Shown one piece after another: positions 1-64,000 of a stretch of 64,000 nt of DNA (within the stretch, counting starts at the first letter, position 1; each line of letters starts with the position of its first letter). The position numbers and the translations under genes are program-made. A model generated the notes under the pieces. It worked only from the letters and a program-made list of their open reading frames with translations. It was not told the origin of the DNA and searched no databases. The DNA comes from Polytrichum commune (Eukaryota; Streptophyta; Polytrichopsida; Polytrichales; Polytrichaceae), in contig OX485803.1 of the NCBI GenBank assembly GCA_950295325.1, positions 41,805,554-41,869,553 of the forward strand, read 5' to 3'.

Positions 1-50
1 TGAGGCATGAACTTCTTCTTGCTTGTTACCACACTTTGAATTATAAATTT

Positions 51-564
51 TTAATTGCCCTTATGCAATATACAAGCTTTGGAATCATAATCAATGTAGG
101 TTTTATGCTTATTCCACCAATTATCTCCCAAAATTGAGTCAAAACCATCACTTAATTTGATAACCAAACAAGAGAGTTGAGATTGATATTGTTGGATTTT
201 CACATGCACATTGACAGTCCCCTCCATTTCAACTTCCAATCCATTTCCCAATACCACTTTACCATTATTTTTTTTCACATGCAAACCAATACATTTGACA
301 TATGATGAACTCAAATAACAATGACTAAGCAGTGGTATCCACTAAAATATGCCCATCTATTCCAGAGATTTTCCCTAAAAATTGCATAGTCAGACCATTA
401 GTCGAAATAGAATTCAAGAGTCTAGGTTGAGGTGGATCATAATATACTTGCAATATGATTCTCTTTGTCAATCCAAAGGCATCTACATAAGTGTGTTTAC
501 ACTCATGTAATAATTGAAATCTTGATAATAATCTATTGTGGCCTTGACTCTTTTTCTTTTCCAT
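51..564 (-). pseudogene. Ty3/gypsy-type retrotransposon protease remnant
   Basis: Two adjacent minus-strand reading frames together resemble the aspartic protease segment of a gypsy-type retrotransposon. The upstream part (564 to 325) ends in GKISGIDGHILVDTTA, which fits the strand carrying the catalytic Asp (family form D-T/S-G-A), with T in place of G here. The downstream part (314 to 51) ends with SDGFDSILGDNWWNKHKTYIDY, the C-terminal ILG and W..H segment of the same domain. A stop codon directly after VDTTA plus a frame change separates the two, so the gene is broken. Reverse transcriptase would lie below position 1, outside the window. Family assignment is by motif only. Confidence 0.55.
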
Positions 565-2328
565 TAAAATACAAGCACTAGTCTCAAAGGGTTTTTTGCT
601 TTTACCTTTGACGTACAGAATAAAGAACCATCTTCAAAGTTGGAAAATAACCTTTTACCTTTGATTTTGTACTTGGATCTTTGACCTTTGATAGGAATAA
701 AGTAAGCCAATTTTCTTATCTTTGAAGTCCACTAGATACACTTTTTAGTGAAGATTCCAAGGTTTTTGGTCATTGTTTACTTACTGATTCATATTCCAAA
801 AACATAGCCAAGTATATAAGTGCTTATGTAATTTTTTTTTACTATTCAACATTTGATTGCATAAATTTAACATCATTAAATAGATATGTTATCTTCCATC
901 ATACTTTAATAGCATATCATTCAAGTAATCACTAAGGATTCATATATTTTCCATAAAATCTAGGTATAGCACAAAGTGTATCTACAAATATGTCCATAGA
1001 ATTGAAGCAACCAAAAAGTCTACTAGATTTTGAAATTATGTCCACATTTACTTAAATGAGAGTTGTTGTTGTTGTTGGTGGTGGGGCTACCGTCCGTTGT
1101 TCCCCACCATTCTTTGCCTGGAACCAAAATAACTTTCAAAGAAAAGAGGTCACATGCGAAAGTTCCCCTCTCAAAATAAAGTCGTAACCAAAGGAGGAAC
1201 TATATGTGAAAAGGTAGGGATACGACAAGTGCAAAAGGTGGGTTTGGTAAGGGGAACCCAGAGAGGTGGCATCGATGGAGCCAAGGTGGTGACGGGTAAT
1301 GTGGGGCTTAAAAGTTATGAGCATGGGCATACATACATATAATGGCTTGCGGGTATGCACATGCAATGGGGGACATATGGTTGCATGGGTGTATAGGGTT
1401 TGGTGGACTAGGATATTAGATCATATGCACAAGTGCAACGGGCTAGGATGGCATGGGTCCAAGCTAGTTATATCATGACTTTTAGCATAGCACATTGAAG
1501 TGCTTGACATGATCTACTTTTTGTTTGAGTATGCAAGATGGCAATGTTATTGAGCATACTAATGCCAAGTGTCATGTGCAAAGTACAAGTTAGTATGTAA
1601 GAGAAAATATCATTGAAAATACTATCAACATGTATCATATTTGATTACGCTAATGGTCAAGTTGTTCATCATTAGTGTAACCTACACATAGACCACATAG
1701 ATTAACAACATTTGCACTCATAGAGCCACAACTAGGCCTTTACCATTGGCTTATTAGACCTTTTAAGGCAAACTAGCTTGGTATGCCCCACCCATAGGCC
1801 CCTAAATGTATCTAAAAAAAATTAAAATGTTATGTTTCACCCATTATATCATAGAAGCCCGCTTTCGGCTTACCAAGTATGGTACATTGAAGTGCTCTTC
1901 TAAAAGCTATGACATAATTAGTGGGCATTGAGAATTTTGAATATTTGTATATGGATATTGAAGGTGGGACATAGCATGTGGTCTTGATATGAAAGAGCAA
2001 ATAAGCCAATGGTAGTACCTAGTAGCATGTTCGCAGCTTCATGAGTGGAGATGCTCTAAGTGACATTATTAGACCAGCAACAATAAATATCATCAATGGC
2101 ATATTGTTCTATAAGTATTTGACGCAAGTTGACATAGATTCTATGTAGATAAAGGGAGTGTCATCTACTCTAGGTATGTAGAATTTCCAATTCCAACACT
2201 TTCTAACATTTTCATACAAATAGAGACATGCATTATCTTACTTAACTACCTGGTAGGTATAGGACCACTCACTAGGCCGTGTTCTAAATATATACATCAA
2301 GTGATCCAAATCACATGGCAAAAGGTTT
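565..2328. other. intergenic, no gene recognised
   Basis: AT-rich DNA with no long open frame. The short frames at 1136-1366 on both strands look like chance. I see no terminal repeats or target duplications here. Confidence 0.4.
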
Positions 2329-3520
2329 GGGCAGACGATATGCTACCCCCTACGAGCTTTTCGGGGGGGAGGGATATTCTGTCAGGGGGCAGCCCCCGAC
2401 ATTTTTTATGCACCCGCCCGAAAATTGCTGCCCGCCCGCCCGATTTCGAAAAAACTAGTGTACTTGCATTTTTGAAGGCTACTTGTCCAGAAATCCCATA
2501 TTGAGTGCACTTCATTTTCAAGGTCTCAAATCCAATATATATGTTCACTTCCATTGAGTAAATAAGCAATTGACTAGATTTCATTTTCAAAGTGAAACCG
2601 TCAATAAAGCATGTAATTAACTTGGAAGTCAAAAATATTACAAAATCCTCATTACCGCTGAGGTTATAATTTTTGTCACTTACAATTGAAAGGGACTTTG
2701 TCATTTTAAAATGAAACTAAAATTTATGATTTTTTATTTTTATTTTTATTTTTTATAATTTATAATATAGTTAATACCTTCTACTATCACAAAGTTTTCA
2801 TATGCATTTAAACTAGTTAAGTAAGATTGAATGCAACTAAGTCTAACATATTTGCGACAATGAAGGACACATGAAAAACGATGAAGGACGATGAAGGACG
2901 ATGAATGACATTCATGTTCTTCACAGTGCTTATGTGTTCCTCGATGTCCAAAGCCGTGTACTACACCCTATACAATGTCCTTCTGTGTTTCTATAATTAG
3001 GATTAATAAGAAATTATTAGACTTAGTTGCATTCAATCTTACTTAACTAGTTTAAATGCATATGAAAACTTTGTGATAGTAGAAGGTATTAAATATATTA
3101 TATATTATAAAATTATAAAAATAAACCATAAATTTTAGTTTCATTTTAGAATGACAAAGTCCCTTTCAATTGTAAGTGACAAAAATTATAACCTCAGCGG
3201 TAATGAGGATTTTGTAATATTTTTGACTTCCAAGTTAATTACATGCTTTATTGACGGTTTCACTTTGAAAATGAAATCTAGTCAATTGCTTATTTACTCA
3301 ATGGAAGTGAACATATATATTGGATTTGAGACCTTGAAAATGAAGTGCACTCAATATGGGATTTCTGGACAAGTAGCCTTCAAAAATGCAAGTACACTAG
3401 TTTTTTCGAAATCGGACGAGCGGGCAGCAGTTTTCGGGCGGGTGCAGAAAAAATGTGGGGAGCTGCCCCCTGACAGAATATCCCCCCGAAAAGCTCGTAG
3501 GGGTAGCCTATCGTCTGCCC
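2329..3520. mobile_element. fold-back element A, long inverted arms
   Basis: The left arm (2329-2846) and right arm (3017-3520) are near-perfect reverse complements around a spacer of about 170 bp. Both ends begin GGGCAGACGATA and continue into a C/G-rich block with AGCTTTTCGGGGGG. The arms encode almost the same chance peptide (133-135 aa, starting MTKSLSIVSDKNYN) on opposite strands, so that peptide is a by-product of the inverted repeat and not a duplicated gene. The spacer holds a short tandem run of GATGAAGGAC. No clear target-site duplication was found. There is no transposase, so the element is non-autonomous. High arm identity suggests recent insertion or arm-to-arm gene conversion. 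Confidence 0.85.
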
Positions 3521-3635
3521 TAATTAAATGCCCACTTAGGGTGACCGGATGACCCTAATAATCTTAGTAGATTCTCCTATGTGACTATTGACTGTCAGAA
3601 ACAGTGACGACCATGGCACGCATATTGAGGTTTCG

Positions 3636-3706
3636 ACAGCAATTTGCCTTCAGATTCCATCAAATCCTTTGATGAGGTTGTGTGAGTTGCCCTCCTCTTC
3701 AGAGAC
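3636..3706 (-). pseudogene. truncated terpene synthase fragment (partial duplicate)
   Basis: About 70 bp here match the interior of the downstream terpene synthase (4137-4207) in the same orientation at roughly 85% identity. They cover the stretch just after the NSE metal motif (around residues 240-265, NGNSRNLIKVLMESEG in the intact gene). An extra base within the match shifts the frame, and nothing on either side continues the homology. This is best read as the remains of a second, tandem copy of the gene. Confidence 0.7.
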
Positions 3707-3863
3707 GATTTCTAAACCATTTACACATCGATACTTGCATTTTTATTGAATCCACACCTTCTAACAGTAAGTTATGTAGATTAGCAGTAATGACTTCTTC
3801 TGAGGAGATGAAACAACAACTTATCCCTCACTACGATTCCCTGACAAGGTCTCTATCAATCAT

Positions 3864-4925
3864 TTATGCATATATCTGCTGTGATTCGACATGGGCATTG
3901 ATGATGGCCAGCTTAAGCTCTCGGATATTGAAGGCAGGGTCATTGTAGCGCTTGTCCAGAACGTGAGTGCACCAGAAGATATAACCAGACATTATGAGTT
4001 TCGTATCTTCCACATACCGGTGCACACTAGAGGCCCAAGGCTCCGAGTTCCATGTCACGGGCAGCTGAGTCGACTCTACCTCCTCGAAGAGACAATTGTA
4101 CGAGTTCACCAACTTCACTGCTCTCGATACAGCTTGGGGTTGCAATATGCCTTCAGATTCCATCAAAACCTTGATGAGGTTGCGGGAGTTACCGTTCTCT
4201 TCAGAGACGCTTTCCTTCGGGTAGGAGAAGATATCGTTGACAAAACCCGTCTGAATGCTAGCGATGTCCCTTAGCTTTATCATCGTAGCTTGTTCGCGCA
4301 CCTCGTGTGGTAAAAACTCCGCATTGGAGAACTCCAGTAGGATATACACCGATGGACATCCAGTGTTCTCCAAGCGCATTTGGGTGTACGAGTCCAAGTC
4401 TTGTGAGAATATTCGGTCATTTGCACTGTCGATGAGACTGGCAACACACACTTTGTGATGACCCACGAGTGTATCGAAAAACGCGTTACACCATTCTGAG
4501 GGGGCCAGGCGTCTGAAGTCTCGGCCTGATTCCCACCACATCCTCTCAATGGGAGTAGGATCGACCGGAGGATAATCTTGCCTGATAATCACATTCAATT
4601 TCTCAATAAACTCGCCTATTCTCTGAGGGCTCTCACGGATGCTGCTGGAAATGCCATATTCATTGGCAAGCGAGGCTTCGTCTGGACGATCGAACAGGAC
4701 GTCATCGATGACGTACATGACGGCGAAAAAAATAACCAGGATTGCGAGACGTTCCGCAGTAACAACACCAATGTACAAGTAGCTCATAAGGGAGAGACAC
4801 AAACGACAGTAGGATTCCAGTGACTTGATATTCTGCCATCGCTCCACGAATTCGCGCACTTGTTTGGAAGCTTCGTCTACATGTACACTTTGTGGTGGAG
4901 CTTTGGGAAGGCCCCTGATGAGCAT
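3864..4925 (-). CDS. microbial-type terpene synthase-like protein
   Basis: A single open frame of 353 aa. Class I terpene synthases ionise prenyl diphosphates (geranyl, farnesyl or geranylgeranyl) with Mg2+ in an all-alpha fold. Seen here: the aspartate-rich motif DDVLFD at residues 74-79; the NSE motif NDIFSYPKE at 230-238 with N230, S234 and E238 all present; an Arg near 184, the usual distance upstream of NSE for the diphosphate sensor; and an RY pair at 303-304 that fits the C-terminal RY motif. The protein is about the size of an alpha domain only, without the beta or gamma domains of typical plant terpene synthases. That matches the MTPSL class of non-seed plants, which resembles fungal and bacterial enzymes. 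The ATG is the first in a frame that stays open for about 100 bp upstream, so an upstream exon cannot be excluded. Substrate and product are unknown. Confidence 0.88.
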   Translation of the reverse strand: MLIRGLPKAPPQSVHVDEASKQVREFVERWQNIKSLESYCRLCLSLMSYLYIGVVTAERLAILVIFFAVMYVIDDVLFDRPDEASLANEYGISSSIRESPQRIGEFIEKLNVIIRQDYPPVDPTPIERMWWESGRDFRRLAPSEWCNAFFDTLVGHHKVCVASLIDSANDRIFSQDLDSYTQMRLENTGCPSVYILLEFSNAEFLPHEVREQATMIKLRDIASIQTGFVNDIFSYPKESVSEENGNSRNLIKVLMESEGILQPQAVSRAVKLVNSYNCLFEEVESTQLPVTWNSEPWASSVHRYVEDTKLIMSGYIFWCTHVLDKRYNDPAFNIRELKLAIINAHVESQQIYA

Positions 4926-4999
4926 GGATTGGACAAGGTCGTTTTCGTTGGCTGCGAGAGCGTCAGCTGATGGTGAAAATTCACTGGAAATTTGTCGTT

Positions 5000-5735
5000 G
5001 TTTGCTGTTATCTGTGCATCATGTACACAGGTGAAGGAGGTTATCATGAGCACCTGATCGTGATCAGACAAGAATATGATCTACGAGAAACTTCTGAAGC
5101 TTCGGATGAAACCTCAAATTGGGCTTACAATGTTATCTGTGCATCAGTGTGTACACAAGAAAAGGCGATCAGCACATGCTGATCTGAGACAAGAACAACA
5201 AGGCAGAGTATCTGAAATCCGGGGTGGCAACTATCTGTAGCACCATTTTTAAGAATCTATATTTGGGAGACGCTTTCGCATTACATGACTTTCAAAGAAT
5301 ATAGATTCTAAGAAATTTTATGATTTTCCTCAGAAGAGAAATTCAACACCTAGAGGTGTTGATGGTGACCCCTGTTTATAGAAAAATGGTCTTCCAAAAA
5401 TAACATGTGAAAGTACAAGTTTACCTTGTCTAATTCTAACACAAATCGCATCAATGGATTCCTCTCAATGACCTCTTTCCAAGCATGTATCTTCTCTTTG
5501 TGAAAGAACAAATCATCAGATCACTTAGAAGTACTAGAAGTGATTTAGAAACAACTGTGAATCTACGAAAATGGAGTTGCCACCCCGGGTTCTGAAACTT
5601 CTGAAACCTCAAATTGGGCTTAGAGTGTTGTTATCTGTTCATGATGTACACAAAGAAAAGGAGATGATCAGCACTCTGAAACAAGAAACAAGGCACTTCT
5701 GAAACTTCTGAAACCTCAAAGTGGGCTAGTGGGTA
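5000..5735. repeat. tandem motif upstream of the terpene synthase
   Basis: A unit of about 100-120 bp recurs at about 5003-5110, 5115-5218 and 5590-5735. Its marks are TTATCTGTGCATCATGTACA and GAAACTTCTGAAACCTCAAA, in drifting form. The unit covers the presumed promoter and 5' leader of the terpene synthase. A MITE-like insertion (5219-5588) separates the second and third units. Confidence 0.6.
5219..5588. mobile_element. MITE-like insertion with CCGGGGTGGCAACT ends
   Basis: The ends CCGGGGTGGCAACT and AGTTGCCACCCCGG are perfect inverted repeats. An internal hairpin pairs AGAATCTATATT with AATATAGATTCT near 5250-5310. No coding capacity is present. The flanks share TCTGAAA, but the surrounding tandem repeat already contains this string, so it is weak evidence for a target duplication. 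Superfamily not determined. Confidence 0.55.
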
Positions 5736-5784
5736 GGCAGACGAGTTGGATTATTGGATGTATGTATGTATGTATGTATAGGCT

Positions 5785-6705
5785 CCACTACTGAAGTCCA
5801 CTGGATTTAGTGTCATATTTGTTTGTTAACTCTGTGACACTCTAGGCTTCCGCTGAGAGAAAGGTCGTATTTGTGACATTTAATGCGCAGTAAGGTGACA
5901 ATACATTCATGCATTCCGATTGCGTTAATGTCACCTAAATGAACACAGTTATATCACAAATATGACAATATGTCTCAACAGAAGCTTAGAATGTCGCAGA
6001 GTTGACAAACGAATATGGCAGTAAATCCAGTAGATCCAGTAGATTCTAGTATAGTAGTGATATAAACCAGTCAGAAAGCATGAGCGGAGTGACACACCGG
6101 TAGTGCTGATGGAGCTATGGATGATCAGCTGGCGAGTTGGAACTGATCTCCCCACAGCTACTAGTCGGCTGGAGTTCACATTGGCATGGCGCTTAGAGCA
6201 AAGACGTAGAAATGTGCGGGGGAATCCATAAGCTGACTGCAACATTTGGATACCAGAGGACGCACAACACAGATTCATCATGGTGGCTACTGCTGCAGAC
6301 ATGCTCACTAGCTCCTGCTCTCTTATCTTAGAAGTACTAACCGAACAAACCGCTGTCCGAGCGACGAAGATCAATGAAGAGCGAGGATTGAGGGAAATCT
6401 TTCTAGTTGCCAGTGAAGATCGAGTGGTCTGTGCAGATGATATTTGAAGCAGCTGAGCTAGCCCGGTCTCGCCATGAGACAGGCCCTCCTTAAAGTCGTG
6501 GCCATGCAATTAGTCATATGGATTCCATGCTTCCTTGTCGACCACCGTAGCACACTAATCCGCTTTTAGTGCGTTAATGTCAACGTTATTGAGCACGACA
6601 ATGCCACCAATATGACACTTTCTCTCAGTGGAAACTAAGAATGTCACAAAGTTGACAAACGAATATGACATTAAATCCACTGGATTCCAGCAGTGGCACT
6701 CCATG
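5785..6705. mobile_element. composite inverted-repeat element
   Basis: Three related arms are present: A at about 5791-5885, B at 5949-6045 and C at 6588-6700. A is inverted relative to B and C. Shared core: GACAAACGAATATGACATTA and TCCACTGGATT. The outer ends CCACTACTG and CAGCAGTGG are imperfect inverted repeats. Arms A and B form a complete palindromic MITE of about 250 bp. C could be a half copy, or the right end of a larger unit holding 6062-6535. That middle part is less AT-rich and carries a 186-aa minus-strand frame with no recognised domain. No target duplication was found. Confidence 0.5.
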
Positions 6706-6895
6706 CAAAGTTGGCATTCATCAATTCTGGCCGCAAGTGTTCAATCGTGTGATCGAGGTTGAAGTCGCCCGACACATTTATGTCAAATGGCAGGGCAACC
6801 AAGATTGAAGGCGGCCACTCAAGCACCTCCATTTTGTGTCCGGGGAGGATTTTGGCATAATTGGTTGAAATCATAATTAATTCCAGTAAGTGCAT
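6671..6895 (-). other. short open frame, unrecognised
   Basis: A 74-aa frame of balanced composition (for example PGHKMEVLEWPPSILVALPF) lies between arm C of the composite element and a hAT-type MITE. Part of it overlaps both repeats, which argues against a real gene. I recognise no family. Confidence 0.15.
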
Positions 6896-7188
6896 TGTAT
6901 AATTAATTAGGCTTGATCAATTTGGTAAGCATACTTTCTAATATAATTGGGCTTAATTAGGATTAATCATGATTAATTAGACTTAAATACATCCAACGTC
7001 GGGTTAGAAAATCTGGATTTCTTCATGGGGAGTTGTCCCAGTCCAAATCTACGTCCCCTCAAAAGTTTGTAGGGGGAGGTTTAACGTCTGCCTTTTCCCA
7101 GAGTCTGGAAATTGAATGAGTTATTTTCCAAAGTCAACCAATTCATTTGTAACCAGACGTCGGTTCTCCTCATTCATTGGCCCCATCG
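6837..7188. mobile_element. hAT-type MITE copy split by another insertion
   Basis: 6837-6875 matches the 5' end of the 226-bp MITE family (TGTCCGGGGAGG, then GGCATAATTGG). 7094-7188 matches its other half, ending CGGTTCTCCTCATTCATTGG. Between them, 6876-7093 is AT-rich DNA related to the inner part of fold-back element B. It ends in a fold-back A terminus (AGGGGGAGG, then CGTCTGCC). So a fold-back derivative apparently inserted into an older MITE. Confidence 0.6.
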
Positions 7189-7625
7189 AGCTTTTGGGAG
7201 TACAGGTCTACTCAAAGGATCAAGGCTAGGACCTGCGATCCGCTACTTGATAAACACTTTTATGAACCTAACCAAAAAATGTTGCCCACCTGGCCTAACT
7301 TCAAAAAAAAAAAGTTAGGTTGCAATGTCTTTGCATTCTTGCATTCTTGAAGGTTGCAATGTCCACAAAACCAATATAATTAAGTGCAACTCAACTTCAA
7401 GGCCTAAAATCTAGTGTATATATATGTATGTTGACATCCACTTAGTAATGAGCAATTTTAAATGAAACTCAAATTTATGTGCTAATTTTAGACAATTAAT
7501 TCAATAAAAAATAAATTAATGATTTTTCCTTTTAGAAGGTAAATTTCTGCAAGTATTCATATACATTCACATTGATTTAGCCTAAGTAAACATAATCAAG
7601 CGCAAGGCCGAAAACTAATTCAATG
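7189..7625. repeat. diverged fold-back arm
   Basis: From about 7328 (CTTGCATTCTTGAAGG) to 7620 the sequence follows the left arm of fold-back element B (17935-18390) at reduced identity. A partner arm in the usual place is missing, so this is a solo or rearranged arm. Confidence 0.5.
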
Positions 7626-7757
7626 CCTATTTCAGTAATTCAAATCTATAGCCATGAATGAAATGTCATGTTACTACTACCTAAAGAATCCAAATACATA
7701 TACTAAACAATCATAATAGTGTAGGGGCCACAAGCATGGTCAAACAACCTGGATAGG

Positions 7758-8045
7758 TTTAAGTGAAAGTGATTCAAAACTATATATACTATGAATTTTG
7801 TGGAGGAAAAAATCAAAAAACACATCAATCTACAAAGCAATTTATGTTGACAAAAACAAATTTCAAGAAAAGTTCACATACTTTGGTAGACGGTGCAAGT
7901 GGTGTGCAAGTAGGTGATATTGACCAAGTAATTGTTTAAAATTTGTTTAAAATATGATAAAATTACATTAAATTGATGTTTTTTCTACACAAACTTGTAT
8001 TGGTGCCCTCAAGTTCATAATGAATTCAAGGAATATGAAAAGTTC
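7758..8045. repeat. dispersed repeat, copy 1 (partner at 57588)
   Basis: About 285 bp resembles 57588-57875 inside MATE intron 6. Shared strings include GACGGTGCAAGTGG, GTGCAAGTAGGTGATATTGA and ATAATGAATTCAAGGAATATG. Ends and class are undetermined. Confidence 0.6.
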
Positions 8046-8682
8046 CAACTTCAAAATATTCAAGATCATAAAACCAAAATTTAGCCATTACCTTTAGAGG
8101 ATCACTTCTAATGATAATTTTTGAAGATCTCATCTTGATATTCTATATTAGAGTATCTAATACTATACTAAAGGTCATCATGAAAAAAATCCAATGTAAA
8201 CAACATTTTTCTACTAATTTTAAGGATTTGACAAAAATATATATGGTTTTAGTATACATGAGCATTTGTTTTGTACACTTGATCATGCTTGCTCCTTGGG
8301 TAGTGGTGATGACTAACCATTTGAAAGAGCCTTTGAGATTTCAAATATAAATCCAAAACAATGTGCTAATTTTATCTTATTCATTTTGTAGAGTTTTATT
8401 TAATGTCTCCCCCTTTCACAAAGAATTTTCTACAAGTATTTATACTTGGACAAACTAATTAATTATAATTTAATTAATTAATTAAGTTTAACATTTTCTT
8501 AACATTTGAATGTATAATGGCCCTCAACTTGGCCTTCTTAAATTTTTTTTACATCTACGTATTTGCAAAATTTCATAAATCTCAACTGTGGCTAAAATTA
8601 TCACTTCATCTAATTATAGCCTGAATTTAGACTCTAAAATTTTATTTTCCTGAATCTACATTACTTGAGATGCTAATCATGT

Positions 8683-9203
8683 GCACAGAGCCTAACATGA
8701 ACATTTTTTTAAAACCAAAAAATAAAAATCTCATATGAAATGTAAAAGTACATTTGGGGATCAAAAGTATACACTCACATGGTACAAACCCCTTTCATTG
8801 ACTTTAACTTGATGAGGTTTGTTGGGGTTAGACAATGTATCCCATCCTAGAAATGGGGTTTATCATGAAAATTACTTCCAAATCTTTCATTTTATAAAAA
8901 AAAAAAACTGAAACTAAATGAAAGTAGACTTCAAATCTTGGATGAAAGTTTGATGGAAATATCTCATTTAATACTTTGAAGAATTACATAAATGAAAGTA
9001 AGAACACATTAGGGACGCATTTTTTTGCCACTAATCATTTCCACAAAGCCTACCATGTACATTGAGAAGAAAAAAAATGAAAAACTAATTCTCATATGAA
9101 TTGTAAAAGTACATGGAGGGATCAAAAGTATGCACTCACATGGTACCGATCCCCTACAATGACTTTAACCCAACGAGATTTCCTAGGAGTTCAACAATGT
9201 ATC
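8683..9203. repeat. direct repeat pair about 360 bp apart
   Basis: 8683-8845 and 9045-9203 match in direct orientation. Both contain AAAAGTACAT, GGATCAAAAGTAT and CACTCACATGGTAC, then CAATGTATCC. No coding frame runs through them. They may be a local tandem duplication or degenerate terminal repeats. Confidence 0.55.
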
Positions 9204-11949
9204 CATTTGGTCATCACTTGGCAAATTAGTCGACGTTATGATGATGTGGTGACACTTTTGTACAAACTTTACTCACAGGTGGTGAGTTGTACAGATCCCA
9301 CATGAATCTACAATCTAAAAGCATTCAATTGCTACCACACTCTAAACTCCCAAATATCATGATTGTGACAACCAAAGTGCATGTAATATTAAGGAGGATG
9401 TAGTGTTAACATGGATGCGTGATAATAGAGGATTAGCATAGCGTGTGACAGTATGAAATGACACAAAGTTAGCATTGTAATGATGACAACCATTGATGAA
9501 GCCTGTGGTTTGAATTCTGTGGTGGGTAATTATGAATGTCAAAACCTATAATATATGGAAGGGCAATGTGACAACAAGGAGGGAGATTTAGACCTAGTGT
9601 TTCACAATACAAGAGAGCGAGTGACATTAAGGAGGTTAGGATGTATACATTAATCCGGAAAAGTCTAAGCACATAAATAGCTCACATCGTGCAACCTCGT
9701 TTTATACATTTCTCGTGCAAACTTTAAAAATGAACTATTTATTTCAAATACTTACTACTTGTCTCATATCAAAGTTGGGGTTCTTTTTCTTGACTGGAGC
9801 ACTCTCATGTTCATAACATCTTATGACAATCCAACAAGTTTGAAGGTTGAAGGATGAAGGTCATGCTTAATATGTGCCAACTCTTGAGGATACATGCCAT
9901 TAATTTATAATAGCAGGCTTGCAATAGGAATATTACGAATGTTTTGAATAGATGTGACATCCAAGTTTTGGAAGCAAACAAGAGTTGTTCTTGTAGTATA
10001 GGCAACAAAGACATGGCATATATTGGCTTGCAATCTCTTGAACTTAATTACACTTATACCCATGTCAACATTCCTAGTTATTTCTTTGTACATTGTCAAT
10101 CAAAGTGTATGATAAACTAGGCCTCCTCGTTAATAGGTTTGTCAACCTTTAGAACTACTGTAAACATTGTATTTAGTGTCATATGGTATTTTATGTCACT
10201 GTGGGAACTTTTCTAATATCATACTCCTTACGAATAAGTTTACAAGTGTTAGAGTTATCCGCTAACCCTCGTAAACACCTACTGAGTTGGGGGAGTTACG
10301 GGAATCACCAATCGGTAACCAAAAAGCCAACTTGTCAACAACATCTAAAAAAACGCAGACCCAGACTCCTTTCAAGGTGTGGGAGACCTCCAAAACGCGT
10401 TGAACCTTGGGTTCACCAAACAAAGCAGGCATGTCAAGGTTTTGAAACTTGATCTAGTTGAAGCCCAACTTCCACATGCGGCAAGGATCGGAGTTGTGTT
10501 CCTTGCGACCTAGCCCAGTTGTTGTGGTTCATGCAAGGAGAAGGAATGTTGAGTGCTATAAGGAAGAGCAGCGTTGAGTGTTGCGAAGAGGGCTTACAAT
10601 CCCAACTCCTTCATGCAAGCAAACACTATGTGTACTATGATCTTTAGTTGCCAAAATGAAAAAAAATATGATGATTTAGGGGTTTTTCCTTGAAAGACCC
10701 CAATGCTTCCTTACAATCCCAATTCCTTATGTAAGCAAGCTCTTTGTGTGATGTGATCTTGGGTTTTCAAAATGAGCAAATCTAATGTTTTGGGAGCCTT
10801 CTTGGAAGAACTCTATATGTTCTTACAATCGGAGCTCCTTCATGCTTTATTTTAGCTTTTGCTTGCAAATCTTATGTGTAGTCTATGATTAGGGTTGAAT
10901 TTATGGAAGATGTAAATTTTGTCTTGGTTTTTTATACGCATCAATGGCTTCAATAGTGGTGTGTTTGGAAGAAGATGGAGATGAGGCCGATGATGCTATA
11001 GGTTGTCATTGCCACCTTGCCCATCGAATGCACCTAGGTGAAAAAAAGGATCCAAACATATTGTGGATTCTCTCCACTAATCATGTCTAGTAGCATCCTA
11101 CAACATTCATTTTGCTAAGTATTGTAGAGGTCGCAAGCAAGTAAATCCAGCTTGTACCTAGTCTTGTGTGGAAGGAAATGTTCAAAGAGTATAAGGATCA
11201 TTATACTAACTCTTTTTTTGTTGAAGAGACCTTGAAGGATTGTTTAAGAAAAAATCTTGAAGGAGATTAAAACAAGCACTAGCAATGAAGACAATTTCAA
11301 CAAGGTCATTCTCCAATGCGATGAGGTGTTGGAGCAACTAAAGTGCACTGATGGTCATGTGGCCCGGAATGTATTGAGGAGATGGCAATCCATCATTGAC
11401 CGTTGCTCGCCGAGTGGTTCAAGTGGAATTTTGGAGTGCTTGACACCAGTGTCATGCGGCGTACAAGATTCTTCTAGGGGTATGAGAGACTCCCCCAAAG
11501 ATGTCAAAACTCCCATAGAGAAACCTCTCACCAAGACAGAGATGTTGTCTTCATGGCTTTAGGGTTTTGTTTTGGACTAGAAAGTTGCATTGTTGGTTGT
11601 TGGACAAATCCCAACATAAACAAGAAGGTCAAACTCAAGCCACAACAAGAAGAATTTATGGTTGAAGAAGATCCAACCATGTTGACAGTTGAGGGGTTAA
11701 ATGTTCAAGTTGATGAATGTGGCCCAAATAGGAAGCCTCAATAAACATTATTATTATTATTATAAATTTGGATAACAACCAAAAAATCAGAAAAAGAGGC
11801 CCAAAAGGATGAACACCTAGAAGACAAACTTAAAGAGCTAGCTCAAGAGGCAACTCCATATGAAAATCCCATTAACTCTGGTGATAAAGATAATTTGGAT
11901 GATGGTTCCGGAAAAAAATTGGAGAGAGAGGATCCAAGGCGAAAGAAGA
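9204..11949. other. intergenic, mostly unrecognised
   Basis: No gene recognised. 10163-10250 is a one-ended fragment of the palindromic MITE family seen at 38436, 46101 and 56505 (TTTAGTGTCATATGG, then TATTTTATGTCAC). An open frame at 11257-11562 (101 aa) has balanced composition but no recognised domain. It lies upstream of gag-like sequence and could belong to the same decayed element. Confidence 0.35.
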
Positions 11950-12790
11950 TATCCAATTTGCATCTCTAAGCGGAGGTTCACGAAATGAAATCCAACTTGA
12001 ACGAACTCATACAACAAATCGAGTTCCTTATGGAAATCATTAAGGGTGAAGGCACAACAAATGCAAAACCTACATACTTGAGCAAGATCACGTACATGAA
12101 GTGCCTAAACTGATGGCTTGGGATACCAAGGACAAATGAACAATTTAGAATTTCAAAACTAAGTACAAAATATTTTGCGAAATATAGGGATATGTGGGGA
12201 ATGAGGTGAGAATTAAGAGTTTTGGTTTTTTTTCTCAAGGAGGGGCTTTATAACTTTTTCGGCTTGGCGGTCGGATAAGACCAAAACAATGTCATGGTGA
12301 GTTATCAAGAATTGGGCCTTAGAGATGTGGAGGAAGCCACACCAACACTTTTTGGACATAATAATGTTAAGCGCTATCAAATGGAAGAAAACCTTTCAAA
12401 ATATGCAAAGGAGTACAAGATGAAATATCTCATGTATAATTACAAAAATAACCTGCAATTGAAAATGATGGATCATTTCTAATGAACCTTGACGAGAACA
12501 TCCAACGTAAAGTGTGAAAGCAAAAAAAATTGTCTATCACTATGATGGAACTCCTTGATTTAGTCATACATTTGGAGGATATGCGAGTGTTAGATCAAAC
12601 CAACAATCCGAAAAAGAAAACTTTTGAGGAGATCTTTGAGGATAATAGACAAAAAATAAGTTCAACATCCAAGAAGAAGAAGGAGAGATGAGCCAAGGGC
12701 TGAAGCTGGCAGCTCTGAGAATGAATAAACCTAAAAATGTTGATGTAAAGGATGCAAATAAATAGGATTTTTACTTTGAGTGCTGCAAAA
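11950..12790 (+). pseudogene. degenerate retrotransposon gag-like sequence
   Basis: Translated pieces in changing frames resemble a gypsy-type gag: YQMEENLSKYAKEYKMKYL (about 12378-12434), then FLMNLDENIQRKV and KLSITMMELLDLVIHLEDMR (about 12475-12600). These recall the 'sites, Y..F..L / F..GL...I...V / ..t..E....a..lE' layout of retrotransposon gag. A Lys-rich stretch and FYFECCKNNLKLPQQD (about 12773-12820) may be a broken CCHC zinc knuckle. Many stops and frame changes are present. No protease or RT follows. The assignment is tentative. Confidence 0.35.
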
Positions 12791-14725
12791 ACAACTTAAA
12801 ATTGCCCCAGCAGGACTGAGGGAAGAACAAAGGTGACAAAATTCAACCTCACAATGTTTTTGTCCATTAGTAAACAAGACTTAGTATCGTGTGATAGTAC
12901 CATGCAAGGCTAATTGCCTCTCAAAAGACTGCATAAAAAACTCAAGAAAATTAACCATAGAATATTAGTTCCCGATGAGGAATTTTGTCACGCACCTCTC
13001 CATGAGAAGTGCCCGAAACACCATGGGCACAAAGGAGACCCCGGAGTGACACCCGGGACTTGTGGCACCATTGGTGAGAGGGCCCAAGTGATCCTAGTGT
13101 GGGTGAGGGCCCCGGGCGTTAGGAACGCCTCCCACCCACGGAGACTAAGAGGCGTGAGGGTAAGGCCATCATCTATGAGTAGCTTATGCCGTGCTAATTC
13201 TAAAATGTTCAAGAACGCCTCAATCGGACGTGTGAGCTAGGAGATATGGCAATTTGAGTGGGGCGTTGTCTTGGTACAGCGCCATGTACAGCAATGGCCT
13301 TGGAGTGGCTCCCGGGACTGGCAAGGTTTGAACAGGCATAAGTTCCTTAATACTTGCCAAATGGGGCAAGTGAGTAGCCCATCGGCATCTACGTGAAACA
13401 TATATGACGATGGAGTGGTTGATTATTAGCATCAAAGAGCATATGAAGAAGTTATGGTGTTCTAAAGCTGTTTGGGGCTTCCACCCCCAGCGGCTAAGGG
13501 AAAATGTCTACTTGGCCTCCAACTCTTGGGAGAGAGACAAAAGGTTACTTGATGATGGGGTATGGGCCCTGCCTAGAGTCCTAGAGGCTTATATGGGTGA
13601 GGTGGTGTGGCCGAACCCACCCGAGGCCGAACGGTATGGCCTCCACAGGCATTGCCCAACAAGGGGGCATAGTTGCCTAGTATGGTTCGGGTTGTTATAG
13701 TGTTGCTCCGGCAACTTGATGATCAACTCAAGATTAGACTTCCATGAATGAAAGTCCACATCTTAGCATTGGTTACTGATTAAAGGGTGAGTCGCAAAAT
13801 GCAAGTGTAGGAGGGTTGGTCCCCCTCCTATGGACTAAGAGGTCCGCAGTATGGGGAGCCAATGATTAGCATGTTGGAATGCGAAGGGTTAGCGCTCATG
13901 ACCCTTGCTAGAATTTTTTTTTAAATGACCAAGTTAGTTAAGGGGAGCTAGCGAGGGTTGCGACATATTTGGGGCCTTCCTATCCCTCATAGACAATATA
14001 AAGGATCTAGTCTAATTAAAAGACAAGGTAATGACGACTAATATTGCTATATTGGTTGACGTTAGCAGTGGAAGAAACCGCATTAATGATGTAAGTCATA
14101 AGGCTCTTGTCGGACTACAAACGTGGCCAAATGTATGTGCTTCAAAAAGGACAAAACAAAGTTTGAAAAAAATTACACGATTTGCAAACTTGAAAGGTAC
14201 ACTCAGTACAAAGAAATATTTTCCGAAATATTTTTATAAAATTGAAGTTAGGCAAAAATGTAGGATGCAAGTAGTAATGATAGTTGATGACAATAGGTCT
14301 AAACCGTTGTCAATTAATAAAATTGTCGGGATTAGAATGTGTTAACCTAGTCACTATGAACAAACTCTACAATAAACAATCATTCATTTTACAAGGTGAA
14401 GATCTCGATGGAAATACAAAGAGGAATTCTTCAACACTAGTTGCAAAAAAAATACGTATCCAAATTTTGTTTGATTTTGGAGGATGTCTTAAAAAGTAAT
14501 TTTTCTTCAGAATTGTCTCCCAAACACGAAGTAGATCATAGAAATTAATTGTTGTACATGGTAAAACTACGTAACAAGGCCCCCATAATAACTCAACCAA
14601 ATTGAGCTCGCCAAGTTGAAGTGACAACTCATAAAATTGTTAGCCTGGGTTACATTCATTCTATTAAATTATCTTTCGGGGCTCTTATAATCATTGTGAG
14701 TTAGAAAGATGGTTAAATACAAATA
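12791..14725. other. no gene recognised; locally GC-rich
   Basis: 13000-13700 is richer in G and C than its surroundings, with strings such as CCCGGGACTTGTGG and GGGGCATAGTTGCC, and has overlapping short frames on both strands. It could be part of a long terminal repeat or a decayed element. I found no matching second terminal repeat in the window. 14031-14627 shows only short frames. Confidence 0.3.
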
Positions 14726-14777
14726 TGCAAACACTAGGATCTCAACCAATTATACCCAAAAATCTCCCAAATCACTG
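14726..14777. repeat. hAT-type MITE, one-ended fragment
   Basis: GCAAACACTAGGATCTCAAC, then TACCCAAAAATCTCCCAAAT and CACTG, match the last 50 bp of the MITE copy at 17426-17651. The remainder of the element is absent. Confidence 0.75.
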
Positions 14778-17425
14778 CTTAGAACCCTCAAATCATTAGG
14801 GTTTGGATGTTCATCTACTAACATATTCACTTGCGAGTTGTTTATTATTTATCCTACAAAAATTGTGTAGAACACAACACGCAACTATAATTTGACCTGC
14901 ATATGGGATATTGAAATAGACACTTTAGAACTTTCCAACTATTCTTGAGATGAGCAAAAGCATTTCCAACTTTAACCCTACCCCTTCTAAATGCACTATC
15001 AAAAGCATTCTTATAGACATCACCATTGCCTCAATTAGAAAATGCCTTCATAATGTTGATCATCAAAAGATAATCATAATCACCCGCAAAATAAGGTCAA
15101 ACTAGCCAAGAGACTAGTTAAATGGATGGTTCTTGAACATATGATCTCCCCCCAAAAATCCTTGTACAAAAATGAATCCCAAAAGTAAGTAGCATCATGA
15201 GAAAGGGGTAAAGGGTACTTGAGTCAAAGGGTTGAAGGGTTCTTGCCTTGTTTGGGGCAACGTTTCTCATGTGGGGTCCGCTTTGGTCTAGTGCACTTAC
15301 TTTTCTAGCACTCACCTCGGCTTCCTTGGCAATCTGCATTGATACAACAATAGCAATGAAAGGGAGATCAAGCAATAGGATTCTTCATCTCCTTCTTGAT
15401 GTTGTTGTAAAGGTCATCATCCTCAAGGTTGGTGACATGTGGAGGGCAGTACATGTACCTAGTGCACTTGACAAGGTGACACTGTGACCAATTTGCAAGA
15501 ATGCATGCAATGAAAATGCATCTCTCGTGTTGTGGATGCTTCCAACCAACCAACCAAGAAGGATGGTCTCCCGATGACAACATCCTCTGCACGCAACTCA
15601 AATTCAATACACCTACGAGTAGAAGACATGATATAAAGATACCAAAAATGAAAGGCGAACTGAAATACACCAAACAAAAGTGAAGAGGGATACCTTGTGA
15701 GAAGGAGATGGGCAACTTTGACACCACCAAATTGCTGATCAAAAGGAATACTACGAGAAATACCCTTGTCCTTCAGAAATCCCTTGAAGAAAGCATCATT
15801 CCAAAGCAAGTTTTTCGATGTGGGAATTTTATTGTTTTCCAAAGACGACTGGACAACAACGTCGTCATGTGCCTCGACAGAACAATCTAAATCAATGGTG
15901 GTAGCATGCATGATCCACAATGTCAGAATTGAAGGGTGAGTGCAAGAGATACACAAGACTGATGGTGGAATCAAAAATCAAGATAAAGTTATAATACACA
16001 TGCCACGATAATCTTGTTTTATGGAGAAATACGTCCATCTTGTGGTCACTCACACAGGCAGGAGGGAAGTTCTCTTCACCTTTTGTCACTTTCCTTGAAT
16101 TCCATAGTTCCAACCAGCAGGTCTTCTCAACAACATTGTCGACTTAAGAACAAGCAAGTTTGTTGAGATTCTCTCCAGTCATCTCTAGTGTGTTTGTCTA
16201 ATCGTACTGGGATTCCAACTCTCGAATGAAGTCCTCACCTAAAGCAGGGTTCCCAATAGAATTTCTTTTGGCAAAAGTCACTCCGGTGCTTCTTGGTGAC
16301 GGCTTCCCACTCAACATTGATGGTATCCAAAAGCCCAGTAGCAGCGCGATGTGAGGCATCAAGTACTCTTGCCTTGTGGATTTAGCTCCAGACTTCAGAG
16401 CTCGTGAATGTTCATCACACGAACATCTACCACAGTGGCCAATAAGGTGGAGAACTTTAGGGTATGTGTGCCTTGTATTCCAAAAACATTAAGGTGTATG
16501 TAATTTACATGGTGGAGGAAATATAGTAAAGATTCTTGAGTAATTGTGTACCACTTGGAAGGTAACGATGGTCATAACATCATCCAGATGCATAATAGTG
16601 TTCCGTGGGATTGACAATATTCCATACTAGGATATTCTCATATGTTCTTCACAAAACACTATTATGCATCTAAATAATGTTATGGTGCAGCCAAAGAAGG
16701 TTTGTAAAAGTGATCAGGGATCAATCTTTTGACACACGTGATGGGGAGCGTTCCATACTTACAGATATTCACAACCTCGTGAAGGAGGTTGGTCATGACA
16801 TGGATTTCAATGTGCGAAGATCAAACATGTTATCAACAATTTAAATAGGACAAAGCAATGTACATATCAAAATAGATAGGTGATGATAAACAAACTACAG
16901 AGAATTGTAAAGAGACCCACCTATTGAACCATGCCATGGCTCAGGAGATTGTCCCTCCATTCTCCATAGAAAACAAAGCAAAAGATTTCAGGCGATGGTG
17001 TTTGGAAGGTCATCTTTGACCTTCTTGTTGATAACGTTAATCCTAACCAACAACATGTGATTCCCATCCAAAAAAAACATCTTTTAGGAAGAAAGGAAAA
17101 GTAGGTTCTCCTTTTTGTTCAAATCCGCCTCGAATTCATCGTTCTTGTGCTACCAATGGACATTCCATATTGACCTAATGCTATCTATTACAAGCAGCTC
17201 CCCACCGTCCACATGCGTGGTGGTCACAAAGAAGTACTTGCCCAAGGCCACAAATGTAGCCATTCTTGAATGCCACTTCAAGCTTTACAAAGTTTGTTTT
17301 GAAGCAAGTCGCACACTTTGTATGTCTTTCATGCAACGGAGTGGAATATACATTGGGCTCCTCAAAGGTGAAAGGCTAGATGACACTCATAGAATCCACT
17401 AGGAATCAATTGTCAACGTCATCAT
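14778..17425. other. unresolved region with gene-like short frames
   Basis: Several minus-strand frames are longer than the local background (15459-15974, 171 aa; 15892-16113). A stretch near 16270-16390 translates on the minus strand as ARVLDASHRAATGLLDTINV and onward without a stop for about 45 residues, followed by a possible splice donor GGTGAGGA. The pieces cannot be joined into a convincing gene and I recognise no domain. A decayed gene or transposase is possible. A strong inverted repeat at 16573-16684 is listed separately. Confidence 0.25.
16573..16684. repeat. hairpin-forming inverted repeat
   Basis: Arms 16573-16602 and 16655-16684 pair over 30 bp with about 3 mismatches (core CAGATGCATAATAGTGTT), around a 52-nt loop. 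The fold is the size of a plant microRNA precursor or a very small MITE. No terminal or target repeats were seen. Confidence 0.6.
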
Positions 17426-17651
17426 CTATGATGGGGGAGAACCGGCAGTTAGTTACAAATGAACCAATTGAGTTTGAGAAATAACCGGTTGAAGTTCAAG
17501 ACTACAAGAAAATTACCAATCATTTTGGAGGAATTTATAGAATAAACCCCAATTTAATAAAGGAAAACCGGAGGATGTCAACATGTAACCGGTTGCACTT
17601 GCAAATGCTAGGATCTCAGCCGGTTATGCCCAAAAATCTCCCTGATTACTG
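17426..17651. mobile_element. 226-bp hAT-type MITE with 8-bp TSD
   Basis: Begins CTATGATGGGGGAGAACC and ends AAATCTCCCTGATTACTG, an imperfect terminal inverted repeat. GTCATCAT flanks it on both sides (17418-17425 and 17652-17659), a perfect 8-bp target duplication typical of the hAT superfamily. Inside are several AACCGGTT palindromes near both ends. There is no coding capacity. Confidence 0.9.
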
Positions 17652-17788
17652 GTCATCATATGCTTCGTGGGGTCAACAGGATCGAAGTCCCACTTGACAT
17701 CACCTTCGTCAACCTCCTCAGGGAATTCAACCATTAATGATTTAGAAGGATTTTTTTTATCCTGCAAGAAACAATCATGTCTCTTTAA

Positions 17789-18804
17789 AAAACCCCTATG
17801 AGCATTGCACGCGTCAGAGCGATGGGTAGGGGCAACACCAAAAAAGCCAAAGCCTCGGCCCCCTGACCCTGGCATGCCCCGACCTTGGCCTAACCCCCGA
17901 CCTTGGCATGACCCTTGCACTCTTGAAGGCCACTTGTCCATATGACCCTTATTGAGTGCACTTCATTTTCAAGGTCTATATATATATATATATATATATT
18001 CACTTCCATTGAGTAAATAAGAAATTGACAAAGAAATCATCAATAAAGCATGTAATCAATTTGGAAGTCAAAAACCTTTACAAAACTCTCCTTTAGCACT
18101 GAGGTTATAATTTTTGTGACTTACCATTGAAAGGGTCTTTGTCATTCTAAAATGGAACTAAAATTAGTGTTGTATTTTTAGTATGTTTATTTTATAATAT
18201 TTTAGTTAATACCTTCTCCTTTCACGAAGTATTCATACACACTCAAACTAATTAAGTGTGATTAAATGTAATTAAGTCTAAATAACTGTATTAGAAGGTA
18301 ATTCAGCGCAAGACCTAGGTTTCTACAAGTATTCATACACATTCAAACTAATTAAGCATGATTAAGTGCAAGTGAGTGCATTTAGCCTAATCAAGATTAT
18401 TAGTTCATATCTGCATTAAATCATGAATAAGTGAATTTTTTAATTAATTAGGCTTATTTAAATTGATAAGCATACTTTCTGATTTAATTGGGCTTAGTTT
18501 TGTATTGATTAGGATTATTAAGACTTAACTTAATTACATTTAATCACACTTAATTAGTTTGAGTGTGTATTGAATGCTTTGTGAAAGTACAAGGTATTAA
18601 CTAAAATATTATAAAATAAACATACTAAAAATAAAACACTCATTTTAGTTCCATTTTAGAATGACAAAGATCCTTTCAATAATAAGTCACAAAAATGATA
18701 ACCTCAGTGCTAATGAGGGTTTTGTAATGTTCTTGACTTCCAAGTTAATTACATGTTTTATTGACAGTTTCTCAATCAATTGCTTATTTACTCAATGAAA
18801 GTGA

Positions 18805-18835
<31 letters not shown>

Positions 18836-19026
18836 TGGACCTTGAAAATGAAGTGCACTCAATATGGGCCATATGGACAAGCGGCCTTCAAGAATGCAAG
18901 GGTCAGGCCAGGGTCGAGGCAAGCCAAGGTCCGGGCTCGCCAGAGTTGGGAAGCCGAGGCTCTGGCTTTTTCGATGTTGCCCCTGCCTAACGCCTTGACG
19001 CGTGCAACGTTCATAGGGGGTTTCTA
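17789..19026. mobile_element. fold-back element B, long inverted arms
   Basis: The left arm (17789 to about 18290) and right arm (about 18530 to 19026) are reverse complements. Both ends read AAACCCCCTATGA or close, then TTGCACGCGTC. The inner parts of the arms (from TTGAAGGC inward) are the same family as fold-back element A, but the outer 130-150 bp are unrelated to A and rich in G and C. TA-repeat tracts sit at matching places in the two arms (17980-18000 and 18807-18830). The Gly/Arg-rich 105-aa frame at 17624-17941 is a by-product of the terminal arm. No transposase is present. Confidence 0.8.
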
Positions 19027-20047
19027 GAGAGACCCAAAACAATCAGGGTATTCAAATATATGACATACTAATAGGTAGAAAACAATGAAAAAAAAAAAAG
19101 CTCACCTTTTGTAGCTTAGAGGCTCATTAATATTTTTTAGTTGACATTTTTAAGCTCAAAGACTCATCCTCTTAGCTTTGGATGGTGTTGGCAACTAGGG
19201 ATCCACAACTAGTGTATCTTGAACTACAACCAGCATATCTTCAATTGCATTCATAAATTTCACCATAGGAGTGTCCTATGGATTCCCTAGCAATCTCAAC
19301 ATCTCCACCAAATGCTCCCGCCGAGCTAGTTGCCAAAGACTTTGGAGGCCCATGCATTGTTTTCATGGTAGCCGTATTATCCTTGACATTGCGATTCTAC
19401 TTCAAAGCTTCATATGTTAGTACGTGATATTCATGACTCCAAATAAATCTAATCAAATCAAAAGAAGTCCAAGCTAGGAGACCTCAAAGCACTTTCAAGC
19501 CAATAGCAAGCACTTAGTGTCTCAATTGGCACTTGAAATGGGTATGCCGGCCGCATCATAGCCATTTTGGCTACCAATCAAGACACTTTATCGCTTCAAA
19601 GGAGACCCCAACTTGGGAATCCATTTTGCAATCCATCCTACATTTTACCAAACCACATTTACCAATCTCTTAGAGGCATTCAATGTTTCAACTAGCACTT
19701 GAAATGAATACGCCGGCGATGGCATAACCATTTTAGTTGCCAATCGGGATAATCAAGCCCACCCTCTACCAACATGAATGTTCAACTATCAATGCAAATT
19801 CAATACTCAAGCCATTGGTTTTAGGCACCAACTAGACCTCTTCTTCCCCAAAAAAACACTCATTGAGCTCCTTCAAAGGCAATGGATTCTCTTAAGCAAA
19901 CAAAAAGAAGCCTCAACAAATGATGGGACACAACTTCTCTCACACCCCAAGCTTTGAGCTCTTTCTTCCACGTCTTAATCCAAAGGAAGGCTAAAATTTA
20001 AATTTAAATAAATAAAACTAGGGTTTCGGGATATTAGAGAGTATGTA
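19027..20047. other. no gene; degenerate direct repeat
   Basis: 19515-19585 and 19688-19755 are related direct repeats about 173 bp apart (GCACTTGAAATG, then ATGCCGGC or ACGCCGGC, then CCATTTTGG). The rest is featureless. Confidence 0.4.
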
Positions 20048-20830
20048 AGAAAAAGAAAAAGAAAAAGTAACGCCGGTATTAGATACCGGCATGAATGCAA
20101 GCCCGTTGGTCCTGTACTGATCACAATGTCCCGTGATACAGTATAGGGTGTTATGCCTCCTTTGGGAGGTGGGCTTTGTTATCGTACCATGTTGATTTAT
20201 TTAGTTAGGGCGGGGGACAGGGGTTTGTTTGTTATCAAGTTTTCTTTTGTTTAGGACGAGATATGTGAGGTATTTAATGGCATTCTCGTGTATTTTTTTC
20301 ATGAGGGTTTTTATGTTGTTCTTTGGGATTTTTAGTTTGGTTAGTTGGTCCATGGAGTGTTCCTGGATAGCGCCTCTTACTCCGGCTGTAATGGTGATGA
20401 GGGGGTTGATTTTCCATCCTTTGTTTTGTATAGTGTTAATTAGTGGGTCGTATTTGGTATGTTTGTGTGTGAGGGCTTGTTCTAGGAATCTGTCGTGGCA
20501 GTATGTGAATTCGATAAATTGGATTGTGTGATTGGGGGAAGGTAGTATAGGTGTTTGTGTTTGGTTAGGGGTTCCTATAATGCACATTATGTCTGGTCTT
20601 AGTTTGGCTTGGCATTGGCACTTCCTTTGCGAACATGTACATGCAAGAAACCATTCAGGTATTGTGTGATCAGGCAGCTGATTGTTGAGGTTGCCTACAT
20701 TGATCAGCGTAAAGAACAACATGCCAATATCAAGCGCATAGAGAGTATGTAACATTATGGAGCTTGATATTATGGAGTTGAGGGTGTATTTCCAACAGAG
20801 TTTAATCAGTGGTCTCTTGAAGCACACAAC
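20048..20830 (-). mobile_element. LINE 3' fragment with RLE-like endonuclease domain
   Basis: The 208-aa frame (20827 to 20201) is the C-terminus of a non-LTR retrotransposon polyprotein. The same protein region recurs at 26850-27235 and 63550-64000. It has a Cys cluster (C63, C65, C70, C72), then RPDI (77-80), IEFTYCHD (105-112) and K122...KY125-126. That order recalls the PD...D/E...K catalytic core of restriction-like endonucleases of R2-type and Dualen-type LINEs. The C-terminus is Lys-rich (IKYLTYLVLNKRKLDNKQ). A 3' UTR of about 110 bp follows. It ends in a perfect stem-loop GCCGGTAT-CTA-ATACCGGC (20090 to 20072) and a C/T simple-repeat tail of TTTTTC units (20067-20048). Upstream of about 20720 the homology fades, so the copy is 5'-truncated. 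Confidence 0.7.
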
Positions 20831-21020
20831 TTATCGGTTTGTTCATCATGTTTTTGTGTATTGTTAGTAGCAATGATTTTTGTGCTTGGACGTGGATACA
20901 ATTCATTATGTTCCAATGGTCCGTATGATATTTCTTTGTGGATTCTCGAGCTTTTATTGGATCTTCTACTGTTCCTCCAATTTTGGAATGTGTAGATATT
21001 GTCAAGTAATTGACGTCAAT

Positions 21021-21246
21021 CAGTGATCGGGGAGATTTTTGGGCATAATCGGTTGAGATCCTAGTGTTTGCAAGTGCAACCGGTTACATGTTGACATCCT
21101 CCAGTTTTTCTTTATTAAATTGGGGTATATTCTATAAATTCCTCTAAAATGATCGGTAATTTTCCTGAAGTCTCGAACTTCAACCGGTTATTTCTCAAAC
21201 TCAACCGGTTTATCTGTAACTAACTGCCGGTTCTCCCCGATCATTG
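21021..21246. mobile_element. 226-bp hAT-type MITE with perfect 8-bp TSD
   Basis: Reference copy. The ends CAGTGATCGGGGAGA and TCTCCCCGATCATTG are inverted repeats with one mismatch in 15. The flanks ACGTCAAT at 21013-21020 and 21247-21254 are identical. Orientation is opposite to the 17426 copy. Four AACCGGTT or near-copies lie in the subterminal parts, which suits repeated transposase binding sites. Confidence 0.92.
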
Positions 21247-24200
21247 ACGTCAATTGTCATTTGGAGACGTAGAAGCCTAAATTTTGTCAAAGATAATCAT
21301 GCCACCTCATCGTACAGGTAATGGGTTTCACTTATATTTCTCCCAATCTATGTTCATGTGGATCTCTCCACAATCAATGTTGAAGGTGGAACATTAGATT
21401 GCTCGTAGTCAATAGAAATGTAATACTAGAAGAAACTGTAGAAGGTAGAGCATTAAACTACATGTAGTCATAGAAATATAATGGAAAAGGCATGAAAAAA
21501 AATGAAGTTAGAATAATACCACAATGTTGGTCTGAGAGGGATAAGAGTCATCCCATATTGTTTGTATGAACCAAGGAAAAGAAGAAAAGCAATCAAAGAC
21601 AAAGCAAGGAGAGCATGAGGCCATCTCACTCCAAGCATTGTTCACATGTCTTTGTATATGTGTATATGCTTGTGCAATCTCATCTCAAGTTCTATTGACT
21701 TCCAATAATTAAAGCATTGAATAGCGGTGTTCATATAAGCTTGAGAATATCTTGGCATTGATTGAGATGTTAAGATTATGCCTAAGTCAATTTCGTCTTG
21801 TGCTAGCATGGCGGTGTCGTGAGGCAAGCTCTTACATAATTTGGAAATAAGTAAAAATGGTATTATTGTTTTCATTTGTTTTCATTGACTTTTGTAGGAA
21901 AGAAAGTTACAAACAAGGTTAGGAAAAAATTGTGATTAAAATCACAACTTCTAAAAGGTTTTATTGTCCACTTTGTTGAATTTTGAAGATCGAATCTCAT
22001 TAGAGTAAATATAGTAGTTGTTTAAAAAAAAGTGAATATTTTTTTACCTTTCTTGATCCTTGTGGTTTATGATTAAAAAATGTGAATGGTTAGAGTTAAG
22101 GGGGGAGTGATGTGGATCACCCAGTTGTTTAAGGGTACACATTAGGCCCAATATGGGTTGATGTATTCTCCCTCATGCTTGGACAAGGGGGGTTCTTCTT
22201 TTCCCGAGGCCATTCTCTCTCCCGATTTTTCACAGTTGTGGGTTTTTTTTCCGTTTTTTTGAGGAGGAAGCATTTTTTCTATATGAAGGTATTTTGATGA
22301 AACTTTTTAAGCATCTCTCATTTGTTTTTGTAATTCCAATGATGTATAGCTAACTTGTTTGGAGTTGTAATGAGTAATGTTTTATGCCTTCTAGGGTGAA
22401 GGCAATTTTATTGTTGTCGGAATTTAAATGCAAGTGTATTGAATGCTTGTGGAAATGTGACAAATTGTTGGTTTGTTCTCATATTTTATGAGTATTTGTA
22501 TCATGTGTATGGTGTTTTTTTTAGAGTCATTAAACTTTTAGTTTGGACATAGGATATAAAGGTTATGGATATGAAAGTGCGAGTGTGTAGAGATACCATT
22601 GAATTTGAAAATTCCGTTCTTAAGGAGCTTTAGAAACTAGATATAATGAAGCGGAGAGGTAATGTACACATAAATTTGGTATAATCATGGCATAAACAAC
22701 TATTTGCACTATGATATTTCCCCATACCTTGGGCTTACACGTGTTACACCTAGAAACCATGAGTTTTCCCATAGCAAAACCCTCTCTACCCGACATCAAA
22801 AGTTATTACTTGTTCTTTTGGTATTCCCGACTTTATTGAGGACATTTAAGGGTCATACCAACAAGCCTACCCTATAAGATGCTTATTACATAAGGCACAT
22901 GGAGTTGCAATGTGTGACAATGTGGAAAGGGGGTCACCCCATCCCTCCAAAACTTCACATTCCTCAACTTTTGCCAATAATTCATAGTAATCACATAGGA
23001 AGTACATTGGCCTTGATGTTTTGTTTTGTTTTAACCATGTCTATAATCCGCTTTGGAACCAAACAACATCTTCAAACCATGAATCTAAGGTGTTGCACAT
23101 TTTGCAAAAACAAGTGTAATACTAGTCCACAAACTTAGTTGCAGCTTGTTTGATGTTATATAATTTAGTAATGATTTTGTAGATTTCTTTGGTTGTTCAT
23201 AATATTTTATAGAACATGCACTACATACATTCTGTAGGAGCTTCTAGTTCACCTCCCATGAATTTGACATACCATTTAATTTTTGTTCCTTGTAAGGTTG
23301 TTTCGAAAAAATATTTTTGGTCTCAATCATCTATGATGTTGTTAGCTTATGCATTAATTGTAGACCCTTTAAATTTACATGTGCATCTAGGTTGACTCCA
23401 CTATCGAACAGTGGAAATGGGTGTTTTACTTTAGAAATAGGATTGGAAGGCATGGTTTGAGGCCATGGCCAAGCTAGGTAGGGTGGATAAGGTTGTGTAA
23501 CCCCTGGTACCCACCATGCAAAAGTAGGATGTTCCGTTTTAGGTGGCCATAGAGGAGCTGGACCATTTTCAATGAGTGTTGTGTTATTTCCCCATGTTGG
23601 AGGTGGCTTTACCTCAATATCCTAAAGATTTTGAGTCTATTACATTTGGAATGTCCACTTTGCTTTGTGATTCCTAATTTTGTGACCATATTCCTAGTTT
23701 CTAGGATTGTTTTTTCATGAGCTTCATAGTGTCCACTAATTATTCTTTGGTCATGTTTTTCATTTTTATTGGTGGTGTAACTCATCTTCCGAGGCTCCGG
23801 GATTTCCTATCCTAGTCGGGAATTTTTGTTTTGTCATGATTGGTATTGATGTGAAACAACGATGTTCGGAGTGGCGTTATTTAAAACTTAAAGTTGGGCC
23901 AACATGGTGGCCAAAGTTAGCCCGGATCAGGGCTAATTAGGGTTAGAAATGAATGAGCACATGGTTTTAACAATCACACAATACGATCCTAACGTTGTGA
24001 CACGACAATAATTACACAAATGTGGCTCTAGGCCTTTTGTATTATGATGAAGAGTTCAGAGTGACCACACACTCAATGGACTGCCCTTCCAAAAGCCCAA
24101 CCAATGGTATCACCTCTACATTGCACGGTCTTCTAAGTTGCTTGCTAAGTATGAACAATTAGTTTTTATGCATTTTCCTCCCTATCCTAGAAATCCCAAG

Positions 24201-24735
24201 AGCCCGCAATATCATTCTACAGATTTGCCCATCCGGAGTTATTTGTAGAAAAGGACAAATAACCTAAGTAAACTAGCTATACATGTGTTAGGCCCCATGT
24301 GGCAAGCTAGCAGGTTGACTAGCAAACAATCAAAACTTTCATACACTTAGTAGTTGGCTCCGCTCGGTAACCAACGGGGCATTCCCCACATGACGGTTCA
24401 CTATTGCAAAATGAACAATACTTGAGTTGAGTACTCTTCATTTTGCAACGGTGATCCAAGATAAAGGGGGAAATAATCCTTACAAAATTCCCAACAATAA
24501 GAGAAGCAACACCCTTGTGTTGGATGATGTTATGGACAATTTATGCAAAATGTTCCATAAGCTAAATGAACTTTGCCATTTGGACACCATCCACTGGACA
24601 TGGTGGGTGCTAGGAAATGAAACCAATAATGTGATGGAGAGGGCTCAAGCTATCGATGCAACCTATGTGCCTTTTTGCTAGCAAAGTAGGGTTCAAGTGC
24701 TTCTTATGTGTTGGCTGAACGGATGAAGTAATTAA
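21247..24735. other. long stretch without recognised genes
   Basis: Only short scattered frames are present (for example 24427-24681, 84 aa, balanced composition but no known domain). No terminal repeats or long inverted repeats were noticed. T-rich stretches occur near 22200-22560. Confidence 0.35.
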
Positions 24736-25269
24736 GGGCCGCTTTACACCTAGAGGCCGGCCCAATTCCCCTTGAGGCTAATTGCATGAAATTTCAGCCC
24801 CTTCTGGGTTGGAAGCCGGCCTCAACTACACATTATAATAAGATTATATTGGGGGCCAATTTTTTTCATATATAAAGGCCTCATGGCCAAGAATCTAGGC
24901 CGATTAAATAAATCTAGCATAATCCAACGGATCTAGCATAATCTAGCATAGAGCCATTCATATTCCACATAATCCAATGGATACAATTCACTGAAAAAAA
25001 AATCATATTTTACTATTAAAAATTTAATTGAAATGTGACATTGGGCCCGAGGCCAAGAATTGGCCCTTCATTTTTGGTGCACCCAATTCAACGAGCTCAG
25101 GTCGTGTCATACCATGCATTTTTTGATTAAAAAGTTCATACCACCAAATCGCCCTGGCCTCTAGGTGTAAAGGGGTTGGGGCCGATGTCAGACTTTTGGC
25201 CAATCACACAGGAGGATTTCAAGCTTCTTACACAACGAATTGGCCCGGCCTCTAGGTGTAAAGCAACCC
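24736..25269. mobile_element. Tourist-like MITE, GGGCCGCTTTACACC ends
   Basis: The left end GGGCCGCTTTACACCTAGAG and the reverse complement of the right end GGGTTGCTTTACACCTAGAG match over about 30 bp with few differences, reaching GGCCGGCCCAATTC. TAA flanks both sides (24733-24735 and 25270-25272), the 3-bp duplication of PIF/Harbinger elements. 534 bp, non-coding. Confidence 0.85.
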
Positions 25270-26100
25270 TAAGTAAAGAAGAGTCATTGCTGCGAACTTG
25301 CCTTGCAATATAGTCTAAGTTAGGTATCCACTATTGATGCAGCCTACATTGCTTAGTATTCACGAAATTGGGGGCATTTCGTAAAGTCGCCCCAGCCTAG
25401 GCAAAGGAATCCCTGGAATTGTAAGCTAAAGTTACCTCCCTTCACCTTGCATCTTGGCTAAGCTTTGGGTATCTTAAGGCAAGGTGTACTTTCCTACCTT
25501 TCCAAAATTTCCAAGACTCACATACCACTTCACCGTTGGAGTCCGCCTTTACATGCACTTTACACTATCATATGTACAACATCGGGCTACAGTTCTGCAT
25601 TAATTATGTTGATTTTTAAATATCTAGTTTAGATAACATTCTTAACATCATTTAGCTAAGTGACCAAGTTGGGTGGGGCTAGGAATAGGTCATGTAAGGT
25701 GCAAGAATCATACATTACGGATGCTTGTCAGTAAGTAAATTCAACCTAAAAAATGAGTGAGATTCATGTGAAGCATTGTCATTAAATATTACTAAAATGA
25801 AATGGATGATAACATGTGAACAATGTTATGTTTCTATGTGTAGAATTTGGACATTTCAATCAAGATTGAGATTATAGATAGATAGATAGATAGATATGGA
25901 TTAATTTTTGAAGGTTAGTGTGTTGATGCCAAATATGCCAATGTGGTACAATGCAATTAGTGTAGTGTACATGTTGTGACCATGAAATTGTGAAGATCCT
26001 TGAAACTAATTTTTTGTGTGGTCATGTGCCTTTAGGTGTAGTGTAAAGGTTGCCTTAATGGCCTATATGTGATTAATAAATTTATAATAAAAAATTAAAC

Positions 26101-27235
26101 ACCAAATAAAAAAACCCCAAACTACACAACAACCACCCTGATAGAACTATTTTAGAAGATGATTTTAACCTCCTTATACAAAGAACTCATCGCACAACAC
26201 TATACAAAATGAGAGCACATGCAAATATCACAAGAAATGAAGAAGCCGACACTCTTGCTAAAGAAGGTACATCAAAAGAACACTCCAACACCTCACAACC
26301 ACATGAATTTATCCACTCAACACCTTACTACTACCAAAGAGACAACTAGCCATCAATGAGAACCACCCTTGACAAAGGACCTATTAGATTCCTTGAAAAA
26401 CATCTCATGAAATACAATAAGAATGTAAATCTAGAATTAAACCCCACATTATATCCCAACATAGATAAATGGATAGCTAATGAGAAAATAGATAATAAAT
26501 TATCAAGTAAATTGTGGACAAATGAAAACAAATCTAATTCTCAAAAAACATGTCTTTTAAAACTGAGACATGGTCAATACATGGGGAACGCCATGAAACA
26601 ATTGTTCTTTGGCAGGGTAGCCTTCCCCCTAATTACATGCCCCATATGTAACACTTCAAACCCTAATACATGGCTACACGTACTTTTAAAATGTAAACAC
26701 CACCGCATATACGCCCTATGAGCAAAAAGACATAATTAGGCAATATGGGAAGTAAGAAAACTTATAGTGGCATCAAAAAAGTCAAGGTGTTGTGTTCTCA
26801 TGAATGTAGGCACATTCAATAATGACCCCTCAGAAAACACAGTCCCCCCATGGCTACTGCCTTGCACGTGTGGCCAACAAAGATATCACTGCAATGCCAT
26901 ATTCAATCCCCACCACCAACAAAACCTAATGAGAACTTAACAATACAATTCATGGAATTCACATACTACAATGATAGAATACCATATGAAACTATGATAA
27001 GAAAATACAAAAATACAAAAATACAAACCGTTAATAAACAATATTATCAATAGAGGATGGAAGGTAGATCCACTAATAGTCATCATAGGCGGTGCTAGGG
27101 CATCCACACACACACCTTTTATGGAAAGTATTGAAACAACATTTAAAATCCCTAAGCTAAGTACCAAACACACATTTGAGGAAATAAGCGTCATCGCCAT
27201 ACAAAAGGGGGATAGAAAATAACGAACCGCTACCA
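26101..27235 (+). mobile_element. LINE C-terminal fragment: RNase H plus zinc and RLE-like region
   Basis: A broken plus-strand frame begins with an RNase H C-terminal signature (MRAHANITRNEEADTLAKEG, about 26208-26267), the usual H..I..NE.AD.LAK pattern. It continues as a 121-aa open frame (26356-26721). That frame ends with CPICNTSNPNTWLHVLLKCK, a Cys/His cluster like those after RNase H in LINEs. The next 500 bp carry LPCTCGQQ, IQFMEFTYYNDR and GWKVDPLIVIIGGAR, matching the RLE-like region of the 20-kb copy, but with stops and frame changes. The copy is 5'-truncated, decayed, and runs opposite to the other two fragments. Confidence 0.72.
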
Positions 27236-30200
27236 ATAGAAACACAACCACCGTAGCAACCCCAAGCACCCACCAACCAATAAACTAGTAGGATCACAAA
27301 AGAATAAATGCCAACACTCGCTCGGGATTTGTCACAACTCACGGTAGGGGTTGGTGACCATACTTTCCTACCAAGTAACTCACACAACAAATGTCAAGCC
27401 ACTTACATCACAATATAGTGCTCATACGAGGCCATCAAAAATCAAACCCGGACCACTAAACATGCAATACCAACCCTCACATACAATGACCCAGCGGCCA
27501 CCTCATGAAGAAAAGAGATCATATACCACTACAACGTTTGCAACCACACTAACCCCATCAATACAAAAATCAACTAGTCACTAAGTTCCCATGGTCACTT
27601 TGGTTACCCTAGTTACTATAGTGCCCACCCAAGAGAAGTTAGTGTTCCTGCACCACTAATGTTATGTCATTAATGATGAAATTTTGATCAAGTTGTCATT
27701 CTAGATTGGCCCACTTGAGTCTACTTTTACATAAACTCTAAGTTCCATGAAGCATTATACAATTCATGTCATCTAACTTTCATGTGCTATGCGTTCATTC
27801 ATTCAAACTTCCTTAGTCCCTTGAGCCCCCAAACTTTTACTTTGTGTAAAGTGATGTGCGACAATTTCGATCTTTTCCATCATCGTAATTTTTTATATAT
27901 ATTTCAATAATCATGGGTCCTCAAGCTCTTTGTGTAAAGTGCCTTTGAGTAAGTTACAATGCAATTGCTTTGGGTATCCAATGTTTGTGCCCTTGCAAGC
28001 AAACACACATGCATGGGAACCATTGAAGGTGTCAAACTTCAAGAAAGTGTGAACAAGAAAATCAAATCTTCAAGATGATGTCAATAAAGCATTGCCTAAG
28101 AACAAGGCTACCACATAGGCAAGCATGAACACTTGAATAGGTCAAGAAATAAGCATTGAGGGGATTAAAGTGCGTTGCCGAGATAAATTGAAGCTAAAAA
28201 CATGGAAGATAGATAGACATTAAAAAATGAAACAGGTGAAACAATTCCCCCCCCCCCCCCCCCAAAAAAAAGAACTTTGCAAAGTGGGAAGACATTTATT
28301 CCTTGTAACCACATCTATGTGTTTGAAGTCTGAAGTATACAACTCTATTTCCATTTGTGATGATGAAAAGGTGATTTTATGGGGTTTTGAGCTCCCAAGG
28401 GATGGACTTTTCATTTTAAATCTAAATGACGTGTGTGGTACACTTTAAATTTGACTATAGAGAAAGACAACTCTATATGTACTAATGGCAAGCTAGAAAA
28501 TGGACTTATGTATTTATACGAGGCCTTTCAATTTAGTGTAATAAATGCATGTACTACATATACAACATCTAAATCATGAATTATAGAGGTCTTTATTACA
28601 TATTAAATCCTCTTTCATCATCCAATAAGAAGGTCATTAAACCATATTCATCTATATCATGTAAGCCAACAATTGCATCAAACAAAGAAAGATAAGAGCA
28701 CAATAACATAGCAACAATACAAGCAAACAGACCAAATCTCAAGGGAGTCTATGAGCACTCCAAGAGCATCCAATTTGTACAAACCCTAACAAGAATGAAC
28801 GAGTTAGTCACTGTGGACTAACACCAAATGACAACAATGAATGAAACGTGAATTAGATGAAACTAATTGTCATTTATTGCACATCTATTGTCATTTTTTC
28901 CTCTACATCTCAAGGCTCCCTTTTGTACATCTACCTTTACTTCAAACTTCTTAATGGAATTTAAAAAAGAAAAGAAAAAGTAGATACTAGAGAAAATAAT
29001 ACCTCTCCCTTATGTATATTATGTACACTAATGTCTCAAATAATACCCCTTTTTACACTCTTGTTAGTTCGTACATGGTATGAAGAGGTCCCCCCCCCCC
29101 TCTCTTGAAGATATGGGTCTTAAATATTCATGATTCGGACAAGCTTGAAAGCTAAATTAGTGGGGGAATTCATGTGTGCCTCACAACATACTCATTTTAC
29201 CCTTAGGTATTTCTTGCCCTTGAATATTTGTTGTCACCACTTTCCATCCATCTTTCAAGTTGCCTTGAGCTAACATAGAGAGGTAAATTAACCCAGGAGT
29301 TTTTATGGTAGCCATCTCCGAATTGACACATGACCCATAATTAACACTATGTACCGTTATTGGGTATTTTAAAGCTCCCAAATGCATGATATATGGTACA
29401 TATCGTTGGTTTCATGTACTTTATATGTACCTTATTGTCACTTATGACGAGGTTACATTGTTTGTTGAATCCATGCCCTCTTACCTTGCTTACTCCATAG
29501 TAAGGGTACATGAGGCTAATGTGGACACTTCTAGCTACGTGGAATCATTCATCCAATGGATTCTAGTATTAGAAGCTTGAGCAAGTTAGCAATTGGGAAT
29601 CACGATCAAAGAATTTGAAATCATTGAAATCGAAGTCAAGGAAGGAGTTGATCTAGGCTCCGGAATCAAAGTCTCTCTACTTCCAAATGCAATGTTATAG
29701 GGGGAACTCTTTTATTGTTTAATGTTGTGTAAGTGGACAATATCATTAGTAGATTCTACACGGATCACTTGCTAATAAAAACAAATTGTATCATGTCTCT
29801 AAAGTGGTCACATGTAAGATAAAATGTTGTTAAATTGTTTTTTCATTATAGAATACCCACAATATAAGTTGGTCGGCACCCCACAGCCACATGCCGCCTT
29901 CTAATTTTTCCACCTCAAGCACAAAAACCAAGCATGTCATAGCTTAGTAAATAACACTCCTCGTTATGGAGGATGTTGGGTGTAGTTTAACTTTTGCAAA
30001 GGTGATTGACCTAACTAACCCAAATATCATGAAGGCAGTGGCCAAATCACCATGTATTACTCGCCCACCAAATTAAAGCGACTATACCATTGATTAGGAA
30101 CCAAAAATAAGTGTTTGGTTAAAGAAACTAACTAATCTTCAATTTTCTTTGAAAATAAAAATTCTATTCATGTCACCCATAATAGTTGTAGTTGATTGTG

Positions 30201-30645
30201 AAATTTAGATACATCAAAATGGTCCTAGATTTGCTCATGCCACTCAAAAATATCCAACTGACAACTCTATAAGATCTTTAAAATCTCAAACTAAACCTTG
30301 CCTATACAAATTTCACCAAGTTATTTCAAGACACCAACGGTATGAATGTGAACTTAAGTTGATATCCAACAACTCATTTCTACAAAACTTTTTCTTGCTT
30401 TCTAGCCTTACAACCTTCATTTCATGACGCATGAAGATATATATTAGTATGTGGAGAAAACTTGAACCTTGAGGGGTTAAAATAAGTTATACCAAGATTT
30501 GATGACTACAAGGTAGTCCACACAATACCAACATAAGTTGGAGCTCGAAGTTCATCCATACGGGGAATTACGCATGGACATAGAAAGTCAAGATGCCCAA
30601 CTTGATGGACTTTTTATGAAGACCAAACGAGATAAGGTTAAGGTC
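27236..30645. other. no gene recognised
   Basis: Short frames only. Homopolymer tracts include about 17 Cs at 28247 and 10 Cs at 29091; such tracts can be length-unstable or mis-assembled. A GATA repeat lies just upstream of the LINE copy at about 25872-25896. Confidence 0.35.
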
Positions 30646-31405
30646 GGTTTACATCATGGACCATGAAGTCATGACCATGGAAGATGGGCTTTTTCCATGG
30701 TCCGATTTCTTAAAAAATCAATTCACAAAGCCTTTGGGCCCCGCACTAGGTGTAAACCAAATGTGGACCAAGAAGAATGACCATGTACCAAAAAGCAAAT
30801 ATGTTGATTGTTTTGATATATGCCCCCAAAAAGGCAGTTTGGGAAAAAAATTCCAAGTTTGACCATTCTCTTGTCTTCTTTTGTCTTCATCTCCTCTTCC
30901 CCAAATATAATTTTATTTAAAAAATGATTATAACTACATTTTTCTACCATTTGTTTTCTTATACTAGAGGACCTCTTTTGCCTCTCCACCGCAAAACCCG
31001 TTGGACCATGTCAATGGATAATGTAGGCCTTAAAATACGTCGTTTGGGAACCTTGAACTCCATGGTCACTCTAACATTTTTTCCTCGGTGTAAACCGAAG
31101 TGGTCCTGGGACGAGTTCAACAACCAATCACATAGTTTACAGGGCCTTGGGACGTATGGTTGGGGAGAACCGGCAGTTAGTTACATATGAACCGGTTGAG
31201 TTTGAAATATAATTGGTTGAAGTTCAAGACTGCAGGAAAATTACTGATCATTGTTGAAGAATTTATAGAATATATCCCCATTTAATGAAGGAAAACCGGA
31301 GGATGTCAACATGTAACTGGTTGGACTTGCAAACACTAGGGTCTCAACCAGTTATGCCCAAAAATCTCCCCAATCACTGCTTGAGACGACCTCATGGTTT
31401 AAACA
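30646..31405. mobile_element. TIR element 'F', copy 1, interrupted by a hAT-type MITE
   Basis: Homologous throughout to 41461-41980. The left end GGTTTACATCATGGACCATG corresponds to the inverse of the other copy's right end (CTTCATGGTCCATGGTGTAA). Near its right end this copy is interrupted by the MITE at 31154-31379, whereas copy 2 is uninterrupted there. No coding frame is shared. Confidence 0.65.
31154..31379. mobile_element. 226-bp hAT-type MITE nested in element F
   Basis: Begins GTATGGTTGGGGAGAACC and ends AAATCTCCCCAATCACTG. Flanks are CTTGGGAC (31146-31153) and CTTGAGAC (31380-31387), an 8-bp duplication with one change. The related empty site at about 41937-41955 reads CCCTTGGGAAGACTTCATGG. 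Confidence 0.88.
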
Positions 31406-31454
31406 ACCCCTTATTGGCCCTTGCCAAATGATCCGATCTCATTAAGATCACTTA

Positions 31455-31977
31455 TGCCCCCTCCCCATCCAACTTTAGCTAAGCCTAAAAGTTGGCTCTA
31501 AAAACATAGCCTTCACACCATCGACATTATCTAGTGCCGAACCTGGTTGGCAAATGATGTGGCATGGTTTGAAAGTGGAGGTTTTAAGCCTCAAGCACCA
31601 ACCCTCTCATCAATACCTAGACATGAGGTAAGAATGTAGGACGTTTAAAAATGTCACCTCCTGCCCCCTTGTAATTGGTTGCTTTTTAGTCTTAGCTATG
31701 AGGGCACGGGGAACTTCATTAACAAAAACCGATGGTAAGATAAATGAGTAGTAAGTTATTTGGGAATGGGACAAAAACTATCCAACATTCATTGCTTGAT
31801 AGATGAAACCATGAACATGTGTGAAAGCTACTTAACTAAAACCTACTCAAAAATCTCCAGAGCAAGTTCTTGTAGGTGCATTGGGATAGCCAGAAGCCTC
31901 CTCTATAACCAAGGGAGCTTTACCCGGTTTTTAAGAAAAACTTTGGTTATTTCGTAAAGTCAAGTGGGGAGGGGGCA
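31455..31977. mobile_element. Tourist-like MITE family M, copy 1
   Basis: Ends TGCCCCCTCCCC and GGGGAGGGGGCA, flanked by TTA at 31452-31454 and 31978-31980. 523 bp. Internal sequence is shared with 39216, 42063 and 59663 (for example GGCAAATGATGTGGCATGG and GTAGGTGCATTGGGATAG). Non-coding. PIF/Harbinger-type by TSD. Confidence 0.9.
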
Positions 31978-32590
31978 TTAGTAACTTTACTCGTCAATCA
32001 AGATTTGAGTCATAGATGAGTGTTCCGTTGCCATACTTACTTAACCCTTAAAGAACATATGCTTTCCCGATACCACACCCAAAATATATTTTAAAATTCA
32101 TTTTAAGCATGATTAACCAATTAATTTACATAGGCTCTATTCTAAAGAAGTATAGATATTGCTAAGGTGCTCGATTTGGCATTCTGAAAACCCCATTTGG
32201 TGCAATGGAGTAGAAGTTTTGAACAAGATTCTCCCAAAATAATACCAAGCCCGTGGGACAGCATTGTCCTTTAAGGGTTAAATCTCGTTTGTTTGTTTGT
32301 TTGCTTGACTTGCCCCACATGCCCGAAGCTTTTGTCTCCACCCACTCTCGGGCAAGGCTCCGTCTACTAGGCATGTTTGTCAATTGCGCGCCTACCCTAA
32401 CATTTTGTCGGTCAAGTTGAGGCACACAATACCACGCATGATTTATGAGTCTCGGGTCCCACATTATTGTGGTATAACGTATCGAGCACTCTTTTTGGTC
32501 TCTTGTTTTATTATCCTTTGGTTCCCTAGGCCTCGATGATGCCCCCTTGTATTTCAACAAGGCCTAGCTAAGATAGATCATGTCTAGCTC

Positions 32591-33157
32591 CAATAAACGG
32601 GGAGAACCGGCTGCTACACTAAATAGTCCTATCAGTGTGGGTGGGGATTTAGTGTGGAAGTAAGTGTGGGCCACATTAGTTTTCTACATCAAGGTGGAAT
32701 TACTGTGGTTCTAAGACCCCGGGTCTTCCTTTGAGTTTTCATGAAGACCTATGACCAACACCTTACATAAAACAAATTGCGTACCTTAGATCAATAGTAG
32801 CACACATATTAAATAATCTTCCACGTTAATTCTTTGGAAAAGTAATTATTGTGGTCCATGCTAATTTCTACTATAACTTTAGCGCGTATTGAAAATCAGT
32901 GTGGAACAAATTAATTATGGGAATTAGCGTGGGTTCTAGAAAGTTATTGTGGCCCATAGTAAGAGGACTAGTTAGTGTAGTTACAAATGAACCGGTTGAA
33001 GCTCAAGGCTTCAGGAATATTACCAATCATTGTAGAGGAATTTATAGAATATGCCCCACTTTAACGAGGAAAACCTGAAATTGTCAAGATGTAACCAATT
33101 GGACTTTGAAACACTAGGATCTTGATCGATTATGCTCCAAAATCTTCTCGGACAATG
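32591..33157. mobile_element. hAT-type MITE copy carrying a nested MITE
   Basis: Begins CAATAAACGGGGAGAACCGG and ends AATCTTCTCGGACAATG. Removing the nested element (32617-32977) leaves about 204 bp of the 226-bp family. The left TSD is TCTAGCTC (32583-32590). The right TSD is TCTA (33158-33161) plus TAGCTC (33338-33343), split by another MITE. Confidence 0.85.
32617..32977. mobile_element. MITE with CACTAAATAGTCCT ends and TA duplication
   Basis: The left end CACTAAATAGTCCT and inverted right end CACTAACTAGTCCT differ at one of 14 positions. TA flanks both sides (32615-32616 and 32978-32979). It sits inside the hAT-type MITE. The TA duplication suits Tc1/mariner. 361 bp, with many GTGTGG-like strings inside. 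Confidence 0.8.
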
Positions 33158-33161
33158 TCTA

Positions 33162-33337
33162 CATTGATCATCCCAATAAGCACATGTTTATCTTCAAAAG
33201 TACGTAGTGCTATAACTATTTAATGAGAATGTAACAACCTATTGAACTTTCGCCAGTAAAAAATTAAACTCTCGAGTAAGATGTTACTGCACGGTGTAAG
33301 TTTGTATAGTAACATGCACTTATTGGGATAATCTATG
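33162..33337. mobile_element. 176-bp MITE with CATTGATCATCCC ends, TA duplication
   Basis: The left end CATTGATCATCCCAATAAGC and inverted right end CATAGATTATCCCAATAAGT are matching TIRs. TA flanks both sides. It inserted into the TA of the hAT MITE's right target duplication. A second copy lies at 43745-43961. Confidence 0.85.
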
Positions 33338-33930
33338 TAGCTCATTCAAGGTTAAAGGTGTCCAAATTAGTGATTTGTTTTTCAAGTTTCCTAGGGAGAA
33401 GCATTTTTGTGGCTACAATTGAGGGAGTGATGAAGCCACGTATGGATGATTATGCAAATTATCATTCATATTGGTACAATTTCATTCAAAATTTGACTAT
33501 TCTATCTTAATTTAATATTTAAAGTAATCACAAATTTGCGATACATTGCTAAATTCAAAATCACTTGTCCAACTCAAGTGTATCATAACATGTAAGGTCT
33601 AGTGAGCCTATTTCACATCAATCATATGAAACGGACACCTACTATAGTTTAGGGATATGTGGTTAAATGTGGATCTAAGAAACAACAACAACAACAACAA
33701 CAACTGCTTAAGAAGATTGGACTACCTGTTCAAACTTTGGTTACTTATTTTAGGTTCAATAGTCAACATATACTAATTGAAAAAACCTAATATATGATCA
33801 TTTAATAAGAAAGAATCTTCATATGGGCTCCGAATATTGTGAGGGAAATGGGTCCGGGCATGATTTGAATTCACTAAATCATCTCCCTTTAATACGTGTT
33901 TCATATCCTACAAGCGAGTGCAAGAAGAGT

Positions 33931-34156
33931 ACGTGTCCGGGGAGGTTTTTGGGCATAATGGGTCGAGATTCTAGTGTTTCCAAGTCCCAACCGGTTACAT
34001 GTGGACATCTTTCATGGTTTAGTTTGAAGCATATTCTCAAAAACGTTCGGTGATTTTCCCAAAGCCTTGAAATTCAACCGGCTATTTCTCCAACTCAACC
34101 GGTTCATTCTACATGTAACTACATAGCGGCCCATTCTACCCGTCCATTGGGTGCAA
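33931..34156. mobile_element. hAT-type MITE copy
   Basis: Begins ACGTGTCCGGGGAGGTTTTT and ends near TTCTACCCGTCCATTG, with CCGGTT motifs inside. It is diverged, and I could not identify a clear 8-bp duplication. Confidence 0.75.
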
Positions 34157-34200
34157 AAGCCGGAATCACTTGTCTAAGGCGCTTAGGTTACACATACAAA

Positions 34201-34736
34201 GGGCCATTTCACACACGAGACTGAGAGCCCGCGACCATTACACTTCAAGCACTCCCATTGGTGGAAAAGGCGGAGCCGGTCCAAGTTCGCTACTTCACAC
34301 TACGGTTGAGGGACCAACGAGTATGTGAATGCAAGATGGATGTAAAGTCTACATGGATTCCTACATGGCATCGAATGGATCATGTTTCATGGTCACTTGG
34401 ACAATTTTCAAAAACTACCTCTTGGAGGTAGGTCTAACACCAAACCGGGAGCCCATGGCACTCCGACCGATCACAACCGTTAATTTATTTTAATTATCAT
34501 GTGTGAGGACCCGCATGAATAAAAAATTTCATTGAACTTAGCATTTGGTTGAGAGCCCAGTCACATTGGCCTTCACACTACACTCGAGGGTCCGTGACCA
34601 CAGTACATGATTTTGGAGATATCTTGGGGCGGCCTTTGAACACTTTCTTTTGGGCTCTCAGAATTTCATGGTCACGGCTCTTGACTTGAGTTGTGTGTGA
34701 AGTCGAGCCCCGCAATTGTATGAAGCCAGATGGCCC
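34201..34736. mobile_element. TIR element with GGGCCATTTCACAC ends, copy 1
   Basis: Homologous to 44035-44531 over its length (for example ATGGATTCCTACATGGCATC or close, and GGTCACTTGGAC). The ends GGGCCATTTCACACACGAGA and ATGGCCC are inverted. Related but partial sequence recurs at about 35020-35260 and 35440-35570. The flanks do not give a clean TSD, so the class is unknown. Confidence 0.65.
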
Positions 34737-36915
34737 TTTGGAAAAGGTGAACCGCCTCGCCCAATGCGGCGTTTTTTATTATGTAGTGTATAAGACCTAA
34801 TATCTTACAAGTCTATGAAGCCGCCCAATGTGAATGAGGAGTAGCAAGTCCGGAATAGCATGTGCCTTCTTGAGTTGGCAAGAGGGTCGAGGTTTGTCAT
34901 TTATTGTGCCGTTTGATTCCATAGGTCATTCTCAATTTCCTTCCCGGTCTTCGACGTCACCATTAAATACTATAGGGTCACATACTATATACCGTTGACA
35001 TGGTAAATTTGTATGAGGTCTACTTCTTGGAGGTGGTTTCGATGCAAAGTTAGACCAGGAAGAATTATTTATAGTATGCCACGTAGGAACCATGTAAGCT
35101 TTTCATCCATGATTATTTATTTTGGTCCTTAATAGGCCTTTACTTTTTAGTGTGAAGTGAACTTGGATAGTCTTGGCCTTTTCGAACCATAAGAGATCTT
35201 AGAAAGCAATGCTCATGGGCCTTCTATGAAGTGGCCCTAAGAACTACTTTACTCACAAACCAAGAGCCATGACCATGAAAATCTGAAGGCCCTTGAAAAA
35301 CCATCCAAAGGCCATATCGTGAGAAATAGAAATTCGATTTTTCAATCGATGGGCCCTCAAGCTTAGTGAAAAGTGTAAGTGGACTGATGCAATATCCGGT
35401 AGACTGTGTGGGACGCCATGTACATTTTTCTTCCACTCGAAATTTCTTTGGTCCCTTAGGTCCTCAGGGTCTAGTGCAAAGTGAACTTGGACCTTAACTT
35501 CTCAAGCAATCACATAATTTGTATATCACAGGTCAAGGACCCTCAAGCTCTAGTGTAAAGTGGCCCTAAATACGAAACATCATATTCCGGGTAAATGTTC
35601 ATGCGCACCACCCAATCCATTGCATTCCATTATGTGTCACCTTATGTTGGGTTGTAAAATATGTGGTCCACTCATCTTAATCAAACGTGTCCTAAATTTA
35701 AGTGGTATATGGCAAGTATTGTAGCTATGAACGGACGCCAAAAAGACACGTGTTACAACAAGATTGGATTGTGAACCTGAAATTGAAATATGAACACAAA
35801 TCTATGTTCAATAGGTAACACACTTGGTAGGGTCTATGTGGTCACTTGAAGAGAAAGGAAAGTTTCACTTTGACCTCTTATGATTTTTGCATCTCAATTG
35901 CGGGTCCAAGCTTGTAATTTGATCTTTGTTGTTCACATTTGTTGATTGGATGAAATGAATTCTAATTTGATCCAACAAACAAGAGCAAATGAGATAATTA
36001 AGCCTTAAAACACATATTATATGTCATAAAAATAGCTAGCTTAAAACTAGTCTTCTTGAATATGGTATATCTAATAGGAAAACCATTCACCAATTGGAAA
36101 GTTAGTTAGGAACTCGATGGAGAAATATAAATACTCTGGTAAATCCATATATATCTACTGTTCAAAACATCATTATGAAATAACCTTGCACACTCCCCAA
36201 AAATTTTTAAGTTTATTTATTTTTTCCTTCTCAAAAGGGACCTCCAAGTAGTGCTAAGGTGATTGGAGGAATGATGTGACAACCACGATGTGTGTTCTCT
36301 AGGGACATTTAGGGTTAGTGATTAAATTTGAATTCAACCAAAAGAATGTTATGAAGGGGGTTATAGAGCAATGAATGATAGAGGGTTTGAAGTTTGGGTT
36401 TGCAAGGCTCCCTTCAAAATTTTATCAAGCAATGGCCAATGCTAGATGTATTTGCTATTGAGCTAGACCCCTACCAATCTTACATGGGAAAAGGGTTAGG
36501 TTCAACATCAAATTTTGATTCATTTGCACTCCAATGACAAAGTGTTGAGCAAAAGGAAACAAATAAAAAATAAAAAAACATGATCCATGTCATGACAAAA
36601 ACCAATAATTTCTTATGCACATCGTTCAAGTTTAAGCTTGAGATTGTGCAAGTGAAGTCTTCATGCAAGATTTTTTTTTGCGAAGGTATGTGTGCTCACA
36701 ACTTCTTTCTATTTCTTGAACATTTGTGTTGCAAAGATGACCCTACTTGGAAGTCATTTTCTTTTTTTCCGACAATTATTCACATGTCAATCCACATCCA
36801 TTTGCAGATAGCGTTTCCCTCCCCGTGCTTCACATGGTTAGATGAACCAACAACCAATAAGATTTTATATTTTTTCTTGGATTCTACTACATCCATCAAA
36901 GAAGAGTGCAACTTA
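34737..36915. other. no gene; fragments of TIR elements
   Basis: Contains degraded pieces of the 34201 element (around 35020-35160 and 35210-35260, such as CACAAACCAAGAGCCATGAC). The 128-aa frame at 36580-36966 runs into the next MITE and has no known domain. Confidence 0.4.
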
Positions 36916-37189
36916 TGGTGGGCTTACACTAGGGTCCAAGATCAAAGAAATTCCAAAGTTGAGTGATCCTATTGGATGAGAACAAATTTTTGGACTCAAG
37001 GAGTTTAAACTAGGTTCTAGGCCTGAGGTATAAAACAATAAAGTGATGTTAATGTGGCATCACATTTCCATCAAATCTTAGCGGTCCCCACTCAAGAAAA
37101 TCCTCCTAGTTTGAGAGACCAATCTTGAGTTTAAAAAAAGCAAGGTCCATTCAAGTTTCTTGGGCCCAAACCCTCATGTAAACCCACGC
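36916..37189. mobile_element. Tourist-like MITE family V, copy 1
   Basis: Begins TGGTGGGCTTACACTAGGGT and ends CATGTAAACCCACGC. Flanking TTA at 36913-36915 and 37190-37192. Homologous to 37243-37557 and 62448-62754. Confidence 0.75.
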
Positions 37190-37242
37190 TTACATGGGGA
37201 ACCCTTATCCACATTAGGCATGATCAAAGCTCAAAGAACATA

Positions 37243-37557
37243 TAGCTTGAGTTTACACTAGAGTCCAAGACCAAATAGACTTCAAAGTCTAGTGATCCTA
37301 TTGGCCTCGAGCAAAATTCTACCCCCAAAGAGTATTACACAAGGATTTGGGTTCAAGGTGTAAAACAATGAAGTGGTGCTATTGTGGCATCGCTTTTCCG
37401 ACAAATCTTAGCAATCCAAATTCAAGAAAGTACTCCTCCTAGTTTGAGAGACCTATCTTCAAGCTTGGGTCCAAACGCAAATCCAAAAGTCAGGTCCATC
37501 AAGGGGCAACTTGGAACCCCAAGTTTCTTGAGCCTAGACCCTAATGTAAACCCACCC
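37243..37557. mobile_element. Tourist-like MITE family V, copy 2
   Basis: Direct-orientation neighbour of copy 1, beginning near GAGTTTACACTAGAGTCCAA and ending ATGTAAACCCACCC, followed by TTA. The left boundary is eroded. The two copies are only about 50 bp apart. Confidence 0.7.
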
Positions 37558-37560
37558 TTA

Positions 37561-38163
37561 CATTGGGAACAATGTTTTTTCACAGGCTTAATGACACCAA
37601 ATTAGACCAACAATAGTAAGGCGACTTTTTCCCTTTAGGATTTTTTTTGGAAAAATGGAACCAAAAAAACAATAAATCAACACGCTCGGCAAGTCGGTGC
37701 CAACCACCACATCAACTAGGTGAGCTCCTCCCTTGAAACTTGACTTCAATTTAATGAAAACTACTGCCACCTATCGCCAACTTCAAAATCAGATACGTAA
37801 AACAAAAATCCAAATGACATTCATTATTTTGCATCATGCAACCAACATGCAAATACACATTACCCCCCTTCCCCCCTCCTAATCAAAAGAAGATTATTAA
37901 AAAAGATAAAATTTTCTAAATAAAAACCTTGATTGGAACTATGACCTTAGGCAAGATCAAGCTCAAAGAGCACGGCATTTAATAGGCCGCCCACACCTGT
38001 TGGTAGGAGGGCCAGTCGCAGGCTCCCACCAGCAAGGGACCTCTTTTCAACCAAATCTCGGCACCGGCAGCGACGTGGCGCAACCAACACGCCCATCGCC
38101 CGTTCACTGTTACAACCAACGTAGTTAACTTAATTTTCTTTTGGACTATTAGCTGCAACTGAA
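37561..38163. other. no gene recognised
   Basis: Includes a locally GC-rich stretch at 37980-38110. Nothing coding is seen. Confidence 0.35.
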
Positions 38164-38337
38164 CTACGATTGGGGAGAACCGGCAGTTAGTTACAAAACT
38201 ACCGGATGATTTTGAGAAATAACCGGTGGAAGTTCAAGACTGCAGGATAATTACCGAGCATGTTAGAGGAATTTATAGAATATACCCCAACTTAATAAAG
38301 GAAAACCGGAGGATGTCAACATGTTACCGGTTGGCCC
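38164..38337. repeat. hAT-type MITE, truncated copy
   Basis: Begins CTACGATTGGGGAGAACCGG in 17426-copy orientation and breaks off at about 38337 in CATGTTACCGGTTGG. The last 50 bp or so are missing. Confidence 0.8.
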
Positions 38338-38435
38338 GAATTATTTTGTCTGTTTTTGACAATGAAAAAAAATTGGTTCATTTTTCCTAAAATGAAGTAA
38401 CATTTTAAAACTAAAAGTATATCTCAACTACTACT

Positions 38436-39208
38436 AAATATTTTATTTTAGTATCATATGGTATTTTATGTCGCATGTGGTAACTTTTTTATTGACACTT
38501 CGTATGAATAAGTTTAGTGCAAATATCACCACCACAAGCTACTTTTGGTTCATCCACTTTTGGTATATTCTGCATCCTAAAATTCATGTTATGAAATGTC
38601 GTCATGGATGATTGAAATTTGGATGAAAATTCACCTAATAAGTGACAATAATTGCAACAATGTAAACCTATAATGTCTAAATTCCTTTTTTAGAAGGAAT
38701 AACAAATGATGTTTGGTTTACACTTAGTGTCGGTGAAACTACATGGGCGGTTTACAATTACACTATTTTGTCTAATATGTGTGGGTTACCATTTGGAGTT
38801 ACATATTGCTACAACATTTAACTAAGAGTATCATTTTTTACCCAAATATTATAAGTACACTAAACATGTTATTTAGTATCACCAATTCTAATTGTCTTGC
38901 TCAATACTAATTGTAAACCGTGGTGTAGTGTCACCAACACTATATGTCAACCCAACATTATTTGTCATTCCTTGTTATTTTTGTAGGGGAATATAGATTG
39001 ATAGTGTTGCAATTACTGTCACTTACCAAGTGATCTTTCATCCAAATTTCAATCATCCAAGACAATATTTCATCATAAGAGAAGGTAGGGTTTTGGCAAA
39101 TGGATGAACTCATCCATCATCCATGACAATATTTGTTCACTTCTTCATAAAAAGTGTCATCTAGAAAGTTACCATAGTGACATAAAATACCATTTGACAC
39201 GAAATATC
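38436..39208. mobile_element. palindromic MITE family P, long copy
   Basis: The two halves are imperfect inverted repeats. The left has TATCATATGGTATTTTATGT and the right has ATAAAATACCATTTGACA. The inner parts pair around GGTTTACACTTAGTG and its inverse. Related copies: 46101-46476, 56505-57136 and a fragment at 10163-10250. Non-coding. Confidence 0.7.
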
Positions 39209-39215
39209 ATACTTA

Positions 39216-39773
39216 TGGGGCATTCCCACCTGACATTAGTTAGAAGTAGTTTTAGTCTAAAAGCGGTTTCACGAGCGGTTTTAGTTATCTAGGGTTCACA
39301 CATATAACTCTTTTTAGTGCCGAGTCTAGGTGGCAAATGATGTGGCATGGCTTAAAAGTGGAGGTTTTAAGCCTCAACCACCGACCCTCCCATCGGTACC
39401 TAAACATGAGGCAAGCATATAGGAGCTTTAAAAGTGTCGCCTCCCACCCTTGTGATTGGTTGCTTTTTAGTCTTAGCTATGAGGGCACGAGGAGCCCCAT
39501 TAACAAAAACCGATGGTAAGATAGGTGAGTAGTAAGGCATTTGGGGATGGGACAAAAACTACCCAACACTCATTGCTTGGTAGATAAAACCATGAACATG
39601 TGTGAAAGCTACTTAACTAAAAGCTACTTAACTAAAAGCTACTTGAAAATCTCCGGAGCAAGTTCTTGTAGGTGCATTGGGATAGTCGGATGCCTCCGCT
39701 ATAACCAAGAGAGCTTTACCTGGTTTTTAGGAAATACTTTGGGTCTTAACTAAAGTTAGGTGGGAAGGGGGCA
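39216..39773. mobile_element. Tourist-like MITE family M, copy 2
   Basis: Flanked by TTA at 39213-39215 and 39774-39776. The right end GGGAAGGGGGCA is canonical. The left end TGGGGCATTCCCACCTGACA is altered. It starts directly beside the right end of the palindromic element at 39208. 558 bp. Confidence 0.85.
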
Positions 39774-39821
39774 TTAGTGAAGTTAGTATGCACACCGAAG
39801 ATATAACTTAGTTGGTAGTAC

Positions 39822-39889
39822 ACCCACACATACTGGTAGCAGTGAACGGTGTTCACCCATTCACTGCCGCCCACCACCAGTATGTGTGA
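39822..39889. repeat. short hairpin
   Basis: CCACACATACTGG pairs with CCAGTATGTGTG, and inner parts GCAGTGAA and TTCACTGC also pair, giving a hairpin of about 68 nt with bulges. Confidence 0.55.
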
Positions 39890-41460
39890 GGGGCCTATAA
39901 GTTAGCCTTGGCCTATACACTCTAATACCTTCATATGAGTTGAAGAAGGGAATGTTGCGTGCTTCATAGAATATTGGACACTTTACGGATTGTTGTGCAA
40001 TGAAAGGTCCTTAAAAAGTTGAAAGCTCTTTGTAGGTGCACCGGAGAACATATCTTATAGGAACATTATACTGACTATTTACATTCATGATTTTGTCCAG
40101 TCACATCCAAGCCTTGCGGACCACAAAATGTTGTAAGATCATTATAGGATTTTTTTGTTGTAAAGTCTTGGCATCAAATTCCCGTTGAGTTTGTTAGACT
40201 GTGAGTTTGGGTTTATATGCATAAAGTCATCCAAGTTTTTCGAATGTTGAATTTGTTATATTCAAAGAGTGGTGTCAGGCTATTACAAATGAGTAACTTT
40301 CTAGTTTGTCCTGCTAGGATGGGTGGGCCAAGTTAACCTTGCATAGGTCGATTTCGGTGGGATGGCAAGTCCCATGGGAGTAGCCTATTTTATATCTTAA
40401 AGTTCTCACTAGGTTTTTGGGATGACAAGAGGATGTTAAAAAAGTTACATCCAAGTTTTTAAATAGACTCCAAAACAGAACGAGCTAACGAGTTCTTAAT
40501 AGAATTTCCTCTCAAAGAAGGATGAAACCCACGGTTACATCCTTCTTTGAGGGACTTTACACATAACTTCATTGTTTCAAAGTCTTGGGACACAATTTTG
40601 CATTGTGGAAGGTCCGCTATGATAGTGGCACGGGCACATAGTAAAGTCCTATTAGGCATTTTTGATGGATTATAGGCACCCAATTAGGAACTTGACAAGT
40701 CTTTTTTTGGGGGGGGGGGGAGTCTTCATTGGAAACCTAAATGACGTGCATGGGCGATGATAAAATCAAACCCCTTGCATACAAGAAATTGATAGAGAAA
40801 AACAAAAGTATATGTACTAATGATAAGTTGGAAAATGGACTCATATGTTAATACTAAGCTTTTAAATTTAAAATGATAAATTCCTCCACTACATACACAA
40901 ATATATTTTATATGACCCTAAAAGACATGTCATTGAAGCCAAGGCAATATTATCATTTACTTTCAGCATCATATGATCAATTAAATCATATGTCACCTTT
41001 GACCCAGTGTGAAAAACCTAGAACCCAAATGCATATCCTAACAAGAATCCGAATCTAGGATATGGAATGATAGTAACTCCAACCACATAATAACCGCCCA
41101 TGAGTCCAGTGCTCTCCTAGGCCTTGTTTTTGTAGTCTGCAATGGGTGTTGTTGGATTGCAATGCACTGCCCTTGAGAACCTAAAATTTGGGTGGACATG
41201 TAGGTTTGGTGGCACATGAAAATGCGAGCAAACGATTGGTAGTGTTTTAAGTGTTGATAGCCTCCTACGCGGAGAGAGGGCCTCCCTCTGCTACAATTGG
41301 AACTGGGTGTATTTAAGTGCCAACACTTCATCCTTCGAGAGTTTAGTACCTATCTTCACTAGCCAAGTGCTAGGTACTATATGCCAGTCTAGAACATGCT
41401 TCTTCTTGCTATCACTCACACAATGCTTGATTAGTTAGGACAAAAACCAAAAATGGTCCA
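39890..41460. other. no gene recognised
   Basis: Only short frames. A run of about 14 Gs lies near 40708. The sequence from 40720 to 40870 resembles 28380-28560 (for example AATGACGTG, then GTATATGTACTAATG), another dispersed repeat without clear ends. Confidence 0.35.
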
Positions 41461-41980
41461 ACTTCCATGGTCCGAATTCTTAAAAAAATCAATTTACAAA
41501 GTCTTTGGGCCCCTCAATAGGTGTAAGCCAAATGTGGACCAAGAGGAATGACCATGCACCAAAAAGCGAATGTGCTAATTTTTTTAATCTATGCCCAAAA
41601 AGGACAGTGTTGAAGAGATTTTTTTAAAGAAAAATATTAAGTTTGATCATTCTCTTGTCTTCTCTTGTCTTCAGCTTCTCTTCCCCAAAATTAGTTTCTT
41701 TGAAAGAATATTATAATGACATTTCTCTGCCATGGACCCTTGTTTTTTTCTACTAGAGTACATATTTTACCTCTCTCATCACAAAACACGTTGGATCATG
41801 TCGGTGGATGATGTAGGCCTTAAAATATGTCTTTTGGAGACCTTGAACTCCATGGTCACTCTGACATCTTTTCCTTGGTGTAAATCAAAGTAATCCCGGG
41901 ACGAGTTCAATAGCCAATCACAGATTTTACAGGCCCTTGGGAAGACTTCATGGTCCATGGTGTAAACAATCCTAAGTGCA
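41461..41980. mobile_element. TIR element 'F', copy 2 (uninterrupted)
   Basis: Follows copy 1 (30690-31405) from TTCCATGGTCCG to CCATGGTGTAAAC. It lacks the outer left TIR, and gives the empty-site sequence for the hAT-type MITE in copy 1. Confidence 0.65.
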
Positions 41981-42062
41981 TAGACTTTTGGGTTACAAAC
42001 TTGGATAGAACATGCTTGTTGGATTCCACGTTGGGTTTTGGACTATACAACTGCAGGAATAA

Positions 42063-42573
42063 TGCCCCCTCCCCAATTGACATTAGCTAAGCCTAAAAGT
42101 GGGTTCTTAAAAATGAGCATTAAAACTATCGACATTATCTAGTGCCGAGCCTAGTTGGCAAATGATGTGGCATGGCTGAAGAGTATAGGTTTTAAGCTAA
42201 AACTACCGACCCTCCCATCGGTACCTAGACATGAGGCAAGAATGTAGGACCTCTAAAAGTGTTGCCTCCCGCTCTTGTGATTGGTTGCTTTTAGTCTTAG
42301 CTATGAGGGCACGAGGAGCGTCATTAACAAAAACCGATGGTAAGTATTAAGGCATTTGGGGATGGGACAAAAACTACCCAACATTCATTGGTTGGTAGAT
42401 AAAACAATGAACATGTGTGAAAGCTACTACACTAAAACCTAGGAAATCTCCGAAGCAAATTCTTGTAGGTGCATTGGGATAGCCAGATGCCTCCCCTATA
42501 ATAACCGAGGGAGCTTTACCCGGGTTTTAGGGGAGTCTTTGGTTATTTGCTAATGTCAAGTGGGGAGGGGGCA
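42063..42573. mobile_element. Tourist-like MITE family M, copy 3
   Basis: Ends TGCCCCCTCCCC and GGGGAGGGGGCA, flanked by TAA at 42060-42062 and 42574-42576. 511 bp. Internal sequence as in the other three copies. Confidence 0.9.
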
Positions 42574-43744
42574 TAATACTACTACTTCTACTCGATTGCA
42601 GGTGTATAATCAAATCCTCCAAGCTTTCAACGGCATTATGGGTCAACCCATAGATGAGAACCTATAAAGTAGCTAAAGATGTTTTGAAGGGAATCCAAAT
42701 GTTTGAAATGGTTTGCTAGTAGGATCCAATGTTGTTTATCACTGCAGTCATGATGGCAATGGGCTGCACCTTTGTTGAATTTCAACTTTTCAAGGATAAA
42801 GGAACTCCCAAAATGTATAACCTAGATACAGTACACATATTCTATGAGCCTCGTCAAGTTTTAAAATCAAGGTTTAAAAGTTTTTTGGATTTCAAATTTT
42901 ATGTAGTATGTTTTCTTATGACAAGGAGAAAATGAACATGTTTTCATACGATGGTCACATTGATGATTAGAATACTAACTATATGTTTGCATCTAAGAGC
43001 ATCCATGTTGTGTAATTGAGTTCAAATCTTTACTAACGTCAAGGTCAATCCTACTGATTTGAAAAGTGCACTTGAAGAATGAGCTGATTTTAGATATGCT
43101 CACATTTGACATTACTAACCAAGACTAGAAGTGTGTAGCTCAAAATACATGTGTTTGTACATGGAGAAGCTTGGATTGGACCTCCTAGATGCTCAGGGTC
43201 GGGCCCTAATTGCATAAGGAATTGAAAAGTGGTTGCAAACATCTTCCGGTTATACTTTTCTTAAGGCCAAGTTATTTGTTCCTTAGTTTTCTTGGCTTGC
43301 ACTTGGAAGTATTGTGCTTAAGATATATACAAGCAATGTGGACCACATTATTGAGCTTATTTCCACATTAAAAAACTTGGGGATAATAATGTGCTCGCAC
43401 ACCATTTATCAAATCAACATTATATATGTTAGTGGTCAATTTTGTACATTACAACAATGCTATTTGATTGAATATATTGTACATTTGAAAGACTTTCCAC
43501 CTAAGGGAATCATGTGGGCATGTCACATGGGCATGACAAGTGTAACTTTGAGCATTGCACACTATAATTTTATGTTGCATAATGATGTGCAATGTGGACC
43601 ACACTATAGGGATGCCCAAGGTCAATCCTACTATACATGTGCGCAATGTAATCAATGTAGTAAAGATCTACATCATCTTAAATATATCAAATTCAATTAT
43701 CTATTAAGAAAATTATTTTTATGGACCTTGGGAATGATTTGCTA
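42574..43744. other. no gene recognised
   Basis: A 149-aa frame at 43314-43763 is fairly long but has no recognised domain, and its end runs into a MITE. Confidence 0.3.
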
Positions 43745-43961
43745 CACTAATAATCCCAATTAGTGCATGTTATTATTTGGAGTTATGTAGTGCTATAACT
43801 ATTAAACGAGAATTATATTACCAAGCAAAGCTATTTATATTCTATAATGTCCAAACAACCTATTGAACTTTTGTTAGTCAAAATTGAACTCGTGAATAAA
43901 CCGTTATTGCATGTACTGTGCAACTCTGAATAGTAACACGCACTAATTGGGATAATCAATG
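43745..43961. mobile_element. MITE, second copy of the 33162 family
   Basis: Begins CACTAATAATCCCAATTAGT and ends ACTAATTGGGATAATCAATG, with TA on both sides (43743-43744 and 43962-43963). It is 217 bp, about 40 bp longer than the other copy. Confidence 0.8.
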
Positions 43962-44034
43962 TACCAAGTTGAGAAAGTAACCAACGATGTGTGACATGGA
44001 TACTTTCACAATTGTTTTCAGTTTCTTTCACTAA

Positions 44035-44531
44035 GGGCCACTTCACACATGAGACTGAGAGCCCATGACCGTTACACTTCAAGCACTCTCATTGATGGAA
44101 AGGCGGAGTCGGTCCAAGGTTGCTGCACACTACGCTTGAGGGATCAACGCAGTATGTGAATGCAAGATGGATGTGAGGTCTACATGGATTCCTACATGAC
44201 ATCGAATGGATCATGTTTCATGGTCACTTGGACTATTTTCAATAACCACCTCTTGGAGGTAGGCCTAACTCAAAACTGGGAGAACATGGCACTCCGGACA
44301 CTCACAACCGTTGATTTATTCTATTTAATCATGTGTGAGGACCTGCATGAATAGAAATTAGTTGAAATAGCATTTGGTTGAGGGCCCGGTCACATATGAC
44401 TTCACACTACACTTGAGGATTGTGACCACACTACATGATTTTGGAGGTGTGTTGGGATGACCTTTGGACACTTTCTTTTGGGCTCTCACAATTTCATGGT
44501 CATGGCTCTTGGTTTGTGTGTGAAATGACCC
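44035..44531. mobile_element. TIR element with GGGCCACTTCACAC ends, copy 2
   Basis: Full-length partner of 34201-34736, in the same orientation. The right end reads GTGTGTGAAATGACCC. Confidence 0.7.
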
Positions 44532-46100
44532 AAAGTTATAAAGCTCATACTTCCAACCAATAAAATCAAACATTGAACAACTTTGATTTAACTTGTACAC
44601 AAAATCATTTTTGAAGAAGATGCTTCCAAAAACATTTGGTACATCATGGAAATCATGAATAATGATCCGTAATCCGACCATACGAATGTAGGCCTGATGT
44701 TACAAGGCAACAATCTACCATTGCCTATTTGAATCTCTTTGTATGTAAACTCCAATAAGGAAATTTAATCCACATTCTAATAGTAGATCATGAATACATC
44801 AAGCTTGATTCAAGTTGGAACTCCTAGGCATTTAGATGTTGAAGTTTATTTTCATGTGTGGATAATGGAAAGCGCATGTAGATGTGGTTGGTGTAATAAG
44901 ATAACTTGATGAACTCCATGTAGGCATTCTTATGTTTAAGTTTATTAACTAAACCCTCATAAATCAAGATGATATAGCTTGGGTTGAAACTCTATTGGTG
45001 CGATGAGCACATGTCTCAGGGGGGTCACTCCCTCTTGTGTTATGTAATCACGTGTGTACAAAGGGTATTTTTATGGGGGCTATTTACCTCCTCATTTGGA
45101 TTTTAGGAAACCCTTTAAGTAGAAAAAAACAACTTCACCAAACATTCAACACCCCTATAGGTAATTATAAAAGAAAACCTAAACTATTTCAAATGATCCA
45201 AAATTACTTATAAAATTTTGATTCAGTCATTCTGTACGAAGGCAAACTTAAGACTCCAATATGGCATGGCGTATATCCATGTGGCTATATATTGGTGAAA
45301 GAAGAGTGTACATATCATAACCCAATTATTCAACTTTAATCCAGTTTACATGTATTATATGTGAATAAACTCATTCTATTTTTAATTTTAAATCCTTCTA
45401 TTATTTTTTGTCATATTGATTTCTTTCTACCTCAAACCTAAAGTGAGGGTTTTCCCCTTATGCTAAATTATACATAATCACATGTTTTGTAATTTAAGTA
45501 GGTTATGGTAGACCTTAACTTTCTATAAATTTTCTTGCCAATGAATAAAAAAAACCCTTAAAGTTGTTCTCACGTGATTTCTACTTTTTGGCCAATATCA
45601 CACCCCCCCCCCCCCCGGAGGCACATACAAGAGTGCAATGAGCCAAGAAAATAACACTCAAATTGTATATTGTCTATGGATGAATTATAAAGAAATGGTA
45701 GTTTGAACTATAAATGATACTAAAATATCCATAACCAAACACTTTATGTAGTTTACATATTGATGATAAATGTCTACAGTCTACCAACCAACATTCCTTC
45801 ACTTCATTCCAATTTTATTTGTATTTTTATTTTCTAAATGAATTGGGAATATACGTTCGATACAATTTCAATCAATCATGGGGCATGATAAGGTCTCAAC
45901 CATGTACTAAATGAATCATGTCTTCTACAACTACTTACTTACAACCTATACATCTTGAACATAAGTCAAATCAAAATAAAGCAATTTGAGGCACTTTGAA
46001 CCCTTGAATCAAACCAAGCTCCCTTGGACTCTACCTTCTAGAATGGTTCCTCAAAAACATGGGCTCTCCTTCTGAGCTTCATTTCTTGGTTCGGACCATA
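44532..46100. other. no gene recognised
   Basis: AT-rich. A run of about 14 Cs lies at 45604. No structure noticed. Confidence 0.35.
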
Positions 46101-46476
46101 ACACTAAATATTGTATGGAGTGTCATATGATATTTTATGTCAGGTGGCAACTTTTTTTAACAACACTTCTTATGAATTGGTTTACAAATAGTGTCGTCCC
46201 AATTTACTTTTAGTTCATCCACACTTGGTATATTTTGCATCCTAACATTTATGTGCTGAAAATTTGTCATGTGTGATTGAAATTTGGATGAAAATCCACT
46301 TAGTAAGTGACAATAATTGCAACATTGTAAATCAATGATATCCAAATTTTCTTTACAAGGAATGACAAATAATGTTAGGTTTGCATATAGTGCTGGTGAC
46401 ACTCTACACGTGCGGTTTACAAATGGCATTGAGCAAGACAAATAGAGTTGGTGACACTAAATACAATATTTCGTGT
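46101..46476. mobile_element. palindromic MITE family P, 376-bp copy
   Basis: Ends ACACTAAATATTGTATGGAG and, inverted, ACACGAAATATTGTATTTAG form a TIR of about 24 bp. Internal sequence matches 38436-38770 and 56505-57136. Confidence 0.75.
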
Positions 46477-46932
46477 AGTATTTCTCTCCAAAACGATGCC
46501 ATGTAGGAGACACCTCGCTTTGTCTTTTCTTGGTCTTGGATCCTCCACATGCAAAAGGCCCTTCGGACGAACTTACAACTATCGGTCAACCAATAGAATA
46601 GCTCCATTTGGTTGGACCACTCCCCCTTGGACCCTTCTAAATCACCCCTTAGGCCACCTATATACATACATTACATAGAGCGCCTCTACGGTATTCCTAC
46701 TCTTTAACCCCTAGCTCTCAGCCTTGGGGTCGGGAATCTATATTCCTCGAATCAAAGCGCCCTAAGAACGCCAACCACTCACAGCCAACCCCCGACCGCC
46801 ACCTGGCACCCACACCCTAGACAAAATAAAAGTGAGTGCAGATTCCTTGTGAGTATGTCTCACAAACCAACAAAACCCTGGTCCCCCTTATTTAGTAAAG
46901 TACCCCTGGTACAGGATACTATGTTGGACGAT

Positions 46933-47118
46933 CAATGCCTGGGAAGATTTTCTGGGCATGATCGGTCAAAAATCCAAGTCCAACCAGATTACATACATGT
47001 TTTGATCGATCCTTTGGTCTTCCTCGACTTCTTTGAGGCATATTCTGTGGATTCCTCCCAAACGATGCGTAAGTTTCCTCTAGTCTTGAACTTACAACCA
47101 GTTATTTCCTACTATTGA
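46933..47118. repeat. hAT-type MITE, truncated copy
   Basis: Begins CAATGCCTGGGAAGATTTTC in 21021-copy orientation and fades out after CCAGTTATTTCCTA. The right end is missing. Confidence 0.7.
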
Positions 47119-48145
47119 TCTTATTATGTAGATAACATAGTGGTTGAATATGTCGTCATCCTACTTTATCTGTGCTCAACTTACTCCACTCAGTAGATGC
47201 TATGCCTTTTTACTGTTGATGTAAATTTGTACCAAGTAAAGATGCTGATGTTCCTCTAGTGACCAAACAACCAATGTGACCTTTGTTGGTAGAAATTGAG
47301 ACATACAATAGTAAATAGTTTTTGGCATTGGGTAACTCCAAAAATAACATTATTCAAGCGATGTGAGACTTCAGAATATAATGATGGGATGTTGGGAGTT
47401 CAGTGTTATAATCTGAGAGGGTCCATAAGATGAGAGTTGAATACTGAATAATGCAATGAATACCATATTTATTGCGTTAACCTACTCCACATCGAAACAA
47501 CGAATCATAGTTCGCTAGAGTGTAGGACAAGTGTAGACCCCTCTTACAAATGTTTACTTCAACTTACATTGCGCATCACAAGGTGAATCCTCTAACTTAT
47601 TCATCCTGCTCATGAATTACACCTGCAACTTCAAGTAAGTATTGCACCTAGCCTGTCTCTAGACCTTTCTTGACGGAGTGATCCATCGGGATTCGGTACA
47701 TTAAAGTCAAGCGCGTAGTTGGTGTCAGGCGTAATTTGAACATTGTATAAATTGGTGGATACTGTACCAATACGATGATTGTGGAAGAATCTCAGCTGCA
47801 ACTGCTCGGATTTTGGCAACCTGATTGCAACTTTCTGTAGCATTGTATATAATGTTTGCAACTGTTTGAGACCCTTGTCTTGACAGCGTCAAAGATTGTG
47901 GAGTGGAGTAAATCTTTCGTCTTGGATTTTGTGCTCACTCCCTCGTAGTGCCTGCATCTGTCGGCGGTGGTGTTCGAGGCAACTCGAAACAGTGTGCAGA
48001 TCGAAGAGTGCAATTGATCACGGTGTTCATCGCTCTGCTTTGTGGTGATGGAGAATTGAGCGCCGGGCACTGCATTGCTTTGTGATGAGCTGTAATAATT
48101 TCTTGGTGCGAAGCTTATGGTGTTGTGAAAGACTAGTTGCTTGAA
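47119..48145. other. unresolved, possibly transcribed region
   Basis: Minus-strand frames at 47631-47861 and 47792-48070 have balanced composition (for example FFHNHRIGTVSTNLYNVQIT) and less repeat content than the rest of the window, but no recognised domain. They could be exons or 3' parts of the gene suggested by the frame at 48146-48439. Confidence 0.25.
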
Positions 48146-48439
48146 TTAGCAGCTACCTCGACCAACTACAGATTCAATTCGGTATGTACTTGTGTTAAGC
48201 ATCATCATCATCTTCTTCTTTGATGAACGGTTAGCAACATCCCCACCTTCACATGCTGTTACAACCTCCTCTCGGGAATAGCCACGGTCGATCCAAGAGC
48301 TGGACAAATCTTCTTGTCGTCCTTTTAATAGATTTTCTTTGACTGCTGGATTGACGGGCGCTGTGTCGGCCGGTGCAGATTCGTAAGCCATTCTTACACC
48401 GAGTAGTATATTGTCCGCGGTGAATGTTTCTTTCGGCAT
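48146..48439 (-). CDS. possible first exon of an unresolved gene
   Basis: A 97-aa minus-strand frame begins MPKETFTADNILLGVRMAYE and ends STYRIESVVGRGSC. The composition is that of a natural protein. A middle segment (DRGYSREEVVTACEGGDVAN) vaguely recalls a UBA helix. The last residues resemble the start of a protein-kinase domain (the Y.I...G.GS glycine-loop pattern). A GT (GAG|GTAGCT) within the last codons could be a splice donor. I could not find the kinase VAIK or HRD motifs downstream, so the identity is open. Confidence 0.3.
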   Translation of the reverse strand: MPKETFTADNILLGVRMAYESAPADTAPVNPAVKENLLKGRQEDLSSSWIDRGYSREEVVTACEGGDVANRSSKKKMMMMLNTSTYRIESVVGRGSC

Positions 48440-50631
48440 AACTTATGCAAATTCATCCTGATCTGTGGCTTTCGTTCCAACAGTAGGGACCGAGTCTGGG
48501 TCTTGGAAGACCTGGTAAGCATAATTCGCCACTATAGACTTCAATAAAGATAGATAGATATAACATCCAGCAAGCATACTTTGATAATTAGGTCTAGTCA
48601 TGATGATCAGAACCGTAGGGCAGGTTGCTGCAAGATTAGAGCTGCAGCGCCGGGGATGACATGGGTTTAAAAATCTTTGATACCTGGATTCATGAATTCA
48701 CCCATCTTCACTTCATCACTACCCGTACGTATATATGTTTGCACTAAGCTAGCTGCTGCTGAAATCAAAGATTTTATCTACTTCTGTAGTGGCTTTGATC
48801 TGTTATTGTTGTCGTTTTAGCTTCGGAGTCCAGTTGCGGTGGTAGAGTCTTGAGTTTCTTTGCAGAAACGACTATAGAAAATTAACCCCACTCTTTGTTG
48901 CACGGCCACTCCGCAAACCATAAATTTTGTACACCGCAAATCATGGATTCTTGATGAAGTCGAGGGAACCTGATCCCGGACTTGAAGCATAGCTCTCTTG
49001 TTGGAATGTCAAGCTCCGGTGAGTAGATGTCCTTCACCCCTTCAACAATTCACTGATTTGATCACAAAGACTTCATGTGGGATCTCTGGTTGAGTTATGT
49101 TATTGACATTCTCCTCTGCCTGTCTGATACAAACGTACACCTTGGAAATCAATGATTGGGTTATGTTAGGACTTGAAAAAGAGATTTCCCAGATTATTGA
49201 ACTTTGCGGAACCAGGCCATAGCTTTCTGCTCTGTAGAATTTTAAGCTCCGATGACTAGAAGAGGTGGAATCTCGGAAATCTTGAAGAGGGAATCCCTGC
49301 AGATTTAGGCCTTCCTTGGCAAATGGCTGGAATCCGGGGCAATGCCGACATAATCTAGCCCATGATAAGCCCAAGAATCCAGTTAGACTTTTAACTTCTT
49401 AATATTCGTCTCCAGGTAGAAGAGAAATTGCAAACTAACCTTATGTCTCTGGTTCTGATTTTGTTGTCCATTTCTCCACAATTGATGCAGTCTACTTTAA
49501 ACATCAGCTTGACGCACGCACCATGAGCTTGCGTGCATCAGAAGTCTCCAAGAAAAGTCCAAGGTTTCTAGATTCTTGTAATCAACTAATCTCCTCCTTA
49601 AGTTCTGCACTAGATCTTTGAAGTTATGCACACTTAAATCGAGCTCTCTTTCGAACTGCCATGATTGAGTCTAGTTCCTTAAGTCTCAAGGTTATCTTCA
49701 GCTCAATCACATAACATTTTAAAGTTAATCCGGTACTACCTTGATCCACTTCTAATTTTGTTACTTCGCCTACCATGAGTGTAGAGTAGTGTGTAAGGAT
49801 GATAGGCATGCTCTCAAGCGCTTTTAGATCGGATGAGTCTTTGAAGCTAGTGTATCTCTTGAAAGAAGCAACTTTTGTGAGCTCGGATTGATTCTAAGAT
49901 TGGGATGGCGCAACTTCAATCATGCTTCTTGGGTGCACCTTAAAAGTATGACGATTCCTTGTTGAAGGGTCGGAATGAGCAACTTGTGATCTCATGTTAA
50001 GTTCGAAGAATTGGGTGGCAAAACTTTAGCTCCCTTGTTGCACTTTGATTCTTAAAGCTAGCTTGTTGAAATGTTGGGAGACCAGTAATTATCTTAAGAA
50101 TGTAATGGGTGATATGGTGTACAACATACTACTACACAGCATTTGTCAAGTCTCATGCTCCCTCACTCTTTCTCAAGACCTTCCTGCGGCACTAAGAGTT
50201 AGGCCGCCATGTTTTTAAGAATCACAACATGCTTATTCCCAGCCCTGGACCATATTATTGTTTTGCCTAGGGTAAGTGGCAGGTGGAGGTTAGCACTGTT
50301 TTGTAGGGTATAAGCTTGTCAGTAACTTGATTCATTCTATGGCCACCGTGCAGATCATTCAGTGACCAGGATTTGAGAAACCTTGGAAATCTGCCATCAC
50401 CATGATTTTCCACCAAATGATGCAAAGGTTAATATGCACCCAACAAGTTCGAGGAGCATCAGAACTGCTCCTCCAACAAGTGATGACAAGAACATCATCA
50501 TTATGAGTCATCACCCTGAGTCTAATTTCCAGCAATTGACGCGTGGCAGTCTGTGTTCCAACCCAAATTTGCAGATCGTTTTTAGGCATTGAATTGGAAT
50601 TAAAATTCCTTGCTGGTGACCACACAATATA
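48440..50631. other. upstream region of the MATE gene, no repeats recognised
   Basis: 2.2 kb without identifiable MITEs, unusual for this window. The minus-strand frame at 49042-49374 (110 aa) has no recognised domain. 48960-49030 and 49190-49260 are weakly similar direct repeats (ATAGCTCTCTTG and AAGCTCCGGTGA against ATAGCTTTCTGC and AAGCTCCGATGA). The last 200-300 bp presumably hold the MATE promoter and 5' leader; no clear TATA box could be assigned. Confidence 0.3.
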
Positions 50632-53600
50632 ATGGGTATGGCGGACTTCACCGAGCCATTGATCAATGGAGAACAACGACTAGCTTCGGCTTCGGCCTTA
50701 GTGATCCCGGAAGCTTACACGGCCGTCAACCCCGAAGGCCATGACCCATGTGGGACGGGAGTTAAAAGATGGGCGTGGGGGGAGATTCGGGAGCAATGTT
50801 GGCTGTCGGCTCCCATCATGGCCATGTACATGTTACAACATATGGTGGGGTTGTCCGGGAGCTTATTTGTGGGTCACCTTGGCGCATTCCCTCTTGCGGC
50901 ACTTTCGTTGGCCAACTCCTTTAGTAACATGAGTGGCTACTATGTACTGGTACGTCCAAATCTTTAACCCCCCCAAAAAAGTCTAAGATATGCGGGCCAA
51001 TTTTTTCTAATCGAACAGCTATATTTGAGTGTTGTGTGGTTAGGTGTGGATCTAAGAACGGACACCAAAAAAACATGTGTTGAAAAGAGTTTGGACTCAT
51101 TGACGGTATGAAATTGGCAATCATGTCACACTAATTACGTGTTTTGCATCCTAAGAGAAGTGGATGCAGTGCTTAAAGTATCCATTCAAATTCAAGGCCT
51201 GGTTACCTCATATTATGATATTCTATACAGTAAGAGGAAATAAAATACTAGAAATCCAGGTTAGTTGTCTTGAGTGACCAATTCAATGTTCATTTATATG
51301 GTTTTGATCGAGGTTTAATCCTCCTGTCATCTCGGAAGTTCTTTCTTGAGTGGGATACTAGGGTGTTGTTGAAAAAAATGCAAAGCATTGTGACAATTTC
51401 GAGTCCTTTAGTTGTGAGGTAGCTAGTTCAGGAAGCCTTCTTGGGATGTCCATTGTAAGGTAATTCAGACACCACAGATACTTACCAGCATCAACAAGCA
51501 AGCATATTAAGATGATGATTGTAGTTCCTAAATTTCATGCCGAAATGACCCATCTATAGTAATCGCAATGTCAATATAGCCAAAGAGGAAGAAGGAATTG
51601 TAGAGCAATTCAGACACCACAGATGCCTGCCAAAAGCAGAGTAGATCACGATTAGAGAGAGAGATGACGCCACCTCGATGACGTAAACGATCCGGATCGA
51701 GGTGAGTTTACGGATCACGGCTGAGGGACTAGGTGTACTGCCTCCCGTCAGCGTTGGTCACGATTACAATTCTAGATTCATGTCAAAATGTTTGAATTAA
51801 AACGGGTTTACGGAGAATAACTACGGAACTGGAAGGCTTACTACCTCTTATCAGAGGTAAATCCACGGCAAGGCCTACTCCCTCTTGTCATAGGTGGTCC
51901 CGAGTTTAATTCTAATTTCGTGACGAAATGTTCGAATTCAAGCGGGTTTGCAGAGCATGGCCGAGGGACAAGGCCTACTACTGCATCCTGGCGAACACGG
52001 TCCATCCTGTTGGAACATCTCTAATCAATTCATGTGACATTGTTTGAACCCGTCCGTCTCAATCGACAGATGGGACTCGCGGACGCGCTGGAGACGTTGT
52101 GCGGCCAAGCGTACGGCGCGAAGGAGTACCGCATGTTGGGCATCTACTTGCAGCGCGCGTTCATCATCCTCGCCATCGCCGCCATGCCCATCAGCCTGCT
52201 GTGGTTCACCCTGAGCCAGATCCTGCTGGCGGTCGGCGAGGACGCGGACCTCGCGCGCGCGGCGCAGACCTACATGATATGGATGCTACCCAGCTTGTTC
52301 GCCTATGTCCTGCTGCCGCCGCTCATCAAGTTCTTCCAGATGCAGCGCGCGGTGTACGAGCTCCTGTGCTGCTCCGGGGTCGCGGTGGCCGTGCAAATCC
52401 CTCTCTGCTGGCTCATCATCGACAAATTGAGCATCGGGTTCGTCGGGGCGGCGATCGCCGGCAACATCGCCATCGTCGTGCAGCTGGGTTGCCTGTGGGC
52501 CTTCGTCTCCTTCTCGCCCAAGTTTGAGAAGACGTTCCCGGCCTTCTCGTGGGAGGTGTTTGAGGACTTCGGAGAGTTCTTGAGGCTCGCCATTCCGTCC
52601 GCCACTATGTCTTGGTGCGTATCTATGTGGACCCCCAACTTACAATGCATGGCTAGCTATAAGGTGGATGGCTCTCGTAAGTGGCTCTAATATTCGATCA
52701 CATAGCAAACATCATAACGACACATGTTTAAAAGAGATTGGGCTACGTTTTCAAATATCATTAACTCCTCGATCTACACTCAACAATAGTGAACATAATT
52801 GAGAGGGCCTATGTATCCAATTAAGATATCAACAAACATGCATTTCCGATAACCATAGGTACATTAAGGGAGGCCTGATTTTCAAACCGGTTTTTGTAGA
52901 TGTTTTATAGTAGATTTGTTAATGCAACACGCGTTTTGTTGTGTAAATCTAGTATGTAAAAGTGGGAGAACATGAAAAACAAATCAAATAACACCCACAT
53001 ACCTTATTAGAGGTGGTCACTAAATGGGCCAAAGTTTGGTAACCAACCCGAACTAGCCACATACAATAAGGCGTTTAGGCTCTAAAATGAGCTCAAGTTT
53101 GTTATTGGTAGGATAGCTAAGCGGAACTAGTCACACGTGCAAGATAATACTAGGGCAAAGCAAGTCTCTTGCAACCAACCGCTTGTTTGTGAAATCTTCT
53201 ATACTATATAGGGTCATCAATGTGACTAACACTAATTTCTCTAAAATTTCATAAATATCGATAATGTTACTCTCACTATGATTTAGAATTGTAATATTGA
53301 ACTAAAATTACTAGAGAGTATAAGTCACAAAATCCGCTCACACAGTTCCACATGTCTACACGTGCCAAAAAGTGAAGTTGACTTTGTCATAGTAACTTAG
53401 AATTGCATGTCAACAAAGTAAGCCACTCTATTCAAAAGGTCACGCTAATGACCTTATTTAATGTAGTGATTGATGGATGTGACGTAATAGACCTTTGTTA
53501 TAAGATTTTGGAAAAGTAGTTGTGAAACTACATAACGAATGCAATCCAACGATGCCATGAATAGAATATTAGCATATGTGAATAGCTTCATTATTTTTCT

Positions 53601-56600
53601 ATGTCGATTTTTAACATCTAATTCCAATAGAAGAAAAATTCCCCTTAACAACATCCTTATCTAGAGAAGTAAAATTTCATAGCAAAGTGCCACTACATCG
53701 ATGGAAAGACAACTACATTAATAGACTCACGAAAACACATTCTCTTCCTCCTTTGTAATTCTCTCATCCTCTCTCCCTTTCTTCAAGTTACCTTATGAGA
53801 TCTTGGGCCTCCCCTTATCCTCATGTAGACTTTGTTTGAGTAAGCTCTAGGATGTTTTAAGAGAACGACCATGTGTTCCAAGAAAGTGATAAAATAATCA
53901 ATTAGAATAAAGACATGCAAACTTCTAGTACAACAAAACACAAGAATCATGGCATTGACAACCTTGATTGTCAAAGGCATCCTTCCATACGATGTCAATG
54001 GTCGTGATTATCCAAGGACACAATCTAATAGGTGCATGCCACAATGCTTTTATCCTCATCCCTAGTTTTTACATCCCACATCACCCATTGTTGCTATTTA
54101 GTTTCTAATCAATTAAGGGACTCCTCAAAGAGAACCCCAAAAGATACTTATATATCATTTTTATGTAAGAATTTACTTTGTAAAAGTATTATTAAGTAGC
54201 ACACAAAAATGATTATGACAAGGTAATGCAATTATTGCTACATTAATCAAAATTTATGATGTAATTTCAAAATATTTTATTTTATTAACATAATAATGTA
54301 GCCTTTAGAAGTTTATAATGAAGGCCCACATATTGAACAATGTTGTGCATTTCTCTTCATGGTGGGTTGCAGCTTGGAGCACTTCTCATTTGAAATTCTC
54401 ACATTGCTGGCTGGGTTGCTTCCCAACTCTAAACTTGAAATTGCAACATTTACCATCAGGTCATACCCTTTTCTAAACTTGCCATGTCTTCTCCAGCAAT
54501 GATACTTCTGTGATGAAAACTTGGGGACTCATTAGTTGCATGTTATGTTGGTAAACTTCTCATTAGCAGACCAGTAAACCAATCCATATTTTTTTGAGCC
54601 CATAAAATATCTATATATTACCTATTCTATTTTCCATTTTGTGAGGTGCATGGCTCATACTCATGCTTCACATCTTCGGTCACAAAAGCTAAACCTTGAT
54701 GATGTTGTGACTTTTTGCAGTATGGCACTTCTGTCATTGGCAAACATTGTTGCTGTGGCTCTCGGTGTAGCCGCAAGGTAAGAAAATCTAAAGCTTGTCT
54801 CATGAAATCCGTTTGAAATAAGTGATGTTTTCATAACTATAAAATTCTAGAATGATACTTGAATATTCTTATAGGAAGTGAAAGTAGTTTGCTCTAATTA
54901 ATTTTTGCGTAGTAACAAGGACCCATCAACTCATCAACTAGAATCATAAGAAGAGATTTAGAAACAATTGCTTGAAAGGGGAGACACAACCACCCTCCAA
55001 ACTCCGCCGCTAAAGCAGGGTTGTCACAGTGTGGTGATAAATTGTACTCTAATCATTCTTTGCGTAGTAACAAGGACCCATCAACTCATCAACTAGAATC
55101 ATAAGAAGAGATTTAGAAACAGTTGCTTGAAAGGGGAGACACAAGCGCCCTCCAAACTCCACCGCTAAAGCGGGGTTGTCACGGTGTGGTGATAAATTGT
55201 ACTCTAATCATTCTTTGCATAGTAACAAAGGACCCATCAACTCATCAACTGGAATCATAAGAAGAGATTTAGAAACAATTGTTTGAAAGGGGAGACACAA
55301 CCACCCTCCAAACTCGGCCGCTAAAGCGAGGTTGTCACGGTGTGGATGGTGATGAATTGGGCGAGTGCAGTGTTCGAGTGTCGAATGAACTGGGAGCCGG
55401 GAAAGCGAATGCAGCACGGTTGTCGGTGGCGGTGTCAATGGGGATCGGTTTGGTGAATGGCTTGCTGATGGCGGCTCTCATTCTTCTCCTTCGACACGTG
55501 TGGGGCTGGACCTTCTGCAACGAGCAGGCAGTGGTGGACCGAGTGGCCAGCACCGCACCCTACCTGGCCATGCTGGCCTTCCTCTACGGATGCCAATGCA
55601 TACTTTCAGGTGAGAATCAGGGACTGGGGAGGTTTTTGCACATAATCGGTTGAGAATCTCCTAGTGTTTGCAAAGTCCAACCGGTTAGATTTAGGGGAAG
55701 AAACTCATACGCTCATTCCTTGTTGGATGGCTAAACCCTTGTCTCCAAGGAACCAATGTACGGGTTGTTTCGCCCCAGCCAACCGGTTACATGTTGACAT
55801 CCTTCGGTTCTTATGTATTAAATTGGGGTGTTTTCTATAAATTCCTCTAAAATGAGTAGTGATTTTCCTGCAGTCTTGAACTTCAACCGGTTATTTCTCA
55901 AATTCGACCGATTCATTTGTAACTAACTGTCGGTTCTCCCCGATCATAGGTGAGAACTTGGGAAGAAGACGCGATGACAACACTTCTAAATAGGGTCGTT
56001 CATGTGGCTAACACTAATTTCTCTGGAATTTGACATTTTTGTATCACTAGTAGAAAAGTACGCCCAAAAAAAGACCAGCCTGATCTGCGGTCGCTACATG
56101 GCTATAGATATTTCTTTCATTTTGCGACTGAAATTTTAGGAATTTTGGGGGCGTGTAATGTACCGTCGGAAAGGTATTTTCAAGACCTTTCCAACGGTAT
56201 ATTAAACGCCCCAAAAATTCCTAAAATTTCAGTCGCTAGACCAAAAAACAGATCTGCAGTCGTTTAGAGAGTGCACATCAGGCTGTGTATAATACTTACT
56301 TATTTATTGCAATAGAGTTGTAATAGTTAATACTTTAGGAAAATAAGTTCATGCAGTACTTAAGTAAGTAGACACACTCACACAGTTCCACGAGTGTCCA
56401 CATGCCAGAGTACTGTGAAATTGACTGTATCTTAGTAACTTGGAATCACAAATCGAGAAAGTAAGTGACACTGTTCGAAAAGTCACACTAATAACCCTAT
56501 TTGGTGTAAACAATTTACGGTATTTTAGTGTCATATGGTATTTTACATCACTGAGGTTCACTTTTCTAATGACACTTCTTATGAACAAGTTGACAAGCAT

Positions 56601-59053
56601 TGTCGTGGATGATATGATATCCATGCCAATTATTATAATAAAACTTTGGCATATTTTTCATCCAAACAATGTTGTAATGAGACAGTATGATGGAATCGAT
56701 GTTTGAAATTTGCATGAAAAATCACGTAGTGAGGGACAGTCATTGCAACACTGTGAATCTATTATGCCCCAAAAAAAAATTTAAACAAGGAACGACATAT
56801 AATGTTAGGTTTACATTTGGTGTTGGTGACCAGTGTCCGGGAAGTTTTTGGGCATAGTTGGTCAAGATCCTAGTGATTCTAAATCCAATCGGTTATATGT
56901 TGACATCTTCTGGTTTTGCTTTCACTCATTTGAGATATATTCCATAGATTCCTCCAAAATGTTTGGTAATTCTCCGGAAGTCTCCAACTTCAACCGGTTA
57001 TTTTTCAAACTCAACCGGTTCATCTGTAACTAACCACCGGTTCTCCCCGGACAGTGTTGGTGACACTAGACGGGCGGTTTACGATTGATATCGAGCAAGA
57101 CAAATAGAATTCGTGACACTAAACACAATGTTTAGTGCACCTATTCAGGAGTTACATAGTGTGCTTAAGAAGTGTAATCGTGTTTTCTCACTGTTAATGG
57201 TAATGTGGTGCAGGGGTGGTGAGAGGAATCGGATGGCAGAGAGTGGGTGCATTTGCCAACCTTGGTGCCTACTATGGTGTCGGCCTGCCCATGACCTTTG
57301 TTTTTGTCTTTGTTTTCCATTTTGATACACGGGTAAGTATACAGTATCCTTGCACTCTTCCCATTCTTCTACCTGACATTGCAACACCTCAACAAGCTGC
57401 CTAAAAATCCAACATAGCAATAATCCGGACACTCATATTCGAGTGGTGTGTGGGTTAAGTGTATAATTAGTATATATTATTCTAGGCTCAATACACTTGT
57501 TAACCCAATTAGTTCGTGTTACTATTCGGAGTTGGATGCAAGCACAGTGAAGTGGACAACTTCTGACCCCTCCCTAGGTACTAATGAAAGTGATTCGAAA
57601 CTATACACTAACTTTGAATTTTGTGAAGGATTGATTCATAGACGTTCAACAAACATATTGATCTACAAAGCCAAGCAATTTATGTTAACCAAAAAAATTC
57701 CAAGAAAAGTGTACGTATTTAAGAAGACGGTGCAAGTGGAGTGCAAGTAGGTGATATTGAACAAGTAATTATCTAAAAAAATTCTAATGTAAAGTAAATT
57801 ATATTAAATTGATGGGTTTTCTACAAAGTTTTGTGATGGTGACCTCAAGTATATAATGAATTCAAGGAATATGGAAAAAAAAACCCAAACTCCAAACTCC
57901 AAATTCCAAATTCGTAACTGGGATAATCAATGTAGTCAACATAACTGGGGGAACAAAACATCCTTAGGACATGCCGTAGACATGACATTGACATTTTTTA
58001 ATTTCAATGCTCATGATTGTCCAAGGATTACACACATGACCTAATAGGCCCCTACCCCAACTCTTGTAGCCTAATCCCTGGCTTTCATACCCGTCATTGC
58101 CCTCATATGTGAGCCACACATTGAAATTGTTTGTACCTTTGCAGCAGATTTGCTGATGTTTTTGCAGCAGATTTGCTGATGTTTTTGCAGCAGATTTACT
58201 GATGATTTCAACATCGTGTGCATCACAGGGGTTGTTACTTGGCATGGGCTGTGGCCTGGTGACGCAATTGGTGACTCTCACAATCGTCATCCTCCACGCG
58301 GATTGGGACATTCTGGTATTGTGACACAAATCTCATGCCACCAGCAAAATTTCATTCCGATAAATTGTTGATTAGGTCTTTTAGCCTCGGTTTGACATCA
58401 AGCATCACAAATGCAAGTGACCAGCATTTAATGTTCAGGGTTTTAATGTCATTTAGATCTAACTCAAACTTTGCCTGACAATCGATTCAATGTCTGTTCA
58501 TCAACTCATACTTCAACCTTGTAGGTCTTGCAACTTTGAAGTACTGAAACAAAAGATTAGGTCATACAACCCTATGAATTTAGAGGTTTGTGATGAACTG
58601 TGTGAATCAGCCTCCTTCGAAAAAATTCCAAGCTAATCATGAAACTCATCGCTTCCAATCATTTGGAAACCCTTCCAAGTGGAACTCAAGCTGATTGAAA
58701 ATGGGGATGGGCTATGTTGGTGTTTTCTGCAGGCCAAGGAAGCATTGTTGCGGTCAAATTCCTACAAATCGCGATTACCCACCACGGGGTCACCTTTTCT
58801 AACGAAGGTTTGATTCATTCTGAACCAAAGGGTCAAAAGAAAAAATAGCATCATGAGAATCAACCAAATATTTCTGCACCTTCAAACAAGTTTGTCCAAA
58901 TTGTGTCCCAGGTTGCTCATGAATAGAGTGAAAATTCAGTTTACTAAAATTTCTTTGGAACTCATACATCAAGGCCTGTCTTTGCAGATACACGAAGACG
59001 AGAAGAGTCCTGCAGTATCTGATCAACAGAGTGCCCCAGCTCAAGTGGAGTGA
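50632..59053 (+). CDS. MATE/DTX family efflux transporter
   Basis: Nine exons join in frame with GT-AG introns: 50632-50949, 52070-52614, 54373-54459, 54721-54777, 55371-55609, 57214-57332, 58229-58315, 58733-58807, 58988-59053. The product is 530 aa, a normal MATE length. MATE proteins are 12-helix antiporters that export organic cations, flavonoids, citrate or hormones using H+ or Na+. Seen: a cytosolic N-terminus of about 45 aa; FVGHLG in the first helix pair; MGLADALETLCGQAYGAKEY (107-126), the family hallmark; RVSNELGAGKANAARLSV from residue 338, the second-repeat hallmark; and long hydrophobic helices throughout. The start could be Met1 or Met3 (MGMADF). The last donor (AAG|GTTTGA) is weak; without it the protein ends LTKV. 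Exon 2 is strongly GC-rich, unlike exons 3, 4 and 6-9. Introns hold many MITEs. Substrate and membrane are not predictable. Confidence 0.92.
51660..52010. repeat. degenerate tandem units in MATE intron 1
   Basis: A phrase of the type GGGTTTACGGA, then GAGGGACAAGGCCTACT and AATTCTAATTTCGTGACGAA, recurs in drifting form about three times (around 51700, 51800 and 51940), just before exon 2. Local GC content rises toward the exon. Confidence 0.4.
53205..53460. mobile_element. MITE in MATE intron 2 (AGGGTCAT ends)
   Basis: The left end TATATAGGGTCATCAATGTG and inverted right end TAAATAAGGTCATTAGCGTG are imperfect TIRs. A homologous element lies at 55988-56502 in intron 5 (CACACAGTTCCAC and ACTAACACTAATTTCTCT are shared). 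TSD unclear. Confidence 0.6.
54892..55346. repeat. 155-bp tandem repeat in MATE intron 4
   Basis: Units start at 54892, 55047 and 55202 with an exact 155-bp period (2.9 copies). Each has CTCTAAT, GTAACAAGGACCCATCAACT and CTAAAGC, then GGTTGTCACGGTGTGG. The third unit runs to within about 25 bp of the exon 5 acceptor (GCGAGTGCAG at 55361-55370). Confidence 0.9.
55618..55949. mobile_element. hAT-type MITE inserted at the exon 5 splice donor
   Basis: Begins CAGGGACTGGGGAGGTTTTT and ends TCTCCCCGATCATAG. Flanks: GTGAGAAT (55610-55617) and GTGAGAAC (55950-55957), an 8-bp duplication with one change. The left copy is the first 8 bases of intron 5 (CAG|GTGAGA). Because the element ends in AG, the right copy also reads AG|GTGAGA. 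The MITE is 332 bp because it carries an extra segment of about 106 bp flanked by CCAACCGGTTA repeats. Confidence 0.9.
55988..56502. mobile_element. MITE in MATE intron 5 with a nested palindrome
   Basis: Second copy of the 53205 family. The left AAATAGGGTCGTTCATGTGG and inverted right AAATAGGGTTATTAGTGTGA form the TIR. It is longer than copy 1 because a palindromic element (about 56081-56287) sits inside. Confidence 0.65.
56081..56287. mobile_element. palindromic mini-element with long hairpin
   Basis: Outer repeats CAGCCTGAT and ATCAGGCTG enclose a near-perfect hairpin. Arms 56124-56175 and 56185-56236 (52 nt each, core GCGACTGAAATTTTAGGAAT) pair around a 9-nt loop with about five mismatches. 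It is transcribed as part of MATE intron 5. Confidence 0.75.
56505..57136. mobile_element. palindromic MITE family P copy, split by a hAT-type MITE
   Basis: The left end near GTAAACAATTTACGGTATTT and the right end near GACACTAAACACAATGTTTA match family P (46101-46476), with the 226-bp MITE at 56831-57056 inside. Lies in intron 5, ending about 80 bp before exon 6. Confidence 0.65.
56831..57056. mobile_element. 226-bp hAT-type MITE with perfect 8-bp TSD (nested)
   Basis: Ends CAGTGTCCGGGAAG and CTCCCCGGACAGTG. TTGGTGAC flanks both sides (56823-56830 and 57057-57064). The unoccupied sequence is visible at 46396-46405 in family P (GCTGGTGACACT). Confidence 0.92.
57588..57875. repeat. dispersed repeat, copy 2 (partner at 7758)
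   Basis: Homologous to 7758-8045. It lies in MATE intron 6, between one-sided matches to the 33162 MITE family (about 57494-57530, CCCAATTAGTTCGTGTTACT; about 57915-57935, GGGATAATCAATGTAG). This could be a larger element with those ends. Confidence 0.55.
58138..58206. repeat. three 23-bp repeats before exon 7
   Basis: TTTGCAGCAGATTTGCTGATGT (last base T not shown) is repeated three times in tandem in intron 6, the third copy with one change. Each unit has TTTGCAG, an acceptor-like string, 20-90 bp upstream of the real acceptor CATCACAG (58221-58228). Confidence 0.85.
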
Positions 59054-59662
59054 TGATTTGAGCTGTGAATAGAATCATTCTTTTGATTCAACTATTGTTT
59101 GGTCTCAAAAGGATCATCCTCACAAAGAAGGCAATTCTGTAGAAATCTGAAGTTCATGTGAGGAAGTAAATCTAATGTACAAAATGTTTGAATAGATCTA
59201 ATGACAAGAAATTCATATGCTTTTAGTGTGCACTCACTGATTGGCGTTGTTGGATTTGTCTCTGGATATCCTTACCAATTACTTTGCCTAAGCTGAACAT
59301 TATCGAGCTATATTGTTGCCTAAGCTCCAGACACAACATTTATGAGGAAAATTGAGTAACCGAGAGATAATCTTGACCATGAAGAGGGTGATCTTGTATT
59401 TTCTCAATGTAAGAATGAATGGTCACATGTTACAGTAAGTCTACCCTGTGTGTCAACAAGATATAGATGACACTCTAGTTTCAATAGTTCACACAGTTGG
59501 GAGAGACTATGTGATTGTTTAAAGAGAAAGATAATCTTCAATATGAGCTATTAAAACTTTTGCATTAACTACACTTGGAATGACAATTTGCACGAAGTGT
59601 CCTCAATAGGGCCATGGACCATAACTCATTTTCAAAATTTAGTTAGACCCCGCACTAGTTTA
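59054..59662. other. MATE 3' flank, no other gene seen
   Basis: Probable 3' UTR followed by AT-rich spacer. No convincing poly(A) signal was singled out. Confidence 0.4.
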
Positions 59663-60182
59663 TGCCCCCTTCCCACTTGACTTCAGCTAAGCCTAAAAGT
59701 TGGTTTCAAAAACACAGCCTTCACACCATCAACACTAACTAGTCTCAAGCCTAGTTGGCAAATGATGTGACATGGTTTAAAAGTGGACGTTTTAAGCCTT
59801 AAGCACCGACCCTCCCGTCGATACCTTGACATGAGGTAAGAATGGAGGACCTTAATAAGTGTCACCTCCAGCCCTTGTGATTGGTTCCTTTTAGTCTTAA
59901 CTATGAGTGCACAAGGAGCTTCATAAACAAAAACCAATGATAAGATAGATGAGTAGTAAGACATTTGAAGATGGGACAAAAACTATCCAACATCCATTGC
60001 TTGGCAGATAAAACAATGAACATGTGTGAAAACTACTTAACTAAAACGTACTCGAAAATATTCGAAGCAAGTTCTTGTAGGTGCATTGGGATAGCCGGAT
60101 GCCTCCGCTATAACCAAGAGAGCTTTACCCAGTTTTTAGGAAAGACTTTGGTTATTTGGTAAAGTCAGGTGGGAAGCGGGCA
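59663..60182. mobile_element. Tourist-like MITE family M, copy 4
   Basis: Ends TGCCCCCTTCCC and GGGAAGCGGGCA, flanked by TTA (59660-59662 and 60183-60185). 520 bp. It lies between the converging MATE and proteasome genes. Confidence 0.9.
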
Positions 60183-60728
60183 TTAATCTTGTGTGACTTT
60201 ACACTTATTAATATAACATGTACTTATCTTTCTAGTGCTTTTGCATTGCAGGATCCTATGACATCAGCTGTTATCATAAGATCCTACCAGATTCAATCTG
60301 TTGAGAATTGAGCAAACAATCCTGATTCGATATTACAAAGGCAGGTGGTTTCACTTGCTTCTGAATGTGTGTAATCTGAAGCTTGCAGATATAGAGAAGA
60401 CAATAATTTTCTTACATCTCTCGAATTTGAACATTATTTCAGACCATTTCATCTACCACCAGGTGAACTAGTAGCTTTGGAACTATGCAAGTCCTAGAGA
60501 ACATGATTAGAGACGCTATATTCTGCAGAGGATGCTCCTCTACACTTGATGGGGATATGGGTATTGTATTATGCACGTGGAAAAAATGATGATTCCACAG
60601 AAGAGATCTACAGCCTGCAAACTTGAGTATTTGACGAGAATTCTTCCTGCACGAAAGTGAGATCAACCTTCCTGGTGAAGAATTTGCTACGGAAAACTTC
60701 AAAAAGTCCAAATAGAAACTATCTGAAC

Positions 60729-63187
60729 TTAGTCCCGCTTGAGCGGCATTGTTTCTCTTCGAATACCATCTCTGTTGATAACCACAATCTCAACACCATC
60801 ACCCTGCATTTACAAGAGTGGCCCATGTGAATCGACATAAACTGAAGCAAGGCAACCCGGGAGTGACCAACCTCCCAAAGGACTTATCCAAGCATATTCA
60901 ACCACTACAGGGAATAAGAATGAATCTGTGAACATTCATGGAATGTAACTCTACAACAAGTAATTTACTAAATTTCTGAAGAACACATGGTCATATACTT
61001 AGATTGATTCTATCAACCATGAAAACCCTTACTTCATGCAACATTACACCTCAAGAGGATGACAAGAAACATATGTAAAATGTGAGCATACCGTGTAGAT
61101 GTCACGCTCAGCAGCTGAGGCAAAGGTATCCTTGATCAAGTCTACAGCTTCACTCTCAGACAGAGGGGTTGATGATGGCTGTAATCAAAGAAACACACAG
61201 GAGGAAGATTTAGATGGCAAGTCTGTTACGAAGGGCGAAGTACAAACTGGTTATGCATTCAATGCATTGCCAAAGTGAAATCTGCCATCGCAATCACAGT
61301 AACACAAGCTAGCAAGACTCACCTGGGCTGGAAGGATAAGAGGGCTTGCAGACTTCAGTTGATTATCGAGCACAGGCATGATGAGTTGCATGCCAGTACC
61401 CTGGGAGCTGTACCCTGCACGCTCGTATGAACCCACAGCATCATATGTGTAGACACATCCTTTACCTGCTTGCCACATACAGATCACTTATTGCATGGCC
61501 CACACATTTCTGCAAAATGTATGCCAATCTCAACTCACTGTATCTCAGCTACTAGTGAGGCCATATACAAGAAACTATTAATGTAACTGCATTTTTACAT
61601 TGTGGATGATGCATTATTGACAGAATTCCTGTTATCTTCCTGCATCACTTATGATTAGCTACTCACACGACAGTCGTAGCATAGACTAACCAAGTCTACA
61701 ATCATACCATGGATCATTTAGAAAAATATAAGCAGGAGGCAGAAGAGTGTGAGCACCTTCATTGTCCAAGCCACCAAGTACATTGAATGCATAGTAGGGG
61801 AAGAATCGTTTGTAGTAAAGAGTGTTTGATAGAAGTTGTGCCATTGCTGGGCAGCTCATTTGCTTGCTATGCTGGTGTTGGTAAATCTACAAACAACAAG
61901 AAAATTATCCCTCAACTTAATTTTATAATGTCTCCAATATGCCCACATTGGCAGCACATAAAACAACACCACCCTAATCTCCTCTCCATCTTTCATCACT
62001 CTCTTTGCTTCTGCAGCTTGGTGGTGGCCTACCTGATGACGAGCATCCAGATTCTTCTGGAGAGCTCTGATGTCAGCTTGAAAGCCAGATGAAGCCAAGA
62101 CAGACTTCTCTGTTCTGCACCATCATCAGCACAAATTATCAGCATACTTGAAATCTTGAGCATATATTTTAGTATCACACAAAGCATTACTTTCAATACT
62201 AGAATTGACTCAACCCAACACCGTACCATGGTAGCCCATGACACCACAACACTCCAATAATAATAATAATAATAATAATGGAACTCACATTTGATGGATT
62301 TTAGAGTGTTCACGGGTCAGGATGCTGAAGCCAGTGGACATTCTTGTATCGGCAGCTACCACACAATAATCTGCTCCAGCTATGGCCACGCAGGTCCTGT
62401 ATTTCATTTCATTACAGTCAATCAACACCATTAGAAGTGCATAATAAGGGTGACTTTACACTAGGGTCCAAGACCAAAGAATCTCTAAAGTCGATCACTC
62501 CTATTGGTCGAGAGCAAAAATTTGGACCCAAGGACTTGACACTAAGGCACCGGGTCCAAGGTATGAAAAAATGAAGTGGCTCGATGTGGCATCACTTTCG
62601 CCTCCCCACTCAAAAAAGTACTCCTCTTAGTTTGAGAAACCAATCTTCAAGCTTGGGTTCAAACTTGAGTCCAAATGTCCAAATGTAAGGTCCATTGAAG
62701 GGGCATTTTAGACCATAAGTTTCTTGGGCCCGGACCCTTAATGCAAACCCACCCTTACAATTGACGATGAAGCGTACCCTAGTTTTCGATAGAAGAACGC
62801 AGTTCCCTATGTCCAGGTATACATGCCGGTTGAAGAATCCATACACCCCAGAAGTAGTGCAGAATTACAATTGACGATGAAGCTAACCCTAGGATCGATA
62901 GAAGATCGCAGTTTCCTATGTCCAGATATACATGCCACTTGAAGAAGCCATAAATTCCAGAAGAAGTGCAGGATTACAATTGACGATAAAGCTAACCCTA
63001 GGCTTGATGATCGAAGGACGAAGTCTCCTGTGTCGAGATATACATACATACATACATACATGAATGCATGCATGCATCAAATCATCGAGGCAACTTACCC
63101 TCCGTTGTTGTCATATGGACTCCACGAAGCGGCGGCATGTGCCGTGGGCGCAGCCTCAGACAAGCGGGGGGCGAACACCATGGCCAT
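60729..63187 (-). CDS. PBF1: 20S proteasome subunit beta type-1 (beta-6)
   Basis: Seven exons join in frame with GT-AG introns: 63187-63099, 62396-62289, 62114-62033, 61886-61757, 61465-61323, 61178-61092, 60803-60729. The product is 237 aa, slightly longer than the Arabidopsis protein at the N-terminus. The subunit is a structural, non-catalytic member of the beta ring of the 20S core particle, in cytosol and nucleus. Seen: [10 protein letters not shown] at 21-30; [15 protein letters not shown] (about 43-57), the typical AADTR strand and turn; [27 protein letters not shown] around 130-150; [20 protein letters not shown]; and the C-terminal [20 protein letters not shown] and [14 protein letters not shown]. 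All intron phases agree and no stops interrupt. The first ATG (63187) is followed by a second at 63181 (MAM), so either may serve. Intron 1 carries a MITE and a tandem repeat. Confidence 0.95.
62256..62279. repeat. TAA microsatellite in PBF1 intron 2
   Basis: About eight TAA units lie just inside the donor side of the intron after exon 2, about 10 bp from that donor region. Confidence 0.85.
62448..62754. mobile_element. Tourist-like MITE family V, copy 3, in PBF1 intron 1
   Basis: Begins GGGTGACTTTACACTAGGGT and ends TTAATGCAAACCCACCC. Flanks are TAA (62445-62447) and TTA (62755-62757), a 3-bp duplication with one change. Homologous to 36916-37189 and 37243-37557. Confidence 0.75.
62755..63045. 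repeat. 110-bp tandem repeat in PBF1 intron 1
   Basis: Units begin at about 62755, 62865 and 62974 (TTACAATTGACGATGAAGC), spaced 110 and 109 bp. Each has CCCTAG, GATAGAAGA and TATGTCCAGATATACATG. The third is shorter and ends in a CATA/CATG microsatellite (about 63038-63075). Confidence 0.85.
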
Positions 63188-63510
63188 TGCTCCTCCTCGC
63201 TGTGCACAGAATTAGGTCAACCTAAATGTGCAGATTAGGTCCAAATTTGTGTTGGAGAGGATCAAAAAGACCAGAGCAACGAGACTGATACTAACAGACG
63301 CTTTATGGAGAATGAGGCAGGATAAAGAGACAAGGCCCGAAGAGGAGTGCGAGGCAAGGTCTTGCACAACAACTGAAGCAACTCCGAAGCTCGTCAGCGG
63401 CAAACGCAACACGACGAAGAAGTAGAAAGAAGCTTGAGTTAGAAAGAGAAAATCTGAAGAGAGAGAGAAGAGAGTCTAAGGGCCTGTTCACACTCACTGA
63501 TTCTGGTGGA
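63188..63510 (-). promoter_or_regulatory. probable 5' leader and promoter of PBF1
   Basis: The 320 bp upstream of the start codon are free of repeats except a GA-rich stretch (about 63440-63480). A LINE 3' tail begins at 63511, so the space for a proximal promoter is short. No TATA box was identified with confidence. Confidence 0.35.
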
Positions 63511-64000
63511 AAGAAAAGAAAAATAAAAAATGACGCCCGTATATAAATACCGGCATGAATATGAGCCCGTTGGCCTTACATTGATCATGGTATTCCGTGA
63601 TGCAGTGTACAGTGTTATGCCTCCTTAAGGAAGTGGGCTATGGTGATGTACTAGTTATTCCAATTTGTTAAGGTGGGGGGACATGTGTTTGTTTGTTGTC
63701 TAATTTTCTCTTGTTTAGTACTCCCTCCGTCCCAAAATTATTATCCTATTCCCCATTGTTTAATATCCCAAAATGTTTGTCCGACAAACATTTTGGGATA
63801 TTAAACTCCGGGGAGTAGGACAATAATTTTGGGACGGAGGGAGTACCAGGTATGTGAGGTATTTGATAGCGTTCTAGTATATGTCTTTCATAAGGTTTTT
63901 AATGCTGAATTTTGGGATTTTTAGTTTTGTGAGTTTGTCTATGGAGTGTTCGTGTATGGCTCCTCTTACTCCAGCCGTGATGGTAATAAGGGGGTTGCTT
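63511..64000 (-). mobile_element. LINE 3' fragment, same family, continues past the window
   Basis: Minus-strand translation reads NPLITITAGVRGAIHEHSID (63990 downward), then LTKLKIPKFSIKNLMKDIY, a stop, then NAIKYLTYLV, matching the 20-kb copy. The Stowaway at 63721-63843 interrupts it, after which LNKRKLDNKQ resumes. The 3' UTR follows, with the stem-loop GCCGGTAT...ATACGGGC (63554 to 63535) and an A/G-rich (plus strand) tail at 63511-63530. The 5' side runs out of the window. Confidence 0.75.
63721..63843. mobile_element. canonical Stowaway MITE
   Basis: Begins CTCCCTCCGTCCC and ends GGGACGGAGGGAG, flanked by TA (63719-63720 and 63844-63845). The whole 123 bp folds on itself; an inner palindrome pairs CCCAAAATGTTTGTC with its inverse. 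Stowaways are Tc1/mariner-derived. It inserted into the coding part of the LINE fragment. Confidence 0.96.

Follow-up and report, generated by a model that had tools for sequence, protein, structure and literature searches.

What becomes of an intron when a transposable element takes its splice donor as a target site and leaves a copy of that donor on either side of itself? The question is raised by a locus in a 64,000-nucleotide stretch of Polytrichum commune DNA (contig OX485803.1; this whole analysed stretch is called the window below, and all positions refer to it). Here a non-autonomous hAT element, present in many copies in the window, inserted exactly behind the last base of exon 5 of a predicted transporter gene. 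Its target consisted of bases +1 to +8 of intron 5, and the donor was thereby duplicated. This insertion into the donor, with duplication of that donor, is well supported by the sequence features described below.

The host gene (50632-59053, + strand) is predicted to encode a MATE transporter of the DETOXIFICATION type with 530 amino acids. A hand-made model joins nine coding exons into one open frame (50632-50949, 52070-52614, 54373-54459, 54721-54777, 55371-55609, 57214-57332, 58229-58315, 58733-58807 and 58988-59053). The product contains a Pfam MatE domain (8e-56), and its best solved relative is Arabidopsis DETOXIFICATION 14 (5y50; E 1.4e-92, residues 56-491), giving a near-full-length match to a plant DTX. 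Exon 5 (55371-55609, + strand) ends in ...TTTCAG, the AG acceptor of intron 5 lies at 57212-57213 (+ strand), and exon 6 begins at 57214. The donor at 55610 is fixed in this predicted model by the reading frame together with homology across exons 5 and 6, because the alignment to 5y50 is gapless over their junction (ILSG-VVRG). The acceptor at 57213, already proposed in an earlier note on this DNA, agrees with the same frame and alignment. A tblastn search with the MATE protein (E up to 10) found no second MATE gene in the window that might serve as an empty-site paralog; nine rows fell on the gene's own exons, and two others had E values of 2.6 and 8.8.

Intron 5 (55610-57213) consists mostly of repeats, with 1131 of its 1604 bases matching other parts of the window (E up to 1e-3). 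It includes a foldback element at about 56045-56290, which starts CACTAGTAGAAAA, has an inverted self-match at 56076-56285 and which we take to be CACTA-like. A tandem array (54892-55345; 2.9 copies of a 155-bp unit) ends 25 bases upstream of exon 5. The predicted acceptors of introns 4 and 5 are weak, with 6/18 and 7/18 pyrimidines, respectively; the acceptor of intron 4 lies behind the tandem array, and given its low pyrimidine content, splicing of that intron may be weak. Just upstream of exon 7, 3.1 copies of the 23-bp repeat TTTGCAGCAGATTTGCTGATGTT (58138-58208) multiply TTTGCAG and CTGAT, which are acceptor- and branch-like motifs, ahead of the acceptor at 58228.

The element is a 332-bp hAT-type MITE at 55618-55949 (+ strand), with CAGGGACTGGGGAG at its start and CTCCCCGATCATAG at its end. 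On either side of it stand the 8-bp repeats GTGAGAAT (55610-55617) and GTGAGAAC (55950-55957), which correspond to bases +1 to +8 of intron 5. The two copies are identical over +1 to +7 and differ at +8 (T in the first, C in the second), giving 7/8 identity. Target-site copy 1 is thereby the proximal donor of intron 5 and target-site copy 2 a putative distal donor, both on the + strand. The earlier note had placed the 8-bp target on the first eight bases of the intron and had pointed out that the element ends in AG, leaving AG^GTGAGA on both sides (^ marks the boundary). Both statements hold: the coordinates are exact, the ends are matched by four other copies, and the last bases of the element, directly before target-site copy 2, are TAG. 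At the presumed empty site, CAG^GTGAGAA would occur once, with TTGGGAAG-like sequence behind it and no MITE.

A self-comparison located ten other places in the window that match this MITE with E values of 1.5e-7 or lower; the count excludes one weak match (57802-57827, E 0.058). Four of the copies are complete, measure 226 bp each, end like the MITE at the donor and carry their own 8-bp repeats. They lie at 17426-17651 (- strand; ATGATGAC, 8/8), 21021-21246 (+ strand; ACGTCAAT, 8/8), 31154-31379 (- strand; GTCTCAAG/GTCCCAAG, 7/8) and 56831-57056 (+ strand), the last being a second member of the family within intron 5, flanked by TTGGTGAC at 56823-56830 and 57057-57064 (8/8). Repeats were assigned to complete copies, with truncated or diverged ones left aside, and all five complete copies show the 8-bp duplication typical of hAT elements (7/8, 8/8, 8/8, 8/8, 7/8). 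Short terminal inverted repeats, a CAG-type start, the lack of coding capacity and the many copies likewise characterise a hAT MITE. The inverted repeats are seen in the copy at 21021-21246, as CAGTGATCGGGGAG against the reverse complement of CTCCCCGATCATTG; the ends of the MITE at the donor are partly decayed.

The earlier description of the element was borne out but had overlooked a nested insert of about 102 bp (55677-55778, no strand assigned), delimited by two CCAACCGGTTA direct repeats spaced 102 bp apart with 91 bp between them. The 332 bp are thus a 226-bp family unit plus the nested insert plus small differences. The insert is absent from the four other complete copies, and the truncated copy at 38164-38335 does not include that place. 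Over the last 170-171 bases, the MITE differs from the six-copy majority at 14 of 171 places, within a spread of 7/170 to 28/171 over the six copies, so that the insertion is probably not recent.

As to the surroundings of the four 226-bp copies, one is in intron 5, as described above, and one in an open frame that yields no convincing gene when the flanks are joined. The latter (17426-17651, - strand) splits an open frame of 112 aa, which is of unknown kind and has the same orientation as the copy. It was considered as a spliced intron and rejected: the joined flanks give six more codons and then a stop, and the frame has no Pfam match. Among other open frames in the window, a 384-aa frame at 3864-5018 (- strand) matches Terpene_syn_C_2 (3e-25) and presumably represents a microbial-type terpene synthase; such genes are known in plants from non-seed lineages. 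The translations of the frames 2297-2716 (- strand) and 3139-3552 (+ strand) are almost the same for most of their length, and the two frames face opposite ways, as in an inverted duplication or two arms of one element; the former has no Pfam match.

A highly improbable alternative is that the 8-bp match at the donor arose by chance or local duplication and that the MITE inserted in some other way. The match is 7/8 and not 8/8, which leaves some room for it. The ends of the element, however, were taken from family copies, independently of the locus at 55610-55957, so that the match at 55610/55950 is a test and not a fit, and 8-bp repeats are found in all 4 of the other complete copies. At least 7/8 identity was reached in 232 of 400000 draws of random 8-mer pairs from the window and in 53 of 63652 8-mers exactly 340 apart, i.e. 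in about 0.06-0.08% of pairs in both controls, and on these grounds chance was rejected.

The position of the insertion fits a target preference described for the hAT transposase Hermes, for which the consulted parts of two sources give 8-bp targets of the form nTnnnnAn (PMC10368747, PMC2803484). This pattern is present at 4 of the 5 complete MITE copies, including 55618-55949, against 9.3% of window positions; it is the preference of a fly element and may not be that of plant hAT transposons. GT donors have T at +2, and A at +7 also occurs in 4 of the 8 predicted MATE donors, including the one that was hit, which again compares with the 9.3% of window positions that carry both bases. A GT donor with A at +7 fits nTnnnnAn in the same register, and hAT MITEs are therefore predicted at donors in that register above chance, an enrichment that one locus cannot show.

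The two donors, CAG^GTGAGA and TAG^GTGAGA, stand 340 bp apart, and YAGGTGAGA occurs at these two places only on both strands of the 64 kb. The broader pattern YAG^GTRAG is found at 6 places on both strands, two of which are again the proximal and distal donors. Pairing with the 5' end sequence of U1 was used to compare donors. It gave -11.1 kcal/mol for the proximal CAG^GTGAGAAT and -9.5 kcal/mol for the distal TAG^GTGAGAAC; values for the gene's eight predicted donors lie between -4.7 and -13.3, and the distal value equals that of donor 4. Among 3564 GT sites on the + strand, the proximal donor ranks within the best 5 and the distal within the best 27, while among the 120 GT sites of intron 5 they rank first and second. 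The earlier note had called them two equal-looking donors 340 bp apart. The spacing stands, but the equality does not, as they differ at -3 (C proximal, T distal) and +8 (T/C) in addition to U1 pairing. Because the CAG of the exon stays with the proximal donor, which is also the stronger of the two, that donor is most likely still in use, and the MITE would be left in the intron. The gene would then still make its normal protein.

Use of the distal donor would keep 340 nt (1 mod 3) in the mRNA and lose the frame. After codon 415, this reading adds 14 codons, the first being the normal glycine, and reaches a TGA at 55651-55653 (+ strand), which would also end translation upon intron retention. 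The predicted protein is truncated after residue 429 of 530, 81% along. The stop lies 296 nt before the exon junction. Under the 50-55 nt rule for nonsense-mediated decay (NMD), this distance makes the distal-donor mRNA a probable NMD target, and mRNAs carrying the MITE should be a minor, NMD-prone fraction. Truncation in the last third, anticipated earlier for distal use, is thereby placed more exactly, after residue 429; taking it as the sole consequence overlooked the acceptor-like end of the element.

The 3' end of the MITE contains a branch-point-like CTAAC at 55923-55927 (+ strand), whose second A, at 55926, precedes the final G of the terminal TAG (55947-55949, + strand) by 23 nt. The CTAAC is accompanied by 12/18 pyrimidines and, with no further AG in the preceding 44 bases, by a final ATAG. 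In the family alignment, CTAAC is present in 6 of 6 copies and the terminal TAG in 3 of 6, which indicates that the acceptor-like features were brought in by the element and did not take shape at this locus. Target-site copy 1 and the MITE together form a GT...AG unit of 340 nt that is followed directly by a complete donor; removal of this unit would give exon 5^GTGAGAACTTGGG, the presumed pre-insertion sequence. The arrangement ATAG^GTGAGA with CTAAC upstream places acceptor-like sequence directly before a donor, as in a recursive splice site. An acceptor rule, which was set after the MITE site had been seen and which therefore describes the site and does not test it, selects 47 of the 7189 AGs that the two strands of the window contain. 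It also selects 2 of the 8 predicted acceptors of the MATE gene (introns 6 and 7, through CTGAT); CTAAC was not found in the 46 bases checked before each of the eight.

We consider it likely that the main product is the normal mRNA, with the proximal donor spliced either straight to exon 6 or by way of two steps. Some considerations weigh against this expectation: one of the eight target-site bases differs, the gene model is hand-made, the distal donor is no weaker than donor 4, and the predicted acceptors of introns 4 and 5 are weak. Moreover, use of the MITE end as an acceptor followed by a failed second step would retain the rest of intron 5. It is unlikely, though conceivable, that a sizeable share of the mRNA uses the junction 55949^57214 and keeps the 340 nt, with NMD lowering expression or a 429-aa protein lacking its last part. 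The rank of the distal donor among the GT sites of intron 5 speaks for such a share, but U1 pairing and the base at -3 are both better at the proximal donor, and the broken frame with its early stop also tells against it.

A recursive route is possible, if on balance somewhat doubtful, at a detectable share of transcripts. Here 55609 would join 55950, removing the 340-nt GT...AG intron, and the regenerated donor would then join 57214; the MITE would act like an Introner that landed by chance on an existing donor. Some transcripts may thus first lose repeat 1 and the MITE through the acceptor-like end of the element, restoring exon 5^GTGAGAAC, which could then be spliced to exon 6 to give the same mRNA as direct proximal splicing. 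The composition of the MITE 3' end, the rarity of the donor patterns in the window and the restoration of the presumed pre-insertion sequence are consistent with this route, and Introners that carry a 3' splice site and recruit a 5' splice site from the target-site copy have been described (PMC9860276, in the part consulted). On the other hand, the acceptor rule is post hoc and 6 of the 8 predicted real acceptors do without it, the pyrimidine stretch is C-rich (U = 5/18), and half of the aligned copies lack the terminal TAG. The predicted RNA fold at this locus is no better than shuffles (z -1.08; 15/100 as good). It has the GT of each donor in paired positions, and the CUCCCC stretch as well, which is unfavourable, but leaves CTAAC free, so that no splicing route is favoured. 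An RNA hairpin was accordingly not relied on as a splicing device at this MITE; the copy at 21021-21246 folds far better than its shuffles (z -6.97, 0/200). The normal mRNA, two-step removal and a sizeable distal isoform are not mutually exclusive.

Recursive splice sites with a zero-length exon, in which an acceptor is followed directly by a donor (YAG^GTRAG), are known from Drosophila; the present site differs in that it goes back to one inserted transposon, which landed at the first donor of an intron of 1.6 kb, and its use is a prediction. As far as the consulted part of the Introner survey describes them (PMC9860276), Introners of the DNA-transposon type are likewise non-autonomous elements with inverted ends and target-site copies, and their removal leaves the transcript unchanged. 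They differ in that they form new introns in exons and occur as multi-copy introns, whereas the MITE at 55618-55949 sits at an existing (predicted) donor and no other copy here was found to be an intron; the same part of the survey reports none in land plants. The maize elements Ds and Ds1, of the Ac/Ds (hAT) system, share the 8-bp target-site copies, the splice sites near the ends and products that are often NMD targets, but according to the portion consulted their donors lie inside the element (PMC5432752), while the second donor here is a copy of the gene's own. Stwintrons also undergo two consecutive splicing steps in which the inner rebuilds the outer donor (PMC12403724, PMC9024468, both as partially consulted). 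Their inner intron splits the donor, whereas a complete donor stands on both sides of this MITE; no outer donor, branch or acceptor is interrupted, and the inner step would be optional. The consulted parts of several reports document that plant hAT elements and MITEs can provide splice sites (PMC5432752, PMC6593561, PMC12595863). A literature search, with subscription journals mostly outside its scope, found no report of a target-site duplication copying a plant donor among the titles and beginnings of abstracts listed, which is weak evidence of novelty. Donor duplication combined with an acceptor-like element end is a variant of known TE-derived splice sites and of Introners.

How new introns and recursive splice sites originate is an open question, and at this locus a single insertion has given a second donor with an acceptor-like end before it. 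Tentatively, and as a rather doubtful reading, a hAT MITE may in one step have made a recursively spliced twin intron out of an ordinary intron of a plant gene. On this reading, the target preference nTnnnnAn fits the donor in register, the target copy supplies the second donor, and the CTAAC...TAG end serves as the acceptor. If only the proximal donor is used directly, the locus is an ordinary tolerated insertion. If the twin-intron reading is true, the insertion would be scarless at the RNA level and so tolerated, and plant MITEs could in this way give rise to recursive splicing and to Introner-like introns.
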